Below, in pieces: positions 1 through 64,000 of a DNA stretch of 64,000 bases. Origin of the DNA: Aeoliella mucimassa (GTDB lineage Bacteria > Planctomycetota > Planctomycetia > Pirellulales > Lacipirellulaceae). The translations under genes and the position numbers were made by a program. The notes beneath the pieces are model-generated. The model worked only from the letters and a program-made list of their open reading frames with translations. It did no database searches and was not told where the DNA came from. Every line of letters starts with the position of its first letter. Position 1 is the stretch's first letter. The stretch spans positions 4,774,001 through 4,838,000 of the forward strand of contig NZ_CP036278.1 in the NCBI RefSeq assembly GCF_007748035.1, in the 5' to 3' direction.

Positions 1-405
1 CTGGTAGTCGGTGGTATCGGCATCATGAACATTATGCTGGCCACGGTCACCGAGCGGACCCGCGAAATCGGCATCCGTCGGGCGTTGGGAGCAAAACGTC
101 GCGACATTACCCGGCAGTTTCTAATCGAATCGGTCGTGCTGTCGGCCGTGGGAGGTCTGCTAGGCATCGCGGCTGGTCTTACCTGCCCGCTGCTGGCTGG
201 GCCGCTGCGCAGCTCGCTGCTGTACCTGTTTCCATCGCAGATGTCCGCCTTGCCCGAGGAAATCCGCGACGTCGAACCGCTGCTGGTCGGCTGGTCGATT
301 CCGCTGTCGTTGATCATTGCCGTGGTAGTCGGCGTGGTGTTTGGAGTCTATCCAGCGATGAAAGCGGCCAAATTGGACCCGATCGAAGCCCTCCGACGGG
401 AATAA
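1..405 (+). CDS. MacB/FtsX-type ABC transporter permease, C-terminal part
   Basis: The gene enters the window from the left and is in frame from base 1, so only its last 134 codons are present. The start of this piece ([23 protein letters not shown]) is the conserved cytoplasmic loop of the FtsX/MacB permease domain, followed by [10 protein letters not shown]. Two hydrophobic stretches follow (about residues 44-63 and 98-118), and the protein ends with [15 protein letters not shown], the usual MacB C-terminal signature. It probably forms the membrane part of an exporter of the macrolide or lipoprotein-release class. The substrate cannot be told from this piece. The partner ATPase would lie outside the window. 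Confidence 0.9.
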
Positions 406-442
406 TGCTGGCTGCCCCCTGGATGCCTGGCCAGACGCTTGT

Positions 443-448
443 TATACT
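443..448 (+). promoter_or_regulatory. Possible -10 element before rpmG
   Basis: TATACT lies 41 bases before the rpmG start codon and resembles a sigma-70 -10 hexamer. The -35 region at a 17-base spacing (TGGATG) matches the consensus at only half the positions. This is a weak call based only on position and the hexamer. Confidence 0.3.
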
Positions 449-489
449 GCCGGGCTAGCGAAATTTAGCTCATTTCGAGGAATCTGGTC

Positions 490-669
490 ATGGCCAAGAA
501 GAGTGGTGGCAAACGTAAAAAGAAGGTTGAAGTTGTATTCCTGGTCTGTGAAGAGACCGGCGATTACAACTACACGGTCCGCCGTAAGGTGGGTGGCGAG
601 AAGCTAAAACTGAAGAAGTTTTGCCCGCGCCTGCAACGCCACACATTGCATAACGAAAAGAAGAAGTAA
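490..669 (+). CDS. rpmG: 50S ribosomal protein L33
   Basis: A 59-residue basic protein begins [12 protein letters not shown] and carries the L33 core ([30 protein letters not shown]). A GAGG ribosome-binding site lies nine bases upstream of the ATG. L33 binds 23S rRNA near the E site of the large subunit. The zinc-binding form has two CxxC pairs; here only one cysteine of each pair remains (Cys20 and Cys44), so it looks like a zinc-free or partly degraded zinc-ribbon type. The gene stands alone, 93 bases before recJ on the same strand. Confidence 0.95.
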
Positions 670-762
670 CATTGCGAACCATTGGTTTGCTGTCGCGGCA
701 GGCAATCTATGCGCCGGTCGCACTGGCTTCTGGTTGGTGATGTTTCTCCCATTTCTTCTTCG

Positions 763-2505
763 ATGACCAAGCTCTGGCGCATTGCGAACTACGATTCGGC
801 GCTGGTAGAACGTCTCGCGATCGCAGCGAATGTCCCTCCGGTCGTTGCGCAACTGCTGATCGGCCGTGGCATCGATAGCCCCAAAGTGGCCCAGCGGTTC
901 CTCGACGCCAAGCTGACCGATCTTCGCGATCCCGATCAGCTGCCCGGCGTCCCCCATGCGGCCGAGATGATTTTCGCCGCTGCGAAGGCCAAGAAACGCA
1001 TCGTCATCTACGGCGATTACGACGCCGACGGCATGACAGCCACTGCGATTCTGATGCGGTGCCTGCGGCTGCTCCACGCCAACGTGGAGTTCTATGTTCC
1101 TCACCGGCTTGAGCAAGGCTACGGGCTGAACTGCCAGTCGCTCGACGAGTTGCACTCGGCCGGCACCGACATGGTGATCACCGTCGACAACGGCATCGCC
1201 AGCCTCAAAGAGGCCGACCACACAAAGCAACTCGGCATCGACCTGGTGGTGACCGACCACCATCAAATGGCTTCGCGACTGCCGGAAGCCGTGGCGATCG
1301 TCCACCCTCAACTCCCAGGCTACGATTACCCGTTCCCTGGCCTGTGCGGCGCAGCAGTCGCTTTCAAACTCGCCTGGGCGCTCTGCCAGCTCGCTTCTGG
1401 CGAGAAGCGGGTGAAGCCCGCCATGCGTGAGTTTCTGCTACAGGCGACGGGACTGGCTGCGATTGGTACCGTTGCGGATGTGGTTCCGCTGGTCGACGAG
1501 AACCGAGTGCTGGTGCTTCACGGGCTCAAGGCTCTGTCGGCGACACCCACTGTCGGTGTCGCTGCCATGGTGCGGGCGAACGAGCTAGATAAGAAACCAG
1601 CCCTGGCGAGCGACGACATTGGGTTCACCATCGCCCCCCGCCTGAACGCGGCCGGACGACTGGGACAAGCTGAACTGGCCGTAGAACTACTGACGACCGA
1701 CGATCCTCAACGGGCTGCCGAGCTGGCCGAGTTCGTCAACGAGTTGAACCTGGAGCGACAATCGCTCGAACGCAGCGTGCTGCTCGCCGCCCGTAAGCAG
1801 GCCAAGAACCGCTTTAATCCTCAAGAGGATTCCGCCTTGGTGCTGGCCGATCATGGCTGGCATGCCGGGGTGATCGGCATTGTCGCAGGCAAACTCGTCG
1901 AACAATTCCATCGCCCAGTCGTGCTAATCTCGCAGGACAAGCTGGGCATAAAACCAGGAACCGGGTCAGGGCGTAGTGTTCCGGGATTCGACTTGCATCG
2001 TGCGTTCAGCGAATGCAGCGAGCAACTGGTGAGCCATGGTGGCCATGCCGCTGCGGCTGGACTGCGGATCGAAGACCGCCATATCGATCGCTTCCGCGAC
2101 GAGTTCTGTGCGGTTGCCACCGCTGAGATTTCGGCCGAACACCGCACGGCTCAAATCGATATCGATGCCGAAACGGCATTTGCTTCACTCACGCGTCAGA
2201 CCATCACGCAAATCGAGAGCCTCGCTCCGTTCGGGTGCGGAAATCGTCGCCCCACGCTCTGCGCCCACGAAGTGCGTATGGCAGCCCCCCCGCGTACGAT
2301 CGGCTCCGGCGGGCGGCACTTATCGCTTGAGCTCGAACAGCACGGCGTCCGCCTGCGTGCGGTTGCGTTCGGCGGTGGCGACTGGCTGGAAGATCTGGAA
2401 AAAGCCAGCAGCGGCAACATTGCCATTGCCTTCAACCCGGTACTCAATCACTTTCGCGGGCGGGTGAGTGTCGAAATGCATCTGGTCGACTGGCGCCCCG
2501 AGTAA
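763..2505 (+). CDS. recJ: Single-stranded-DNA-specific exonuclease RecJ
   Basis: RecJ is a 5'-to-3' single-strand exonuclease used in recombination and mismatch repair. The 580-residue product matches the usual length. The DHH phosphoesterase motifs are present: DYDADG at residues 85-90, VDNGI near 141, and DHH at 165-167, all of which bind the two catalytic metal ions. A DHHA1 domain follows (GRSVPGFDL, SHGGHAAAAG), and the C-terminal OB-like domain includes PFGCGNRRP. An upstream in-frame TTG at 682 would add 27 residues, but the extension (rich in Cys, Arg and Ser) is unlike RecJ, so the ATG at 763 (MTKLWRIANYD) is preferred. Confidence 0.95.
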   Translation: MTKLWRIANYDSALVERLAIAANVPPVVAQLLIGRGIDSPKVAQRFLDAKLTDLRDPDQLPGVPHAAEMIFAAAKAKKRIVIYGDYDADGMTATAILMRCLRLLHANVEFYVPHRLEQGYGLNCQSLDELHSAGTDMVITVDNGIASLKEADHTKQLGIDLVVTDHHQMASRLPEAVAIVHPQLPGYDYPFPGLCGAAVAFKLAWALCQLASGEKRVKPAMREFLLQATGLAAIGTVADVVPLVDENRVLVLHGLKALSATPTVGVAAMVRANELDKKPALASDDIGFTIAPRLNAAGRLGQAELAVELLTTDDPQRAAELAEFVNELNLERQSLERSVLLAARKQAKNRFNPQEDSALVLADHGWHAGVIGIVAGKLVEQFHRPVVLISQDKLGIKPGTGSGRSVPGFDLHRAFSECSEQLVSHGGHAAAAGLRIEDRHIDRFRDEFCAVATAEISAEHRTAQIDIDAETAFASLTRQTITQIESLAPFGCGNRRPTLCAHEVRMAAPPRTIGSGGRHLSLELEQHGVRLRAVAFGGGDWLEDLEKASSGNIAIAFNPVLNHFRGRVSVEMHLVDWRPE

Positions 2506-2540
2506 CGCTGTTCCGTCTCCCGAAGATCGCGTGCTTCAAC

Positions 2541-3095
2541 CTACCAGATCCAAGGCACCAGACGCCAAGTGCGATGGGTGTACTCTTCGTAACCTGGGAG
2601 ATTCTGGCTTAAGAAGCGTTCCTCCTTCACCACGCGCGCTAGTAAACCAGCGGCTGATATAACGGCAAAGCCCGCCGCCCACCACGAGGCGGTCAGCAGA
2701 GGAACGCCAATGAGTATCAGGAGCGTTCCCAAGTACATGGGATGACGCACGACACGGTAGAACCCCTGCTCGGTGAGCTGATGCGTTTCGGCGAGATCCA
2801 CGTAAGGGGAAAAGTGGTATCCCAGCTGAAAATGGCAAATCACACGCAACAGCACCCCCGCACTGGCCAGCGCAGCTCCGGTCGCAAATAGCTCGGCTCG
2901 CAGGGTTTCTCCGCGATAGTACCACTCGACGATGCCGCAAACGAACATAAGCCGATAAGGCAGATTCACCGCACGAAAGGTCCACTCGGGGGTGCGGCGC
3001 CGACGGAGGGCCCCGGTGCGCCACATGGCGGCCAGTTCGGCAAGCCCCTGCACTAACAGCAGAAGTGCAGCAAATATAACCGGCAGCTGCTTCAT
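2541..3095 (-). CDS. Isoprenylcysteine carboxyl methyltransferase-like membrane protein
   Basis: A 184-residue membrane protein with about four to five hydrophobic segments. The C-terminal half carries the ICMT/PEMT-type methyltransferase signature: GFYRVVRHPMYLG (residues 111-123), then EERFL at 158-162 and PGYEEYTHRTWRLVPW at the end, the region that binds S-adenosylmethionine in this family. In bacteria such proteins methylate lipids or small molecules, and the substrate is unknown here. It is transcribed leftward, convergent with recJ (35 bases between the stops). The family is clear; the exact function is not. Confidence 0.85.
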   Translation of the reverse strand: MKQLPVIFAALLLLVQGLAELAAMWRTGALRRRRTPEWTFRAVNLPYRLMFVCGIVEWYYRGETLRAELFATGAALASAGVLLRVICHFQLGYHFSPYVDLAETHQLTEQGFYRVVRHPMYLGTLLILIGVPLLTASWWAAGFAVISAAGLLARVVKEERFLSQNLPGYEEYTHRTWRLVPWIW

Positions 3096-3119
3096 GACCT
3101 CGCTACGACTAGAAAAAAA

Positions 3120-3150
3120 GATAGCCTCGGCCGATCTGGCCGAGGCTATC
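3120..3150 (-). terminator. Rho-independent terminator of the cytochrome gene
   Basis: A perfect 13-bp stem (GATAGCCTCGGCC and its complement) with a 5-base loop. On the minus strand it is followed by a run of U residues (complement of AGAAAAAAAG, 3111-3120). It lies 41 bases downstream of the cytochrome stop codon. Confidence 0.85.
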
Positions 3151-3190
3151 TAAAAAGCTTAGCGATTACTACCTCGACGTAGTAATTCGA

Positions 3191-3619
3191 TTATTCCTCG
3201 GACTCTTCCTTCGGCTCTTCCTTCAACTCTTCTAGAGTACCGCCAGGAAGCTCCTTCTTGGCAATCACTTCGTCGTAGGTCAGCGAGTCTTCTTTGTCGG
3301 AATCGACCTTCATCTTGCCAACTTCTTCAAGCACCTTGGCAATCTTCTCTGGGTCTTTCTTGTCGTCCTTGCTCAACTTGCCTTCGAACAGCTTGCCATA
3401 GGCATTGCGATTCGACTTTTTCTTTCCTTGGTGGCACACCAGACACTTGCTGCTACCCTTGGCAGCCAGCTTCTCGTATTCGGCCATCTCTTCCGACTCA
3501 TCGTCTTCGTCGATGTACATTTTGACCCACTCTTTGTGGAACTCCATGAACCCGAAGGCACGTTCGGTTCCCACAGATGCCAAGAACACGAGCAGTAGCG
3601 TCACGTAGAATTGTCGCAT
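3191..3619 (-). CDS. Secreted mono-haem c-type cytochrome-like protein
   Basis: A 142-residue protein with an N-terminal signal peptide (FYVTLLLVFLASVG) and one CxxCH haem-attachment site (CLVCH, residues 59-63). The rest is very rich in Lys, Glu and Asp, and it ends in a run of acidic residues. The ATG at 3619 has an AAAGG ribosome-binding site eight bases upstream; a TTG just before it is less likely. Export and covalent haem binding are inferred from the motif. No methionine ligand or standard cytochrome c fold is clear, so it could be an electron carrier or a haem-bearing structural protein. It has its own terminator at 3120-3150. Confidence 0.75.
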   Translation of the reverse strand: MRQFYVTLLLVFLASVGTERAFGFMEFHKEWVKMYIDEDDESEEMAEYEKLAAKGSSKCLVCHQGKKKSNRNAYGKLFEGKLSKDDKKDPEKIAKVLEEVGKMKVDSDKEDSLTYDEVIAKKELPGGTLEELKEEPKEESEE

Positions 3620-3651
3620 CAAGGATACCTTTCTCAGTCATCAGGAAGAAA

Positions 3652-3678
3652 CTGGCCCCCATGGCAGATGGGGGCCAG
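3652..3678 (-). terminator. Hairpin downstream of tRNA-Leu
   Basis: A 10-bp perfect stem (CTGGCCCCCA with its complement) and a 7-base loop lies 30 bases beyond the 3' end of the tRNA. The tail on the minus strand (TTCTTCC) is only partly U-rich, so it is a probable terminator or processing hairpin for the tRNA transcript. Confidence 0.5.
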
Positions 3679-3707
3679 CTATCGTTCTAGTTACATCGCT
3701 GACAAAG

Positions 3708-3789
<82 letters not shown>

Positions 3790-3880
3790 TCGTCAGCTGA
3801 CATCGTACTACTTTAGCATACCGGTCGCCTGGGACAATTCCCTTCATCCAAAGACGCCAAAAGCGACCGAAATGTTCGGT

Positions 3881-5209
3881 TTATACGACCTGCGTTTTCC
3901 CTGGTTCTGGAATCGGGTAACGGCCTTCCTCATCCGGTACTACCGGCGGGGTGGCATCCCAGGCGTATTCCTTCGGCGAAAGATCTACGCTCGAATTCAT
4001 CGCTTCTTCCCAGGTAATCACCTTTCCGGAGTAGGTGACCATCCGCCCCAGGATGGCGGTCATCGTGCTGTGAGCACCATACTCTGCTTCATTCAGCGGA
4101 TTTCCGCTGCGAATGCTGGCAAACAGGTCGTCGTGCTCTTGCTGGTAGGGGTTTACTCGTTTGCCCTTGTAGCGATAGAGCTGCTCGCCATCTTTGCCGA
4201 CCAGCACACCGCGACCGACTTCGGTGGTACCGTTGGTGCCGTGAGCATACTCGGTTACCTGGCTCCAGCAGCCCGGAATGTGTCGGCAGCAGCTCAGCAT
4301 CGTCGACCCATCGGGGTAGGTGTACTCTACCATGTGATGATCGAAGATCTGGCCGTACTCTTTGCCAGTACGCACCTGACGACCCCCCATGCCCTGAGCC
4401 TTTTCGGGAAGCATGCCCTTGACCCAGTTACCGACGTCGAGGTTATGGATGTGCTGCTCAACGATGTGGTCGCCGCAGATCCAGTTGAAGTAATACCAGT
4501 TACGCATCTGGTATTCCATCTCGGTTTGCTCGGGCTTGCGAGGAATCATCCAGACGCCGCCGCCGTTCCAGTAAACGCGAGTCAGGCCGACTTCGCCGAT
4601 GGCTCCGTCTTGAATCTGCTGCACCGTGTTGATGTAGGTAGGATCGTGGCGGCGTTGCAGACCAACACCAACGCCAAGTCCCTTTTCCTTCGACACCTTC
4701 GCAGCTTCCAGCACCTTGCGGATGCCAGGACCATCGACGGCAACCGGCTTTTCCATAAACACGTGCTTGCCAGCCTTCACGGCCGCTTCGAAGTGGATGG
4801 GGCGGAAGCCGGGAGGAGTGGTGAGGATCACCAGATCGATGTCCGAGTCAATCACCTTTTGGTAGGCATCGAAGCCCACGAAGCGACGCTCCTCAGGCAC
4901 GTCGACCTTGTCGCCATGATCCTGAATGTTTCGGCTGTTCAGGCTACCTTCCAAGCGATCGCTGAACGCATCGCCCATGGCAACAAGCTTCACGTTCTCG
5001 CCGGTCGACAACGCCTGGCCAGCGGCCTGCGTACCACGACCACCACAACCCACGAGACCAATTTTGATTACGTCGTCGCCAAACGGGTGAGCCGCATTCA
5101 CGATGCCGTTGGCCCCCAGAGCCAAACCAGCAGCAGCAAGGGAGCTGCTCGCCAGGAACGTACGACGATCGTGACCAGCGTCGTTATTTTGCTTCGAAGT
5201 CGCTTGCAT
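3881..5209 (-). CDS. Gfo/Idh/MocA-family oxidoreductase with Tat signal
   Basis: A 442-residue NAD(P)-dependent oxidoreductase of the type used on sugars and sugar-like compounds. A twin-arginine signal is seen at residues 15-20 (RRTFLA) followed by a hydrophobic stretch, so export folded to the periplasm is likely. The Rossmann motif GLVGCGGRG (51-59) and the conserved EKPVAVDG follow. The window upstream would allow a start at 5266, but the ATG at 5209 places the Tat motif normally. Planctomycetes have very many such Tat-exported proteins, thought to act in polysaccharide breakdown. The exact substrate is unknown. It is transcribed toward the tRNA and has no operon partner. Confidence 0.9.
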   Translation of the reverse strand: MQATSKQNNDAGHDRRTFLASSSLAAAGLALGANGIVNAAHPFGDDVIKIGLVGCGGRGTQAAGQALSTGENVKLVAMGDAFSDRLEGSLNSRNIQDHGDKVDVPEERRFVGFDAYQKVIDSDIDLVILTTPPGFRPIHFEAAVKAGKHVFMEKPVAVDGPGIRKVLEAAKVSKEKGLGVGVGLQRRHDPTYINTVQQIQDGAIGEVGLTRVYWNGGGVWMIPRKPEQTEMEYQMRNWYYFNWICGDHIVEQHIHNLDVGNWVKGMLPEKAQGMGGRQVRTGKEYGQIFDHHMVEYTYPDGSTMLSCCRHIPGCWSQVTEYAHGTNGTTEVGRGVLVGKDGEQLYRYKGKRVNPYQQEHDDLFASIRSGNPLNEAEYGAHSTMTAILGRMVTYSGKVITWEEAMNSSVDLSPKEYAWDATPPVVPDEEGRYPIPEPGKTQVV

Positions 5210-5412
5210 GTCAGATACCTGTGATAGAGCTTCGTGCCAGGAATTCAGTAGCGGTGAGATGACCACCTGACCGCTGAGGCGAGAATCCGACTGACAGAAC
5301 CTCGGGAAAGGAGGGGGTAAAAGGTGGGTGGCCTGTTTGTTCAGGTGGCTTATGCCTAAGGCAGATTCTAGCCCAAGCCGATGCGCGATGCAAACTTATC
5401 CTGCAGCTCTCA

Positions 5413-5419
5413 GCACACG
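5413..5419. repeat. Left target-site duplication of the ISKra4-type element
   Basis: GCACACG directly precedes the left inverted repeat and is found again at 6932-6938 directly after the right one. This 7-base direct repeat marks the insertion. Confidence 0.85.
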
Positions 5420-6931
5420 TGTGTAAGCGTCTCGAAAGTAGGCATGAAATCGGTTCTAATATATTGTGCCGGGTGACTCTTCCTATTTTGCCACACGCCA
5501 GGAGATGATCATGGCCTATTCGCCGCGTGAGCCAATCGAGCTAAACGAAGAGGAGCAGCGGACTTACGAGCTTCTAAAGGAGGCTTGCGACGATGACATT
5601 CGTCGCATGGCCAAGTTGTTGCACGACAAGGACGACTCGAATCTGTTTGGGCAAACGGAGTTCGACCTCCGCGACCGAGTGCATGCACTCGGAGCCAAGG
5701 CCTTGGAAACAGTCGCCAACGAGCGACAAAAAAAGGGACGGGTACGAGAAAGCTAGCTGCGTCTGCCCGACCTGCAATGGCGACGCCCGCTGCGTGAACG
5801 TTCGCTCGCGGTGGGTCGATAGCCTGCTCGGCCCACTGCAAGTGAGGCGTCACTACTACCACTGCCGCCGGTGCCGTCACGGATTGTTTCCGCGGGACAA
5901 AACGTTGGGACTCGGCAAGCGAAAGTTTAGTCCGGCCGCGGCCCAAGTGGTGAGCATCACCGGCGTGCAAACGAGCTTCGCTCAGTCGAGCGAAGTGACA
6001 CTTCGTAAACTGTGTGGACTGAAGGTCAGCGAGTCGACCGTCGAGCGAGTCACCGAAGACGCTGGCGAGCGTCTCCAAACGTTACTCGCCGCAGGCGAGA
6101 CGTTTGGCAACACAGAGCCGTTCGCCTGGCAACGCGACGCGCATGGCAAGACGTGCGCGTACGTGAGTCTCGACGCCACAGGCGTGCGACAGCAAGGCCC
6201 TCGTGGCGCGCAGGCCGAGGGCCGCATGGCGTACGTCGGCATGATTTACAACATAAACAGCGAGCAGGATGCTCGCTCGCCCGACCCGCATTCGGTGCGG
6301 TATTTATCGGGGTTTTATGAACTCCCGGAACTTGGGCGGCAACTGCGTCGCCAAGCCGCCGCGGTTGGGTGGGACGAGGCAGAGCAGCAGATCGCGATCT
6401 CGGATGGCGGTGCTGGTTTAGAAGAGTTCTTGCGAGTGCACTTCCCGCGTGCGGAGCGGATCCTCGACTTCTGGCACGCGAGTGAGTACCTGGTGGAATT
6501 AAGCCAGTCGCTCTATCCGGACGACGAGGAGCATCGCACTGCTCAGTTGGCATCGTGGTGTCACCGGCTGAAGCACCAAGGAGGCTTGAGCATCGTGTGG
6601 ATGTTGCAGTCGCTGGAGAAGACCAACTGGTCTTCCGCTCAACGCGAAGCTTATACGACCTGCCTGCGATACTTCCAAAACCACCAGCACAAGATGAACT
6701 ACCCCCGCTACGTGGCCCACGGCTGGCAGATCGGCAGCGGCCCGGTCGAGAGCGCGTGCAAAACCGTCGTGGCGGGGCGCTTGAAGCAAAGCGGCATGCG
6801 CTGGAGCCAGCACGGCTCAAACGCCGTGTGCCACCTCCGCGCCCTCTACCTCAGCCAACGCGGCTGCTGGGAAGACTACTGGCAAAAGTACGCAGCTTAA
6901 GCAAACTGCCCACAATTGTGACGCTTACACA
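5420..6931 (+). mobile_element. ISKra4-family insertion sequence (1,512 bp)
   Basis: The element is bounded by imperfect terminal inverted repeats of 24 bases. The left repeat (5420-5443) and the complement of the right repeat (6908-6931) both begin TGTGTAAGCGTC and match at 19 of 24 positions. It is flanked by a 7-base target duplication and holds one transposase gene in two reading frames. The insertion is between the oxidoreductase upstream region and the BatA-type gene and does not visibly break a reading frame. The intact ends and identical duplications suggest recent insertion. Confidence 0.9.
5511..6900 (+). CDS. ISKra4-family transposase, two frames joined at an A7 run
   Basis: DDE-type transposase. 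The first frame starts at the ATG at 5511 (MAYSPREP), with AGGAG six bases upstream, and stops at 5756. The second frame carries the main protein to 6900. It shows a zinc-ribbon-like CPTC ... YHCRRC region, then likely catalytic residues in SLDATGVR, ISDGGAGLEE and GPVESACKTV. The two frames overlap at seven A residues (5728-5734) followed by GGG. Moving from frame one to frame two needs a +1 (or -2) shift, or one A less, so transcriptional slippage, recoding or a recent indel are all possible. The family call rests on the overall pattern and length. Confidence 0.8.
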
Positions 6932-6938
6932 GCACACG
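6932..6938. repeat. Right target-site duplication of the ISKra4-type element
   Basis: GCACACG directly follows the right inverted repeat and equals 5413-5419. Confidence 0.85.
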
Positions 6939-7021
6939 TCGGCAGCGATGGTTTTCTGGACATAAATCCATCGAAAAACAGCCAAATACCTATGAACTTG
7001 GCGCAACGTCGCCCGCACCAG

Positions 7022-9169
7022 TTACAAGTAGACGCGGCGATTGTAGATATACCACTCGACCAACAGCAGAATGATGGCCAGCAGCAGCAATGGCCGCCAG
7101 ATTTCCTTCCGGGCGGGTTGCTGGGTTCCTTTCACCTCAACATGTCCGATTTGCAGCGAAGCGACCGATTCGATATTGTCGGTCGCGTCGTCGTCGCCCA
7201 TCACGGCGAGCTTGACGTTGCTTTCCTGACCGTCGAACAAGTTCACCGCGAAGCGACTCTCCACTTTGCCAGCGTCGAGTATCTCGTAGTAGCCAGGCTG
7301 TTCGGTGTCGTGGAACAAATAGCTTCCGTCGGCGTTGCGTTCGACCACCGTCTCGCGATTGTCGGGGCCTTTCACGGTGAGCTTCTCAGCCAACGACTTG
7401 GTTCGCAGCGCTAGCGCCTGGCCTGGCAAGTTTGTGCGATCTGATCCTTCCTGCCCTTGATTCACGAAGTAACCAAAGGCATTCAGCAAGAAGGTGGGGA
7501 AACTATATCGGCGATACCAATCGGCATTGATGTATTCGCTGCCATCTTTGTTCACGGTCAACTCGAAACCGATTACCGCATCTTCGAAGCCTTCCCGTGG
7601 GGCAATCGATACCAGAGGTCCCTGAGTCGATTCCACCAGCACCTGCCCCCCTTTGGGCGGCGGAACGATATTACTGCCATTGATGCGGAAGTCGCCTAGC
7701 TCGACGTAGGCCATGAGCGGATGCTCGCGACTCTGGTCGATGATCGCCGGCAAGGCAACTCGTTCGACAGTGGGTGTTGGTTGTTCAGCGGGAGCTTCGG
7801 GAGCAGGTTCCGTAGACTCGGCGGCCGCATCCGTCTCGGCGGGCGGGGATTCTTCCTCGGCCGCTGGTGCCTTGGTCGAAGCGTACCAAGTTGGGGGAAC
7901 GCTGCCGAAGAACAGTGTGTTCGACCTTGGCATCCGCTCTTCGGGAGCGCACTGATCGTAAATAATCAGGTCGTACGCACCGCTGGCTGCCAGTTCCTGG
8001 TGCTCTTTGGTTTTTAGCGTATCCGGCGTCGCAATTTCCACGTCGGCATAGCGTTTGATTCTCTCGGTCGAGAGAGCGGTCATCAACACTTTGTTGCCGG
8101 GGGTCACGAGCAGCACTCGCCCGGCCGAAGTGTCGTTAACCGCTGCGTAGGCTTTGTTGTCGATCGCCAGGGCGTCGCTCATGGCCTTGAGAGCGGTGCT
8201 CGAGAGTTTGGCTTCGAGCTTGCCCGACTCAACTCCAGCCAGGGCGAATGTGACGCCGCGTGCTTCGCCACTGGGAACGGTTACCTCCTGGGCGTCGAGA
8301 AAAGTGCCATTGTGCGAGAGTTCGACGACCGACGTCTGTTCGTCGGTCGAGAAGTTACTCACCTGAATAAACGCTTGCCGTTCATCGGGCCGACTCTCGC
8401 TCCTGCGGGTGCTGAAGGCGGTGATCGCCAGGTTGTTCGCTTCGCGGGTGCCTAGTGGCACAAAGAACTGCGGCTGAAGATTGCCGAGCGAGAAGCCTTT
8501 AACTTCGGAGAAACGCCCGTCGCTAAAGATGTAGAGCGTCGTTTTCTCTCCGTCGCTGATGTCGATCGCAACGTTCGACTCGGGCTCGATCACTTGCCCC
8601 GGATTGGCCAACCCATCGGCCAACTGCAACGCGCCCAGCAGATTGGTAGGGCGTGAGGTCAGTTCGATTTTCTCGACCGCTTCGCGGAGCTTGCGACGAT
8701 TCGAGGTAAAGCCTTGCATCACCCGGGCTTCATTATTGAAGCTGATGACCATCGCGGCCATGTCGGACTGCATTTGTTCGATCAGGGCGATTGTTTGCTT
8801 CTTCGCTTCGGCGAGTCGACTTTCAGCGTCCTTCACGTCGGCGGAACCCATGCTGGCCGAATTGTCGATCGCGAAAATCATCCGCTGGCCTTGCAGCTCT
8901 TGCCCTTCCCAGCCGGGCCGAAGTAGCGCTAAGATCGCGAGCGCCAGCAGCAGCAACTGCAAGAACAACAGCAAACTTCGACGGAGCTTCTGCCATAAGC
9001 TGTTGACGTGCAGGTCTTCAATCGACTTCTTCCACAAGTAGGTGCTCGGCACCTCGACTGGATCGCGTTTGAGCTTCAGGAAGTAGAGCGCAAGCACAGC
9101 CAAAGGCAGTAGTGCCATCAGGCCCCACAGCCAAAGTGGTTCGAGTGCGTTTCGAAACAGGGAAGTCAT
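7022..9169 (-). CDS. BatA-type VWA-domain membrane protein
   Basis: A 715-residue protein with the BatA N-terminal region: two membrane segments (about 13-31 and 66-84) around the motif LKLKRDPVEVPSTYLWKKS. A von Willebrand factor A domain follows with the metal-site motif DNSAS at 102-106. A long extracytoplasmic region contains a Pro/Ala/Glu-rich linker (about residues 420-455), and a last membrane helix lies near the C terminus (LLLLAIILLLVEWYIYN). It ends the leftward MoxR/VWA block, 10 bases after the DUF58 gene. Such blocks are thought to assemble or activate membrane or periplasmic complexes; the target here is unknown. Confidence 0.9.
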   Translation of the reverse strand: MTSLFRNALEPLWLWGLMALLPLAVLALYFLKLKRDPVEVPSTYLWKKSIEDLHVNSLWQKLRRSLLLFLQLLLLALAILALLRPGWEGQELQGQRMIFAIDNSASMGSADVKDAESRLAEAKKQTIALIEQMQSDMAAMVISFNNEARVMQGFTSNRRKLREAVEKIELTSRPTNLLGALQLADGLANPGQVIEPESNVAIDISDGEKTTLYIFSDGRFSEVKGFSLGNLQPQFFVPLGTREANNLAITAFSTRRSESRPDERQAFIQVSNFSTDEQTSVVELSHNGTFLDAQEVTVPSGEARGVTFALAGVESGKLEAKLSSTALKAMSDALAIDNKAYAAVNDTSAGRVLLVTPGNKVLMTALSTERIKRYADVEIATPDTLKTKEHQELAASGAYDLIIYDQCAPEERMPRSNTLFFGSVPPTWYASTKAPAAEEESPPAETDAAAESTEPAPEAPAEQPTPTVERVALPAIIDQSREHPLMAYVELGDFRINGSNIVPPPKGGQVLVESTQGPLVSIAPREGFEDAVIGFELTVNKDGSEYINADWYRRYSFPTFLLNAFGYFVNQGQEGSDRTNLPGQALALRTKSLAEKLTVKGPDNRETVVERNADGSYLFHDTEQPGYYEILDAGKVESRFAVNLFDGQESNVKLAVMGDDDATDNIESVASLQIGHVEVKGTQQPARKEIWRPLLLLAIILLLVEWYIYNRRVYL

Positions 9170-9179
9170 GGTATCTTGG

Positions 9180-10073
9180 CTATCGCACCAAGCCTCGTTT
9201 GCGCAGGTAGTTGCTCATTAAATCTTTTACCGGCAACCGATTGTGTGCAAGCAGGTAGTTCATTCCTCGACGGCTGCAGTAATCCTGGGCGCCGCGGGTA
9301 AAGGCGTCGAGCGTCTTCTTGTAGCGTGCGAGGAGCGGAGCGCTGACCGTGATTTCGGCCTCGTCCTGATCTTCGCAGTCGACCAGCTTCAGATCGCCTT
9401 TCACATCGGGATCGATCTCCTCCTGGCTCAGCACGTGCATTACATACACATCCATCTGACGCGCTACTAGGTAGCGAAGGGCCGATTCGTAGCCTTGCTT
9501 GTCCATCAGGTCGGTGATCAACACGATAATGCCTTTGCCTGGATTGCGAAGGCAAAACCGCTTGACTCCATCAGCCAGCGAGATGTTTTGATCGGGCTCG
9601 ATTTCAGCCAGGGTGTCGAGCATCCGCCAGACGCTCCGACGACCACGAAGCACCGGGCCTCGTTTCTGGGCGCTTTGCCCAAGCGATTCGATGACGACTC
9701 GATCGCTACGAATCAGTCCAATGAACCCCAACGCAGCAGCCAGTTGCTTGGCGTACTGCAGTTTCGAGGGGTCGCCAAACCCCATCGAGGGACTTGCGTC
9801 GATCAGGGTAAAGAAGTGCAGGTCTTCTTCCTCCAGAAACAACTTGACGATCAACTTATCGAGCCGGGCGTAGAGGTTCCAGTCGAGCATCCGCAGGTCG
9901 TCGCCAGCGACGTAGTTGCGAAAGTCGGCAAACTCGACGCTCTGCCCTTTGCGTTTGCTGCGACGCTCGCCTTTCATACGGCCACGAAAGATCTTGCGAG
10001 AGACAAGCTCCATGCGCTCGAGTTGGTTCATCAACTCGGGTTCAAGCAGTGATTGCAGTTCGCCGGTACTCAT
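9180..10073 (-). CDS. DUF58 / VWA-like protein of the MoxR block
   Basis: A 297-residue cytoplasmic protein. The DUF58 signature is seen around residues 35-75 (RRSKRKGQSVEFADFRNYVAGDD, LDWNLYARLDKL). A VWA-like metal-site motif DASPS at 92-96 follows. DUF58 proteins are regularly encoded beside MoxR ATPases and BatA-type proteins and probably act as their adaptor; the biochemical role is not established. The gene is tightly placed between the small NPYVAP protein (74 bases) and the BatA-type gene (10 bases), which suggests co-transcription. Confidence 0.9.
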   Translation of the reverse strand: MSTGELQSLLEPELMNQLERMELVSRKIFRGRMKGERRSKRKGQSVEFADFRNYVAGDDLRMLDWNLYARLDKLIVKLFLEEEDLHFFTLIDASPSMGFGDPSKLQYAKQLAAALGFIGLIRSDRVVIESLGQSAQKRGPVLRGRRSVWRMLDTLAEIEPDQNISLADGVKRFCLRNPGKGIIVLITDLMDKQGYESALRYLVARQMDVYVMHVLSQEEIDPDVKGDLKLVDCEDQDEAEITVSAPLLARYKKTLDAFTRGAQDYCSRRGMNYLLAHNRLPVKDLMSNYLRKRGLVR

Positions 10074-10147
10074 AGGTGGTGATCTTCTCTTTGAACTCGA
10101 ATCCGTGCCGACGACGTTACCCCGGCAACCAGGCAGCTAGTAAACAG

Positions 10148-10312
10148 TTATCCGACGATGGCGACAATCAACACCAACACGACGATCAGCCCACCGATCC
10201 ACAGCGAAAGTCCCACTGGGCTGGTAAGCTCCTGTCCCTCTGGCGGCACCGCCAGATGTTCTTCCGCTAATGGGGCAACATAAGGGTTTAACTCGGGTTG
10301 TTCTGATTCCAT
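10148..10312 (-). CDS. Small NPYVAP-motif membrane protein
   Basis: A 54-residue protein (MESEQPELNPYVAPLAEE...) with one C-terminal membrane helix (GLSLWIGGLIVVLVLIVAIVG). The start was set at the ATG at 10312; the frame continues upstream to 10333 and would overlap the preceding gene end by ten bases. It shares the pattern [NS]PYx[AS]P in front of a hydrophobic segment with two other products of this block. No family is recognised. Its place between the TM2 gene and the DUF58 gene suggests a role with the MoxR/VWA proteins, but this is only context. Confidence 0.6.
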   Translation of the reverse strand: MESEQPELNPYVAPLAEEHLAVPPEGQELTSPVGLSLWIGGLIVVLVLIVAIVG

Positions 10313-10706
10313 CGACACGTGCGCTAAAACCACCCCTTCTTGCCAATCATGTACTCTTCTTCGAAGTCTTGGTCTGACTTGGTGAGATAAATAATACCCT
10401 CAACAGCGCCGATCCCCCACACAATGATGGCGGCCCATCCGCAGGTACAAATGGTAATCAACAGCATGATGATCCCAGGGGTCGTCGCCCCGTAAACAAA
10501 CTTATGCACGCCTAGCCAGCCAAGAAAGATGCCGCATAAGCCGGCGACGATCTTTGTACCATTACTATCGCCTTTGAATTGATGAGTACTTGTCGTTTGA
10601 GGCGAAGCGTACGGAGACGTCGGCGGTGCTGGTGGAGGAAGCTCGACCTCAAGGCCCCCCAGATCCACCGCCTCGACCCAGTCGGCCATGCCGTCGCGCC
10701 ATACTA

Positions 10707-11866
10707 GTACGTCTTTCCTGAAATCCATTCCGCTGCTATATGCTGCGGAATGAAAAAGCACATTGTTTGCCTGGACCACCAGGCCCGTGGAGGTTTGGAG
10801 CAGCTAGCACGCTCAGGCGCCCGCGCGGCGCAAGTGGTGCGTCGCTGCCAGATATTATTGAAATCGGACTCGGGATGCACCGACGAAGAGATCGCCGAGC
10901 ATGTGGGCTGCACGACGCGCAACGTCCGAGCCGTCCGAAAGCGGTTCTGCGAAGAGGGCGTCCAGCGGGCGGTGTACGATGCGCCTCGCTCGGGCCGCCC
11001 CCCAGAGTTCACCAAGCGGCAGCAGCAACAGGTAATCGCCCTGGCGTGCAGCGAGCCGCCCGAGGGACGGGCTCGCTGGACGCTGGAATTGTTGTGCGAG
11101 CACGCGGTGAAGGAAGGCTTCGTCGATTCGCTCAGCGTGACGGAGGTCTCGCTGTGGCTCAAGGAACACGACCTGAAGCCGTGGCGAAAAAAACTTGGTG
11201 CGTGCCCAAGCTGAACGACGAGTTCTGTGAGCGGATGGAGGACGTCCTCGAGCAGTACGAGAAGCCGCTCGACCCGAACGAGCCGGTCGTCTGCCTCGAC
11301 GAGCAGCCCTATCAGAGGGTCGACGACGCGCGGCCGCCCGAGCCCGCGGCACCCGGCAAGATCGCGAAGCAGGACTACGAGTACCGCCGCTGCGGAACCT
11401 GCAGCGTGTTCGTGGCGGTCGAGCCGAAGGCGGGCAAGCGATTCGTTCAGGCCAAGCGTCACCGCAAGCGAGCCGACTTCGCCCGGTTCGTCCGCGACCT
11501 CTTGAAGCGCTATCCCGACGCAGAGCGGGTTCATCTGGTGATGGACAACCTCAACACGCACAACGAGAAGTCGTTGATCGAAACCTTTGGCGAGGAGGCG
11601 GCTCGGCCAATGCTGGAGCGGATTGTGTGGCATTTTACCCCCAAGCATGCCAGTTGGCTCAACATGGCCGAGATCGAAATCTCGGCCATACAGCGACAAT
11701 GCCTGGGACGTCGGTTGGCTTCGCTCGACAAGGTTCAAAGCGAACTCTCCCACTGTTCACGCGACCGCAATCGGAAGAAAATCAAAATCAATTGGACCTT
11801 CCATCGAAAAGACGCCAAACGCGTCTTCCCTGAACTCTATAGGAAATGACTTCCGGGACGACGTAC
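10707..11866 (+). mobile_element. IS630-family insertion sequence (1,160 bp)
   Basis: Both ends begin GTACGTC when read inward; over the first 25 bases the inverted repeats match at about 19 positions. It is flanked by TA on both sides (10705-10706 and 11867-11868), the target duplication expected for IS630/Tc1 elements. It lies within the GYF_2-TM2 gene, on the opposite strand. The coding region is a single transposase in two frames. Confidence 0.9.
10750..11849 (+). CDS. IS630-family transposase made by -1 frameshift
   Basis: Frame one (10750-11214) encodes the N-terminal helix-turn-helix DNA-binding region (TDEEIAEHVGCTTRNVRAVRKR). Frame two, one base back, runs to 11849 with the DDE catalytic domain: LDEQPYQ, VMDNLNTH and SWLNMAEIEIS. 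The frames meet at seven A residues (11187-11193) followed by C, a classic slippery site; the -1 shift gives a product of about 366 residues. The combined protein has the normal length for IS630 transposases, so programmed frameshifting is more likely than decay. Confidence 0.9.
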
Positions 11867-11993
11867 TAGGTCGTTTGGTTGCAGCCGGCCTTCGTGGGCC
11901 AGTTGCTTGAGCTTCTCGTCGTCGTAGGGTCCAAAGCGTTTCGAATCGCCGGGCCGGCTTACGTACCATTTGTTCGACATGATTCCTTGCGAC

Positions 11994-12221
11994 TCAGTTC
12001 GCGGGTTGCGTTTCTACAGGTGAAAGTTGTTCTGTTGTTTCCGTTGGTTGGATTCGCCGGGGGTGACCGCCAATAGTAGCCGCAGGTTGTAAAAGCGAGA
12101 TAAGCATCAGGAGAACAATCAGTACAACGGCAACCTCTATCAAGTTAAGGTGCCACCATTTCTTCGTTGGTCTCTGCGGACTATTGGTGTTCTTGCTCTG
12201 AGGTGACTGGTAAGGGTTCAT
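11994..12221 (-). CDS. Small NPYQSP-motif membrane protein
   Basis: A 75-residue protein starting MNPYQSPQSKNT, with one membrane helix (LIEVAVVLIVLLMLISLL, about residues 29-46) and a polar C-terminal tail rich in Thr, Glu and Pro. A TTG at 12248 would add nine residues; the ATG at 12221 is preferred because NPYxxP at the extreme N terminus is common in planctomycete proteins. It lies 57 bases after the MoxR gene and 13 bases before the split GYF_2-TM2 gene, all leftward. Function unknown. Confidence 0.6.
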   Translation of the reverse strand: MNPYQSPQSKNTNSPQRPTKKWWHLNLIEVAVVLIVLLMLISLLQPAATIGGHPRRIQPTETTEQLSPVETQPAN

Positions 12222-12278
12222 TTCGAGCTTGTTCTTGAGTACTTCCAACTTGGGGCATTTCCTGCCCCCTGCGTTGCT

Positions 12279-13295
<1,017 letters not shown>

Positions 13296-13367
13296 TGGGA
13301 AACAGTCGGGGGTCAGGGGTCGTGGATCAGGGAAGTCGTTGGAAGCGACGCCCAAAGGAATACGGCA

Positions 13368-16300
13368 TTACTTGTCGCGATCTTTCCACACGTCTTTCTT
13401 GGCTTTGAGCAATCGCGACGTGTAGGACTCTTGTTCTTTCTTCTCTTCGCCGACCTTGGGTGTCGGTTTCGGCGAGGTCCGCTGCGTTGGCTTTTCTTCC
13501 AATCCAGCGAGCGGCGCCGGCTCGTTGCTGTCGGGAGCTTCTTCGGGGGCTTCGAATCGCGTTGCCGAGCGGCGAGATTCGTATTGCTCCTGCACCTCGC
13601 GTTTGCGACTCTGCAAACGACTCATCGTTGCAGGAGCCTCGGCTTCGCGTTCGCGGCCGAGCAGATTCTCGCCGATGTAGGCCCACACGGGAGCGAGCCA
13701 TTCGAAACCAATCTGCACACGGCGAATGAACACATCGAAGAAGAACAGCGTCGCAGCGATTAACACCATCCATGGCCAGATGCTATCGCGCGAGATGGCC
13801 GGCGGCATATCCCGGCGGTAAGGGTCGGTGTTCAATAGCGCCGGCAAGATCTTGGGGTCGCCGGTGAGCATGGCGTTCTGGGCCGCCCCGATCAACTCGC
13901 CCGGCTTGCCGGCCGTCGGTTCGAGGTTCGCGATGGTTCTGAGCAGCGAGAGATTAGTCTCGCGGTCCTTGAACTCCTGGCTGTAACTGACGTTCACGCC
14001 GGTGCGAATCATCGCCTGATCGCCCCCCGGCAGGATCGAGATCATGTAACTACCAGGACTAATCGAGTCGAATTCGCCGATGTAGCGTCCTGGAGCCACT
14101 TGTTCGATCACCAGCGGCACCGGTTGCATGTCGGGACCGACCACCGTGGCTCCCATGGTGGTGACGTTGATGAACTCTTCGTTCTTGTCGAGCGCGTCGA
14201 TCACCACTCGCGTACGACCATCGGACACGCTGGTGGCAACGCTGAAATTACCGGTGTCGCCGGTCGGGCGCATCGACCAGCGAATCATCTGGCTATAGAA
14301 CTGATCGTACTGCTCCCACGAGTCCCACTGTTTGCTCAACTGATGGCCCGCATCGGTGGTAAAAGCCACCGTTTTGCCCAAACCATAGGGCCAGGCGGCA
14401 AGTAACGTGTTGTTGGCATCGATGGCCGGCGTCGGGGAACGCAAGATCACCTCAACCAGGGCGCTGTCCTTCACTGTAGTCAGCACGTAACCATCGAGCG
14501 GTGGAAAACTACTGGGGCTGATGCCGCGGACGATTTCATGCTCCGATACCATCCGCGGAGCTTGCGGTGGCTCCAGATCCTTCACCAGCGGGCGGGCGAC
14601 GCGGCGGGCTTCGCGCTGATAGATGCGCGGCAGCGCGTTCGCGTTGCGAACCATGTAGTACTTGCCGCCGGTTACCTCGGCGATCTGTCGCATGGTGTCG
14701 GTACCCACGGTACCATGCGCACCGACCGCGACCGTGGTAATCTTTACGTTGAGCTGTTTGAACTGCTTAAGCGTCGCCGCACTGGGTGCGGTCGGATCGC
14801 CATCGGAAATGATGATCATGTGCTTCGTGGCAGGCTTATTGGTCTGCCTATCCAACAACACAAAGCTGTTGGCCACCATCTTCATCGCCCCTTCGAAAGC
14901 CGGCATATCGCCGACGTTCATCTGGTCGACGCTACCAAGCATCATATTGCGATTCGGTCCAACCGTGAGCATGCCCCCTTTGGTGCGTCCCCACATCCAC
15001 TGATCGGACATGTTCCACTGAATCATGCCGCAGTAGTCGCGGTCGCCCAGCACTTTGATCGCTTCGATGGCAATGCGTTTCTGCCAGTAGTTGCCCTGGG
15101 GCATTTCGCTGGCGTGCATCATCATGGCCAGCGCGCCGACCGGCACCACCTTGGTACTCTTGATCTGAAAATCAACCGGCATCGCTTTCTCTAGCTCGGT
15201 GTTGGCCCATCCGCCAGCGCCGAAACTATTGCGCCCCCCCAGCATCACCAGCCCGCAACCAAGCTCCTCGGTGTTGCGAACCAGCATGGCGATTTGCTCG
15301 TCGGTGAAGTTGGCACCACCATCTTCGTCGATGTCGTCGCCGCTGGTGCTGCTTCGCGGAACGTTGGCCAGCACCACGGTGTCGTATCGCTGCAGGTCGG
15401 CAAGCGAGCTGAACAGCTGATTACTTGGCATCAGCGTCACTTCCAGGCCGCTGGTCCGCAGGCGATCGACCATGTAGTCGAACTGCCCGGTGGCCGCCCA
15501 GTCTTCAATCACCAGCACGTGACCTTTACCGCGCACGTGAGTGAATGCCGTCGCTTCGTTGTTCTGGGCGGTGGTATCGCTGCTCGGATCGGCCGGCGAG
15601 AACTCCGCCTCGTAGGTGTAGAAGTCAGGACGGTCGATGGTTTCGGTGGCCGAGAATCGACTCTTGCCCGGATCCAGCTCCACAGGCATCTCGGCGATGA
15701 TGGTCTCCTGCTCGCCCGACTTGCGTTTAATCCGTAGCGTACCAGGCAACGGAGGCGATCCCTCCGCAGCATCGTGGTTCAGCACCACTCGCAGCTCGAA
15801 GGGTTGCCCTTGTCGAACATCGTTCGGCAGGTCGACTTTCTCGACCGAAGCCTCGCTCCGCTGCGGCAGGTCGACCGGAACCACATCGATACTAATGCCC
15901 GCGTCGGCCAACGCGCGGGCCTCGCTAAGCGCGTCGCCCAGGTTTTCGTTGCCGTCGGTCACTACGACGATGCGTTTGGCGGTCTCTTCGGGGAACAGCG
16001 CCTGAGCACGCTCGAGGGCACTTTCCATATTGGTGTACTGGGGATCGAGCAGGCTATTGAAGGTTCGCAGCCCAACAAAATACTCGAGCGGTGGGATTTC
16101 GACTTCGGCATCGCGGCCGAACACGATCACCGCGACCCGGTCTCGGTCTTCCTGGCGGAACTTGTCGACCGACTCGTTGACAAACTCCTTCATCAACTGT
16201 CGATGATCCTCGGGGATGCTCATCGACTGGTCGAGCAAATAGACGACCGTCATTTTGTCGGTCTTCTTCTGGTACTGGATGTCGGCCAAGGCAAACACCA

Positions 16301-16448
16301 GCAGCAAAAACACCAGCGAACGCAGTGTGATGGCCGATATACAGCGCCAGAATCCCAATCCTGAAATACTGCGATAGCTGACTACCCAGATGACAGGCAG
16401 CAGCAACAACAGCAGCAGATACCAGGGGCTATCGAAGGCGAAAGGCAT
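13368..16448 (-). CDS. Large VWA/GATase-like membrane protein of the MoxR block
   Basis: A 1,026-residue protein. Two N-terminal membrane helices (about 9-25 and 40-57) are followed by a VWA domain with DQSMS at 73-77 and VVVTDGNENLGD. The middle holds a glutamine-amidotransferase-like fold (GHVLVIEDW, VVLANVPRSS, GLVMLGGRNSFGAGGW) and a second VWA-like strand set (MIIISDGDPTAPS). A further membrane helix (IWPWMVLIAATLFFFDVFI) is near residue 900, and a charged cytoplasmic tail ends the protein. No amidotransferase catalytic Cys was identified, so this fold is probably not enzymatic. It is the first gene of the leftward block and lies 72 bases before the MoxR gene. Confidence 0.9.
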   Translation of the reverse strand: MPFAFDSPWYLLLLLLLPVIWVVSYRSISGLGFWRCISAITLRSLVFLLLVFALADIQYQKKTDKMTVVYLLDQSMSIPEDHRQLMKEFVNESVDKFRQEDRDRVAVIVFGRDAEVEIPPLEYFVGLRTFNSLLDPQYTNMESALERAQALFPEETAKRIVVVTDGNENLGDALSEARALADAGISIDVVPVDLPQRSEASVEKVDLPNDVRQGQPFELRVVLNHDAAEGSPPLPGTLRIKRKSGEQETIIAEMPVELDPGKSRFSATETIDRPDFYTYEAEFSPADPSSDTTAQNNEATAFTHVRGKGHVLVIEDWAATGQFDYMVDRLRTSGLEVTLMPSNQLFSSLADLQRYDTVVLANVPRSSTSGDDIDEDGGANFTDEQIAMLVRNTEELGCGLVMLGGRNSFGAGGWANTELEKAMPVDFQIKSTKVVPVGALAMMMHASEMPQGNYWQKRIAIEAIKVLGDRDYCGMIQWNMSDQWMWGRTKGGMLTVGPNRNMMLGSVDQMNVGDMPAFEGAMKMVANSFVLLDRQTNKPATKHMIIISDGDPTAPSAATLKQFKQLNVKITTVAVGAHGTVGTDTMRQIAEVTGGKYYMVRNANALPRIYQREARRVARPLVKDLEPPQAPRMVSEHEIVRGISPSSFPPLDGYVLTTVKDSALVEVILRSPTPAIDANNTLLAAWPYGLGKTVAFTTDAGHQLSKQWDSWEQYDQFYSQMIRWSMRPTGDTGNFSVATSVSDGRTRVVIDALDKNEEFINVTTMGATVVGPDMQPVPLVIEQVAPGRYIGEFDSISPGSYMISILPGGDQAMIRTGVNVSYSQEFKDRETNLSLLRTIANLEPTAGKPGELIGAAQNAMLTGDPKILPALLNTDPYRRDMPPAISRDSIWPWMVLIAATLFFFDVFIRRVQIGFEWLAPVWAYIGENLLGREREAEAPATMSRLQSRKREVQEQYESRRSATRFEAPEEAPDSNEPAPLAGLEEKPTQRTSPKPTPKVGEEKKEQESYTSRLLKAKKDVWKDRDK

Positions 16449-16517
16449 GCTATGTAAGCGACTGGGGTAAAGCGAAACTCAATAAACCGGCAATATACCG
16501 ACACGCATTCGACTTCT

Positions 16518-17486
16518 TTAGATCCTAAACTGTTGGACTCGGTGATTATAGCTATCTAGCACGTAGGTTTTCTTTTTTGAATCTTGGACGATGGCCCAGG
16601 GATTGTGCAACTGCCCCGGTTCGCGGCCCACGTCGCCCCACATGGCGACTGGTTCCCCCTTGCGGGTCAGTTTCTGCACCCGGCTGTTGCCGTATTCGCA
16701 AACCAACACCTGATCTTGGTGGTCAATCCACATACTATAAGGATACGAAAGCTGTCCCGGCTCGATTCCCTCTTCGCCCCAAGTGAAAAGAAACGCCCCC
16801 TCGGTGTCGAAGACCTGCAAGCGATGATTTCCAGCATCGCAGACCCAAACCTGATCCTTCTCGTCCACCCACAAACATTGCGGACGCAGGAATTGTCCCG
16901 GCTCAGTGCCGTGCGTGCCCCATTGTAGGAGAAAAGTTCCATCGGGGGCGAATTTTTGCACGCGATCGTGTTTGCCATACTCCGACACGTATAGATTGCC
17001 AGCCGAGTCGCGGGCGATGTCCGTGGTCCAGCCCAAATCGCCAGGGCCATCCCCTTCCTGGCCGAAGGTCCGCTCGTCGTTCAATTGTCCATCGAGCGAG
17101 TAAACCAGCACCCGAAAGTAGTGGGTATCTGCTACATACAGCCAGCCATCGATGATCGACATGCCGGTGGGGCGGCCATTTTTACTCTCCGGTGTTCGCC
17201 AGCCGCGCAAGTATTTGCCGTCGGTATCGAACACCTGGATACGAGCGGTGATATCGACTAGGTATAATAGGTCGTCCTGGTCGATGCACATGGCCCGCGG
17301 TTTTTGCAACTTTCCGTCGGTGATGCCACGTTCGCCCCACACCTTATCCGGCTTCTTGCCACTCGTGCCGCCGGTGCACCCGACCAATGGCAACGCGGCT
17401 CCCGCAGCCAACATGTTCAGCAGAAAGGCTCGCCGGTCTTGCGAACTTGCGAGGGAAGAGCGGTAATGGAAAGGCAATTTGTTCAC
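16518..17486 (-). CDS. NHL-repeat Tat lipoprotein
   Basis: A 322-residue protein. An N-terminal twin-arginine-type signal (QDRRAFLLNML) leads to a lipobox (LVGC, Cys about 37), so it is probably exported and lipid-anchored. The rest is a six-bladed NHL/YVTN beta-propeller: repeats such as DGKLQKPRAMCIDQDDLLYLVD, DAGNHRLQVFDTEGAFLFTWG and EYGNSRVQKL recur at about 46-residue spacing. Such propellers bind proteins, sugars or small ligands; no catalytic residues are evident. It is monocistronic and leftward. Confidence 0.85.
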   Translation of the reverse strand: MNKLPFHYRSSLASSQDRRAFLLNMLAAGAALPLVGCTGGTSGKKPDKVWGERGITDGKLQKPRAMCIDQDDLLYLVDITARIQVFDTDGKYLRGWRTPESKNGRPTGMSIIDGWLYVADTHYFRVLVYSLDGQLNDERTFGQEGDGPGDLGWTTDIARDSAGNLYVSEYGKHDRVQKFAPDGTFLLQWGTHGTEPGQFLRPQCLWVDEKDQVWVCDAGNHRLQVFDTEGAFLFTWGEEGIEPGQLSYPYSMWIDHQDQVLVCEYGNSRVQKLTRKGEPVAMWGDVGREPGQLHNPWAIVQDSKKKTYVLDSYNHRVQQFRI

Positions 17487-17619
17487 TCCCTAATTACAAC
17501 CGCTAGACCGTCTGCTTGGCAACCGATATCACTCGAATAGTGGGCAAGTTCGCCAGCGAATTATCCGTTTTTCGAAGTGTGGTTGAACCCTTCGACCCCA
17601 AAACCTTATAAATTGGGAC

Positions 17620-18654
17620 GGCCTTGTTGACTAACTCCACTCGAACTGTGGAAGCCCGAGTTGGGTGAATTGATTGATGATTTTACAGCGCAAGCGGGCT
17701 TCCGTTTGTTGGTTTTCGAATACTCGGTTTTTGAGATGGCTCCCAAAGCTTTGTTTCACTCGGTACATGGTCGTTTCCGCCAAGCTTCTACGATGATAGC
17801 CCACTTCCTCTTTCCAACTCCTACGCCCCTTGCGTCGAATCTGACGAATTGCCTCGTCCCGGGGCAAAGGCTCCTCCGCAGAGTTGCCATGTTGTTTGAT
17901 CTTGGCGTTGTGCTGCGGCGGAATCACCGGCTCAATGCCTTCGGATTCCAGCCCTTCATAAACCTTCCACTTGTCGTAACTACCGTCGCCGTGAAACTTT
18001 TTTACGGGCTGCTCCACCTGCTCCAGCATTTCGGGAACCGCATCGGCATCGTGGCAACTGTTCTCGGTCAAAATCTCCGCCACAATCTCGCGGGTGTCAG
18101 GATTCACCGACAAATGCAGCTTCCGCCATGTCCGCCGCTTCGACTTGCCATGCGTCCGCATCTTCCATTCGCCCTCGCCAAACACTTTCATGCCGGTGCT
18201 ATCCACCACGATATCGATGTCGCCCCTCTTGTTAGCGATATCGAGCGAAACATTCAGCTTGCTGGCTCGCTTGGCGAGCGAAGAATAATTGGGAATCGCT
18301 GCCTCGACGCCCAACATCGCCACCAGCGAGCGGCCGAATCCCTCAGTCTGCCGATAGGGAAGTTTCAGCAGTTCGCGAATCGTCAGCAAGCACTCGATCG
18401 CCGTATCGCTGAAGACAAAAGGGCGACCGACTTTTGTCTGGTCGTTAGGATGTTCCCAGTTCTCCAACGCCTCGTCGCTAAACCAAATAGTGATGTTTCC
18501 ACGCTCGATGAGCGACTTGTTATACTCCTTCCAGTTCGTGACTTTGTAGGTTCGTTTTTCTTTCGTAGCCATGTTCGATCTCCGTAAAAAAGGTACGTGG
18601 TTCCATTCCACGTTAGTTTTTACGGAGGTTTGTGACTAATTGTTCAACAAGGCC
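17620..18654 (-). mobile_element. IS5-family (IS903-like) insertion sequence (1,035 bp)
   Basis: Both ends read inward start GGCCTTGTTGA, close to the known IS903 terminal repeat GGCTTTGTTGA. A 9-base target duplication is visible with one mismatch: AATTGGGAC before the left end and AATTGGGAT after the right end. One transposase gene fills the element. The right end lies 41 bases before the TsaC-phosphatase fusion gene, so the original promoter of that gene has probably been moved away. Confidence 0.9.
17631..18572 (-). CDS. IS5-family transposase
   Basis: A 313-residue DDE transposase. The catalytic residues are visible in VVDSTGMKVFG, HGDGSYDKWKVYE and the Y-(2)-R-(3)-E-(6)-K signature (YHRRSLAETTMYRVK). 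It mediates cut-and-paste transposition of the surrounding element. The frame is open up to 18611, but the ATG at 18572 (MATKEKRTYKVTNW) is the better start, since the upstream part would run toward the inverted repeat. No frameshift or stop is seen, so it should be active. Confidence 0.9.
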   Translation of the reverse strand: MATKEKRTYKVTNWKEYNKSLIERGNITIWFSDEALENWEHPNDQTKVGRPFVFSDTAIECLLTIRELLKLPYRQTEGFGRSLVAMLGVEAAIPNYSSLAKRASKLNVSLDIANKRGDIDIVVDSTGMKVFGEGEWKMRTHGKSKRRTWRKLHLSVNPDTREIVAEILTENSCHDADAVPEMLEQVEQPVKKFHGDGSYDKWKVYEGLESEGIEPVIPPQHNAKIKQHGNSAEEPLPRDEAIRQIRRKGRRSWKEEVGYHRRSLAETTMYRVKQSFGSHLKNRVFENQQTEARLRCKIINQFTQLGLPQFEWS

Positions 18655-18695
18655 AATTGGGATTCTAACACTGGATCCAGGGCACATTAGACACC

Positions 18696-19841
18696 ATGCC
18701 GCCGCTTGTTATCGACATCCACCGCACCGACGACCTACGCGATGTAGTCCATCGCGCTGTACAGGCCCTGGTCGAAGGCAAACTCGTGGCCTTTCCCACC
18801 GAAACCGTCTATGGTGTCGCTGCCAGTGCTTGCAACGCCGAAGCGGTGGATCGGCTGCTAACCACCAAGAGTCGCGATCCTGGCTCCCCCTTCGCCCTGG
18901 CGATCAAAAGCGCCGGCGAGGCTCGCGATTATGCTCCCGACATGAGCCCGCTGGCTTACCGTCTGGCCCGCCGCTGTTGGCCTGGGCCGGTGACGCTGGT
19001 GGTTGATTGCGACGAAAAGCGAGGTTTGGTCGGTCAGCTGGCCCCCAGTGTTCGCCAGGCGGTCTGCCCTCAGGGGACCGTGGGCCTGCGAGTCCCGGCG
19101 AATCAGGTGCTGCTCGACGTACTGTGCATGATTAATGGCCCGCTCGCGCTGACGAGCGCCAATTTTAAAGGGGAGCCCGAGGCCATCAATGCCGACGACG
19201 TGATCAAGTCGCTCGGCGACAAAGTCGACCTGGTGCTCGACGATGGCCCCGCCCGCTACGGACGCCCCAGTTCGGTGGTGCGTGTGAATGGAAACAAGTT
19301 CTCGATCTTGCGTGAGGGTGTAGTGGGCAAACCGACTTTGGAGCGACTCGCACGATACATGGTGGTAATGGTTTGCACCGGCAATACCTGCCGCAGCCCG
19401 ATGGCCGAAGCCCTGATGCGAAAGGCCCTTTCCGACAAATTGGGCATTCCACTCGACGAAATGGACGCCCGCGGCGTGCTGGTCATGTCGGCCGGTCTGG
19501 CGGCCGCGCCGGGTTCGCCCCCCAGCACCGAGTCGGTGACAATGATGAAGGAGCACAGCCTGTCGATCGACGACCACCGCTCGCAACCGCTGACCGACCA
19601 GGTGCTGCGACACGCTGACCTGGTGCTGACGATGACTCGCAGCCATCTGCACGCGATCGCCCAGTCGAGCCCCGAAGCGGGAGCCAAAACCGAACCACTG
19701 ATGCCAGGCGGGGAAGACGTGGCCGACCCCATCGGTGGGCCGCTGGAAACCTACCGGGCGTGTGCCGAGCAAATTGCCAAAGGCGTGGATTATCACGCCG
19801 AACGCATCGCCGAAATCGTCCGAAGTACTGCTGCTGAATGA
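18696..19841 (+). CDS. TsaC/Sua5-type threonylcarbamoyl-AMP synthase fused to a low-molecular-weight tyrosine phosphatase
   Basis: A 381-residue fusion. Residues 1-205 are a YrdC/TsaC domain (FPTETVYGVA at 33-42, KSR at 58-60, GLRVP at 130-134, SAN at 154-156), which makes threonylcarbamoyl-AMP for the t6A modification of tRNA. Residues 220-381 are a low-molecular-weight protein tyrosine phosphatase: C-X5-R active site at Cys227-Arg233 (VCTGNTCRSPMAE) and general acid Asp344 (DVADPIG). The two functions are not obviously linked. An IS903-like element lies 41 bases upstream and may affect expression of an otherwise core gene. Confidence 0.9.
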   Translation: MPPLVIDIHRTDDLRDVVHRAVQALVEGKLVAFPTETVYGVAASACNAEAVDRLLTTKSRDPGSPFALAIKSAGEARDYAPDMSPLAYRLARRCWPGPVTLVVDCDEKRGLVGQLAPSVRQAVCPQGTVGLRVPANQVLLDVLCMINGPLALTSANFKGEPEAINADDVIKSLGDKVDLVLDDGPARYGRPSSVVRVNGNKFSILREGVVGKPTLERLARYMVVMVCTGNTCRSPMAEALMRKALSDKLGIPLDEMDARGVLVMSAGLAAAPGSPPSTESVTMMKEHSLSIDDHRSQPLTDQVLRHADLVLTMTRSHLHAIAQSSPEAGAKTEPLMPGGEDVADPIGGPLETYRACAEQIAKGVDYHAERIAEIVRSTAAE

Positions 19842-19929
19842 GTTTACTGCAATCACGGGCCATTCGGCTGCAACCATCGACATCCTAAATTCGGCGCACC
19901 CCCCACGTAACAAACAGCAGTTCTCCTGC

Positions 19930-19935
19930 TATAAT
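19930..19935 (+). promoter_or_regulatory. Possible -10 element before rpiB
   Basis: TATAAT lies 84 bases before the rpiB start and is a perfect -10 hexamer. No good -35 is seen at the expected distance. The call is tentative. Confidence 0.35.
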
Positions 19936-20018
19936 ATTTGGCATACTTCCCGCGGTGTCTTGTCCGTAGGTGCGGGAAGGTCTCAGCCTTTGTTCCCATG
20001 CGATAGGGACCCTAGCGA

Positions 20019-20480
20019 ATGCGTATAGCCGTTGCGAGCGACCACCGCGGTTTCCAGATCAAAGAGCAAATCGTTGACATGCTCCGCGATAAGGGCCACG
20101 ACGTGGAAGACGCGGGAACCACCGGGCCCGAGAGCGTTGACTATCCTGACTTTGCCGCGATCGTTGCTAAGAAAATTAGCAACGGCACCACTGATCGAGG
20201 CATCTTGATCTGCGGCACCGGCATCGGGATGGCGATTGCCGCCAATAAGTTCCCCGGCGTGCGGGCAGCTCCCTGCACCGACGAGGTGACCGCCGAAATC
20301 AGCCGTCGTCACAACGATCTGAATGTGTTGTGCCTGTCGGCCGACCTCATCTCGCCCCGTACGGTCGAGCGAATGATCGAAACCTGGGTAAATACCGAGT
20401 TTGAAGGGGGACGCCACCTTCGCCGGATCCAGAAGATCGACGAGCTGGAATGCTGCAAGAAGGATGGCGAGAACGAATAG
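20019..20480 (+). CDS. rpiB: Ribose-5-phosphate isomerase B
   Basis: A 153-residue sugar isomerase that interconverts ribose 5-phosphate and ribulose 5-phosphate in the non-oxidative pentose phosphate pathway. It begins MRIAVASDHRGF and carries the catalytic Cys65 in GILICGTGIGMAIAANK; RRHNDLNVLCLSA and the GGRHLRRI phosphate-binding end are also present. The length matches the family. It lies 24 bases before the glycerate kinase gene on the same strand, so the two may be co-transcribed, both in central carbon metabolism. Confidence 0.95.
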   Translation: MRIAVASDHRGFQIKEQIVDMLRDKGHDVEDAGTTGPESVDYPDFAAIVAKKISNGTTDRGILICGTGIGMAIAANKFPGVRAAPCTDEVTAEISRRHNDLNVLCLSADLISPRTVERMIETWVNTEFEGGRHLRRIQKIDELECCKKDGENE

Positions 20481-20504
20481 TCGCCCCTGAACTTTGCGAG
20501 TGCT

Positions 20505-21872
20505 ATGCCCACCGCTACCCAGCTTCGACGCGACGCACTAGCCATCTGGCAGGCGGGAGTCGACTCGGTGCTTGCCGACCGATTACTGGAGCGTGAAGTC
20601 CAGATTGACGGCCAATGGTTGCTTGTCGGCGACCAGGAGTTCGACCTCGAACCTGTCGGCCGCATTGTCGTGGTCGGAGCCGGCAAAGCGGGTGCCGCGA
20701 TGGCCCGCGGGCTCGAATCGGCCCTCGGCCCGCAGTTGCTCGCCGAGAAACAGGTAGAAGGCTGGGTGAACGTGCCCGCCGGAACGGTCACCCCCACCAC
20801 GGCCATCCACCTGCACCCCAGCCGCCCCGCGGGGGTCAACGAGCCCCGCCCTGAAGGGGTGGAGGGTTCGCGACAGATTCTCAACTTGGTTTCGTCGCTG
20901 GCTCCGAACGATTTGTGCCTATGCCTGCTTTCGGGAGGGGGATCGGCCCTGCTCCCAGCCCCCTCGGCTGGTGTTTCGCTGGCCGAGAAAATCGCGATCA
21001 CCCGGCTGCTTTCCGGCTCGGGAGCGACCATCGACCAGCTAAATGCAGTTCGGCGGCAGCTGAGCGACATCAAAGGGGGCGGGCTCGCCCGCGCCTGCAC
21101 GGCGAGCCAACTGGTGACGTTGGTGATTTCCGACGTGCTGGGCGATCCCCTGGAAACCATTGCCTCGGGGCCGACCTACCCGACAAAGGCCGGGCCGGAG
21201 GAAGCGATGCAGGTGCTGACCGAACTGGAGCTGCTCGAACACCCCGATCCGGTATCCATCGTCGAGTTCCTTCGCCGCCGGCTGGAAACGGGGCCTCACT
21301 CCCCTACCCCGGCGATAGCAGAGCTGCATCACGTGATTCTGGCCAACAATGCGACGGCCGTGGACGCGGCCGGCATCGAGGCCGAGCGTCGCGGGTACAA
21401 TCACGCCATGGACTGCGCAACCTCGTCGGAGGGGCCCGCTGAGGACGTAGGGCGGCATCTGGCCAGCATGGCCTTGTCGATGCGCGACACGCCCGGCGGC
21501 CCCAATTGCCTGATCACCGGCGGCGAGCCCACCGTGAAACTGGTGGCAAGCGACCAGCGAGGCCTGGGCGGCAGGAATCAGCAACTTGTCCTGGCAGCCA
21601 TCCAGGAGCTCGGCAATTGCCAGGGCATCGCCCTGCTCTCAGGCGGCACCGATGGCGAAGATGGCCCCACCGACGCTGCAGGAGCGTTTGTCGACGAGCA
21701 AGTGATTCGCCAGGCGCAGGCCGGCTCGCTGTCGGCTGCCGACTATCTGGCTCGCAACGACGCCTACCATTACTTCGAGCCGCTTCAGTCGCTCATCAAG
21801 ACCGGCCCGACCGGCACCAACGTCTGCGACTTGCGCGTGTTGGTGGTCGATCAACAACCAAAAGCCAAGTAG
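20505..21872 (+). CDS. Type-2 glycerate kinase (GckA/TtuD/MOFRL family)
   Basis: A 455-residue kinase that makes 2-phosphoglycerate from D-glycerate and ATP. The N-terminal domain has VVVGAGKAGAAMARG and GWVNVPAGTVTPT, then the active-site segment LCLLSGGGSALLPAP, and LVISDVLGDPLETIASGPT. The C-terminal MOFRL domain has GGEPTVKL, GGRNQQLVLA and LSGGTDGEDGPTDAAGAF. The length and all main motifs match the family. It follows rpiB closely on the same strand. Confidence 0.93.
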   Translation: MPTATQLRRDALAIWQAGVDSVLADRLLEREVQIDGQWLLVGDQEFDLEPVGRIVVVGAGKAGAAMARGLESALGPQLLAEKQVEGWVNVPAGTVTPTTAIHLHPSRPAGVNEPRPEGVEGSRQILNLVSSLAPNDLCLCLLSGGGSALLPAPSAGVSLAEKIAITRLLSGSGATIDQLNAVRRQLSDIKGGGLARACTASQLVTLVISDVLGDPLETIASGPTYPTKAGPEEAMQVLTELELLEHPDPVSIVEFLRRRLETGPHSPTPAIAELHHVILANNATAVDAAGIEAERRGYNHAMDCATSSEGPAEDVGRHLASMALSMRDTPGGPNCLITGGEPTVKLVASDQRGLGGRNQQLVLAAIQELGNCQGIALLSGGTDGEDGPTDAAGAFVDEQVIRQAQAGSLSAADYLARNDAYHYFEPLQSLIKTGPTGTNVCDLRVLVVDQQPKAK

Positions 21873-22089
21873 CTTTTGACTTTCTCCGCGATGTCGACCC
21901 CAGCGACATTCGTGTCACTTAGGTCGACAGGGCGATCACGTCCCGCGATTGCAGTTTTCTGTATTCGCAGGCTGTTTCCGCCGGTTTACTGCAGCATTCC
22001 ATTGACTTTTGGCAAATGGACCAATCATTGCAGTAGAGCCTAAGTTTAGCGACCTCTCACACTCCTTCCCCCACTCCGAGTAAAGCAAG

Positions 22090-23241
22090 ATGAGCATCCA
22101 TCGTACGATTGCCACCTGCGTGGCCGTCGCCTGCCTGGCGGCACTGGCCCCGCTGAGTTCCGCTGAGGAAACCGAAAACGCAAAGCTACAAGAGGTGGTT
22201 ACCAAGGGCCTCGATTACCTGCGTGAGACCGCTCAGGAGCCCTCCGGCATGATCTCCCCCCGCTCGGGATCGGGCATTACCTCGCTTTCGGTTACCGCGG
22301 CGCTCCGCCTGGGCGTGTCGCTCGACGATCCACTAGTCGCAAAAGGCTTGAAGGCCCTCGAAGGCGTCGTAAAGCCCGATGGCGGTATCTACTCCAGCCC
22401 ACGACTCAAGAACTACGAAACCTGCGTGGCGATCATGTGCTTTGCCGAGGCCAAGAACGTGGCCGGCGACGCTCGTTACGACGACATCCTGAACAACGCC
22501 GAGCGGTTCGTCCGCGGCCTGCAGATCGGCTCCGACGGGCAGGTCGACAAAGCCGATCCCGAGTTTGGCGGCGTCGGCTACAGCGGCAAGGAGCGACCCG
22601 ACCTGTCGAACACGGTCTACTTGCTCGAGGCCCTGCACGCCGTGGATACGCCAAGCAGCGACCCTGCGGTTCAGCGCGCCCTGACGTTTGTCTCCCGCTG
22701 CCAGAATCTGGACGCCGAGTTCAACGACACCAAGTTTGCCGCCCTGGTCGACGATGGTGGCTTCTACTACGTCATTCCGACCGAGAAGGTCGACCCTTCG
22801 ATTTCGGACCGCTATACCGAAAACGGTGGTCTGCGGAGCTATGGCTCGATGACCTACTCGGGCCTGAAGAGCCTAGTTTATGCGGGTTTGACCAAGGACG
22901 ATCCCCGCGCCACCGCGGCGCTGGAGTGGATTCGCGAGAACTACACGCTGGAGAGAAACCCCGGTCAGGGGACCGCTGGTCTGTATTACTACTACCACAC
23001 GTTTGCCAGTGCCCTGGCCGCGATGGGTGCCCCTGAGATCACCACCGCCGACGGCCAAAGCAAGCAATGGCAGAAAGAGCTGATCGACCATCTGGCCAAA
23101 ACCCAGCGAGACGATGGCTCGTGGGTCAACCAGAATCGCCAGTGGTTCGAGAACGATCCGGGCCTGTGCACCGCGTTTTCGCTGCTTTCGTTGAGCTACT
23201 GCGACGACGACCTGCAGCCCAGCAAGCCATCGGAAGAGTAA
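22090..23241 (+). CDS. Secreted prenyltransferase/terpene-cyclase-fold protein
   Basis: A 383-residue protein with a clear signal peptide (about residues 1-25, ending in SSAEE). The mature part consists of repeated helix pairs with the consensus GLDYLRETAQ, AALRLGVS, ETCVAIMCF, YLLEALHAV, WIRENYTLE and DGSWVNQNRQW, which is the alpha/alpha-toroid of squalene-hopene cyclase and prenyltransferase beta subunits. The catalytic DxDD motif of the cyclases is not seen, so it is probably a binding or structural protein. The membrane-protein gene follows after four bases. Confidence 0.75.
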   Translation: MSIHRTIATCVAVACLAALAPLSSAEETENAKLQEVVTKGLDYLRETAQEPSGMISPRSGSGITSLSVTAALRLGVSLDDPLVAKGLKALEGVVKPDGGIYSSPRLKNYETCVAIMCFAEAKNVAGDARYDDILNNAERFVRGLQIGSDGQVDKADPEFGGVGYSGKERPDLSNTVYLLEALHAVDTPSSDPAVQRALTFVSRCQNLDAEFNDTKFAALVDDGGFYYVIPTEKVDPSISDRYTENGGLRSYGSMTYSGLKSLVYAGLTKDDPRATAALEWIRENYTLERNPGQGTAGLYYYYHTFASALAAMGAPEITTADGQSKQWQKELIDHLAKTQRDDGSWVNQNRQWFENDPGLCTAFSLLSLSYCDDDLQPSKPSEE

Positions 23242-23245
23242 GGCT

Positions 23246-23995
23246 TTGAAACACTATTTGGTAAAGCTCGGCAGCATTGCCTGCTCCGGAGCCTGGATTG
23301 TTAACCTAACACTCTGGGTTGGTCTGGTCGGGTGGATCGCTACCCGGGCCGACTCGCTGAAGCAGCTCGAATCAACCCGGCTCAAGGCGTTGTCGCTGGT
23401 TTCGGCCGACGGCAACAGCCTAGCCGTTTACCAGTCGTGGTGGCCAACGTTGGCCATTGCTGCGGCCGCGGCTACTGGGCTGGTGATGCTGGCGAGCGTG
23501 CTCGTCGGGCCTCGCCGGTTCCGCTCGGTGCGGAGCTGGCTATTGCTGATGGTCGCTGCAGCCGGTTGGTTGACTTTGGGGCTCGGCACCGACGACCTGT
23601 ACTGGCAAGGGCAGCAGATGCGTGCCTCGCAGGCGGTCGATCCTTTGTCGGAGTTCGCCGAGCAGCTGGCCAGCCACTGGCCTGAGGACGATGGCGACTG
23701 GGACAACCTGGGCCCATTCCTGGCGTACCCCAAACCGGCGCCGACCAGCTTGCTGCTTGTCGGCACTCCTCAGCTGCCTGGCACCCGCTTCACCGTGTCG
23801 GCCATCGAACGCACACAGGACGGCGTGCTGCGGTTCGAGCTTGCCGGCGGCGAGCAACCTGCCTGGCTCGAATGGCAACCCGATGGCGGCCAGCCGGGCG
23901 ATTTCAAGAGCGGGCTCGAAACCCCCTATCGAGTCGATAAGCTGGCTCAGCTAACCTCCAAGTGGTACCTGGTGCACTACAACGTAGGGCGATAG
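23246..23995 (+). CDS. Membrane protein next to the secreted toroid protein
   Basis: A 249-residue protein with a TTG start (TTG AAA CAC), immediately after the previous stop and with GGAAGAGTAAGG just upstream. Three membrane helices are visible (about residues 15-33, 67-88 and 98-114), followed by an extracytoplasmic region of about 130 residues. No family is recognised. Its four-base spacing to the toroid protein gene points to co-expression. A terminator follows at 24025-24058. Confidence 0.7.
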   Translation: MKHYLVKLGSIACSGAWIVNLTLWVGLVGWIATRADSLKQLESTRLKALSLVSADGNSLAVYQSWWPTLAIAAAAATGLVMLASVLVGPRRFRSVRSWLLLMVAAAGWLTLGLGTDDLYWQGQQMRASQAVDPLSEFAEQLASHWPEDDGDWDNLGPFLAYPKPAPTSLLLVGTPQLPGTRFTVSAIERTQDGVLRFELAGGEQPAWLEWQPDGGQPGDFKSGLETPYRVDKLAQLTSKWYLVHYNVGR

Positions 23996-24024
23996 AAAAC
24001 GCGGTTCCTCCCTCTCAATGGAAA

Positions 24025-24058
24025 AAACCTCCGGCAAGGTTTCCCTCGCCGGAGGTTT
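24025..24058. terminator. Bidirectional Rho-independent terminator
   Basis: An 11-bp perfect stem (AAACCTCCGGC and its complement) with a 12-base loop lies between two convergent genes. The plus-strand side is followed by TTTCTTT and the minus-strand side by a run of U residues, so it can end both transcripts. Confidence 0.8.
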
Positions 24059-24088
24059 CTTTGAATCCTCTGTTGCTCAAGGCAACGA

Positions 24089-25600
24089 TCAGTCCCACCA
24101 CCATTGGTCGGGGCCGAGGGTATTGAGATCAAGCTGCTTACGTTGGCTGGCAACGCTGCCGTCTTCGTCCTTAAGCAGATTCTCCGACTCCAGAGCCTTG
24201 GTCGGACGCACTTCGACACCGCCGCCGATGGGGGTCATCAGGGTGCGACCCTTCCAGATGGCGTTCACAGCCGTGGCTACTTCGGCGGGAGCATTCAAGG
24301 TTTCGACGGGATACTGTTCTTCGCTGCCGAACAGGCTCATCGACCACCCCGCTTTGCTGTAGAGGTCGTGCTGCTGAATAAAGGCAGCTGCCACGGCCAT
24401 ATCGATGCAGTTACGCAGCTGAGCGAACACCGGCGATTGCTCGGCCAACTCAGGATAGGCCTTGGTAAACGCGGCTGTGTACTGCTGGCTGGCAGCATTC
24501 ACGCGGCCCGAAGTGGCCCGTCCGCCGTGCATGCTGATTACTTCGTTTTCGCCAACCAGCTTCACGCCTTGGCCGACGATCTGCATAGCGAGCGAGTCTT
24601 CCGCAGCACGCACACACTGGTAATCAGGCACAAAGTACCAACGTTCCATCGCGTTTCGCGACACCGCACCCGGGCGGGCGCGATCCACGTAGCTCTTCAG
24701 GCGAATGGGGGGTTGCTCCAGGTTGATGCCCATGAGCTTCATGCGGTAGTCGGCTTCGACCATCACTTGAGCGAAGTGGGTCGTCGCAGGAATACCACCG
24801 ATGGTGATCACTTGCTTGCCCATCGCTTCTTGCAGTTTGTTCACAATGAACTGCGTGTCGTTGGGCGTGGCCGAGCGACCGAACTGAGCGAGGAACTGCT
24901 GCATGCGTTGCAGGCCTTCCTCGGTGGGATCGATCGAGCAATACATCAAGGGAGCTTTGCCACCCGACTGTGCAGGGAACGCCCGCAAAGCGGTAATCAT
25001 GTCTTGCAGTTCCACCACCGGACGGCCGGTATTAAGGCCTCGCATCCGACCATCAAGGTCTTCCACCCAAGGCTCCGCGGGGCCAGCGACCACGATGTCG
25101 CCTGTCTCGGGATAGCAGAACACGTACTCGATGCGGGTCAAACCAGCGAGGTTCTTCATTACCTCGTCGGGACCACTCCCAGCGGCAATCTTCTTGGCAA
25201 TCGCCTGCTCCAGGCGAGTGAGCGAAACCTTACGCATCTCGCTGACCTTGGTCAGGTCGCCTTCGAGTCGGGCCATGGCCCCTTCGATGCGGGCGCGAGT
25301 GAGTTCGCCGGTGGGATCGTTAATCAATTCGCGGTGCATCACGCCATCGGCGTCGACCATCACGCCGCCAGCACGGCTGCCGTTTTGGTTGCCGCCGCTG
25401 GTGCCGCCGCCGAAGCCGCCACCGCCAAAGCCGCCGCCACCGCCGCCAAAACCACCACCACCGCCGCCGAAGCCGCCACCGCCAAAACCACCACCGCCGC
25501 CGAATTGGGCCAGCGAGGTGCTCGACAGGGTAATAGCTAAGACCACCGCTACAGCGGTAAAGAATTTACGGGAAATGCCTTGGAAGATTCGCAAGTCCAT
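24089..25600 (-). CDS. Secreted DUF1598 protein with a Gly-rich N-terminal repeat
   Basis: A 503-residue protein. A signal peptide (about residues 1-31) is followed by a glycine/phenylalanine-rich low-complexity run (33-66, mostly GGGFGG), then by a conserved domain with patterns such as GVMVDADGVMHR, LRKVSLTRLE, LTRIEYVFCYPETGDIVVAGPAE, TQFIVNKLQEAMGKQVITIGGIP and QWWWD at the end. I recognise this as the planctomycete DUF1598 type, of unknown function. It is monocistronic and leftward. The low-complexity run might be a flexible cell-surface linker. Confidence 0.8.
   Translation of the reverse strand: MDLRIFQGISRKFFTAVAVVLAITLSSTSLAQFGGGGGFGGGGFGGGGGGFGGGGGGFGGGGFGGGTSGGNQNGSRAGGVMVDADGVMHRELINDPTGELTRARIEGAMARLEGDLTKVSEMRKVSLTRLEQAIAKKIAAGSGPDEVMKNLAGLTRIEYVFCYPETGDIVVAGPAEPWVEDLDGRMRGLNTGRPVVELQDMITALRAFPAQSGGKAPLMYCSIDPTEEGLQRMQQFLAQFGRSATPNDTQFIVNKLQEAMGKQVITIGGIPATTHFAQVMVEADYRMKLMGINLEQPPIRLKSYVDRARPGAVSRNAMERWYFVPDYQCVRAAEDSLAMQIVGQGVKLVGENEVISMHGGRATSGRVNAASQQYTAAFTKAYPELAEQSPVFAQLRNCIDMAVAAAFIQQHDLYSKAGWSMSLFGSEEQYPVETLNAPAEVATAVNAIWKGRTLMTPIGGGVEVRPTKALESENLLKDEDGSVASQRKQLDLNTLGPDQWWWD
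25403..25504 (-). repeat. GGGFGG-type low-complexity coding repeat
   Basis: About 34 codons for Gly with Phe every 4-8 residues lie right after the signal peptide of the DUF1598 protein. On the plus strand it appears as a (CCGCCA)-like tract. Such tracts vary in length between strains by slippage. Confidence 0.8.
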
Positions 25601-25924
25601 CTGGGACCTCTGATTCGTCGTTAATGCCTACTTCGGTTCACGGGGGGCAGTCTAGATAAGGACCGCTACACTAGGAGCCAATACCCTCCGCGCTGCGGCT
25701 AGGAAATGCCCTAACTTGATACTAATCGGGGACTTTGGGCAAAGCAAGCAAACCGAGCCCACATTCGCCCATCGAAATAGGATTCGTAATACGAAAAATC
25801 GGTTCTCCCTTCCCGATCGGCGCCGACTCGCCAGAAACGCGGTCTGCCGCACGCCAAATTCTGCGGTCAGCCGATCCCCGGCAGCATTGTTTCCCACCGC
25901 TGAGCGAATTGATTCTGAAGGAAA

Positions 25925-26037
25925 ACCACGTCCTCTGGACGTGGTCATAATCAGGTGGCTACGCCGTACTTCCACTTTTTAAACAAATGAGCACGCCCTC
26001 CGGGCGTACACTTGAAAGCCCCCGGCTCTGCCGGGGG
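25925..26037. repeat. Cluster of three tight hairpins (IS200/IS605- or REP-like)
   Basis: Three perfect stems with 3-base loops lie within 113 bases: ACCACGTCC (9 bp, 25925-25945), ACGCCC (6 bp, 25993-26007) and CCCCCGGC (8 bp, 26019-26037). Single-strand hairpins like these are recognised by tyrosine (HUH) transposases. No transposase gene is present beside them, so this could be a miniature derivative. The call is structural; the family is inferred. Confidence 0.5.
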
Positions 26038-26060
26038 ATCATTTACTCCCACCGCCCCCC

Positions 26061-26265
26061 AATAGATTCCCAATTTACCCACCGATGGGAAAATTGAATC
26101 TCCGCCCACGCTACAAAACCAGGGTTTTTCGCTCTCGAATAGATTCCCATTTCCCAAAACGCATCGAGTGGGAATCTATTCCCCCGCTGGGAATCTATCG
26201 TAAGTTGTTTGTTAGCAATAAGTTGCATCAACACCTCCGTCGAAAGTGCCCAAAATAGATTCCCA
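26061..26265. repeat. AATAGATTCCCA repeat cluster
   Basis: Forward copies of AATAGATTCCCA start at 26061, 26138 and 26254. Inverted copies (TGGGAATCTAT) lie at 26169 and 26188. A companion block ATGGGAAAATTGAAT lies at 26085. The same two blocks are seen near 60677-60704. No open reading frame of weight covers the cluster. Confidence 0.75.
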
Positions 26266-26812
26266 TGGGTGGGAAACTATTTTGGGGAGGGGACGGATTG
26301 GGGATTTCGGATTGCGGATTGCGGAATGGGGGTAAGCGGATGTCATTCTGAGGGAGCTTCCAGCGACTGAAGAATCTCGCCTGCAGCTTAAAGCCTACAG
26401 CTTTGACACACGCGCAGCAGCAAACGCCCGCGCAGCCGAAATCGGGCTCGGAGAACCCTCCTACAGCGCGCTTGCGTGATAGATGGTTTCATGGATTTCA
26501 TGTTCACTCGACTAGATCTTTCCATCCTCCTCCAACAACGAACTACTGACCACAAACAACGGACCAAACAACACCTGTCCATTAGAACACCACACGTGGC
26601 CAATTCCCAGCGAAATCCGGTGAGAATCCAAACACCAATTTCACCCTCTGCTGGCCCATTTTCAGGAACAGGGGTTGGGCTATCAGGCCCGGGGAGGGGA
26701 GTATTTGAGAATGGAGCGGCGATCCACTCGAGAGGACCGAACCGGTAGGCAGAGCACAAGACTGTCGGTGCCACGCCCGCTGTAAGTTAGCGGGCTGCTT
26801 GTGCGGGGTCGC

Positions 26813-27244
26813 CTACCAAAGCTGCCACCACTTCTTCTGCGGTGATGGATTCGATCGCGGGAGATCGGAGGTTCTCATCGGCACGGTGGAGTTCACGTTT
26901 TGACGGGGTGCCGTCGGCCTCGGTCTCAGCTTGCCGACATCGGTGTCGGAGACATATTCCACCCGCAGCACCACGGCCCCTAGCTGTAGCCGGTCGCCGG
27001 TCATCAGTACCGAGCGGCTCACCTTCTCGTCGTTCACGTAGGTGCCATTCATCGAATTCAGATCGTGCACCTCCAACGACCCTTCGCCATCGAGATGCAA
27101 CTCGCAATGGTAGCGGCTGATCGAATGGTGGTTGATCATCACGTCGTTGTTGGGTTCCCGCCCCAGGGTGGCCGGCAAGTGCAACGACCAATCCCTTTCC
27201 TCCAGCCCGTTCAGTCGGTTATCGGCAGACAATCTGTATTGCAT
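26813..27244 (-). CDS. FHA-domain protein
   Basis: A 143-residue protein with a forkhead-associated domain, which binds phosphothreonine peptides. The conserved residues are in LGREPNNDVMINHHSISRYHCEL (about residues 26-48) and NSMNGTYVNDEKVS (about 61-74): the Gly-Arg, Ser-x-x-His and Asn-Gly sites are present. A Pro/Arg-rich tail ends in KKWWQLW. The frame is open to 27373, but the ATG at 27244 directly precedes the FHA core. No kinase or partner gene is adjacent. Confidence 0.9.
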   Translation of the reverse strand: MQYRLSADNRLNGLEERDWSLHLPATLGREPNNDVMINHHSISRYHCELHLDGEGSLEVHDLNSMNGTYVNDEKVSRSVLMTGDRLQLGAVVLRVEYVSDTDVGKLRPRPTAPRQNVNSTVPMRTSDLPRSNPSPQKKWWQLW

Positions 27245-27615
27245 GTTGACACCCGCCTTCGAAAAGTGTGAGTATCGGTCGTTAACGAATGGCGCGCAAG
27301 CAGCACGCGAGACAAGTCCTCTACCGTTGATTGTAGTCGAAAAAGGGGAACCGACTATTCGTAAAAACCCCAATTACTGCAGCGGGGAACCGCTCCCGAC
27401 CCCACTGAAGTAGGCTGCGCCCGCCATGAAGTCGCTGAGATCTACTCTCGGCGCAGCCCCCTCGTGCAGTTCGCTCAGCCCCCGACACGCCGAGGGTGAT
27501 GCAAACGAGGCTGATTCGGAGATCGCCGATTTGATTGAGGTTGTGACATCCTCAGCGACTTAACTACGTGCCTCCAAAACGCGTAGGCGTGTCACGCTTG
27601 GGGTAGGTTCATCTC
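27245..27615. other. Intergenic stretch before the REP/RAYT remnant
   Basis: No gene is supported. A short inverted pair AAGTCGCTGA (27426 area) and TCAGCGACTT (27553 area) is present but may be chance. Confidence 0.5.
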
Positions 27616-27647
27616 AGCCGCGGAGCGGCGGCAGCACATAGCCCGGG
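27616..27647 (+). repeat. Left inverted REP-like arm
   Basis: A 32-base GC-rich sequence starting AGCCGCGGAGCGGC; its reverse complement recurs at 27950-27981 with one mismatch. It can form an internal hairpin (GCCGC-GGA-GCGGC). Confidence 0.85.
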
Positions 27648-27688
27648 GCGTGAGCCACGGGACAGAGATGAACGAGCGCGGCGATCGG

Positions 27689-27889
27689 ATGACCAAGTTC
27701 CAGTGGCAACTGGGTTTCGCCGCATTTACCGTCAGCGTTTCGCAGCGGGAGGTTGTGAGTCACTACATCCGCAGTCAACAAGAGCATCATCGCCGGCGGA
27801 GCTTTCAGGAAGAGTTCATGGAGTTGCTCAAGCGGCACGAAATTGACTACGACCCGCGCTACGTGTTCGAGCAGGAGCACGTTGGATAA
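27689..27889 (+). pseudogene. C-terminal remnant of an IS200-like REP-associated tyrosine transposase
   Basis: The 66-residue frame from MTKFQWQLGFAAF shows the C-terminal segment of Y1/RAYT transposases: FQWQLGFAAFTVS, then VVSHYIRSQQEHHRRRSFQEEFMELLKRHEIDYDPRYVF. The N-terminal HUH domain and the catalytic tyrosine are absent and no start signal is present. The remnant lies between inverted REP-like arms (27616-27647 and 27950-27981), the arrangement expected of a RAYT with its REP substrates. Confidence 0.75.
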
Positions 27890-27935
27890 AGCCACTGTCG
27901 CCACTCCGTGGCTTGCGTTACCGTCTCCACCTCTT

Positions 27936-27981
27936 CCCGGGACTTGCGTCCCGGGCTATGCGCTGCCGCCGCTCCGCGGCT
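27936..27981 (-). repeat. Right inverted REP-like arm with hairpin
   Basis: The 32 bases 27950-27981 are the complement of the left arm at 31 of 32 positions. An 8-bp stem CCCGGGAC with a 4-base loop lies at 27936-27955 and overlaps it. Such pairs of palindromes around a RAYT are characteristic of REP/REPIN elements. Confidence 0.8.
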
Positions 27982-28196
27982 AAAAAACGCTACTCCGCCA
28001 CATCTGCCGACGCAGGTATCGCCGAGCCACCAAACTGCACGAGGTGTGCCCAACCTCCAGTGACTTAGAGCCTACCTATTCGACGCTTGGCCACCAATCG
28101 CGTCCCTCAGGTCGACGCCTCCTTGCGCAGTTGGGGCTGCATGTTCTTGATGTCCTCGGCTGCGAAAACTTCGTGACTGCGAGAAGTTCCCGGTCT
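27982..28196. other. Intergenic stretch with a partial direct repeat
   Basis: No gene is seen. The segment CGCTTGGCCACCAA ... CCCTCAGGTC (28084-28113) recurs in altered form at 28948-28976, about 860 bases away. Confidence 0.5.
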
Positions 28197-28769
28197 CTAA
28201 TGCTTCAACCAGACAGCGACACCTAGGAGCAATGAAACCACGACCACCATTACAAGCATTTCACGAAGGCTGAACTGCCAGGAGCGATGGGAGCGATTGG
28301 CTCTCCGAAAACGGAGATACCAGGTCAGAGGCAAGACGGATGCGATCAGCGTAGGCAGCCAAGGGCGAACAGAGAGCGTCAAGAACCAATGGCCGCTACC
28401 TGCTGACGGATGACGGAGTCCAAATCCGGGAGTGGGAGCTTCCATAAAACGCGTATTGTCATCCCCTTCAAAAGAATACTTCCAGCCAGTGCGGTAGCTG
28501 GGCGTATTGCCAGCACGCTCGGACACACCTTCTCTTTGCTTCTCGACGTCACTAGCTGGCAGCGGCGAGTGCGAAGCGTGGAATCGAAGCGTGTTTGAAT
28601 ACCATCGGACTTGCCAGGTGCTAACGTGGGCTTCGTCCGGATGAGGCTTGCTAATACGGCTGACACTGATTTGTTCGAAGTGCCCCAGGCTTCGTGCCCA
28701 AAATCCGGCCGTCACCAAGCACACGGCCAACGAAACTGCTGCGGCAACGTTAAATAAGCACTTCCCCAT
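28197..28769 (-). CDS. Membrane protein of unknown function
   Basis: A 190-residue protein with an N-terminal helix (FNVAAAVSLAVCLVTAGFWA), an extracytoplasmic region of about 100 residues, and two C-terminal helices (about 128-146 and 168-187) separated by the polar segment RFRRANRSHRSWQFSLREM. The pattern FSLREMLVMVVVVSLLLG resembles the FSLR-type membrane start common in planctomycete proteins. No function is assigned. It lies alone among repeat-rich intergenic DNA. Confidence 0.6.
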   Translation of the reverse strand: MGKCLFNVAAAVSLAVCLVTAGFWARSLGHFEQISVSRISKPHPDEAHVSTWQVRWYSNTLRFHASHSPLPASDVEKQREGVSERAGNTPSYRTGWKYSFEGDDNTRFMEAPTPGFGLRHPSAGSGHWFLTLSVRPWLPTLIASVLPLTWYLRFRRANRSHRSWQFSLREMLVMVVVVSLLLGVAVWLKH

Positions 28770-29195
28770 CGCACTCGTGACTCCATCGGATCGAGGCTAC
28801 TGTCGAGTCCTTAGAGAGACGTTACCGCAGATTAGTTCCCCGCAAATCGCAAAATCGGGTCAAAGCAAGTCGTCGGAGTACCTCCTTGTCTCGCTTGATT
28901 AAAAACGCTTGGCTGATTGTAGGTGCGTAGGTGTGCCCCACTTGAGCCGCTTAGCCACCAACAATTTGCCCTCAGGTCCACGGAGGCTCCCACAGCTGGC
29001 AACTGAATTCTTGCGGCTGCTAGCGTTGTTTCTCGCCGCAGAACCCTTAGCACCCGCAGAGTCGGCAAGAATTGTTGCCAAATGTCATCATCCGTTGTGG
29101 GAAAACGGCATCATCGGTGTCGTCAGGCGGCATATTTTAACGCGCGACTCCCGCGATCCAGCGGAGAGCCGCTCTCGTTTTCCCAAACCGGAACC
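28770..29195. other. Intergenic stretch upstream of the DUF11 lipoprotein
   Basis: It contains no gene I would support. It includes the second copy of the CGCTTAGCCACCAA-type direct repeat (28948-28981). Small frames on both strands have no recognisable content. Confidence 0.5.
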
Positions 29196-31718
29196 ATGAA
29201 CCGCCTAGCCAGCTCAACGCGAACCCTTACCTTGGTTGCCATCGTTGCGACGATTGCTACCGCTGGGGGGTGTGCGCTTAGCGGGATGCCTCGCATCGAC
29301 CCGACTGGGCAGCGGTTATTGATCTGGCCGAACGAGCCAACGCCAACGCTGTCGGCCACCGCCCCGGCGGCCGCTCCCACGTTGGTGCCAGGCACCACGG
29401 CCGCGTTGCCGACGACTCCCGGCAACACCACGACCGCTCCGGTGTATACCGATCCCTATTTGCCGGGGGCCGGCACCTCGACCACCGACTGGCTCGGTCG
29501 CCCCGTGGTGGTGGGTCCTGCGGTCGCCTCGAGCACGGGGCAACCAATCGCTGGCATACCGCAGCAGGTCGCCTATCCGCCAGGCGAAGCGGTCCGCATA
29601 ACTCCCTCACGCATTCTCGCCCCGGTGGGAAGCGAAGTCATACTGGTCGCCGGCGTCTGCGCCGAAAACGGCTACCTGCGAACCAATGAACGCATCGAGT
29701 GGATGCTCGACCGGGCTGGCACGGGACAGATTGTCACGGTCGGCGGGCGGGGCGAGCTCGATATGTTCCGCTTGCCGCAGAACACTCCCCGCAAGGTCGA
29801 TAATTACTTTGCGATCGGTGCCACCTCGCCCTTCAACGAGTGCCTGGACCGCGGCACGCCCGACCCCAACGACGACGTGCAAATCCGCCGCGGCGATGCC
29901 TGGGCAACAATCACGTCACCCGCCGAAGGCACAACGTACGTCACCGCCTACGCACCGAATGTGCCGAACTGGCAAGGTCGCACCGCGAGGTCCACCATCT
30001 ACTGGATCGACGCCCAGTGGAGCTTCCCTGCTTCGGTCACCTTGGCCCCTGGCGAAACACACACGCTCACCACCACGGTCACCCGTCAGAGCGACGGGGC
30101 TCCGATCAAAGGTTGGATTGTCCGCTACAAAGTAGCCGGCGGCAGCGCCGGCCTTGGCTATGGCGACGGCCCCATCAGCGACGAAACCACCGACGACCAA
30201 GGTCGCGCGAGCGTTCGCATTTCGCCGACCGATGCTCGTGGCGGCACCACGAACGTGCAGATCGAAATCGTCCGCCCCGAGCAAGCGGGCTACGCGGCCA
30301 GCCCTCGCGTAACGCTGGCCCAAGGCGCGGCCACGATAAGCTGGGCCGACGGAGGTATCGCCGGGTCGCCGAATCCCTCGCTACCGACCACTCCACCGCC
30401 GGCGTTGGAACCGACTCCCGATTCGTCGGGTGGCTCGGACTCCGGCGGACTCGATTGGAATAACACCCCGATCCCCCCGGCGCCGCCGCTCGACAACACG
30501 CCATCGGGACCTGCGTCGCCTAGCGAAACCGGCACGCCCGATTTAGCGGTCGACATCCAGCAACTCACGCCCGATCCCCTGAAAGTGGGCGACGTGGTTC
30601 GTTACCAAATTACCGTCAGCAACCAAGGCAATGGCACCGCGCGGAACGTGAAACTGCGCGACGACTTCGACCTGGGACTGGTGAGCGACGTGGTCGCCAC
30701 GGGGCAGCAATACATCGAAAGCGATCCGTTGCAGGTGGTGAACCTCGATCCGCAGCAAACCTGGCAGCCCCCTGCCCTGGAGTTTCGGATCACACGAGCC
30801 GGCAGCTTGTCGCACAGCGTGACCGTGTCGGCCCAGAACGCTGTAAGTCGCACCCAGCGGGCTTTGCTCAACGCCGTTGCCGAAGCGGAGCCCGTGGAAC
30901 CGCAACTTAACGTGACCATCGTGGGTCCCCCACGCAAGGACGTTGGTCAAACCGCTGAGTTTCGCTTAACCATTGAAAACACCGGTACCGTTGCGGCAAC
31001 CAACGTGGTCGCCATCGTGGAGTTGGATGCCGAACTGAAACCGCTGAAAGCCACCGAACCATTCGATAGCATCTACTACGAACAAACGGGGCAAATACGC
31101 TGGACCTTTGCTCGTATTGAGCCTGGCCAACGCTTCCAGCAAGATGTGCTTTGTGATTGCCAAGCCTCCTCGATGAGCAGTTGCGCGCGTGGCGTCGTCC
31201 AGGCAGCCGGGTTGGCACAAGCGATCACGCAATCGCAATGCGTCGAAATCCGCCAACCGCTTGGCGGCGGGGGAATCTCTCCTCCTCCGACCACGATCCC
31301 CGATAACACCACTCAGCCTCCGCCCAGCAATCCCAACAGTGGCGGGCTCGGGGTGGGGGTGCGATTTTCGGTGACTCAACCAAGAGTACAGCAGCGCGTA
31401 CTGATTACGGTCACGGTACAAAACAACGACACCGTGGCCAAACAGGGGCTCAGCCTGCACTTCCTGGTGCCCAAAGTCGTGCAGCCCGACCTTACGTTGA
31501 TTCAGCCGCAACAACTCGTACAGCGAGGGACGCTTGGCAACTTGGGACAGGAACTCACGGTCGGCCCAATGCCAGATATCGCCCCAGGTGGTACGGTTAG
31601 TGTGATGATTCCAGTCGACGCAGTCTCCCCCGGCAGGGGTGAGTTCTACGTCAGCACTATCTTGCCTGGGTCTCCCGAAGTCCCCTACAATTGTCCGATC
31701 GACGTTCAACCTCGGTAG
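29196..31718 (+). CDS. Lipoprotein-like cell-surface protein with DUF11 repeats
   Basis: An 840-residue protein. The N-terminus (MNRLASSTRTLTLVAIVATIATAGGC) looks like a lipoprotein signal with Cys at about 26. A Thr/Pro/Ala-rich linker follows, then Ig-like domains, with at least three copies of the DUF11 (conserved repeat) type: DLAVDIQQLTPDPLKVGDVVRYQITVSNQG, LNVTIVGPPRKDVGQTAEFRLTIENTGT and FSVTQPRVQQRVLITVTVQNND. Two Pro/Ser-rich spacers separate them. Function is probably structural or adhesive. The frame is open to 29082, but the ATG at 29196 fits the signal. The next gene follows 12 bases after the stop. Confidence 0.85.
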   Translation: MNRLASSTRTLTLVAIVATIATAGGCALSGMPRIDPTGQRLLIWPNEPTPTLSATAPAAAPTLVPGTTAALPTTPGNTTTAPVYTDPYLPGAGTSTTDWLGRPVVVGPAVASSTGQPIAGIPQQVAYPPGEAVRITPSRILAPVGSEVILVAGVCAENGYLRTNERIEWMLDRAGTGQIVTVGGRGELDMFRLPQNTPRKVDNYFAIGATSPFNECLDRGTPDPNDDVQIRRGDAWATITSPAEGTTYVTAYAPNVPNWQGRTARSTIYWIDAQWSFPASVTLAPGETHTLTTTVTRQSDGAPIKGWIVRYKVAGGSAGLGYGDGPISDETTDDQGRASVRISPTDARGGTTNVQIEIVRPEQAGYAASPRVTLAQGAATISWADGGIAGSPNPSLPTTPPPALEPTPDSSGGSDSGGLDWNNTPIPPAPPLDNTPSGPASPSETGTPDLAVDIQQLTPDPLKVGDVVRYQITVSNQGNGTARNVKLRDDFDLGLVSDVVATGQQYIESDPLQVVNLDPQQTWQPPALEFRITRAGSLSHSVTVSAQNAVSRTQRALLNAVAEAEPVEPQLNVTIVGPPRKDVGQTAEFRLTIENTGTVAATNVVAIVELDAELKPLKATEPFDSIYYEQTGQIRWTFARIEPGQRFQQDVLCDCQASSMSSCARGVVQAAGLAQAITQSQCVEIRQPLGGGGISPPPTTIPDNTTQPPPSNPNSGGLGVGVRFSVTQPRVQQRVLITVTVQNNDTVAKQGLSLHFLVPKVVQPDLTLIQPQQLVQRGTLGNLGQELTVGPMPDIAPGGTVSVMIPVDAVSPGRGEFYVSTILPGSPEVPYNCPIDVQPR

Positions 31719-31730
31719 TTGGTGACACGA

Positions 31731-32108
31731 ATGCCAACGCGATTTGTCCTGCTCCGTCACGATGTCCCCCCTGAGTTCGGTCGCGCAAGTCACTGGGACT
31801 TGCTACTCGAACAAGCCGATGCCTGCGCAACCTGGGCGCTCGACGAGTTGCCCGCTGGTTTGTCGGCCGAGAGCAATCTGCTAGTGGTCGTCGCGCTGCG
31901 ACTAGGCGACCATCGCAAGCACTACCTCGACTACGAAGGCCCCGTGAGCGGCAACCGTGGAGTGGTGAGCCAGGTAACGTCGGGCACCTGCGAGTGGCTG
32001 GAAGATTCGCCCGACCGGGTGGTGGTGGAGTTAGCGATGTCGCACACCGAACTGCAAGTGCAGCTCCAGCGAATCGACGACGAGCGCTGGGAACTGAAGG
32101 TGGAGTAA
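31731..32108 (+). CDS. Stand-alone LigD phosphoesterase-like protein
   Basis: A 125-residue protein resembling the 3'-phosphoesterase module of bacterial LigD: RFVLLRHDVPPEFGRASHWDLLLE carries the two His and one Asp expected at the metal site, followed by WALDELP. In LigD this module trims 3' phosphate and ribonucleotide ends for non-homologous end joining. Here it lacks polymerase and ligase domains. The Ku and LigD genes are not in the window. A TTG at 31719 is an alternative start, but the ATG at 31731 is preferred. The family call is by pattern. Confidence 0.7.
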   Translation: MPTRFVLLRHDVPPEFGRASHWDLLLEQADACATWALDELPAGLSAESNLLVVVALRLGDHRKHYLDYEGPVSGNRGVVSQVTSGTCEWLEDSPDRVVVELAMSHTELQVQLQRIDDERWELKVE

Positions 32109-32118
32109 CCCACTCTGC

Positions 32119-32841
32119 TTACTCGAACAAATCGGTCTTGGCTGTCGGCTTGCGGCTTTCGGTCACCGTTTCGGCCGGTGAGGCGATCGTACGCCCCGAG
32201 AGAAACATCTCGCCGTCGGCCAGCTCAATCGCCTCGAGCACACGCTGCTGGGCGTCTTCGGTATCCCACAAACCGTGCTCGACGATCATCACCGTATTGC
32301 CATCGGACTGAGTCCAGCGAACCGGCAGGCCGACTCGGTTCGACTCGCGGCCAAGCTGATCGACCAGTTCCTTGGTGGGCCAGGGAAGCGACCCCGCCAG
32401 CACCTGCTTGATCTCGACCGCCAAATCGCCTTCTTCGGTGACAAACGGCTCGAGATACACGCTGATCACGACGTCCATGCCCGACTTATGCGCCCGGGCG
32501 GCGAGAATCAGATCGTCGGCGGTGATAGTGACGCGAGGGTCCTGTACTTCCTGCGGCAACAAGTTGGGGAACGACTCGGGCAGCTTGAATGCCAGCCAGC
32601 CGTTGACCTCCTGGGCGGAAATGACCGTTTGCCACTCCCCTTCGGCCTGAACATCGCTAGTGAGGGTCGTAAAGCGGTTTTCGAGCTGGCGACTGCTCTC
32701 TTCGAGCACCTCGACCGGCTGTTCGAGGGCTAATTCGTAGTACGGCTGGGTGGAAGTGACCGCCCAGTACATGCTGCCAGCTCCGATGCCAAGCACGAGA
32801 ATCACCCCGAGAATGGCCAGCAGGATAATACGTTTGAGCAT
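32119..32841 (-). CDS. Membrane-anchored protein, YpmS-like
   Basis: A 240-residue protein with an N-terminal anchor (ILLAILGVILVLGIGAGSMYWAV) and a periplasmic domain. The motifs QEVNGWLAFKLPESFPNLLP and DPRVTITADDLILAARAHKSGMDVVISVYLEPFV resemble DUF2140/YpmS-type lipid-binding barrels. Function is unknown. It is leftward and convergent with the preceding gene (10 bases between stops); nothing close suggests a pathway. Confidence 0.6.
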   Translation of the reverse strand: MLKRIILLAILGVILVLGIGAGSMYWAVTSTQPYYELALEQPVEVLEESSRQLENRFTTLTSDVQAEGEWQTVISAQEVNGWLAFKLPESFPNLLPQEVQDPRVTITADDLILAARAHKSGMDVVISVYLEPFVTEEGDLAVEIKQVLAGSLPWPTKELVDQLGRESNRVGLPVRWTQSDGNTVMIVEHGLWDTEDAQQRVLEAIELADGEMFLSGRTIASPAETVTESRKPTAKTDLFE

Positions 32842-33043
32842 GATTTATCCTGGTTCTGGCGGGCATCGGGGAAAGGAAGTTCGCGACGAATCGTAGGCAA
32901 GCAGCCGATTCAGGTCAACGTTTTTCGGGCCGGGGCTCGGTCTGGGGGGCGATTTACGGGGATGCTTACCTTTCTCGAACTGCTTGCGCCCACTAGAATT
33001 ACGGCTTTTCCAGCAGTTTGGTTTGAGAAACAAGAATCCGGTT

Positions 33044-34639
33044 ATGGACGACTCGCAACAATCCGACGATCAAAACCTCACCGATCCCCGCGCAGCCCGC
33101 CGTCGGAAGCTCGAAGCTCTACGCCAGCTCGGCGTCGATCCCTGGGGCGGTCGCTTCGAGAATCACGAGGCGATCGGCGACATTCGCAACCGCCTGGGCG
33201 AGATCGTCTACCGCATCGAGGATGGCACCGAAGTCGCCCTGCCCGACTTCGCCGCCCAGGGCGAGGACTTTAATTTCCGCCAATGGAAGGCCGACCAAGG
33301 CAAAGGCGAGCTCGTCGGCCCCGTGGTCCGCGCGGCCGGTCGCATCATGCTGCATCGGAACAAGGGCAAGTTACACTTCATCGACCTGAAGGACATGACT
33401 GGCAGCGTCCAGCTGATGGTTGGCAAGAACCAGGTCGGCGACGACTGGGCAGTGGTCGAACAGCTCGACCTGGGCGACATCGTCGGCGTCGACGGCATGC
33501 TGGTCGTCTCCAACACCGGCGAGCTCTCCATTCTGGCCGATCGGGTGCACTTCCTCACCAAGACGCTCGATCCCCCGCCTGAAAAGCACCATGGCCTGAG
33601 CGACCCCGAACTGCGTCAGCGGATGCGGTACGTCGACCTGATCCACACCGATGGGGTGATGGAGACCTTTCTGCAGCGTACCCGCATTGTCCGCAGCATT
33701 CGCGACACCCTGGCGACCCGCAAGTTCGTAGAGGTCGAAGGCCCCACGCTGCACTCCATCGCCGGCGGGGCAGCGGCTCGGCCATTCAATACGCACCACA
33801 ACGCACTCGATATCCCGCTGTACCTGCGAATCGCCCTCGAATTGCACCTGAAGCGGCTCTTGGTCGGTGGTATCGAACGGGTTTACGAGCTGGGACGGGT
33901 CTACCGCAACGAGGGCATTAGCCCCAAGCACAACCCCGAATTCACGATGCTTGAGGTCTACGAGGCATACGGCAACTATCACACGATGATGGATTTGACC
34001 GAAGCCTGCATCGTCGACGCGATCAAAGCCAAGGCTGGCGACAACAGCGGCGAAGTCTCCTACGTGCTGCCGTGGAAGGATGGCACCATCGACTTTACCC
34101 CGCCGTTCGCCCGCAAGACCTACGACGAGCTGTTCGCCGAGCACACGGGAGTCGATCCCAACGACCAGGAAGCGGTCGCGAAGCTAGCAGCGGAAATTGG
34201 TTTTGAAACCAAGGGCCGTCACCCCGACGTGATCAAGAGCGACGTGTTCGAAGAAAAGGTAGAAGATGCGCTCGAGGGGCCGGTGTTCGTAATTGACTAT
34301 CCTGCCAGCATTTGCCCCCTTACCAAGCGTAAGCGGGACAATCCCGACGTTGCCGAGCGGTTCGAGCTGTTCATCAAAGGCATGGAAGTCGCCAACGCCT
34401 ATACCGAGCTAAACGACCCCGACCTGCAGGAAGAGCTGTTTAAGACCCAGCTCGATGGTCTGAGCGAAGAAGACTCGATGGCCAAGATGGATCACGACTT
34501 CATCCGCGCGCTGCGCAACGGCATGCCCCCCGCGGGTGGTTTGGGCATCGGCATCGACCGTCTGGTGATGCTGCTGACAAACTCGCAGACCATTCGCGAC
34601 GTCATCCTGTTCCCGCTCCTCCGGCCTGAGACCACCTGA
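33044..34639 (+). CDS. lysS: Lysyl-tRNA synthetase (class II)
   Basis: A 531-residue enzyme that charges tRNA-Lys. An N-terminal OB-fold anticodon-binding domain (LRQLGVDPWGGRF, VRAAGRIMLHRNKGKLHFIDLKD) is followed by a class II catalytic core with motif 1 (PTLHSIAGGAAARPFNTHHNALD), motif 2 (YRNEGISPKHNPEFTMLE) and motif 3 (GLGIGIDRLVMLLTN). Length and order fit bacterial LysS. The frame is open to 32984, but MDDSQQSDDQN at 33044 is a better start. The stop overlaps the start of the next gene by one base (TGATGA). Confidence 0.97.
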   Translation: MDDSQQSDDQNLTDPRAARRRKLEALRQLGVDPWGGRFENHEAIGDIRNRLGEIVYRIEDGTEVALPDFAAQGEDFNFRQWKADQGKGELVGPVVRAAGRIMLHRNKGKLHFIDLKDMTGSVQLMVGKNQVGDDWAVVEQLDLGDIVGVDGMLVVSNTGELSILADRVHFLTKTLDPPPEKHHGLSDPELRQRMRYVDLIHTDGVMETFLQRTRIVRSIRDTLATRKFVEVEGPTLHSIAGGAAARPFNTHHNALDIPLYLRIALELHLKRLLVGGIERVYELGRVYRNEGISPKHNPEFTMLEVYEAYGNYHTMMDLTEACIVDAIKAKAGDNSGEVSYVLPWKDGTIDFTPPFARKTYDELFAEHTGVDPNDQEAVAKLAAEIGFETKGRHPDVIKSDVFEEKVEDALEGPVFVIDYPASICPLTKRKRDNPDVAERFELFIKGMEVANAYTELNDPDLQEELFKTQLDGLSEEDSMAKMDHDFIRALRNGMPPAGGLGIGIDRLVMLLTNSQTIRDVILFPLLRPETT

Positions 34640-34974
34640 TGAAACGCCTCGCCCGATTTTCGTTGCGAGATGTCATCTACGTCACGACCATCGTCGCCCT
34701 GGCGCTGGCCTTATGGCTCACTTCGCGAAAAGTGCCCGAGCCGACGCGCCCGGGTAGCTTTCCCGTCGGTGGCCCGCAAACCACGGTTACTGGGCCGCTG
34801 CTGGTGAACTATCGCCAGCAGACGAGCGCGAGTTCTAGCAGCGGAAGCGACAATGTTCCGATGCGGGCTTTGCATTTTTTGGACGACGCGGTGGTCTTCG
34901 AGTACGAATCGGGGGGATTCATGTACCTCGAAAAATCGAGAATCGTCAATCTCTCCTGGCGGGTCGACGAGTAG
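34639..34974 (+). CDS. Small membrane-anchored protein after lysS
   Basis: A 111-residue protein with one N-terminal helix (DVIYVTTIVALALALWLTSR) preceded by FSLR, a pattern frequent in planctomycete small membrane proteins. The rest is polar and rich in Ser, with no recognised fold. The ATG overlaps the lysS stop codon, so translation is probably coupled. Function unknown. Confidence 0.65.
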   Translation: MKRLARFSLRDVIYVTTIVALALALWLTSRKVPEPTRPGSFPVGGPQTTVTGPLLVNYRQQTSASSSSGSDNVPMRALHFLDDAVVFEYESGGFMYLEKSRIVNLSWRVDE

Positions 34975-35094
34975 CTTAGCTAGCACTAGCTAAACCGCTC
35001 TGGGCGCAGGGGGCCGGTGGGCGTTATTCTGCCACTCCCCCATGCGGCTGCATGCATGCAGCGAGACTCTACACCTACTAGCCACGGATTGGCG

Positions 35095-36612
35095 ATGTAT
35101 AAACTTCTCTTGTGTTGGCGGTACCTCAAGACGCGCTACATTGCGCTGGCGTGCATCGTCAGCGTCACGCTCGGCGTGGCAACCATGATCGTGGTGAATA
35201 GCGTCATGGGTGGCGTCTCACGAGAAACCAAAGAGCGCATGAACGACGTGCTCGGCGACATCACCATCCGCGGCCGCAGCCTCGAGGGAATTCCTAACTA
35301 CGAATGGCACCACCAGGAAATCATGCGACTACTCGGCGACGACGTCGTCGCCATGACCCCAGTGGCCCACGTGCCAGCGATGCTCGGCTACTACACTTCG
35401 GGCCAGTACATGACCCAGCAAGTGCAGGTGATGGGCATCGATCCCGAAAGCTACAATCAGGTCTGCGCTTACACCGAGTTCCTGCAACACCCCGAGAACC
35501 GCGAGCATCCCGATTTCGAGCTGAAAGACTCCGGTTACGACACCGTGGACCACTCGGCTTCGAACCCGGCGAAGGCCCAATCGCGCGAAGTGATGGCAAC
35601 CGCGGGATGGTTGCACCGCCGGCAAGTGGCCGAGTTCAATAAGCGGCTCGAAGTATCCCCTGAGTCGACTCACCTGCAGGACACCGACGACAATCCTCAC
35701 AACCCGTTTGCCGCCGAATCGGCTCCGGTTGCCGAGGACTTCAATCCAGCGACCGATCAACACACCGGCACCGTCGTACAGCTTGGCTTCTGCACCCATG
35801 AAACCGGCGCCGGCGGCATCGGCTTTCACCTGCTGCCTGGCGACGACATCGAAATCACCTTTCCCTCAGCGGGTCGTCCTCCCAAGCCGCTGGTTTCGAA
35901 GCTCACGGTTACCGACCTGTACGACAGCAAAATCCAAATGGTCGACGGCAACATCATTTTCATGCCGCTCGATAAGCTGCAGGAAATGCGCGGCATGATC
36001 GATCCCCAAAGCGGCGTTCGCTTCGTGAATGCGATTCAACTGAAACTCAAGCCTGGCGTCGATCAAAATACTGCCCGCGACCTACTCCGCGAGCACTTCC
36101 AGCCCCACCTGTATAGCGTCTACACCTGGCGCGACCTGCAAGGTCCCATGCTCACGGCTATTACCGTGGAGATCGTGATTCTCAACCTGCTGCTGTTCCT
36201 GATTATCGCCGTTGCTGGGTTCGGTATTCTCGCCATCTTCTTCATGATTGTGGTCGAGAAAACCCGCGACATCGGCATCCTCAAGAGCCTGGGAGCGTCG
36301 AGCAGCGGAGTGATGGGCATCTTCCTGACCTATGGGTTCAGCCTCGGCCTGGTAGGCGCCGGATGTGGCGTGCTGCTTGGTTTAATCATTGCTTACAACG
36401 TGCAAGAGATCGCGGAAGCGTTTGCCGTATTCGCGGGTATCGATCTGTACGACTCGTCGATCTATCCCACGCTGGAGATCCCCACTTTGGTCGAGCCGTT
36501 TACGGTCTCGTGGATCGCGTTGGGAGCGATGGGCATCGCGGTGCTGGCGAGCGTATTCCCTGCCCTGCGAGCCGCCAAGATGCACCCGGTCGAAGCACTG
36601 CGTTTCGAGTAA
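35095..36612 (+). CDS. ABC transporter permease, LolC/LolE or FtsX type
   Basis: A 505-residue inner-membrane protein. The first helix (KTRYIALACIVSVTLGVATMIVVNSVMGG) is followed by a long extracytoplasmic domain of about 330 residues, then three C-terminal helices with the FtsX fold (LNLLLFLIIAVAGFGILAIFFMIVVEKTRDIGILKSLGASS; LVGAGCGVLLGLIIA; LGAMGIAVLASVFPALRAAKMHPVEALRFE). The helices lie near 365-395, 410-440 and 475-495. The next gene is a LolD-like ATPase, so the pair probably extracts lipoproteins or exports a lipid-linked substrate. The ATG at 35095 fits the first helix. Confidence 0.88.
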   Translation: MYKLLLCWRYLKTRYIALACIVSVTLGVATMIVVNSVMGGVSRETKERMNDVLGDITIRGRSLEGIPNYEWHHQEIMRLLGDDVVAMTPVAHVPAMLGYYTSGQYMTQQVQVMGIDPESYNQVCAYTEFLQHPENREHPDFELKDSGYDTVDHSASNPAKAQSREVMATAGWLHRRQVAEFNKRLEVSPESTHLQDTDDNPHNPFAAESAPVAEDFNPATDQHTGTVVQLGFCTHETGAGGIGFHLLPGDDIEITFPSAGRPPKPLVSKLTVTDLYDSKIQMVDGNIIFMPLDKLQEMRGMIDPQSGVRFVNAIQLKLKPGVDQNTARDLLREHFQPHLYSVYTWRDLQGPMLTAITVEIVILNLLLFLIIAVAGFGILAIFFMIVVEKTRDIGILKSLGASSSGVMGIFLTYGFSLGLVGAGCGVLLGLIIAYNVQEIAEAFAVFAGIDLYDSSIYPTLEIPTLVEPFTVSWIALGAMGIAVLASVFPALRAAKMHPVEALRFE

Positions 36613-36663
36613 ACCACACCCCGTCGTCGCGCACGCCAATCCCCCTTCCTGCTGTTAAACGTC

Positions 36664-37392
36664 ATGAGCACCAATCCCACCTTCGCTCCCATTTTGTCGA
36701 CCGTCGACTTGCATAAGTGCTATCGCAAGGGAGCGATCGAAGTGCCTGTGCTCAATGGGGCGAACCTTTCGGTGTCGGAAGGGGAAATGGTTTCGATCAT
36801 CGGCCAAAGTGGTAGTGGCAAAAGCACGCTGCTGCACTTGATGGGCACGCTCGACCAGCCCGACTCTGGCGAAATCCACTTTCAGGGCAACCGCATCGAC
36901 AACCTCACCGCGGCCGGACGCGACGTGCTTCGCAACCGCTACATCGGCCTGATCTTTCAGTTCTATCACCTGCTGCCTGAGCTTACGACTATCGAGAACG
37001 TGCTGGCGCCGATGATGATTCGCCACTCGGTGTGGGGCTACTGGGCCAACCGTCGCAAGTATCGCGAGCGGGCGAAGGAACTACTCGAAACCGTTGGGCT
37101 GAGCCATCGCTTGAACCACAAGCCACGGGAACTCTCCGGCGGCGAGATGCAACGCACCGCCATCGCCCGGGCGCTGATTTCCGAGCCAATCCTGCTGCTG
37201 GCCGACGAGCCAACCGGCAACCTCGACCGCCAGACCGGCGAAGAGATCCTTACCGTGCTCCGTCGCCTGAACGACGAGCGTCAGCTGACCATCGTGATGG
37301 TCACGCACGACCCGTCGATTGCCGCGGGGGCCGATCGCACCATTCAGCTCGTCGAAGGCCGGGTGAAAACCAGCAACCAGGCAGCCGCCTAA
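36664..37392 (+). CDS. ABC transporter ATPase, LolD type
   Basis: A 242-residue ATPase. Walker A is GQSGSGKST (about 54-62), the Q-loop is [16 protein letters not shown], the signature is LSGGEMQR, Walker B is [13 protein letters not shown], and the H-loop is MVTHD. This is the LolD/MacB-ATPase subgroup, and it follows the permease gene after 51 bases. A LolA-like carrier is not seen nearby. The pairing suggests transport of lipoproteins or similar hydrophobic molecules across the inner membrane. Confidence 0.93.
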
Positions 37393-37599
37393 CGGCCCAT
37401 TGGGCCTTCCAGACGAGGGAAAAACGTCGTCTTCGGCTGCCGGCTTTCGCCTAAGCTAAGCTTATGCAGCCTTGCTATCTTGGCTAATTTTGGGTCGCCT
37501 GTTCGGGCGGGCCCCGTTATTCCTCACCAGCGGGTCAGGCGTTATCATATACCGCTCGTTGTTCACGAACCATTTTCGCTTTTCGAGTGTCGCTTGGGC

Positions 37600-38457
37600 A
37601 TGGCTAAACTTATCTACATCAGCGGTGATTATTTTCCCCCGGAAGACGCCAAAATCAGCGTCTTCGACCACGGGCTTTTGTATGGCGACGGCGTCTTCGA
37701 AGGCCTGCGGATCTATTCCGGCAAGGTATTCCGACTCGACGACCACATTCAGCGGCTGTACGAGTCGGCCAAAGCCATTGTGCTCGACATCCCGCTCACG
37801 CCGGCCGAGATGGCCCAGGCGATTAACGAGACGGTCGCCAAGAACGGCCTCGACGATGGTTACGTACGGGCCATCGTGACCCGTGGCTCTGGCACCCTGG
37901 GACTCGATCCCAACCGGTGCAGCAACCCTGAGATTATCATCATCGCCTCGACGATTACACTCTACCCGCAAGAGTATTACGACAACGGGCTCGAGATCGT
38001 CACGGTGAGCACCATCCGCAACCATCCAGCCGCGCTCAGCCCGCGGATCAAGTCGCTCAACTACCTGAATAACATCCTGGCCAAGATCGAAGGTCTGCAA
38101 GCTGGCTGCATCGAAGCCCTCATGCTCAATCACAAGGGCGAAGTGGCCGAGTGCACCGGTGACAACGTCTTCATCGTGAAGGATGGCAAGTTGCTCACGC
38201 CGCCGCTCGATGCGGGCATCCTGGCAGGCGTCACCCGTCAGGCCGTGATCGAGCTGGCACTCGATCTCAATTTCCCGTTCGCTGAGCAGGTGCTTACGAA
38301 GCACGACGTGTACGTGGCCGACGAATGCTTCCTGACCGGCAGCGCAGCCGAAATCGTGCCGGTAGTGACCGTCGACACCCGCAGCATCGGCACCGGCAAG
38401 CCCGGCCCAGTCACCAAGCAACTGACCGACGCGTTCCACAAGATGGTCCGCAGCTAG
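37600..38457 (+). CDS. Class IV aminotransferase (branched-chain type)
   Basis: A 285-residue PLP enzyme of fold type IV. The start signature ISVFDHGLLYGDGVFEGLRIYSG is typical; the catalytic lysine is Lys151 in SPRIKSLNYLNNILAK, and the cofactor region ECTGDNVFIVKDG and GVTRQAVIELA follow. It is most like branched-chain amino acid aminotransferase (IlvE), but D-amino acid aminotransferase and 4-amino-4-deoxychorismate lyase share the fold. The substrate cannot be settled without comparison. An upstream in-frame start at 37480 adds 40 residues unlike the family. Confidence 0.9.
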   Translation: MAKLIYISGDYFPPEDAKISVFDHGLLYGDGVFEGLRIYSGKVFRLDDHIQRLYESAKAIVLDIPLTPAEMAQAINETVAKNGLDDGYVRAIVTRGSGTLGLDPNRCSNPEIIIIASTITLYPQEYYDNGLEIVTVSTIRNHPAALSPRIKSLNYLNNILAKIEGLQAGCIEALMLNHKGEVAECTGDNVFIVKDGKLLTPPLDAGILAGVTRQAVIELALDLNFPFAEQVLTKHDVYVADECFLTGSAAEIVPVVTVDTRSIGTGKPGPVTKQLTDAFHKMVRS

Positions 38458-38587
38458 CGGGAGTAGGCTCGGTTTACCCGCCATGGTATTGAGGCAATCA
38501 TTCCATTGCCGTCGCCTGTAACTCTCCTGGCTTACGAAGTGAGAGCCCAGTCGCGTACGGCTGGAACCCTGCGTTAAGGAACTTTCG

Positions 38588-39022
38588 ATGTCGCTTGATA
38601 CCCCCGAAGACTTTGCCCAACTCGGCGAGCACCTCCAGCAGATCGATCCGGTGTTCCAGGAGTTTCTGAAGGCTCACGAGTATCGCGACAACACTGGGAC
38701 GCTGGGGCGATATCCGCATCGCAGCGCGGTGCAGGAGTCGGAGATTCAGCGGAAGATTGATCTCTACATGGAGAACAACCGCAGTACCGGCAGGCCGTAC
38801 GAGGAGTTCGAAAGTTCGGTCCCGTACTCGTTATGGGCCGGTGCCTGGGTCGACGACGTTGGTCAACGCTACTCCGACGGTGGCGAGATGATCTTCGAGC
38901 GACTCCCGTTCGACCAGATCGCTCCAAAACTCGCTGCGTACCTAACTCAAGCAGCGGCTTTCCTGGCTCCCTACACTAAAGAGCAACTAATCGCCGAGTG
39001 CAAACCGTTTAGCTTAGGGTAA
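38588..39022 (+). CDS. Protein of unknown function, 144 residues
   Basis: An acidic, soluble protein without signal peptide or membrane segment. Visible segments are FAQLGEHLQQIDPVFQEFLKAHEY, HRSAVQESEIQRKIDLYMENN and VPYSLWAGAWVDDVGQRYSDGGEMIFERLPFDQI. No family is recognised. It lies 130 bases after the aminotransferase gene on the same strand, with no sign of shared transcription. Confidence 0.5.
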   Translation: MSLDTPEDFAQLGEHLQQIDPVFQEFLKAHEYRDNTGTLGRYPHRSAVQESEIQRKIDLYMENNRSTGRPYEEFESSVPYSLWAGAWVDDVGQRYSDGGEMIFERLPFDQIAPKLAAYLTQAAAFLAPYTKEQLIAECKPFSLG

Positions 39023-39071
39023 GCGAACTTACGCTGCTGATGCGAGAAATGCACAAGCGGTTGTCCAATCG

Positions 39072-39842
39072 CTACTTGCTGGCAACGCTCTGGCGTTGGA
39101 ATTCGGCGTTCGACACCGAGCGGAAGCTTACCAGTTGCTCGTCGACCAGCGTGATCCGGGCACGATCGTCTTTCGACAGCCGCCAGGTAAACGTGTGCTC
39201 GGCTCGCAGTTCGGTGTCGCCTTCGCCGGTCAGGCTGTTGCCGGCAATGCTCAACGTGACCTCGGTGGGATAGACGTTGTGGTTCTCGAGCGACTTGTTA
39301 AGAGCCAAGCGTGGCGTCGGCGGCGTGGGGCTGCCAAGCATGCAATTCAGTTTTGCGTAGGCGTCGAAGTAGTTCCGCAGGTCGGTCCAGGCCTCCGAGC
39401 GGTTCACCGGCTTGGTCGCCGCCTTGTAGGTCATCTGCGGATGCACCAAGCTCAGTTCGCCAGTCTCGGTGTCGAACGATTCGGCAAAGTTCGGATCGGC
39501 CGAGAAAACCAACAGCGGATGCTGCTGCAGGCGAGCCCAGCCGCGGAGTTTCTCAATGGCCACATCCATGCGATCGGTCGATAGTTCGGTCTTGATGCTG
39601 AGATTCGGATCGAGCAACACGAACCGACCAGGCTGGTCGTTCATGCCATGGCGATAGATAGAGACCCGGCTCGTGGTTTCGACGAAGTCGTAAACCACGC
39701 CGTTTTGGAACAAAGTGGTGTTCTGCGAGACGGGAACTTCCTCGTCGCCAGAATAGACTTTGGTTTCGATACGAAAATCCACCGCCAAGGCGGCGGGAGT
39801 TAGCAGTACGATTAGCATCCAAGCCATCAGACCGCGTAGCAT
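39072..39842 (-). CDS. Secreted protein of unknown function
   Basis: A 256-residue protein with a signal peptide (LMAWMLIVLLTPAALA, cleavage after about residue 20). The rest contains alternating polar strands (TKVYSGDEEVPVSQNTTLFQNGVVYDFV, YRHGMNDQPGRFVLLDP), typical of a beta-rich extracytoplasmic domain. Similar secreted proteins are common in planctomycetes, but no function is known. The start at 39842 follows from the signal peptide; the open frame reaches 39920. It is divergent from the GH29 gene. Confidence 0.65.
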   Translation of the reverse strand: MLRGLMAWMLIVLLTPAALAVDFRIETKVYSGDEEVPVSQNTTLFQNGVVYDFVETTSRVSIYRHGMNDQPGRFVLLDPNLSIKTELSTDRMDVAIEKLRGWARLQQHPLLVFSADPNFAESFDTETGELSLVHPQMTYKAATKPVNRSEAWTDLRNYFDAYAKLNCMLGSPTPPTPRLALNKSLENHNVYPTEVTLSIAGNSLTGEGDTELRAEHTFTWRLSKDDRARITLVDEQLVSFRSVSNAEFQRQSVASK

Positions 39843-40023
39843 GATTCTCTCCTTCGAATTTGGGCACGCATCTTCGGTTCGCCGGAGATTAGGAGCTTTA
39901 CAAAGGAGTGTAAACATCAATCGACAAGTTTCGCGGATCGACGCATCCAGTCCGCGGTTCTGCTATCATCTATCACCGGCGATAAACTCCTCCCCCTATC
40001 TCCTGCAACACGCAAGAACACTT

Positions 40024-41499
40024 ATGAAGACTCAATCACTGCTTAGCGCGATGTTTGTTTGCCTTGCCTTTGCTAGCATGGCTGGTGCTGCCGAACCGGT
40101 GTCGGCACCTGAGCCTTATGGCGCGCTCCCTAGCGAGCGCCAGCTGGAGTGGCATAACAAAGAGTTTTATGGATTCCTGCACTTCACCACAAATACCTTT
40201 ACCGACAAAGAATGGGGCTACGGCGACGAGAGCCCCGAGGTGTTCAATCCCACCGACTTCGATGCCGACCAGATTGTGAGCGTCGCCAAGGCTGCTGGCA
40301 TGAAGGGGCTGATCCTCACTTGCAAGCATCACGATGGCTTCTGCTTGTGGCCCAGCAAGTACACCGAGCACTCGGTGAAGCACAGCCCCTGGAAGGATGG
40401 CAAGGGAGACGTGGTCCGCGAGATCTCCGACGCCTGCCAGCGCCACGGTATTGCGTTCGGAGTGTACCTGTCGCCTTGGGATCGCAATTACGCGGGCTAT
40501 GGCAAGCCGGAGTACATCGAGTACTACCGCCACCAGATGAAAGAGTTGCTTACCAACTACGGGGAGGTATTCGAAGTTTGGCTCGACGGCGCCAACGGCG
40601 GCGACGGCTACTACGGCGGCACCCGCGAGACTCGCCGCATCGATCGCTCGACTTACTACGACTGGCCGAACACCATCGAACTGGTCCGCCAGCTACAACC
40701 CAAAGCGATGATCTTCTCCGACGCAGGTCCCGACGTTCGCTGGATCGGCAACGAACAGGGGTTCGCCAACGAAACGTGCTGGGCCACCTATACCCCCCAC
40801 GTGAATGGCGATGAGAAGATCGCCGGCCCAGGCACCACCATCTACCAGGAAGGTACCACCGGCCACGCGGACGGCGAGTTCTGGATGCCTGGCGAAGCCG
40901 ACGTATCGATTCGGCCGGGCTGGTTCTACCATGCTTCGCAGGACGACAAAGTGCGTTCGGCCGACAATCTGATGGACCTTTACTTCAAGTCGGTAGGGCG
41001 TGGCTCGTCGTTCCTGCTGAACCTTCCTCCTGATCGCCGAGGCCTGATCCACGAGAACGATCAAGCGTCGCTTAGTAAGTTCCGCGAGCAACTCGATGCG
41101 TTGTTCGCGAACAATCTGGCCACCAAGGCCGAGATCACCGCGTCGAACACCCGCGGTGATAGCGAGCAGTTTGCCACCAAACATCTGGTCGATGGCGACC
41201 GCGAAACCTATTGGGCGACCGACGACGATAGCACCGAAGCCTCGCTGATCTTGGAGTTCAGTGAGCCAGCGACTTTTCACATTGTCGATCTTCGCGAGTA
41301 CCTTCCGCTGGGGCAGCGAGTTCGCTCGTGGAAGCTTGAGCAGTGGCAAGATGGCCAATGGCAGGAGTTTGCCGCTGGCAAGTCGATTGGCAATCGCCGA
41401 CTCTGGCGGGGCGACGAGATCACCACCTCGAAGGTCCGCATCACGGTCGACGGCCCCGTCTGCCCAGCTTTGAGCGAGGTCGGACTGTACCAGCTGTAA
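40024..41499 (+). CDS. Secreted GH29 alpha-L-fucosidase with a C-terminal F5/8-type domain
   Basis: A 491-residue enzyme with a signal peptide (about residues 1-22). The GH29 catalytic region contains YGFLHFTTNTFTDKEWGYG, LILTCKHHDGFCLWPS, and the nucleophile Asp188 in EVFEVWLDGANG. The stretch WATYTPH and FLLNLPPDRRGLIHE follow. The C-terminal part (about 365-491: VDGDRETYWATDDD, ATFHIVDLREYLPLGQRVRSW) looks like a carbohydrate-binding discoidin/CBM32 domain. It probably removes fucose from polysaccharides such as algal fucans, in line with a marine life style. It is monocistronic. Confidence 0.92.
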   Translation: MKTQSLLSAMFVCLAFASMAGAAEPVSAPEPYGALPSERQLEWHNKEFYGFLHFTTNTFTDKEWGYGDESPEVFNPTDFDADQIVSVAKAAGMKGLILTCKHHDGFCLWPSKYTEHSVKHSPWKDGKGDVVREISDACQRHGIAFGVYLSPWDRNYAGYGKPEYIEYYRHQMKELLTNYGEVFEVWLDGANGGDGYYGGTRETRRIDRSTYYDWPNTIELVRQLQPKAMIFSDAGPDVRWIGNEQGFANETCWATYTPHVNGDEKIAGPGTTIYQEGTTGHADGEFWMPGEADVSIRPGWFYHASQDDKVRSADNLMDLYFKSVGRGSSFLLNLPPDRRGLIHENDQASLSKFREQLDALFANNLATKAEITASNTRGDSEQFATKHLVDGDRETYWATDDDSTEASLILEFSEPATFHIVDLREYLPLGQRVRSWKLEQWQDGQWQEFAAGKSIGNRRLWRGDEITTSKVRITVDGPVCPALSEVGLYQL

Positions 41500-41532
41500 T
41501 CCAAACGCGACGGGCGACGGGCGACGATCGAC

Positions 41533-42036
41533 CTAGTCGTCTTTGTCGCCCGTCAGCGTGCCGAGCAACTGTTCGAGCTGTTTGGTAACCGATTCCAACG
41601 TATAAGGGTCGTCGTCCGCAGGTGGGCGACCTGGCACGTCGAACTTCGGCCGCTCCAGGTATATCCGCCCCCACTGGGCATCCACATCGCGAACCAGATC
41701 ACGCAACCGGCTTTCAGAGAGCATCACCTCGCGGCAATACTTGCCCAGCCCCACTAGCGGTTGGTCGTATCCAACCTCCATCAGAGTCTGGCTGGTCGCC
41801 GCGCGGCGGAGCAGCACGACCTCGAGCGCCCCCTCGGCGTCGCGCAGATGCTTTTCCAGATAGTCTTCAATCACCAATTCAGCGCGACGTTTTGCCGTGA
41901 CCGGCGAAGCCCCCTTCATCAGGTCACCCCCACCCAGGCGTCCAATCGCCTCGGCGAGCGAAAACTTGCGGTGCTCGCGAATCTTGTTCTCGAGCTCCTG
42001 CATCTCTTCTTGAGTCCATTCGGGCGGATGTTCCAT
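41533..42036 (-). CDS. Cytoplasmic protein of unknown function, 167 residues
   Basis: A soluble protein rich in charged residues. It begins MEHPPEWTQEEMQELENKIREHRKFSLAEAIGRLGGGD and shows helices typical of a small alpha-helical fold. No family is recognised. It lies 118 bases downstream of the ThiH-like gene in the same direction, so co-transcription is possible. Confidence 0.55.
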   Translation of the reverse strand: MEHPPEWTQEEMQELENKIREHRKFSLAEAIGRLGGGDLMKGASPVTAKRRAELVIEDYLEKHLRDAEGALEVVLLRRAATSQTLMEVGYDQPLVGLGKYCREVMLSESRLRDLVRDVDAQWGRIYLERPKFDVPGRPPADDDPYTLESVTKQLEQLLGTLTGDKDD

Positions 42037-42154
42037 GTCGGCCTCCGTAGGTCAAGTTGCAAACGACGACGCAAGCTCCGCCCGGGTCGCCACCCAGCTA
42101 CTGCGAACGGACGTCCCCCTCATTCTCGTGCCATTCGAGTGTCAGCGAAAGGCG

Positions 42155-43504
42155 CTAAGCCGGTGAGTCGTGCTTCCAGACAATCGGAAAGCCCTGCTCG
42201 TTCAACCATGCTTCGACATCGCGGACCGAACGTTCGTCGGTAATCGGGAACTGCTCGCCGCCATCGGGCTCGTCGTCGCCATACCCGCCCGGCGAGGTCG
42301 AACTCCCTGCGCTTAGCTGGGTGATGCAAATCTGCGCGAGCTTATTTCGTAGCTCTGGTGTTTCGCGAGTCGACAGCACCAGTGTCGCTTCTGGAAAAGC
42401 CAATCGTAGCGTGCAGTAGTAGCGAATCAGGTCTTCGTCCGACACGCGATAGGGAATGGTGAAGTCGTCAGGTGCTTCGTGAATACGCGGCAAGCCAAAC
42501 GAAAGCTTCAACTCCGGAAACCGCTGCGACAGGTAACTGGCATGGCGGATCATTGCGAGCATGTCCTGCTCGGGATCCGCGAGCCCCAACAGCACCCCAA
42601 ACCCAACGCGGCCGATGCCCGCCTCGGCGGCGCGGTCTTGCGATTCGAGCCGCCAGTAGTAGTTGGCTTTGGGCCCCCGCGGATGGTAAGCCGCGTACAG
42701 TTGTTCGTCGTAGGTTTCCTGATAGAGCGTCAGTCCACAAGCTCCCGCTTGGGCCATCTGAGCATACGCCGACAAAGACTGCGGGGCGATTTCGATCGCG
42801 GGCTCGATTCCTCGCGAGCCTAATCGCTGCACGACTTCGCTGTAGTAGTCGGCAGTGGTCAGTCGCGGGAACTCTCCCCCAACGACCAAGATATGACCAA
42901 ACCCATGCTGCTCGAGATGATGAATCTGTTGGTCGACTTCGTCCATCGTTAGTTGTCGACGATCCATATCGATCGTGTAGCGGAACCCACAATAGGTGCA
43001 GTGGTTCACGCAATGGCTCGACACGTACAGCGGAGCATACAGCAGCATTGGCCACCGCGGCCCATGCGCCGACGTAGTGGTGGCAAACACCTCGGCGGTC
43101 TTCTGCTGGGCGCGGGAGATGAGCGGTTCGAGCGGGTACTCCAAGTCGAGTACTTCCAGCACTACCGACCAAGCGTCGGAGGTTTCGCCCTGGCCGGTCA
43201 CCGCTTGCACGGTGCGCCGCACTGGCCGGTCGCCCTGCCCTCGCAGTTCGGTCGCGGTGCGAAGGAGCGTTTCGGCGAGTTCGGCATCTCGCGGGGTGAG
43301 GTTGCTCGCGTGCTCGTTTAACAGCTGATAGCGCCAGCGTTCGAGCTTCTCCGCCAGAGTGTGCGAATCGGGCGACTTCGCCCACCCTTGTTCCAGACAC
43401 TCCTGCACCTGCTCGACCAGAGCAAGGTGATGCCCCGCATGGTCATCCGTTTGTTGGAGCCATTCGGCGTAAGAACTCAACGTTGGGAGCGATGCAGCGG
43501 ACAC
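42155..43504 (-). CDS. ThiH/HydG-like radical SAM enzyme
   Basis: A 449-residue radical SAM enzyme. The iron-sulfur cluster cysteines are Cys165, Cys169 and Cys172 in CVNHCTYCGFR. The C-terminal SAGSSTSPGGY matches the SAGSRTxPGGY motif of 2-iminoacetate synthase (ThiH), and ThiH-like strand motifs recur (IGRVGFGVLLGL, LSFGLPRIHEAP). HydG C-terminal cysteine clusters are not seen. An N-terminal extension of about 75 residues is present. ThiH cleaves tyrosine in thiamine synthesis, but no other thiamine genes are next to it. The specific reaction is therefore open. Confidence 0.8.
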   Translation of the reverse strand: MSAASLPTLSSYAEWLQQTDDHAGHHLALVEQVQECLEQGWAKSPDSHTLAEKLERWRYQLLNEHASNLTPRDAELAETLLRTATELRGQGDRPVRRTVQAVTGQGETSDAWSVVLEVLDLEYPLEPLISRAQQKTAEVFATTTSAHGPRWPMLLYAPLYVSSHCVNHCTYCGFRYTIDMDRRQLTMDEVDQQIHHLEQHGFGHILVVGGEFPRLTTADYYSEVVQRLGSRGIEPAIEIAPQSLSAYAQMAQAGACGLTLYQETYDEQLYAAYHPRGPKANYYWRLESQDRAAEAGIGRVGFGVLLGLADPEQDMLAMIRHASYLSQRFPELKLSFGLPRIHEAPDDFTIPYRVSDEDLIRYYCTLRLAFPEATLVLSTRETPELRNKLAQICITQLSAGSSTSPGGYGDDEPDGGEQFPITDERSVRDVEAWLNEQGFPIVWKHDSPA

Positions 43505-43598
43505 GGCTGGCTAAGAGGGGAGATCCAAAGTTAGTAGCGACACTACTTAGATCCTATCGCTCAAACGGCTGAACTTCTAGTGAGCCACCGCCGGGAAT

Positions 43599-44714
43599 TC
43601 AGACCACTGCGGCAATCTGTTGTTTCAACCAGCGGGCGGCTCGCACCATTTGTGGACGCACGGCCAAAGTAGGCGTGTGAGTGATGTGGTAAATCGACTT
43701 GCTGCCGGTGCGAAGCCGCAGCTTGTACTGTTCACCGCCAACTCCCATGTCGAGATGCTGGTCGCCCCGGGCGATGCTATCGGCAATCAACCGCTTCAGC
43801 AGCACGTTGCCCACTCCCCCGACCGGAGTCGACGGATCGTATCCCATCCGCATTCCGATCAGCCGACCTTGATGCTGATACCCATACCAGAAGGCGACCG
43901 GCTTACCGGCAAGTCGCAGAAGGGCCATATCGACCATTCCCTGTCGAGCTGCTGCTGCGTGGCAATCGCGAAAGAAACCAACGTACTCGCGATCCGACAG
44001 CGTGTTGCCAGTAGTCGAAGCCGATTGCCAGGAAGTCGAAGCGATCTGTTCGCACTCGTCGTAGAGATCCCAACGCTCGTCGCCGCCTCCTTCGCGGCGA
44101 GGCCCTGGGCGGTGGCGTTCAAACGTCACTTCGCCAAACTCACTCACTCGTCGTTCATGGCGGCGAAGTTCATGGCGTGTCTTCTTCGACAACGATGCCA
44201 GGTACTCTTCCCCGTTAGTGAAAGCAGCAAGATCGATCACCGAAGTCTCGTCCTGCAATTGGCTATCGGCGGCAAGCCCAGCGAGTCGCATCGCGTTGCG
44301 GGTGCGACCATGATCCACCGCATCGACGTCGGTCCACCCCAAATCGATTTGGTCCCAATCGCGCGGAGTGCTTGCCAAATACCTCATCGCAGCCATGAGC
44401 GTGGCTGTTTGATTCTTACCAATGGGGCCATAAAACGACGCCCAGTTGTCGAGTGGGTAAGTCAGCACGTCGAGCGTACCGAGTCGATGACGTCGCTCGA
44501 TAACGCAGAGCGGAAGTATACCAACCGCCTGTCCCGCCACACGCACGATCAGCACCCGCAGACGCTTGTCGCTACCATCGTGTCGCCAGAAGTTCTCGAG
44601 CCATTCGAAGGTGTGATGAAAACTCGCGTTCGGGGTTTCCTCCAGTAGAGAATTCCACAAGAGCCGATAATTGGCTAGCGTGCGAAGGTCGTTAATCTCT
44701 TGGACTTCAGCCAT
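43599..44714 (-). CDS. GNAT acyltransferase (BioF2/CelD type)
   Basis: A 371-residue protein of the acetyltransferase_6 type. Typical motifs are the N-terminal FHHTFEWLENFWRHDGSDKRLRVLIVRV, SKKTRHELRRHERRV and the C-terminal GKPVAFWYGYQHQGRLIGMRMGYDP and YKLRLRTGSK. These enzymes transfer acyl groups in polysaccharide or cell-envelope modification. No exopolysaccharide genes are close, so the substrate is unknown. It is leftward, 94 bases from the upstream end of the ThiH-like gene. Confidence 0.8.
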   Translation of the reverse strand: MAEVQEINDLRTLANYRLLWNSLLEETPNASFHHTFEWLENFWRHDGSDKRLRVLIVRVAGQAVGILPLCVIERRHRLGTLDVLTYPLDNWASFYGPIGKNQTATLMAAMRYLASTPRDWDQIDLGWTDVDAVDHGRTRNAMRLAGLAADSQLQDETSVIDLAAFTNGEEYLASLSKKTRHELRRHERRVSEFGEVTFERHRPGPRREGGGDERWDLYDECEQIASTSWQSASTTGNTLSDREYVGFFRDCHAAAARQGMVDMALLRLAGKPVAFWYGYQHQGRLIGMRMGYDPSTPVGGVGNVLLKRLIADSIARGDQHLDMGVGGEQYKLRLRTGSKSIYHITHTPTLAVRPQMVRAARWLKQQIAAVV

Positions 44715-44922
44715 CGATCAACCTAGAACTACTTGAGAAGGGGCATGAGGAGCAGCTGGCGACTGGTTTGGTCAACCACGTCAGAGCATTACGCAACCAG
44801 CATGCCAAGACTACCAGTTAGCCCCCCACGGCAGCCAATCGGCCAGAAAATCGCTATAATCGACACGGTCGAATCGCCCGACTTGGTGACGCCATGTTTC
44901 GAAATTACAACCATGTCGTCGC

Positions 44923-46095
44923 ATGGCGACAAATAGCTTTCCCTCCCTCTCGCCCCCTGTGCCTACGCTGCCGATGAAGTCTTCGGAACTAGAGTTGATT
45001 CAAGCCATTCACGCTTCGCCGATGCGAGCGGTGATCGCGATGACAGGTGGGGGAAGCTCGGCCATCGGTGAGTTGCTGACCGTGCCTGGAGGATCGCAAA
45101 CGGTGCTCGACGCCCAGGTTCCTTACAGCCTGGCGGCCCTTTCGGAGTGGTTAGGAGCTGAGCCTGAGCAAGCCTGCTGCGAACGAACCGCGAGGGCGAT
45201 GGCGATGGCTGCATTCATGCGAGCCCGCAAACTGGACGATTCAGACGCGGCGATCGCAGGAGTGGCGGTAACTGCCTCGCTGGCGACCGACCGCCCGAAA
45301 CGAGGCGAGCATCGCATCCACGTCGCGTACCAAACTCGCTCCACGACCTGCGCCCTATCGCTCGTACTCGCCAAGGGAGCACGCACCCGCGAGCAGGAGG
45401 AAACCCTCACAGCCAGACTAGTGCTTCATGCGTTGGCCGAGGCCGCAGGTCTTCGTTCGCGGATGGAACTTGAATTACTGTCGAACGAAAAAGTGACTCG
45501 CCGTCAGGTGGATGGGCAGCAGGATTGGCAAAAACTACTCTCCGGCGAGGTCCCCTTCGTTAGCAGCCAATCTCGTGGAGCCACCGACACGATTGCCATC
45601 TACCCGGGGGCCTTCAATCCGCTGCATGCTGGGCATGTGGAGATTGCGGCGCTGGCCGAGGAAATCCTCGACTGTCATCTGCTATACGAGCTATCGATTG
45701 CCAATGTCGACAAGCCACCGCTCGATTACGTAGAGATCGAATCGCGGGCGGTTCAGTTCGAAGGCAAGCCGCTGCTGCTCACCAGTGCTGCAACATTCGT
45801 AGAGAAGGCAAAACTCTTCCCGAACACCACCTTCGTGGTCGGTGCCGATACGATCGCCCGCATCGGCGACGCCCGCTACTACGGCGGCAGCATCCGCCAG
45901 CGTGATATGGCCATCGCCGAACTCGCTGAACTGGGGGCGAAGTTTCTGGTGTTTGGGCGGCAAATCAGCGGCGAATACCAATCGCTCAAAACGCTTGGTT
46001 TGCCACGCTCGCTCGTACAGATATCGACCGCGGTGGCCGAATCCACCTTCCGCAAGGATCTGTCGAGCAGCGAACTACGCCATTCACTCCACTAA
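44923..46095 (+). CDS. Fusion of a PncC-like (CinA C-terminal) domain and a NadD-like nucleotidyltransferase
   Basis: A 390-residue fusion. The N-terminal part (about 20-180) matches the CinA C-terminal/nicotinamide-nucleotide amidohydrolase fold (MTGGGSSAIGELLTVPGGSQTVLDAQVPYS), although the usual ESCTGG active-site start is replaced by AMTGGG. The C-terminal part (about 223-390) is an adenylyltransferase: YPGAFNPLHAGH at 227-238 with the HxGH motif, and an ISTAVAESTFRKD motif near 365-377. Both parts act in NAD metabolism in other organisms, so the fusion could link NMN deamidation with adenylylation. Starts at 44923 and 44974 are both possible. Confidence 0.8.
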   Translation: MATNSFPSLSPPVPTLPMKSSELELIQAIHASPMRAVIAMTGGGSSAIGELLTVPGGSQTVLDAQVPYSLAALSEWLGAEPEQACCERTARAMAMAAFMRARKLDDSDAAIAGVAVTASLATDRPKRGEHRIHVAYQTRSTTCALSLVLAKGARTREQEETLTARLVLHALAEAAGLRSRMELELLSNEKVTRRQVDGQQDWQKLLSGEVPFVSSQSRGATDTIAIYPGAFNPLHAGHVEIAALAEEILDCHLLYELSIANVDKPPLDYVEIESRAVQFEGKPLLLTSAATFVEKAKLFPNTTFVVGADTIARIGDARYYGGSIRQRDMAIAELAELGAKFLVFGRQISGEYQSLKTLGLPRSLVQISTAVAESTFRKDLSSSELRHSLH

Positions 46096-46123
46096 GCAGT
46101 CGAGCTTCACGAATCGATAGCGA

Positions 46124-47101
46124 TCACGGACCGACGACGTGTCCCATCCACAGGGCGTAACTCACCGGCGCGGCAAGCATCAGCGAATCAAGCAGATCGA
46201 GGAAGCCGCCGAAGCCGGGCATCCAGGTGCTCGAGTCTTTCACGCCAGCGTCGCGTTTCAGCAGGCTGATCGCCAGGTCGCCGAGAATGCCGGCGGTGCC
46301 AACGACCACCGCGTAGATCAGCGCGCCGGTAAACCAGGCTGCAAACGTTTGCTCGTGGTCGCACCCCAACCAGTTCGCAACCGGACCGAGAAAGAACATG
46401 GTGCCGCCGATCGAGGCCAGGTAGCCGCCCATGGTGCCTTCCCAGGTTTTGCCCGGGCTCAGCTTGGGGGTCATCCGATGGCGACCAAACGCGTGCCCAG
46501 CGACATAAGCGCCGGTGTCGTTGAGCTTTACCGTGGCAATCGTCGTGAGCAACGCAAGCATTCCCCATCGGCAGTCGTCGTGCCAGACGCCGCCGGAGAT
46601 GATGCGTAGTTGGACGACAAAGCCCATCAGCCCTCCAGCGTAGGCGATGGCAAACATGGTCCTAGCGAGCCTGGTCGCGATGGTTCCCGGTGGTTGGTCG
46701 GGCCCGTCGTAGGTACGCATCTCGTACATCAAAGCCAGCAGCAAGCCACCGATGATGCCCCAGGCGATCCAACCGGTCCGCCCGCTCACACCTCCATCGG
46801 GGTAGAAGAGAGTCATCGGTGCGGTCGCGGCAAACACGGTGAACATCGTGGCCGTGTAAACCAGGGGACGCGAGGGGATGCTCGAGGTGCGATCTCGCTT
46901 GGCCTCGGCAATGCTCATTTCTTTCCGCTTGGCGGCCGCCTTTTCGTAGAGGCCCAGCAACTCTCCCGCGCACATCCAGGCGCCAACCACGGCCAAGGGA
47001 AGCATCACCATGCCAGGGCGGGGACCAAAGTGGTCGAGCCACGCCAAGCCCAGCACGAGCGTGATTGCGATCGCAGCCAGAATGAGTCGCCAACGAAGCA
47101 T
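46124..47101 (-). CDS. cdsA: Phosphatidate cytidylyltransferase
   Basis: A 325-residue membrane enzyme that makes CDP-diacylglycerol from phosphatidate and CTP. It has about eight hydrophobic segments, and the family signature is near the C terminus: SLLKRDAGVKDSSTWMPGFGGFLDLLDSL (PGFGG at 295-299). Compared with the usual PGHGGxxDRxD, the His is Phe and the Arg is Leu; this may be the planctomycete variant. It is third in a leftward series purA-uppS-cdsA. UppS is 63 bases upstream. The association of uppS and cdsA is common in bacteria. Confidence 0.85.
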   Translation of the reverse strand: MLRWRLILAAIAITLVLGLAWLDHFGPRPGMVMLPLAVVGAWMCAGELLGLYEKAAAKRKEMSIAEAKRDRTSSIPSRPLVYTATMFTVFAATAPMTLFYPDGGVSGRTGWIAWGIIGGLLLALMYEMRTYDGPDQPPGTIATRLARTMFAIAYAGGLMGFVVQLRIISGGVWHDDCRWGMLALLTTIATVKLNDTGAYVAGHAFGRHRMTPKLSPGKTWEGTMGGYLASIGGTMFFLGPVANWLGCDHEQTFAAWFTGALIYAVVVGTAGILGDLAISLLKRDAGVKDSSTWMPGFGGFLDLLDSLMLAAPVSYALWMGHVVGP

Positions 47102-47164
47102 CGATGCGGAGCCGTAGGTCAGGGGAGATTGGTCGGAGTATTACGAGTCGGCAACATCATACCA

Positions 47165-47920
47165 TTATGCCAGATCGGGCAGGCCCCCAAAACGGCGGTC
47201 CCGCGATGCGTAGGCGCGAATCGCTTCGTGCAGCGCTTCCTCGTCGAACTCCGGCCAGCAGCGATCGGTCACCCATATCTCGGCGTAACTAATCTGCCAG
47301 AGCAGGAAATTGCTTACCCGCATCTCGCCCGCGGTGCGTACCAACAAGTCGGGATCCGCCAATCCCGCTGTATACAAGTGCCCCGAGATGGTCTCCTCGG
47401 TAATGTCTTCGGGTTCGAGCAGGCCTTGCCGCACCTTGGCAGCCAGCGCCCGGGTAGCATCGACCAGCTCGCCACGGCCACCGTAGTTGATGGCCAGATT
47501 GAGCCACATGCCGGAGTTGCTGCGGCTCATTTCGATGGTCTTGTCGAGTTCGGCCAGCACGTGATCGGGAATCGCTTCGCGGCGGCCGAGCATCCGAACC
47601 CGCAGGTTGTTCCGCATGATCGATTCCCGCTCGTCGATGATGTACTGCTTGAGCAGCAGCATCAGGAATTCGATCTCTTCGGCCGGGCGTTTCCAGTTCT
47701 CGCTCGACAAGCAATAGAGCGTTATCTGACCGATGCCCAGATCGGAGCACAGCTCGGTGACCTCTCGCACCACGCTCGCCCCGCGCTGATGACCTTCCAC
47801 ACGCGGCAAACCACGACGCTGGGCCCACCGCCCGTTGCCATCCATAATCATCGCGATATGGGCGGGACGGCGCTCGGGGGGCACGTCGGCTAGCGGGGGT
47901 GTGTCGGGAGCGTTCGCCAT
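47165..47920 (-). CDS. uppS: Isoprenyl diphosphate synthase (undecaprenyl type)
   Basis: A 251-residue cis-prenyltransferase that extends farnesyl diphosphate to the lipid carrier used in cell-wall synthesis. The family pattern is present: catalytic Asp27 in IAMIMDGNGRWA, then LYCLSSENWKRP, MWLNLAINYGGRGELVDA, and DLLVRTAGEMRVSNFLLWQISYAEIWVTD near the end. Length fits the family. It lies 14 bases after the purA stop and leads into cdsA, all leftward. Confidence 0.95.
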   Translation of the reverse strand: MANAPDTPPLADVPPERRPAHIAMIMDGNGRWAQRRGLPRVEGHQRGASVVREVTELCSDLGIGQITLYCLSSENWKRPAEEIEFLMLLLKQYIIDERESIMRNNLRVRMLGRREAIPDHVLAELDKTIEMSRSNSGMWLNLAINYGGRGELVDATRALAAKVRQGLLEPEDITEETISGHLYTAGLADPDLLVRTAGEMRVSNFLLWQISYAEIWVTDRCWPEFDEEALHEAIRAYASRDRRFGGLPDLA

Positions 47921-47934
47921 ACCATCGCCCCAGG

Positions 47935-49242
47935 TCAGCTCTGCGTCAGCGACTTATTGACCACGATGGTTTGCTCGCGGCCGGGGCCTACCGAAACCAC
48001 ATCGACCGGGCAGCCGACTAACTCGGCAATGCGGTCGAGATAAGCGTGCGCGGCGGCTGGCAGATCTTCGTAGGTTTTCACCTGGTCGATCTCTTCCTTC
48101 CAGCCAGGCACCGTCTCGTAGATCGGCTTGACCTTCCGCAAGTCGTCGACGTGGGCGGGGAACACATTGGTCCGCTCGCCGTCGATTTCGTAGGCGGTGC
48201 AGATGTTGATTTCGTCGAGCCCGCTCAACACGTCCATCAGCATCACGCATAAAGCGTCGACCCCACCCAAGCGGGCGGTGTAGCGGATGGCCACTGCGTC
48301 GATCCAACCGCAACGGCGTGGACGACGGGTAACCGTGCCGTACTCGTTGCCTCGGTCGCGGAGATACTGACCGGTCTCGTTATCGAGTTCCGTGGGGAAC
48401 GGACCACCACCGACACGGGTGGAGTAGGCTTTTACCACGCCGAGCACGTAGTTCATGTACTTGCCAGGCACGCCGGAACCGTTCGAGATACCAACGCCTG
48501 AGCTGTTGCTGCTGGTCACGTAGGGGTAGGTGCCATGGTCGACATCGAGCAGCGAGCCTTGGGCCCCCTCGAACAGCACCTTCTCGTTGTTCTCCAGCGC
48601 GGTGAGCAGCAGGTCGGTGGTGTCGGCCACAAACGGCTTGAGCCGTTCGGCGAAGTCGGAGTACTGCTTGTAGATGGCCTCGGCGTCGAGCGGCTCGAAG
48701 TCGCCCCCTTCGACCATAGCGGCTAGCACCTGGTTCTTCGCCTTGGTGATGTGTTCGATTCGCTCGCGGAAGTCGGCGCGATACATGTCGCCCAGCCGAA
48801 TCGCATGGCTACGGGCCACCTTATCGCGGTAGCAAGGTCCGATGCCGCGCTGCGTGGTGCCGATGCTCTCGCCGCCGGTGCTGGTATCGAGCACACGGTC
48901 TTCGGCAAAGTGCCAGGGAAGAATCACGTGCGTGCGACTGCTGATTTTCAGGCTATCGCCGTCGAGCACGATGCCGCGGCTGGTGAGCTCGTCGATTTCT
49001 TCGAGCACCCGATCGGGGTTCAGCACGACGCCGCCGGTGATCAGGCAGGTGACCCCGGGAGTGAGCACGCCGCTGGGGAGCAGCGAGAGTTTATAGACCT
49101 CGTCGCCGACGACTACCGTATGACCGGCATTCGCACCGCCCTGATAGCGCACTACGTAACGTTGTCCCGCCGTCAGTAAGTCGACGATCTTGCCTTTTGC
49201 TTCGTCGCCCCATTGGAGCCCTATGACACAAGTTCCAGACAC
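47935..49242 (-). CDS. purA: Adenylosuccinate synthetase
   Basis: A 435-residue enzyme of AMP synthesis (IMP, aspartate and GTP to adenylosuccinate). The motif VIGLQWGDEAKGKIVDLL is near the N terminus. Others are VRYQGGANAGHTVVV, the switch region TTQRGIGPCYRDKVARS, GSLLDVDHGTYPYVTSSN, and VTRRPRRCGWIDAVAIRY. I chose the GTG at 49242: a GAGG site is nine bases upstream and MSGTCVIGLQWGD matches the normal PurA start. A TTG at 49257 gives five extra residues. It is the first gene of the purA-uppS-cdsA series. Confidence 0.95.
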   Translation of the reverse strand: MSGTCVIGLQWGDEAKGKIVDLLTAGQRYVVRYQGGANAGHTVVVGDEVYKLSLLPSGVLTPGVTCLITGGVVLNPDRVLEEIDELTSRGIVLDGDSLKISSRTHVILPWHFAEDRVLDTSTGGESIGTTQRGIGPCYRDKVARSHAIRLGDMYRADFRERIEHITKAKNQVLAAMVEGGDFEPLDAEAIYKQYSDFAERLKPFVADTTDLLLTALENNEKVLFEGAQGSLLDVDHGTYPYVTSSNSSGVGISNGSGVPGKYMNYVLGVVKAYSTRVGGGPFPTELDNETGQYLRDRGNEYGTVTRRPRRCGWIDAVAIRYTARLGGVDALCVMLMDVLSGLDEINICTAYEIDGERTNVFPAHVDDLRKVKPIYETVPGWKEEIDQVKTYEDLPAAAHAYLDRIAELVGCPVDVVSVGPGREQTIVVNKSLTQS

Positions 49243-49335
49243 GCCGGTTGCCCTCAATCACACACCATGAAAACCCCAAACCCCGGATTCTAGGCGTCGT
49301 CACGGGGCGTGGTCAACCTAGCGAGGGCGCATAAA

Positions 49336-49367
49336 GATTCCCAGGCGGCTTTCGCCACCTGGGAATC
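49336..49367 (-). terminator. Terminator-like hairpin after sppA
   Basis: A 10-bp stem (GATTCCCAGG and its complement), extended inside by a partial second stem, lies 43 bases downstream of the sppA stop. The tail is only weakly U-rich (TTTAT). Confidence 0.55.
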
Positions 49368-49409
49368 GTGAGTTCCGCGGTCAAAACGAGCGATTTCGCT
49401 CGGTTTCGA

Positions 49410-51323
49410 CTATTTGATCTGCAGGTCGTAAGGCAGCATCAGGACCACCTGATCCTGGAATACCCGCTGCAGCATCTCGGCACGGCTTAACAGAGCCTTC
49501 AGCTCGGGGTGAATCTGGCCAAGGCCGAGATCGACCTTGATTTTCACCTCTTTTTCAGCACCGGTGTTGCCGAACAGCGACTCGAAGAAGTCGGGGGCTT
49601 CGGGCAACGTCATCAGTTTCACCTCTTCGTCGTCGGCGATCTTGGCCAGTTTCTTGGCTTCGGAAATCGCGTCTTCCAGGGTGCCGAGTTCGTCGACCAG
49701 GCCGTTGGCCTTGGCCTGACGGCCGGTGTACACCTTACCGCCGGCAAGTTTTTTTAGCTGCTCAAGCGGCATGCCGCGTCCTTCGGCGGCTTTGCTGGTG
49801 AACTGCTTGTAGGTGTCCTCCATCATTTCCCGCATGGCTTTTCGCTCGCTCTCGGTCCACTTGTCGGTGGAAGAGAAGACGCCGCTGTTGGCCCCACGGC
49901 TAATGGTTTCGACGGTCAGGCCGAGCTTGTCGTACAGTCCGCCGAGAGCCATTTTGCCGCCAACCACGCCGATGGAGCCGGTGATGGTGGTGGGCTCGGC
50001 TAGGATCTTGTCGGTGCCCATCGCGATGTAGTAACCGCCGCTGGCAGCCACGTCGCCCATGCTGGCGACGATCGGCTTATCGAGCGACTCAATCTGGCTC
50101 CACATCAAATCGCTTGCCAAGGCCGAACCGCCAGGGCTGTTGATTCGCAGTACGATGGCGGCCACGTCTTCGTCGTCGTTGGCGGTCCGCAAAGCTTCGA
50201 TGATGGTGGTCGACCCCATGGAGCTCGACGAACCGAACAAATCGGGCTCGCTCTTACCGGTGGTGATCGAGCCGGTTGCGTAGACGATAGCAATCTTCTT
50301 GCCGCTCGACTTGCTGCTGCTTGAGCTACCCGACATCAGCTTAATGAGCTTGAAAATGCCAGTGGGGCCGGAGAAATCGGTGTCGACCTTCTTCTTGCCA
50401 TAGTTTTCGACGTATACCAGATTGTCGGTGTTGTACGACTTGGCCAAGCTCTGACGCAACTCGGTCGCGTAGGCCACCTTGTCGATAAGGCCTAGTTCTT
50501 TGGCCTGCGGCGCGCTGAGGATACCGCGATCGATCGTGGCGACGGCTTCCTCGCGAGTGATGGGGCGTTCGAAAGCGACCGTGGCCACCATCTGCTCGTA
50601 GATGTCGTCGATCATGGCGGTCAGGTTGGCACGCACGGGTTCGCTCGACTCGGTGCGAGTGTACGGCTCGGCGAAGCCTTTGGCTTCGCCCATGTGCAGG
50701 AAGTCGGCCTCAACGCCAAGCTTGTCGAGCAGACCTTTGTAGAACATCCGCTCCATGGTGACGCCGGTGATGGCCAGCGTGCCGGACTCGGGCATCGAGA
50801 TTTCGTCGCAAGCCGAGGCAATTAGGTAATCCGCGGCCATGCCTGAATCGATTTGGGCGTAAACCTTCTTGCCCTTTGCGCGGAACCGCTTGATGGCTTC
50901 GCGGATCTCGTGGATGGTGCCGCGGCCCATCGAAGCGCCGTCGATCTTGAGCACCAGGCCTTGGATTTCGTCGTCGTTGGCCGCCCGCTCCATCCGCTCG
51001 AGGGTGGTCTTGAGGTCGGAGGTCAGTTCGCCAAGCAAACCGCTACCGCCGGGCGATTCGGGCAGGGCACCGGAAAGCTGCATCAGGGCCAAGCGGACCT
51101 TCTCGACCTTTTTGGACTCTTCTTTCTTGCCCTCTTTGTCTTTTTTGGCCTGCTTGTCCTGCTTGGACTCTTCCTTCTTGTCGGCCTTGGCTTCGGTCTT
51201 CTCGGCTGGCTTTTCGGCCACCGCGGTATCGGCCATGGCGGAATTAAACGTGCACGACGCAAAGATGGCTAGAGCCATGCAGCAGGCACCTAATGCCGTT
51301 GGGCGGAGGGTGGAAAGGGACAT
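49410..51323 (-). CDS. sppA: Signal peptide peptidase SppA, 67-kDa tandem type
   Basis: A 637-residue S49 serine peptidase with two peptidase domains, which degrades signal peptides left in the membrane. After a signal peptide (about residues 1-31) comes a strongly charged Lys/Glu linker (35-75). The catalytic Lys215 is in MGEAKGFAEPYTR of the first domain and the Ser421 nucleophile is in VASMGDVAASGGYYIA of the second. TGSIGVVGGKMAL follows. Export may place it in the periplasm, since a signal peptide rather than a long anchor is seen. Monocistronic, leftward. Confidence 0.92.
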   Translation of the reverse strand: MSLSTLRPTALGACCMALAIFASCTFNSAMADTAVAEKPAEKTEAKADKKEESKQDKQAKKDKEGKKEESKKVEKVRLALMQLSGALPESPGGSGLLGELTSDLKTTLERMERAANDDEIQGLVLKIDGASMGRGTIHEIREAIKRFRAKGKKVYAQIDSGMAADYLIASACDEISMPESGTLAITGVTMERMFYKGLLDKLGVEADFLHMGEAKGFAEPYTRTESSEPVRANLTAMIDDIYEQMVATVAFERPITREEAVATIDRGILSAPQAKELGLIDKVAYATELRQSLAKSYNTDNLVYVENYGKKKVDTDFSGPTGIFKLIKLMSGSSSSSKSSGKKIAIVYATGSITTGKSEPDLFGSSSSMGSTTIIEALRTANDDEDVAAIVLRINSPGGSALASDLMWSQIESLDKPIVASMGDVAASGGYYIAMGTDKILAEPTTITGSIGVVGGKMALGGLYDKLGLTVETISRGANSGVFSSTDKWTESERKAMREMMEDTYKQFTSKAAEGRGMPLEQLKKLAGGKVYTGRQAKANGLVDELGTLEDAISEAKKLAKIADDEEVKLMTLPEAPDFFESLFGNTGAEKEVKIKVDLGLGQIHPELKALLSRAEMLQRVFQDQVVLMLPYDLQIK

Positions 51324-51666
51324 GAACTCGGTCTCGCTCTAATCGTTGTTCCAGATGGGAAAAAGTAGGACAGGCCGTTAAAGATGGCGTGTCCCTAATA
51401 ATTGGTTCTTAAGGTTACCCACCCGCTTCCGGTTGGGTTTCAAACTTTACCCATTTTTGCCAGTCGGGCCGACGACTTCCAGCTTGTTCCCGGAATGACC
51501 GCACGGAATCAGCGGAATCTAGCAGTTTTCCACCGCAAAACCGCTCTGGCCGCCGGATTGCCGGTTTGCTAACGTTCGCCCGAATCAAAACCGACCGGGC
51601 GTTCGCCCGGTTGGGCTATGCGTGCTTTGTGAACGACTTATCTCACGATTGTCTGAGGAAATCCTG
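51324..51666. other. Intergenic stretch between two divergent genes
   Basis: No gene is seen. A 7-bp hairpin ACCGGGC with a 4-base loop (51594-51611) lies 56 bases before the next start codon and may act in the leader of that transcript. The rest must hold promoters for both divergent genes, but I cannot place them with confidence. Confidence 0.5.
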
Positions 51667-52881
51667 ATGCGAAAGCTACTCGCTCCAGTTGTCCCCCTGA
51701 TGTGCCTGGTGGCCGTTGCTCCGCTCGCCCTGGCCGAGACACCCTGGCAGATGTTTGCCCCGGTCGACCGCGTTGAGTCGGGTCCCGAAGGCGATTACAC
51801 CTTGAGCGAAACCAGTGGCCCCTGGATGGTGATGGCCGCCACGTTCAGCGGCATGGGAGCCGAAGATCAGGCTCGCGCCCTGGTGCTCGAACTACGCCGC
51901 GAGCATAACCTGAAAGCCTACATTCACGAAATGACCTTCGATCACTCCAGCGACGAGCGCCTCGGCCGTGGAGTCGATCGCTACGGCTCGCCGCTCCGCA
52001 TGCGTTATCAAAGTGGCGAACAGAATCATGAGATCGCCGTGTTGGTGGGCGACTTCCCCAATATTCAGGACCGCGAGGCGCAAAAGCTGCTCGATGCCAT
52101 CAAAAAGATGCGCCCCGAAGCTCTGGCTGGTAGCCCTGGCACCACGGCTCAGAACCTGGCCGCCGAGCGCGAGTATATCGCCCGCATTCGCGGCGGGCAC
52201 GATGCTCCACCCATGAGCAAGGCGTTCCTCACCCGCAACCCGATCCTGCCGGCCGAGTACTTCAAGCCAAAGGGGGTCGACCCGTTTGTCGCCAAGATGA
52301 ACAGCGGTGCCGAGTTCACCGTGCTCAAGTGCCCGAAGAAATACACGGTGAAAATCGCCACGTTCGAAGGGCATGTCACCCTGCAAGGTTCGTTCTCGAG
52401 CAGCGGCAGTCGCAACAAATCGAAAGACGAAGGCGAAGCCCTGATGGAAGCGGCCATGAACGCCCACAACATCACCGTGTTCCTCCGCAGCAAAGGCTGG
52501 GAAGCCTACGAGTTTCACGATCGCACGCAGAGCTACGTTACGGTTGGTTCGTTCGACACGGTAGCCACCCGCGCGGCGGATGGCAGCATCAAGCCGACTC
52601 GTAATGTCGATATCATCCTGCGAACCTTCGGGGCCGCTTACAAAACACCGGATGCTTTGAGCGTCGGCGAGCAGCTTCCCGAAGTCGACCGCAAGCGGGC
52701 GGAAGAAGTGGTGCGTCAGTTCAACAACCGCTTCTCCAACCAGCATGGTCAGATTGCGACTGGCTTGCAGCCAAAGTACATCCAGTACGACAAAGATAAT
52801 TTCATTCCACTCGACATCAACCCCGAAGTGATCGAAGCCCCCAAGCAGTCGGTCACCAGTGCTTACGCCTGGGGACGCTAA
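51667..52881 (+). CDS. Secreted protein with SPOR-like repeats
   Basis: A 404-residue protein with a signal peptide (MRKLLAPVVPLMCLVAVAPLALA). The first repeat-like region (about 45-130) contains PWMVMAATFSGMGAEDQARALVLELRREHNLKAYIHEMTF and HEIAVLVGDFPNIQDREAQKLLDAIKKM, which resembles the SPOR fold; a second (about 215-300) has YTVKIATFEGHVTLQG and KDEGEALMEAAMNAHNITVFLRSKGWEAYEFHDRTQSYVTVGSFD. SPOR domains bind denuded peptidoglycan; planctomycete walls are thin, so another ligand is possible. A strong terminator follows. Confidence 0.7.
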   Translation: MRKLLAPVVPLMCLVAVAPLALAETPWQMFAPVDRVESGPEGDYTLSETSGPWMVMAATFSGMGAEDQARALVLELRREHNLKAYIHEMTFDHSSDERLGRGVDRYGSPLRMRYQSGEQNHEIAVLVGDFPNIQDREAQKLLDAIKKMRPEALAGSPGTTAQNLAAEREYIARIRGGHDAPPMSKAFLTRNPILPAEYFKPKGVDPFVAKMNSGAEFTVLKCPKKYTVKIATFEGHVTLQGSFSSSGSRNKSKDEGEALMEAAMNAHNITVFLRSKGWEAYEFHDRTQSYVTVGSFDTVATRAADGSIKPTRNVDIILRTFGAAYKTPDALSVGEQLPEVDRKRAEEVVRQFNNRFSNQHGQIATGLQPKYIQYDKDNFIPLDINPEVIEAPKQSVTSAYAWGR

Positions 52882-52934
52882 AGAACCTCCCCGCCCTGGT
52901 GCAGGGCTAGTTTGCGAGTGTGAAACAGATCTAC

Positions 52935-52967
52935 AAACGCCGGCGAGTCGTCGACTCGCCGGCGTTT
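52935..52967 (+). terminator. Strong Rho-independent terminator
   Basis: A perfect 14-bp stem (AAACGCCGGCGAGT and its complement) with a 5-base loop lies 54 bases after the stop of the SPOR-like protein, with a short T run at its right side. Confidence 0.8.
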
Positions 52968-53237
52968 CCTATGCGCTGCCCCATCATCGGGCAGAAGAGA
53001 TAAGTGCATCGCACTCATTGAACAGTGGCCGCTTGTCAGACGACGAGTCGCTGCAGAAGACCGGCGACGAACTCAGGGTCTCAAGGAGCCAACGATCAGA
53101 CTCTCTACAGTGAGCCCAGCACCTGGCTGACTCTATTCCGGTGATGGGAGCCTACCAACAAGCGTCACGATCTCACGCAGCGTTTGTCGGGCCGAAATGC
53201 GGTGCTCGCAGCACGACGAATGCAACGGACCAGAAGC
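52968..53237. other. Intergenic stretch before the LptF/LptG-like gene end
   Basis: No gene or clear structure is seen in these 270 bases; short frames here have no recognisable content. Confidence 0.5.
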
Positions 53238-54374
53238 TTATCGCTTCAGCGAGTCGGCCAGGAACACGCCGACGGGTAGGAAGAGAATGAGCGGAAGCCA
53301 GGCAGCCAGTGCTGGGCGAATCCACCCTGAGTTACCCAGCGACTGACTTCCCAGCGTCACGACAAAGAACAGGGCCACCACCAGAATCGCGATGCCGATG
53401 GCAACAAACGGGTTGCGATTGCTTCGCGAGACCACCAGCGGCAATCCCAGGAACAGCAGCACCCCATCCATGAACGGTTTTAGCAGTCGCATGTGAATTG
53501 CCATGCGCACGTCGTTGCCAAGCTCGATGCTCGGGTTCTGAAGTTCTGCCACCAGTTCGGTGGTGCTAGCGTACTTGCGCCATTCCGATCCGCCAGTGAG
53601 TAGCTCGAAATCAACGTCGCTAACCACGTAAAGCTGGTCGGGCTTTAACCACGAAGCGTCGTGGGGCGTGACGATCACTGGTTGCTCGTCGAGCAACAGC
53701 GAGGGCTTGGACTTCAGGTCGGTAGGCACTTTCACGCCGCTCAGCAGGTATCCGCTCGGGCGGTTGCCCTCGGCCGGCATGTAGAGCGCCTGCTCGGCTG
53801 CCAGCTGTTTGCCGTAGGCCGATAAGTTCGAGGGGAGGATGAAGCTCGGGCCGATAATCGTCTGCGTCGACACGATGGCCTCGTCGCCGTCGATGCGGAT
53901 GTCGGTTTTGCTATCACTCCGCGAAAAGACGTCTTCGCCTTGGTCGCCACCAATGTTTCGTGTATCGACCGCCAGGTGTTCGCGAATTTGCGGCATTACG
54001 ATTTCACGATTCGTAGCCGCCAGCACGCCAATCGCCAGGGCTGCCAGAATCACCGGACGCAGCACACGTAGCCGCGACACGCCGGCCGCCAGCAGGGCGG
54101 TCAGTTCGTTGTATCGCTCGATCCAGGTAACCGTGAACATCGCGGCTACCAAGGCGAGAATACCGCTGGTTTGATCGAAAATCGCGACCGCTCGGTACGC
54201 GTAGTACTTGCCCATCACCACGCCTAGGGCCGCGTCCTGATTGCGGGCGAAGGTCATGAAGTGGTCGATGTTCGTAAACGCGTCAATCACCACGAACAGC
54301 CCGGTCAGGCTGATGTAACAGATGAGAAACATCTGTACGAACTGCCATAGCAGGTAGCGATCGATGATTTTCAT
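53238..54374 (-). CDS. LptF/LptG-family permease
   Basis: A 378-residue membrane protein of the YjgP/YjgQ family. Helices are seen near residues 9-30, 55-85 and 95-120 at the N-terminal side and three near the C terminus, with a beta-rich periplasmic domain of about 170 residues between. The start MKIIDRYLLWQFVQMFLICY is typical of the family. Two such permeases with LptB move lipopolysaccharide out of the inner membrane. Only one is seen here, so the partner lies elsewhere. The ATG at 54374 fits; upstream codons to 54548 do not. Confidence 0.88.
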   Translation of the reverse strand: MKIIDRYLLWQFVQMFLICYISLTGLFVVIDAFTNIDHFMTFARNQDAALGVVMGKYYAYRAVAIFDQTSGILALVAAMFTVTWIERYNELTALLAAGVSRLRVLRPVILAALAIGVLAATNREIVMPQIREHLAVDTRNIGGDQGEDVFSRSDSKTDIRIDGDEAIVSTQTIIGPSFILPSNLSAYGKQLAAEQALYMPAEGNRPSGYLLSGVKVPTDLKSKPSLLLDEQPVIVTPHDASWLKPDQLYVVSDVDFELLTGGSEWRKYASTTELVAELQNPSIELGNDVRMAIHMRLLKPFMDGVLLFLGLPLVVSRSNRNPFVAIGIAILVVALFFVVTLGSQSLGNSGWIRPALAAWLPLILFLPVGVFLADSLKR

Positions 54375-54530
54375 GGCGTGGCCAATAGCATGGGGGCGCG
54401 GATTCAGGCAATCGGGGGAAGGTACTGAATCGGCAACCCCAGCGTCAACCGCGAACCGCCGCGTGCACCGGTATTCTCCCCGAATTACAATGCTAGCAGG
54501 ACAGATTCGCATCGGGGGCAAACCAATATC

Positions 54531-55304
54531 ATGACACTCTGGCATCATGCGTCGAAACGCTGGCTAAAAGCTGGGCTGGCGGGCCGCGAGCGGCTGCTTG
54601 AAATGCTGTTTCCTCCTAGCTGCGCAGCCTGTCATGCGCCGATCGCCCAAGGAGGCCCGGCCCAGTTCTGCGACGACTGCCTGGAGCTGTTCGACGAGTT
54701 CCGCCCTCCATTCTGTGCAGGCTGCGGGGCAAGTGTGCCGGTCGACCTTCCAGAGGGGCATACCTGTGGGCATTGCCATGGTGAGCGACGGCGATACAAC
54801 CATGCAGTCGCACTCGGTCCGTACGAGGGGCTGTTACGCGATTTGCTTCTACGTGCGAAACGACCGCAGGGGGAAATCGTGGCCCTCGCCCTGGCCGAGC
54901 GACTGGTCGAACTGCATGGCAATGAGCTTCGCGAACGCGAAATCGACGTGGTCTGCCCGGTCCCCATGCACTGGCGGCGGCGGATCCGCCGCATGGCGAA
55001 CTGTCCCACCACTATTGCCGATGTGGTCGCCCGACGGCTGCAGGTACCGCTGGCTGCCGGCCTGCTTCGGCGTCGTCGGGCGACTCGCCCGCAAACGTCG
55101 CTCGCCCCGAGCGGGCGGGATCAGAATGTCCGCCGGGCGTTCGCGTTGGGGGCCGGATATCAGCTACAGTCGGCACACGTGCTGCTGGTCGACGATATCC
55201 TCACAACCGGTGCCACCTGCAATGCAGCGGCCCGAACCTTACGCCGAGCCGGGGCCAAGAGCGTGACCCTGGCGGTGATAGGGCGCAGTTATTCGGGTCG
55301 TTAA
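54531..55304 (+). CDS. ComF-family amidophosphoribosyltransferase-like protein
   Basis: A 257-residue protein. The N-terminal part has zinc-binding cysteine pairs (CAACHAP, CDDCLELF, CAGCGAS, CGHCHGE). The C-terminal part is a phosphoribosyltransferase fold with the PRPP-binding motif VLLVDDILTTGATC. ComF proteins help DNA uptake in naturally competent bacteria, though the reaction is not known. No other competence genes are close. The divergent LptF-like gene starts 156 bases to the left. Confidence 0.9.
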   Translation: MTLWHHASKRWLKAGLAGRERLLEMLFPPSCAACHAPIAQGGPAQFCDDCLELFDEFRPPFCAGCGASVPVDLPEGHTCGHCHGERRRYNHAVALGPYEGLLRDLLLRAKRPQGEIVALALAERLVELHGNELREREIDVVCPVPMHWRRRIRRMANCPTTIADVVARRLQVPLAAGLLRRRRATRPQTSLAPSGRDQNVRRAFALGAGYQLQSAHVLLVDDILTTGATCNAAARTLRRAGAKSVTLAVIGRSYSGR

Positions 55305-55423
55305 TGCCGCACCGGCTGCGTCGCTTGCCAAGGGCTCGAATGTCGCGAAAATAATGCTGCAATATTGAGAACATATTACGAATAGATAAGTAGCGACCGC
55401 CGCCTCTCCACGAAAATCCGCCC

Positions 55424-56389
55424 ATGGCAGCCTCCAATTCCACTTCGACCAATAGCCCGAAACGGCCACTCGACCCGTTTCGCCGGGCGGTATTGCGCGG
55501 ATTGGCGGTGCTGTTACCCCCGCTGCTGACGATTGTCATCTTCGTGTGGGTAGGCAATACGGTCATCACCTATATGCTCGAACCGATGGAGCAGGTGGCC
55601 CGCGGCACCCTTTTGCGATACGCGACCGATATTCAGCCTCGCAACGCGGCGGCCGAACTCGTTCAAGACAGTAACGCGAACTACAACACCTATCTGATTG
55701 GCGACGAACTCTACGCCAAGGCCGACGACGGCAAATACGTGCCGGTGCCGGTGTACGACAAGGTGGAATCGGTGGTGGGCCGCGCCGGCTCGAAAGAAGC
55801 CAGCGAGATCTACGAAGCCTACATCGACGAAGAGTACCTGCAACGCGAGTACGTGATCCCTGTGTTCCTGGGAGTCCTCGTTCTGGTGCTCTACCTGCTG
55901 GGCAAGTTCCTCGCGGCCGGTGTTGGTCGATTCCTCTGGTCGCAGATGGAAAGTCTGATCAAGCGACTGCCGTTGGTAAGTAACGTCTACTCGTCGGTCA
56001 AGCAAGTTACCGACTTCATGTTCTCCGACACCGAACTGAAGGCCACCCGCGTGGTGGCCATCGAATATCCCCGCCGTGGCATTTGGACCTTGGCCATGGT
56101 CACCGGTGAGAGCTTCCTCGACATCCGTGCGGCGGCCAACGAGCCAGTGCTCAGCGTGCTGGTGCCTACTTCGCCGATGCCATTCACCGGTTTTACGATG
56201 ACGGTCCGCAAGAGCGAAACGATCGATCTCGATATCACGATCGACCAAGCCTTGCAGTTTATCGTGAGTTGTGGTGTAGTGGTTCCACCGCATCAGGTTT
56301 CGGCCGATGTGGATGGGCGCGACCGCATTCTGTCGGTCGACTCCAAACCTCACTCCCCTACCCCGACTCCACCATCCAGCGACGAATGA
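55424..56389 (+). CDS. DUF502 membrane protein
   Basis: A 321-residue protein. Two membrane helices (about 25-48 and 145-165) flank a region of about 95 residues with negative charge. The DUF502 core follows: LIKRLPLVSNVYSSVKQVTDF, TRVVAIEYPRRGIWTLAMVTGE and SVLVPTSPMPFTGF. DUF502 proteins are widespread in bacteria and of unknown function. The last four bases overlap the start of hemC (ATGA), so the two are probably translated together. Confidence 0.88.
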   Translation: MAASNSTSTNSPKRPLDPFRRAVLRGLAVLLPPLLTIVIFVWVGNTVITYMLEPMEQVARGTLLRYATDIQPRNAAAELVQDSNANYNTYLIGDELYAKADDGKYVPVPVYDKVESVVGRAGSKEASEIYEAYIDEEYLQREYVIPVFLGVLVLVLYLLGKFLAAGVGRFLWSQMESLIKRLPLVSNVYSSVKQVTDFMFSDTELKATRVVAIEYPRRGIWTLAMVTGESFLDIRAAANEPVLSVLVPTSPMPFTGFTMTVRKSETIDLDITIDQALQFIVSCGVVVPPHQVSADVDGRDRILSVDSKPHSPTPTPPSSDE

Positions 56390-57315
56390 GGCCCCCAGCC
56401 GTGCACCAGGCATTGCGACTAGGCACACGCGGTAGCAAACTCGCTCGCTGGCAGGCCGACTGGACCGCGGCCGAGTTACGCGAACTTGGCCACACGGTGG
56501 AAATCGTCGAGATCACCACCACCGGCGACGCCAATCAATCGCACGACCTGGGAGCCATCGGCAGTGTCGGACTCTTTACCAAAGAGATCCAGCGAGCACT
56601 GCTCGACAAAGTAGTCGACTTAGCGGTGCACAGCCTGAAAGATTTGCCGACCACTCCCGTGGAAGGTCTTACGCTGGCTGCCATTCCCGAACGAGCCGAG
56701 GTAAACGACGCCCTCGTTTCACGAGAGGGGGCTCCGCTGCTGGCGCTGCCGCCCGACTCGATCATCGGCACAGGCAGCCTTCGCCGGCGATCGCAACTGC
56801 TGCGACTGCGACCCGATTTCAAGCTGGCCGACATCCGCGGCAACGTCGACACGCGCCTTCGCAAGCTCGACGAGGGAGAGTTCGATGCCATTATCCTGGC
56901 GGCCGCCGGACTGATGCGGCTAGGACTCGCTCAGCGAATCACTCAGCTGATTCCCCCCGAACAAATGCTGCCCGCCCCCGCGCAAGGGGCCTTGGGTCTC
57001 GAGTGTCGCGCGGGCGACCAGCGGGTGCTCGACGCACTTGCCCCGCTCAACCACGCAGAAACCGACGCCGCGGCCACGGCTGAGCGGGCGATGCTCGCCC
57101 GCGTCGAGGGAGGCTGCCTGGCCGCCATTGGTGCTTACGCAACCGTTGTCGATGGCCAGCTTACGTTGAACTCCACCATCCTGAGCGGCGATGGCTCGCA
57201 GCAACTGTCGGCCACCGCGACCGGGGCGATGGAGCAAGCCCAGCAGGTCGGCGAACAAGCCGGCGACGCCCTGCTTGCCCAAGGGGCGGCCAAACTCGTG
57301 CAAGAGCGTCGCTAA
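56386..57315 (+). CDS. hemC: Porphobilinogen deaminase
   Basis: A 309-residue enzyme that joins four porphobilinogen units to hydroxymethylbilane in haem synthesis. The motifs are LRLGTRGSKLARWQA, GLFTKEIQRALLDKVVDLAVHSLKDLPT (catalytic Asp86), IGTGSLRRRSQL, DIRGNVDTRL, and the cofactor-binding Cys244 in RVEGGCLAAIGAYA. Length fits the family. The ATG overlaps the DUF502 stop, so translation is probably coupled. Confidence 0.96.
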   Translation: MRPPAVHQALRLGTRGSKLARWQADWTAAELRELGHTVEIVEITTTGDANQSHDLGAIGSVGLFTKEIQRALLDKVVDLAVHSLKDLPTTPVEGLTLAAIPERAEVNDALVSREGAPLLALPPDSIIGTGSLRRRSQLLRLRPDFKLADIRGNVDTRLRKLDEGEFDAIILAAAGLMRLGLAQRITQLIPPEQMLPAPAQGALGLECRAGDQRVLDALAPLNHAETDAAATAERAMLARVEGGCLAAIGAYATVVDGQLTLNSTILSGDGSQQLSATATGAMEQAQQVGEQAGDALLAQGAAKLVQERR

Positions 57316-57355
57316 CCTCGGCTGCAGCGATTCCTTCGATTCTCTGGTAAATGAT

Positions 57356-58438
57356 TCACTCGCCTAGTTCGAGGGAGGGCCAACCGTCGTTCCAGGTCAT
57401 CTCGCGAACCCGCAGTTTCGAGCGGCCGCGATCCTTCAGGTCGTACGCGTGCAGCGCCAGATAGTCGGTGCTTTCGAACGTGTAGGCCGAGGGATGACCA
57501 GCAGCGGCCCAGTTCTCGCCATCACCAGTGACGACGATTGTGCCTCCGCCGCGCACCAGACGATGCCCCTGTTGGTCGAGATACGGACCCCGGATGTCTT
57601 TCGACCGACCGACGATCACTTTGTAAGTGCTGTTCACTCCCTGACAACAACGATCCCACGAAGCGAACAAGTACCAGTAGCCATCCTTCTGGAACAAGAA
57701 CGGGGCTTCGATCGCTCCGTTCATCATACTCTTGTTTCGCTTGAGCTGGTCTTCGCTATAAAGCTTGTCGTAGTCGAGTTCGGGATTGGCCGCGTCGCCC
57801 GCATCGCGCTCGTGTACTTCCATATCGCGACTGCGTGAAGCGATGGTATGCCATTCCGCTTCCTCTCCCTTTGCTACACTCGTGAGATCGGCATTGAGTT
57901 TTACCAACTTGATGCCCATCCAGAACGAACCAAACGTCATCCAGGGAGTGCCTTGCTCGTCGATCACCACGTTCGGGTCGATCGCGTTCCACATGTCACG
58001 GCCCGGCACCGAGCGAATCACCTCGCCATGGTCATGCCAGGCGAAGTCGGGACTTTTGCGGTCGAGTGTCTTGTTGGTCGCCACCCCGATGGCCGACGTG
58101 TTACGGCCGAATGCCGAGACCGAGTAGTACAAATAGTACGTGCCATCGTGAAAGAAAATGTCGGGTGCCCAGATGTCGCCACGGTACTGCGGCACCGCCT
58201 TCCACGCCCAGGCGGGAGGCTGCTCGAACACCGGCGGCTCGTCTTGCCAGCTCACCAGATCGTGCGAGATTTTCACCCGGATGCCGCGCCCGGTGCAGAA
58301 CATGTAATAGGAGTCGCCCTGCTTGGCAATCACAGGGTCGTGAGCCCCGACACCGCGGTCCTGTGCCAGCGCGGCTCCGCCAAACGCATAGCCAACCAAA
58401 CCAACCAACGCCCAACTCAAGATTTGCTTATGGAACAT
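57356..58438 (-). CDS. Secreted GH43 glycosidase, endo-arabinanase-like
   Basis: A 360-residue enzyme with a signal peptide (residues about 1-26). The five-bladed propeller signatures are present: catalytic base in GAHDPVIAKQ (Asp34), VPQYRGDIWAPDIFF, MWNAIDPNVVID, and the acid in MNGAIEAPFLFQ, with AGHPSAYTFE near the end. These match GH43 enzymes of the arabinan endo-1,5-alpha-L-arabinosidase type. The exact sugar specificity is inferred. It is convergent with hemC (41 bases between stops). Confidence 0.88.
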   Translation of the reverse strand: MFHKQILSWALVGLVGYAFGGAALAQDRGVGAHDPVIAKQGDSYYMFCTGRGIRVKISHDLVSWQDEPPVFEQPPAWAWKAVPQYRGDIWAPDIFFHDGTYYLYYSVSAFGRNTSAIGVATNKTLDRKSPDFAWHDHGEVIRSVPGRDMWNAIDPNVVIDEQGTPWMTFGSFWMGIKLVKLNADLTSVAKGEEAEWHTIASRSRDMEVHERDAGDAANPELDYDKLYSEDQLKRNKSMMNGAIEAPFLFQKDGYWYLFASWDRCCQGVNSTYKVIVGRSKDIRGPYLDQQGHRLVRGGGTIVVTGDGENWAAAGHPSAYTFESTDYLALHAYDLKDRGRSKLRVREMTWNDGWPSLELGE

Positions 58439-58758
58439 GAATCAACCATGAAAAGCAGTGGTAAAGAGAAATCTATGGGAATCTTTGTCAAGCGTGGTTT
58501 CTTAGGGGATCATCATTTTCTCCTATTGTCGGATGTTTTATTTCGTTGAACCAAGACCGCTGGGGTATGCGAGTCATCGGACCTGCCGTCCGTGCTCAAA
58601 CATCTATGCGGTGATCACCCGCTACTCCGTTGGCAAGTGTCCCATAAAAACGTCGGCGAAGAATGTCCCATTCACTCGTGCGCCGATCGGAGTCGCTCTC
58701 CGCCGGCATTCTCTATATCGAGATCATCCTGGCTTACGGTCGGTTCGTTCGTGGATGG
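58439..58758. other. Intergenic stretch, probably including the IS110 3' end
   Basis: No gene is seen. The right-hand part probably belongs to the IS110 element, but no inverted repeats or duplication allow its end to be placed. Confidence 0.5.
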
Positions 58759-59784
58759 CTACTTGGCCGCGGCAAACTGGTAGGCTCGTCCGTCGCGGAG
58801 CATGGCGTGGACGACCAAGAGCAGTCGCCGGGCAATCGCACAGGTCGCCTTTTTCTTGCCGGTGCGTTGGCTTAATCGCTCGAAGGTCGTCCGCCAGCGG
58901 CTGCTCGATTGCTTGACCCGGTGGGCCAGTTGAATCATCGCCCACCGCAACAGCGGCGAGCCCGCTTTGGTGATGCCCAAGGCCTTGCGGTGGCCATCGC
59001 TTTCGCGGAACCCGGGCGACAGTCCCGCAAAGGCGACCACCGCATCGCCGCTAGTAAACCGTCGCCAGTCGCCCAACTCGGCCAGTAGCACGTTGATGGT
59101 CACCGGACCTGCGCCGGGAAGCGTGGCCAACACCTCGCGGGCTTCGCGTTCGGCCAGCGGTGCCCGCTCGGCGAACTCACGCAACCGGCAATCGACGTTC
59201 GCCAAGTGGTGCCGGGCCTGGTCGAGGTCTTCCAACAGGTCGTCAACGAGCCACCGTTCTTCGTCGAGAAATTGAAACTGTCTGAGGGCCTTCCGCCCGA
59301 TGCGAGTGAACAGGTCGCGGCGGTCGGCGTTGTAACGGGTCAATAGCGCGCGAATCGTGGTCTTGATCGAGGTGATGCGATTCTGCACCTTCTGCCGTCG
59401 GCGGATCAGCGAGCGATGTTGCCGCACGCGGGGCGTGGCTCGCCACGCTTCGGGGATCATGTTGTGAGCCAGAAAGTCGGCCAGCGTCTGGGCATCGATC
59501 TTGTCGCTCTTGCGAGTGCTGTCGGCGATGACGCGGAGTTTATGGGGGTGGGCGATCACCACCCGCCGGGCCAGCGGTTCGGCCAGGGCCGCAAACCAGT
59601 CGTAGCCGATGGTCGCCTCGACGGTGATGCAAAACTCCCCGAGCGAGGCGAGGAACTCGCCGATCTGATCGGGCTCGTCGCAGCGTAGTCGCTTTCGCTG
59701 GACGACTCGCGTGGAGTGGTCGTGCCATTCGACCACGCACAGGCTAACGGTCTTCTTATGCAAATCGGCACCAACGTACTTCAT
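58759..59784 (-). CDS. IS110-family transposase
   Basis: A 341-residue DEDD-type transposase. The catalytic residues are Asp6 (VGADLHKK), Glu56 (VEATIGYDW), Asp94 and Asp97 (KSDKIDAQ). The C-terminal domain has PGAGPVTINVLLAELGD, GLSPGFRESDGHRKALGI (the Ser-containing transposase_20 motif) and a Lys-rich end. The ATG at 59784 has AAGGAG six bases upstream. IS110 enzymes act with a bridge RNA that selects target and donor. Element ends are not marked by terminal repeats, as is usual for this family. Confidence 0.93.
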   Translation of the reverse strand: MKYVGADLHKKTVSLCVVEWHDHSTRVVQRKRLRCDEPDQIGEFLASLGEFCITVEATIGYDWFAALAEPLARRVVIAHPHKLRVIADSTRKSDKIDAQTLADFLAHNMIPEAWRATPRVRQHRSLIRRRQKVQNRITSIKTTIRALLTRYNADRRDLFTRIGRKALRQFQFLDEERWLVDDLLEDLDQARHHLANVDCRLREFAERAPLAEREAREVLATLPGAGPVTINVLLAELGDWRRFTSGDAVVAFAGLSPGFRESDGHRKALGITKAGSPLLRWAMIQLAHRVKQSSSRWRTTFERLSQRTGKKKATCAIARRLLLVVHAMLRDGRAYQFAAAK

Positions 59785-59950
59785 GGGAATCTCCTTGCGT
59801 CGGGGTGAGACGGGCGAATAACCGTCCGTCGGTGTACCACGCCCCGGTGCACGCGACAACGCACGCAACGGGCTGATTCCCATGTTTTCACTCAACAAGC
59901 TGCCATCAGTCTAAGGGGGCGACGTTCGCGACGCCAGCATACCTATATTT
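59785..59950 (-). ncRNA. Possible bridge RNA region of the IS110 element
   Basis: The leader between the transposase start and the presumed element end is GC-rich and can form several hairpins, for example GACGG with CCGTC, and a GGCG/CGCC-flanked loop near 59921-59935. Its length of about 150 bases is similar to known bridge RNAs, which in the IS110 group are made from the leader. No expression evidence or target pairing was tested, so this is a candidate. Confidence 0.35.
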
Positions 59951-60099
59951 TTTTGAGTTCTCCACCAGCAGTCACCGGCAATTGTATTGGTCCCCCTCCC
60001 CAGAACGGGTATGATCAAACCAAGTTCGTGAGGGCCAAATTCGTCGACGTTTTGGTATTCCCTCGCGATCCCCCTTCTTCTCTATGGAACAATCCAACG

Positions 60100-60477
60100 T
60101 TGAAATCCAAGGGCGCTCCACTTGCGATACTCTTCGCCAGCAGCCTGGCACACGTACTGCTGTTTCTCGTCTTTTCGCGAAGCGGGCTATCGGATGGCAA
60201 AGTGATTCTCCTGTTGATTGTGTTGCCGGCCATCTCACTCGGAGCATGGTTCGGCCTTCGCTACGGATACCTTGCGCTCGGGTATGGGTTTCTGTTTACT
60301 GCGATCTATCTGACCATCGGTAGCCTGGGGTTACTGGAACGCACCACTTCCGGGGCGGTCGCGCTCGGCTGGGGAGTGGAAGCGGTCGCCTGCTCCGTGA
60401 TGGTGCTGGTTGCTAGTTCGATGGCCGCAGTGCCAGCAGCCATGCTACGGGCGAAACGCCGCGCATCGGGCATGTGA
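60100..60477 (+). CDS. Small membrane protein of unknown function
   Basis: A 125-residue protein of four hydrophobic segments: APLAILFASSLAHVLLFLVF, VILLLIVLPAISLGAWFGL, LALGYGFLFTAIYLTIG and AVACSVMVLVASSMAAVPAAM. No family is recognised. A TTG at 60100 is the likely start. An out-of-frame ATG at 60084 (MEQSNVEIQ) starts a plausible N-terminus but would need a frameshift of one base, so the gene may be damaged or the start may be uncertain. It lies just beyond the IS110 element. Confidence 0.45.
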   Translation: MKSKGAPLAILFASSLAHVLLFLVFSRSGLSDGKVILLLIVLPAISLGAWFGLRYGYLALGYGFLFTAIYLTIGSLGLLERTTSGAVALGWGVEAVACSVMVLVASSMAAVPAAMLRAKRRASGM

Positions 60478-60875
60478 CCACCCCGAATCGCCCACAAAGT
60501 GTGCTCTCGAAACTTGCCAACTTTTAAGTGGAAAATGGCCACCCTAGGTGTTCCAATGAACATGCAACAATCCGAACACTAAATCACCCCATTTGCGCTA
60601 CCGGTGCGCGCCGTAGGTGAGGCACGCGCTGCTAGGCTGCGCAAAAGGAGAACTCCCATAGATGCACTATGCTCAGAATAGATTCCCATATGGGAAAATT
60701 GAATTTTGACTTCCGTCGATTGCATACGCTGCAAGTCGATGTCTGACAACAGGTTACAGCTCCGGCGATCGACGTATGAATTTTCCCATCGGATCGTATT
60801 TGGGCAAATGGGAAACAAAACCGCCCGGCAGCGAGTCGCCTGGTGAGTGGACCGACTATATAGCCGATCGGCTGG
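60478..60875. other. Intergenic stretch with repeat blocks
   Basis: No gene. It holds a copy of AATAGATTCCCAT (60677-60689) followed by ATGGGAAAATTGAATTTT (60690-60707), and an inverted copy of part of the latter block (AATTTTCCCAT, 60779-60789). The same two blocks occur in the cluster at 26061-26100. Confidence 0.6.
60677..60789. repeat. Second site of the AATAGATTCCCA / ATGGGAAAATTGAAT repeat
   Basis: The two adjacent blocks match the 26.06-kb cluster in order and sequence, though there they are spaced by 12 bases. The inverted block at 60779-60789 makes an imperfect inverted pair around about 80 bases of unique sequence, which may be a miniature element. Confidence 0.65.
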
Positions 60876-62060
60876 CTAGCTGATTGGGCGAGTGACCCAA
60901 TCGTGCTGCAGGTGCTTTTCGCACCGCGATAGATCGAGCGAGGTTCCCAGGCCTGGCCGGGTGAGCGTGGGGGCTCGCCCTCCGTAGCCAAAGGTCATGT
61001 CGTCGGTCGTAAGCTGCTCGGCCAGCACATGGCGGTCGTACGAGCCTTCGAGATACCGGGCTCCGCCGATCGTGGTGGCAAAGTGCCGACCTGCGGCCGA
61101 CAGGATGCCGGTTTCGCCAGGATGGCAGCCGAGCTGGTAGCCAAGTTGCTGCTCGGCAGCGTACGCGGCCAGATCGACGGAGCGAAGCAACCCGCCACAT
61201 TTAGAGAGTCGAATATTGAACAAGTCGCAAGCCGATAGACGCACCGCCTCGCGAGCATCGACCATGCTGGTGAGCGACTCGTCGAGCATCACCGGTACTT
61301 CGAGCGAAGATCGCAGCTCGCCGAGTGCTGCAAGTTGCTCGTGCGCGAGCGGTTGTTCGATACAACTGATGCGGTACGGCGTCAGCTGGCTAGCGTACTC
61401 GAGCAACTGCTCCGGTAGCCAGGCTTCGTTTGCGTCGACACGTAGATCGACCTTAGGGCCGATCCATCGCCGGATCAGGCCTAGTCGGCGAGCGTCGGAC
61501 TGGTTGTCGCTGCCGACCTTCACTTTGCACTGGCGAAATCCATACACCCGCATCTTGAAGGCCGACCGGCCTGGCTTCCGCCCGTATTCGGCGTCGATCG
61601 TGGTGCTGAACGCTACCTGCGAGCGAGGTTCGAGCAGTGGCTTTGCCGGTTCGTATTGCGAGAGCATCGCGCTGGCCGGCTCGCCGAAGTGTTTGCCATA
61701 CGCGTCGACCAGGGCGAGTTCGATCGCGCACCGCAGCGAGTTGCTACGGCAGTCGCGAGGATCGTCGCCATCGACGGGTAGCTCGATCCGCTGGCACATC
61801 GCGATGACCGCCTGCCAATCGTCCGCTTCGGTCGAGAGTGCTGCAGCCAGCGGAGCCAGACCAAACTGGGCGAGTGCACCGTCGGGCGACTCGCCGGTGA
61901 CATACGGGCGCGGCACTCCTTCGCCCCATCCGAGAGTACCATCGGCCAGTTCGACCCGAACCACCACGTTATCGCTGTAGTGACGCACCGCCGAGGCATG
62001 GCGAAACGGCTTACGCAGTGGCACTCGCAGAACGTTGGCCGAGATGCTTTGCACGTGCAT
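60876..62060 (-). CDS. Enolase-superfamily enzyme (MLE / dipeptide epimerase type)
   Basis: A 394-residue protein of the muconate-lactonising enzyme subgroup. The catalytic pattern is visible: KxK in QCKVKVG, the metal ligands in LRVDANEAW, CIEQPLAH and MLDESL, and the C-terminal Lys in NIRLSKCGGLLR. An N-terminal capping domain precedes it. Members racemise, epimerise or lactonise carboxylates; the closest guess is a dipeptide epimerase or a similar racemase. The open frame reaches 62294, but the ATG at 62060 fits the family. The SDR gene ends 11 bases away, same strand. Confidence 0.85.
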   Translation of the reverse strand: MHVQSISANVLRVPLRKPFRHASAVRHYSDNVVVRVELADGTLGWGEGVPRPYVTGESPDGALAQFGLAPLAAALSTEADDWQAVIAMCQRIELPVDGDDPRDCRSNSLRCAIELALVDAYGKHFGEPASAMLSQYEPAKPLLEPRSQVAFSTTIDAEYGRKPGRSAFKMRVYGFRQCKVKVGSDNQSDARRLGLIRRWIGPKVDLRVDANEAWLPEQLLEYASQLTPYRISCIEQPLAHEQLAALGELRSSLEVPVMLDESLTSMVDAREAVRLSACDLFNIRLSKCGGLLRSVDLAAYAAEQQLGYQLGCHPGETGILSAAGRHFATTIGGARYLEGSYDRHVLAEQLTTDDMTFGYGGRAPTLTRPGLGTSLDLSRCEKHLQHDWVTRPIS

Positions 62061-62071
62061 GACAAGCTGGC

Positions 62072-63073
62072 CTACGTTGCGGACTGGCCGCAAAGATCGT
62101 CGAGGGCTTCGTGAATGCCTTCGCGAAAATCGACTTGCGGACGGTACCCCAACACCCGCTTCGCTTTCGCAATCGAGTAATCGAGGTTGAGAGTCATGAA
62201 CTTGATACGAGCCCCAGTAAGCAGCGGAGCCTCGGTGGCGCCGCGGAGCTTGGCAATGCGTTCGATCGGCCGGACAAGCAGTCGAGCCAACCACTCGGGC
62301 ACGTGCTTCGGGTGTGGCTTGCCCAGGTAATCGGCAATCGTGTTGATGTACTCTTCGCGAGTCACCAACCGAGCGTCGCGAATGTTGAAGGTCTCGCCGA
62401 TGGCGGAATCGCTTTCGATGGCCAGCAGCACCGCGTCGGCCAGGTTGCCGACGTACGTGTTATTGAGCACTTTGTCGCCGGGGCCGATGAACTTCATCGA
62501 GCCGTCGTTGAGCTTCTCGATCACCCGCGGAATCGAGTGTCGCTCGCCAGGCCCGTAGATAAAGCCAGGTCGCAGGATGACCGCCCGCAAGCCATGCTCC
62601 TCGATGTACTGTCGGATGAGCACCTCGGCTTCCGCCTTGGTGCGAGTGTAACCATCGAGCCCAGTAAGGCTGGGAGGCGTCGACTCGTCGGTTCCGTGAT
62701 GGTGCTGAGCGGGATAGACACCGAGCGAGCTAATTTGAATCCAACGCTCGAGCTTGCCGGTTCGCATGGCAGCGTTCAGCAGATACTCGAGTGCCATTAC
62801 GTTGATCGCCCGGTACTTTTCGGCCGGGCCCCAATCCCCAATATGAGCGGCCGCATGAACCACGACCTCCGCCTGTTGCACCACGGCTTCCAGCGATTTC
62901 GTATCGGCCAGATCGCCGACCACGAACTCGACGCCGGTTCCTTCGAGCGAGGATCGATCGGAGTTCGCCCGTACCATGGCTTGCACGTGGTAGCCCGCTT
63001 CGCAGGCTTTTTTGACAACGCACTGCCCAACCAGACCTGTCGCTCCGGTAACGAGAACGGTTTTTCCAGACAC
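62072..63073 (-). CDS. NAD-dependent epimerase (extended SDR)
   Basis: A 333-residue extended short-chain dehydrogenase/reductase. The cofactor motif TGATGLVG is at about residues 9-16, the catalytic Ser is in IQISSLGVYP and the Tyr-Lys pair in YTRTKAEAE. I chose the GTG at 63073 because a GGAG site lies eight bases upstream; a GTG at 63106 is the alternative. Family members act on nucleotide sugars, steroids or hopanoid-like lipids. It lies directly upstream of the enolase-superfamily gene and downstream of the GH3-type gene; all three run leftward and could form one pathway. Confidence 0.88.
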   Translation of the reverse strand: MSGKTVLVTGATGLVGQCVVKKACEAGYHVQAMVRANSDRSSLEGTGVEFVVGDLADTKSLEAVVQQAEVVVHAAAHIGDWGPAEKYRAINVMALEYLLNAAMRTGKLERWIQISSLGVYPAQHHHGTDESTPPSLTGLDGYTRTKAEAEVLIRQYIEEHGLRAVILRPGFIYGPGERHSIPRVIEKLNDGSMKFIGPGDKVLNNTYVGNLADAVLLAIESDSAIGETFNIRDARLVTREEYINTIADYLGKPHPKHVPEWLARLLVRPIERIAKLRGATEAPLLTGARIKFMTLNLDYSIAKAKRVLGYRPQVDFREGIHEALDDLCGQSAT

Positions 63074-63124
63074 TGTGGTGGCTCCAGGATGCAAAGCCCA
63101 ACGCACGGCGAGCAGCCCTGTTGG

Positions 63125-64000
63125 CTACGACGCGACCCGGGCGGACGCCGATTCAAGGGGAGATGGCAAATTATCGGCGAAGTGCATGTCGCCGACCAGA
63201 CAGGGTTGCTTGAACTCTTCGAAATTGCCGCGGGCTCGGCTGCGATTCGCCCGAAACGCTTCCCAGGTTCCCGGGGGAATCTCAAGGATAGCCACTGGAT
63301 CAATCCGCCCACTACGACACTTGTCGGCGTACTCTTCGTTGACGAGCGACAGGTGGTGTTGCAACCGGGTGGCCAACTGCTGCGCTTGCTGCAATTGCGG
63401 GCCAGGCTCGATCAACAACTCGTAACGGGGCTTTTCGGCCATGGTCGGAGCAAGCGTAAACGTGCAGGTCGGCAATCCCAGATCAGCGAGGGTATTCGAG
63501 ACCGCAGTGACCACTTGGTGCTCACTAAGCTTCTCGCCGGTAACGCTGGAGAAATGCCGGCCTTTGTTCAGGAAGCGGAGGGTCGGCATCTCGCCAACAA
63601 AGCCACTGCAGTGCACCATGTCGTGAATATCGTAGCGATACAATCCGCCAGAGGTCGTCAGCAGAATAAAGTAGTTATGCCCGGCGGTGAGTTCATGGGC
63701 GGCCAGCACTGTAGGGTCGGGCGAGCCATGTTCTTCGGCCGGAATGAACTCGAAGAAATGGTGCGAGTAGTCAAGCAATCCGTCGGGGGTGTTGTCGGAA
63801 AACGGAATGGTCATGCGACCTTCGCTGGCCGAGATGCCATGATCGCGAATCGCCACGTCGCCGTAGTATTCGGGAAGTTGCGAGAGATAGACACCGACCG
63901 ATCCACCAGTCCACGTCGCTGCGAGCCCCAATCGAGGCCACACATCTTTCGGCCGCAGTTGGCCTGTTCGGTCGAGAATACGCTGCAGTTGCCGCGCACG
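63125..64000 (-). CDS. GH3-type adenylate-forming enzyme, C-terminal part
   Basis: The gene continues beyond the right end of the window; 291 codons are visible. It shows the GH3 auxin-responsive family pattern: LPEYYGDVAIRDHGISASEGRMTIPF, HFFEFIPAEEHG, LTAGHNYFILLTTSGGLYRYDIHDMVHC, FLNKGRHFSSVTGEKLSEHQVV. The last two carry the adenylate-binding GLYRYD and the hinge GEK. Plant relatives join amino acids to hormones; bacterial relatives probably activate a carboxylate. It precedes the SDR gene after 51 bases. The substrate is unknown. Confidence 0.82.
   Translation of the reverse strand, partial: RARQLQRILDRTGQLRPKDVWPRLGLAATWTGGSVGVYLSQLPEYYGDVAIRDHGISASEGRMTIPFSDNTPDGLLDYSHHFFEFIPAEEHGSPDPTVLAAHELTAGHNYFILLTTSGGLYRYDIHDMVHCSGFVGEMPTLRFLNKGRHFSSVTGEKLSEHQVVTAVSNTLADLGLPTCTFTLAPTMAEKPRYELLIEPGPQLQQAQQLATRLQHHLSLVNEEYADKCRSGRIDPVAILEIPPGTWEAFRANRSRARGNFEEFKQPCLVGDMHFADNLPSPLESASARVAS

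Follow-up and report, generated by a model that had tools for sequence, protein, structure and literature searches.

Gene content of the locus

The genome of Aeoliella mucimassa (G000) is a single contig of 6,608,792 bases, and the window analyzed here, by which we mean the whole stretch of 64,000 nucleotides, is G000:C1:4774001-4838000. Positions below are those of the window unless a genome and contig are named. The window contains a series of minus-strand genes in the order NHL beta-propeller, VWA, MoxR, small gene A (smA), a GYF_2-TM2 gene, small gene B (smB), DUF58, and BatA, and the GYF_2-TM2 gene is cut in two by one copy of an IS630-family element:

16518 to 17486, minus strand: NHL-repeat beta-propeller protein, directly upstream of the VWA gene
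13368 to 16448, minus strand: large VWA protein of 1026 aa, with VWA-type and GATase1_like matches only
12279 to 13355, minus strand: MoxR-type AAA ATPase (AAA_3, 208 bits)
11994 to 12248, minus strand: smA, with NPYQSP near the N-terminus (ATG at 12221) and then one hydrophobic segment
11870 to 11980, minus strand: 5' part of the split GYF_2-TM2 gene, with its ATG at 11980 and AAGGA 3 nt upstream of the ATG
10704 to 11869, plus strand: IS630-family element, 1166 bp when the flanking CTAGs (10704-10707 and 11866-11869) are counted
10324 to 10707, minus strand: 3' part of the split GYF_2-TM2 gene, with the GYF_2 end, a proline-rich linker carrying SPYASP, and the TM2 domain; stop at 10324
10148 to 10333, minus strand: smB, with NPYVAP and then one hydrophobic segment (ATG at 10312)
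9180 to 10073, minus strand: DUF58 protein, by profile match
7022 to 9169, minus strand: BatA-type VWA membrane protein, by profile match

From VWA to BatA the genes overlap or are separated by gaps of 10-74 bp, the element aside, with smA lying 13 bp ahead of the GYF_2-TM2 start and the smB ATG 11 bp past the stop of the split gene. Of 29 relatives' loci examined (flanks of 1.5 kb), 25 also have an NHL gene upstream of VWA. The block is flanked by transposase genes of the ISKra4 family (5593-6900) and the IS5 family (17631-18611), so that three IS families (ISKra4, IS630, and IS5) occur within about 13 kb around it.

One gene in two parts

The sequence-only reading proposed that an IS630 element had split a single GYF_2-TM2 gene and that joining the halves at one TA restores a protein of 164 residues, and our profile searches bear out both statements, including the coordinates. 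The N-terminal half supplies 37 residues of its own and reads 10 more into the CTAG and the element before a stop (47 aa); this frame matches positions 1-37 of the GYF_2 profile with 34.5 bits (match at 11852-11968, of which 18 bases lie inside the element's CTAG end). The frame of the C-terminal half stays open into the element up to a GTG at 10779 (151 aa), and alone this half matches GYF_2 positions 28-47 with 19.6 bits, short of the cut-off of 25.8, and the whole of TM2 with 35.6 bits. Joined at one CTAG, the halves give 495 bases, or 164 aa and a stop, and this protein scores above the cut-offs for both GYF_2 (PF14237; 53.8 bits over profile positions 1-47) and TM2 (PF05154; 35.5 bits against 27.9). 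The scores of the two pieces add up on joining, and as the GYF_2 match of the joined protein runs from 1 to 47, nothing was lost at the seam, where the CTAG codes for part of residues 38-39.

An element that is repeated 37 times in a genome can mislead assemblers, and the junction could in principle be an assembly error, or the halves could come from two different proteins. We regard this as extremely improbable, as the genome is a single contig and the two parts are complementary pieces of one domain that lie in one frame, meet exactly at a CTAG, and are matched together by one unbroken homologue. That homologue, a continuous Thermoguttaceae protein (L111), aligned with residues 5-164 across the seam at 48-53% identity.

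Structure of the element

If the TA at 10705-10706 and 11867-11868 is taken as the target duplication, the element measures 1160 bp. Its terminal inverted repeats are short and imperfect, with 13 of the first 17 bases in agreement, and start with GTACGTC. It has the DDE transposase of IS630 type, with the NCBIfam profile NF033545 covered in two frames:

10750 to 11214, plus strand: transposase ORF1, the helix-turn-helix part (HTH_32, HTH_29; NF033545 positions 1-116)
11187 to 11193, plus strand: run of seven A (A7) where the ORF1 and ORF2 frames meet, kept in 37/37 copies
11190 to 11849, plus strand: transposase ORF2 frame with the DDE_3 catalytic part, in frame -1 with respect to ORF1 (NF033545 positions 120-295)

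ORF1 alone reaches 88 bits, below the whole-protein cut-off of 100, as expected of a part, and ORF2 reaches 144 bits with NF033545 and 105 bits with DDE_3. The A7 run is likely the frameshift or slippage site of the transposase. We also considered a frameshift-stimulating hairpin at this place and rejected it, the plus-strand stem being no better than shuffled sequences (z +1.47). Matches to the element were found in 13 of the 97 genomes searched (our own included, with up to four candidates scored per genome), and among the candidates scored the only full-length one outside A. mucimassa was in genome G061. This relative is 72% identical, has the same length and CTAG ends, and carries A8 in place of A7, suggesting that the two-frame transposase layout is old and compatible with transposition.

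Copies and target sites

The genome contains 37 copies of the element, split 20 to 17 between the two strands. Over the 1166 bp, 36 of these are identical, and the remaining copy has one mismatch, at the place corresponding to 10819. CTAG is present at both ends of 37/37 copies, with the TA inside it consistent with a TA target duplication, although a duplication of all four CTAG bases would give the same picture; the empty site was deduced from the joined frame. The base preceding CTAG at the left end of the element was A in 22 copies, C in 10, G in 5, and T in none. Single-base composition predicts 233 CTAGs in the window and 80 are present; the element thus targets a rare word. Two of the copies lie head to tail with one shared CTAG (G000:C1:3311780-3314109), which suggests that the element's own CTAG ends can act as new targets. 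We found no insertion bias for or against genes: 24 of the 37 empty sites lay in frames (start-to-stop, at least 150 aa), as compared with 47 of the 73 other CTAG sites in the window. Of 500 random window positions, 86% lay in such frames. Two of the 37 sites belong to the tandem pair and have the element itself as their neighbor on one side.

Taken together, the 37 near-identical copies have the appearance of a recent burst with the known target preference of IS630. The break had also been proposed to be recent, and this holds in that 36/37 copies are identical and both gene halves are free of stops; the event looks recent. This dating rests on copy identity, as the nearest genomes compared share 73-78% identity in the VWA protein.

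Homologues and fold of the GYF_2-TM2 protein

Continuous proteins that align over both parts of the split gene were found in a Thermoguttaceae MAG, in Verrucomicrobia MAGs, and in others. In a search of 296 genomes of the order (our own included, with up to 12 candidates scored per genome), seven places in six other genomes gave profile-wide matches to GYF_2-TM2 (E 1e-25). With the window protein as a tblastn query, five of these seven places aligned from residues 1-5 to 164, while G093 aligned over 3-156 at 31% identity and G089 only over 63-164. No block genes were detected near any of the seven places (E 1e-3; about 8 kb on each side, shorter for two of them), nor were the other six block proteins found near any of 80 GYF_2-TM2 loci, out of 538 relatives found (E 1e-5; flanks reaching 10 kb unless the contig ended sooner). 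In A. mucimassa itself, the only TM2 match is that of the split gene, and there is one other GYF_2 match. TM2 modules also occur in relatives with N-terminal parts that differ or are short.

For the fold we used a model of L111, and the following results apply to this homologue rather than to the window protein. Residues 1-50 were modeled with pLDDT values of 93-96, and the seam maps before the strand at 35-38. The best PDB matches of the model were named GYF domains and TOC-TIC chains, with Foldseek GYF matches all weaker than E 0.001 and VIA-align Z below 8.

The locus in relatives

To place the gene in its genomic context, we took the best VWA match in each of 37 relatives and compared what lies downstream of it; the 40 stretches so covered include three from paralogous loci, of which one is in the A. 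mucimassa genome. MoxR and DUF58 lay within 4 kb of each other in 22 of the 37 relatives, and in 0/22 of these was a GYF_2-TM2 gene found between them (tblastn, E 1e-3). Of the remaining 15 relatives, nine had MoxR without DUF58 in the stretch, two of these stretches ending at MoxR with the contig and a third being shortened; the other six lacked MoxR, one of them being a 605-base contig end and some possibly being paralogous VWA loci.

The gap between the two genes holds different genes in different relatives. In the same-genus genome G003, smA and smB adjoin without a GYF_2-TM2 gene between them (both small genes were assigned by eye), and in G002 only smB is present. In G014 the gap contains frames of 85 and 143 aa that resemble a PIN toxin-antitoxin pair by eye; G009 and G019 have other frames in it, and G024 and G026 have long inserts. 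In G018 and G005 we noted a small protein with two hydrophobic stretches after MoxR that appears TM2-like by eye; the one tested, that of G018, gave no hit to the Pfam TM2 profile at thresholds up to E 0.1. The two sides of the gap can also be far apart. In the same-genus genome G001, smA follows MoxR (assigned by eye) and smB-DUF58 is inverted about 19 kb beyond VWA, BatA being outside the stretch covered, while G005, G018, and G030 have about 260-331 kb between MoxR and DUF58, and in G007 and G043 the two genes are on different contigs. With respect to the small genes themselves, smB gave tblastn matches in G002 and G001 and its counterpart in G003 was assigned by eye; smA gave no tblastn match in relatives at 1e-3, and its counterparts in G001 and G003 were assigned by eye from place and motif.

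The block therefore consists of two separable units, and the earlier view of the GYF_2-TM2 gene as a member of an otherwise complete MoxR/VWA block did not survive this comparison, the gene being absent there in 22/22 relatives that have MoxR and DUF58 no more than 4 kb apart. Such an absence is what the sequence-only reading itself had named as a refutation. Conservation at the locus is thus refuted; the split itself stands because continuous GYF_2-TM2 homologues exist elsewhere. By its distribution, the gene looks like an accessory rather than a conserved part of the block.

Effect of the insertion

The explanation that we consider highly probable is that a recent IS630 burst broke an accessory, late-arrived GYF_2-TM2 gene, with an optional adaptor-like protein lost and the core of the block spared. 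The element would have inserted by TA-targeted transposition at a CTAG in the course of the burst that left 37 copies. Since the cut would fall directly ahead of strand three of the GYF fold, a GYF domain should form from neither piece. In the intact protein, a soluble, peptide-binding GYF_2 domain would form a head held by a two-helix TM2 anchor. The insertion would remove this head, while translation starting within the element may still yield the TM2 part. The gene probably arrived late between a VWA-MoxR-smA unit and a smB-DUF58-BatA unit, and its loss would then most likely cost an optional adaptor-like protein and not the core of the block. We infer the recent date, a gain rather than repeated loss, the loss of function, and a modest downstream effect.

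It had been suggested that the element may block expression of the genes downstream of it. In its strong form, this would mean that the element cuts the block transcript and silences smB, DUF58, and BatA, with the downstream half of the MoxR/VWA block lost. The tight packing of the minus-strand genes from VWA to BatA and the 1.16 kb length and opposite orientation of the element are consistent with such polarity, as is a minus-strand terminator-like stem followed by T7 at 11212-11192, within the element and on the strand of the block. However, the number of terminator-like sites in 9900-12400 does not clearly exceed that in shuffled sequences (5 against 2.8 +/- 1.8 expected), and the stem at 11212-11192 folds no better than its shuffles (z -0.94), for which reason we rejected it as an antisense terminator. 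In addition, the DUF58 and BatA frames are intact here, and the separation of smB-DUF58 or of DUF58 from MoxR in G001, G005, G018, and G030 makes it plausible that the downstream unit has its own promoter and can stand alone. We therefore judge strong polarity to be unlikely; some polarity on smB-DUF58-BatA is possible, but it is weakened as a reading by the separability of the two units.

The truncated C-terminal frame might instead be expressed, from the GTG at 10779 (151 aa) or from an ATG at 10728, with the TM2 function kept and the gene changed rather than lost. This frame runs without a stop out of the element into the gene and has a whole TM2 domain, and the other or short N-terminal parts of TM2 modules in relatives would be compatible with such a product. 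No promoter-like site was found in 9900-12400, however (0 against 0.7 expected), and we consider this outcome improbable. The break cannot be taken as proven damage to a core system.

A short tag on small membrane proteins

The smA (NPYQSP) and smB (NPYVAP) proteins each carry one tag of NPYxSP type near the N-terminus. Their counterparts keep variants of it (NPYESP and NAFASP in G001, NPFESP and NAYSSP in G003), and the smB of G002 is without a tag. We searched the genomes at DNA level with a pattern encoding NPYxSP, in which serine was restricted to TCN, and with a reversed control. The tag was in excess of the control in A. mucimassa (15 matches against 1) and in G001 (16 against 2), G005 (35 against 1), G018 (31 against 2), G048 (41 against 0), G054 (12 against 2), and G057 (12 against 0). 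In many other relatives it was at or below the control, as in the same-genus G003 (4 against 6) and in G026 (0 against 4), and most genomes in a sample of the phylum had 0-3 matches.

We examined 64 matches in five genomes that were chosen for their high tag counts: 15/15 in A. mucimassa, 16/16 in G001, 12/12 in G054, 7/12 in G057, and 14/41 in G048. We assigned 56 of these to an N-terminal class (possible start no more than 30 codons away), five to a C-terminal class (no more than 25 residues from the stop), and three to neither; two of the five C-terminal-class frames have no in-frame start. The 30-codon measure is weak, as 59/64 tag matches satisfy it compared with 82% of random codons of the same frames, whereas an ATG within eight codons before the tag occurs in 43/64 compared with 18.5% of random codons. 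A strongly hydrophobic stretch was present in 55 of the 64 tag-bearing frames, and the 56 N-terminal-class proteins, with the tag removed, fell into 51 groups (BLASTP at 1e-3). In our literature search, which left subscription papers and preprints mostly uncovered, we found no paper with NPYQSP, NPYESP, NPYASP, NPYxSP, or NPYQAP.

The tag lies close to the terminus, is shared by unrelated proteins, and varies in a patchy way from genome to genome, which suggests a dedicated reader or sorting device. We tentatively propose that the [E/D]NPY[Q/E/A]SP tag on dozens of unrelated Pirellulales membrane proteins is recognized by such a device in the cytoplasm, with the balance leaning slightly against this idea at present. 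A bolder step would be to see the reader in the split GYF_2-TM2 protein, which has a putative proline-motif-binding fold and an SPYASP of its own, but this found no support. We also considered an NPYxSP-like motif as a class trait of GYF_2 proteins and rejected it, as [NSDT]P[YF]x[SAPV]P occurs in 0/33 of those examined; the SPYASP in the linker is thus not a family trait. The tag is a more interesting lead than the split, and it could open a testable question on membrane-protein sorting in these cells.

Comparison with known systems

A MoxR-vWA-beta-propeller ternary conflict system has been described (PMC7159879), and we considered whether the block belongs to it. The propeller-vWA fusion that defines the system is missing here, the propeller being a separate NHL gene, and we rejected this assignment. 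The separate NHL gene and a MoxR protein above the bpMoxR cut-off (47.1 against 27) do look like an unfused form of the MoxR-vWA-propeller association.

The same paper also mentions, next to GAP1-N2 systems of planctomycetes, proteins in which a pair of GYF domains is fused to either a TM-rich region or a trypsin. Our literature search, again with subscription papers and preprints mostly uncovered, found no paper combining the TM2 domain, the GYF domain, and bacteria, and nothing nearer to the subject than PMC2170065, PMC5009743, and PMC7159879. Among known structures, the GYF domain of GltJ from Myxococcus xanthus (PDB 7z3c) was the top Foldseek match of the L111 model (E 0.022, probability 1.00), and the gliding_GltJ profile NF033761 matched L111 weakly, with 20 bits against a cut-off of 450. 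Compared with other GYF_2/TM2 proteins, the joined protein passes both cut-offs; elsewhere such proteins are continuous, whereas here the protein is broken.

The element itself is close to well-known systems. The preference of IS630 for the TA in CTAG is the title subject of Tenzen and Ohtsubo 1991, as cited in PMC2170065, and the latter paper reports a TA target duplication for ISY100. Members of the IS630 family use frameshifting or transcriptional slippage, according to PMC5009743. The element offers nothing new in kind, and its near-identical copies at CTAG sites, one of which hit a single accessory gene, make this a clear textbook case of an ordinary kind of mutation. With IS630 of Shigella sonnei and with ISY100 it shares the DDE transposase and the TA target duplication, and there is no difference of principle; what distinguishes it here is a two-frame transposase with A7, present in 37 copies in one planctomycete genome.
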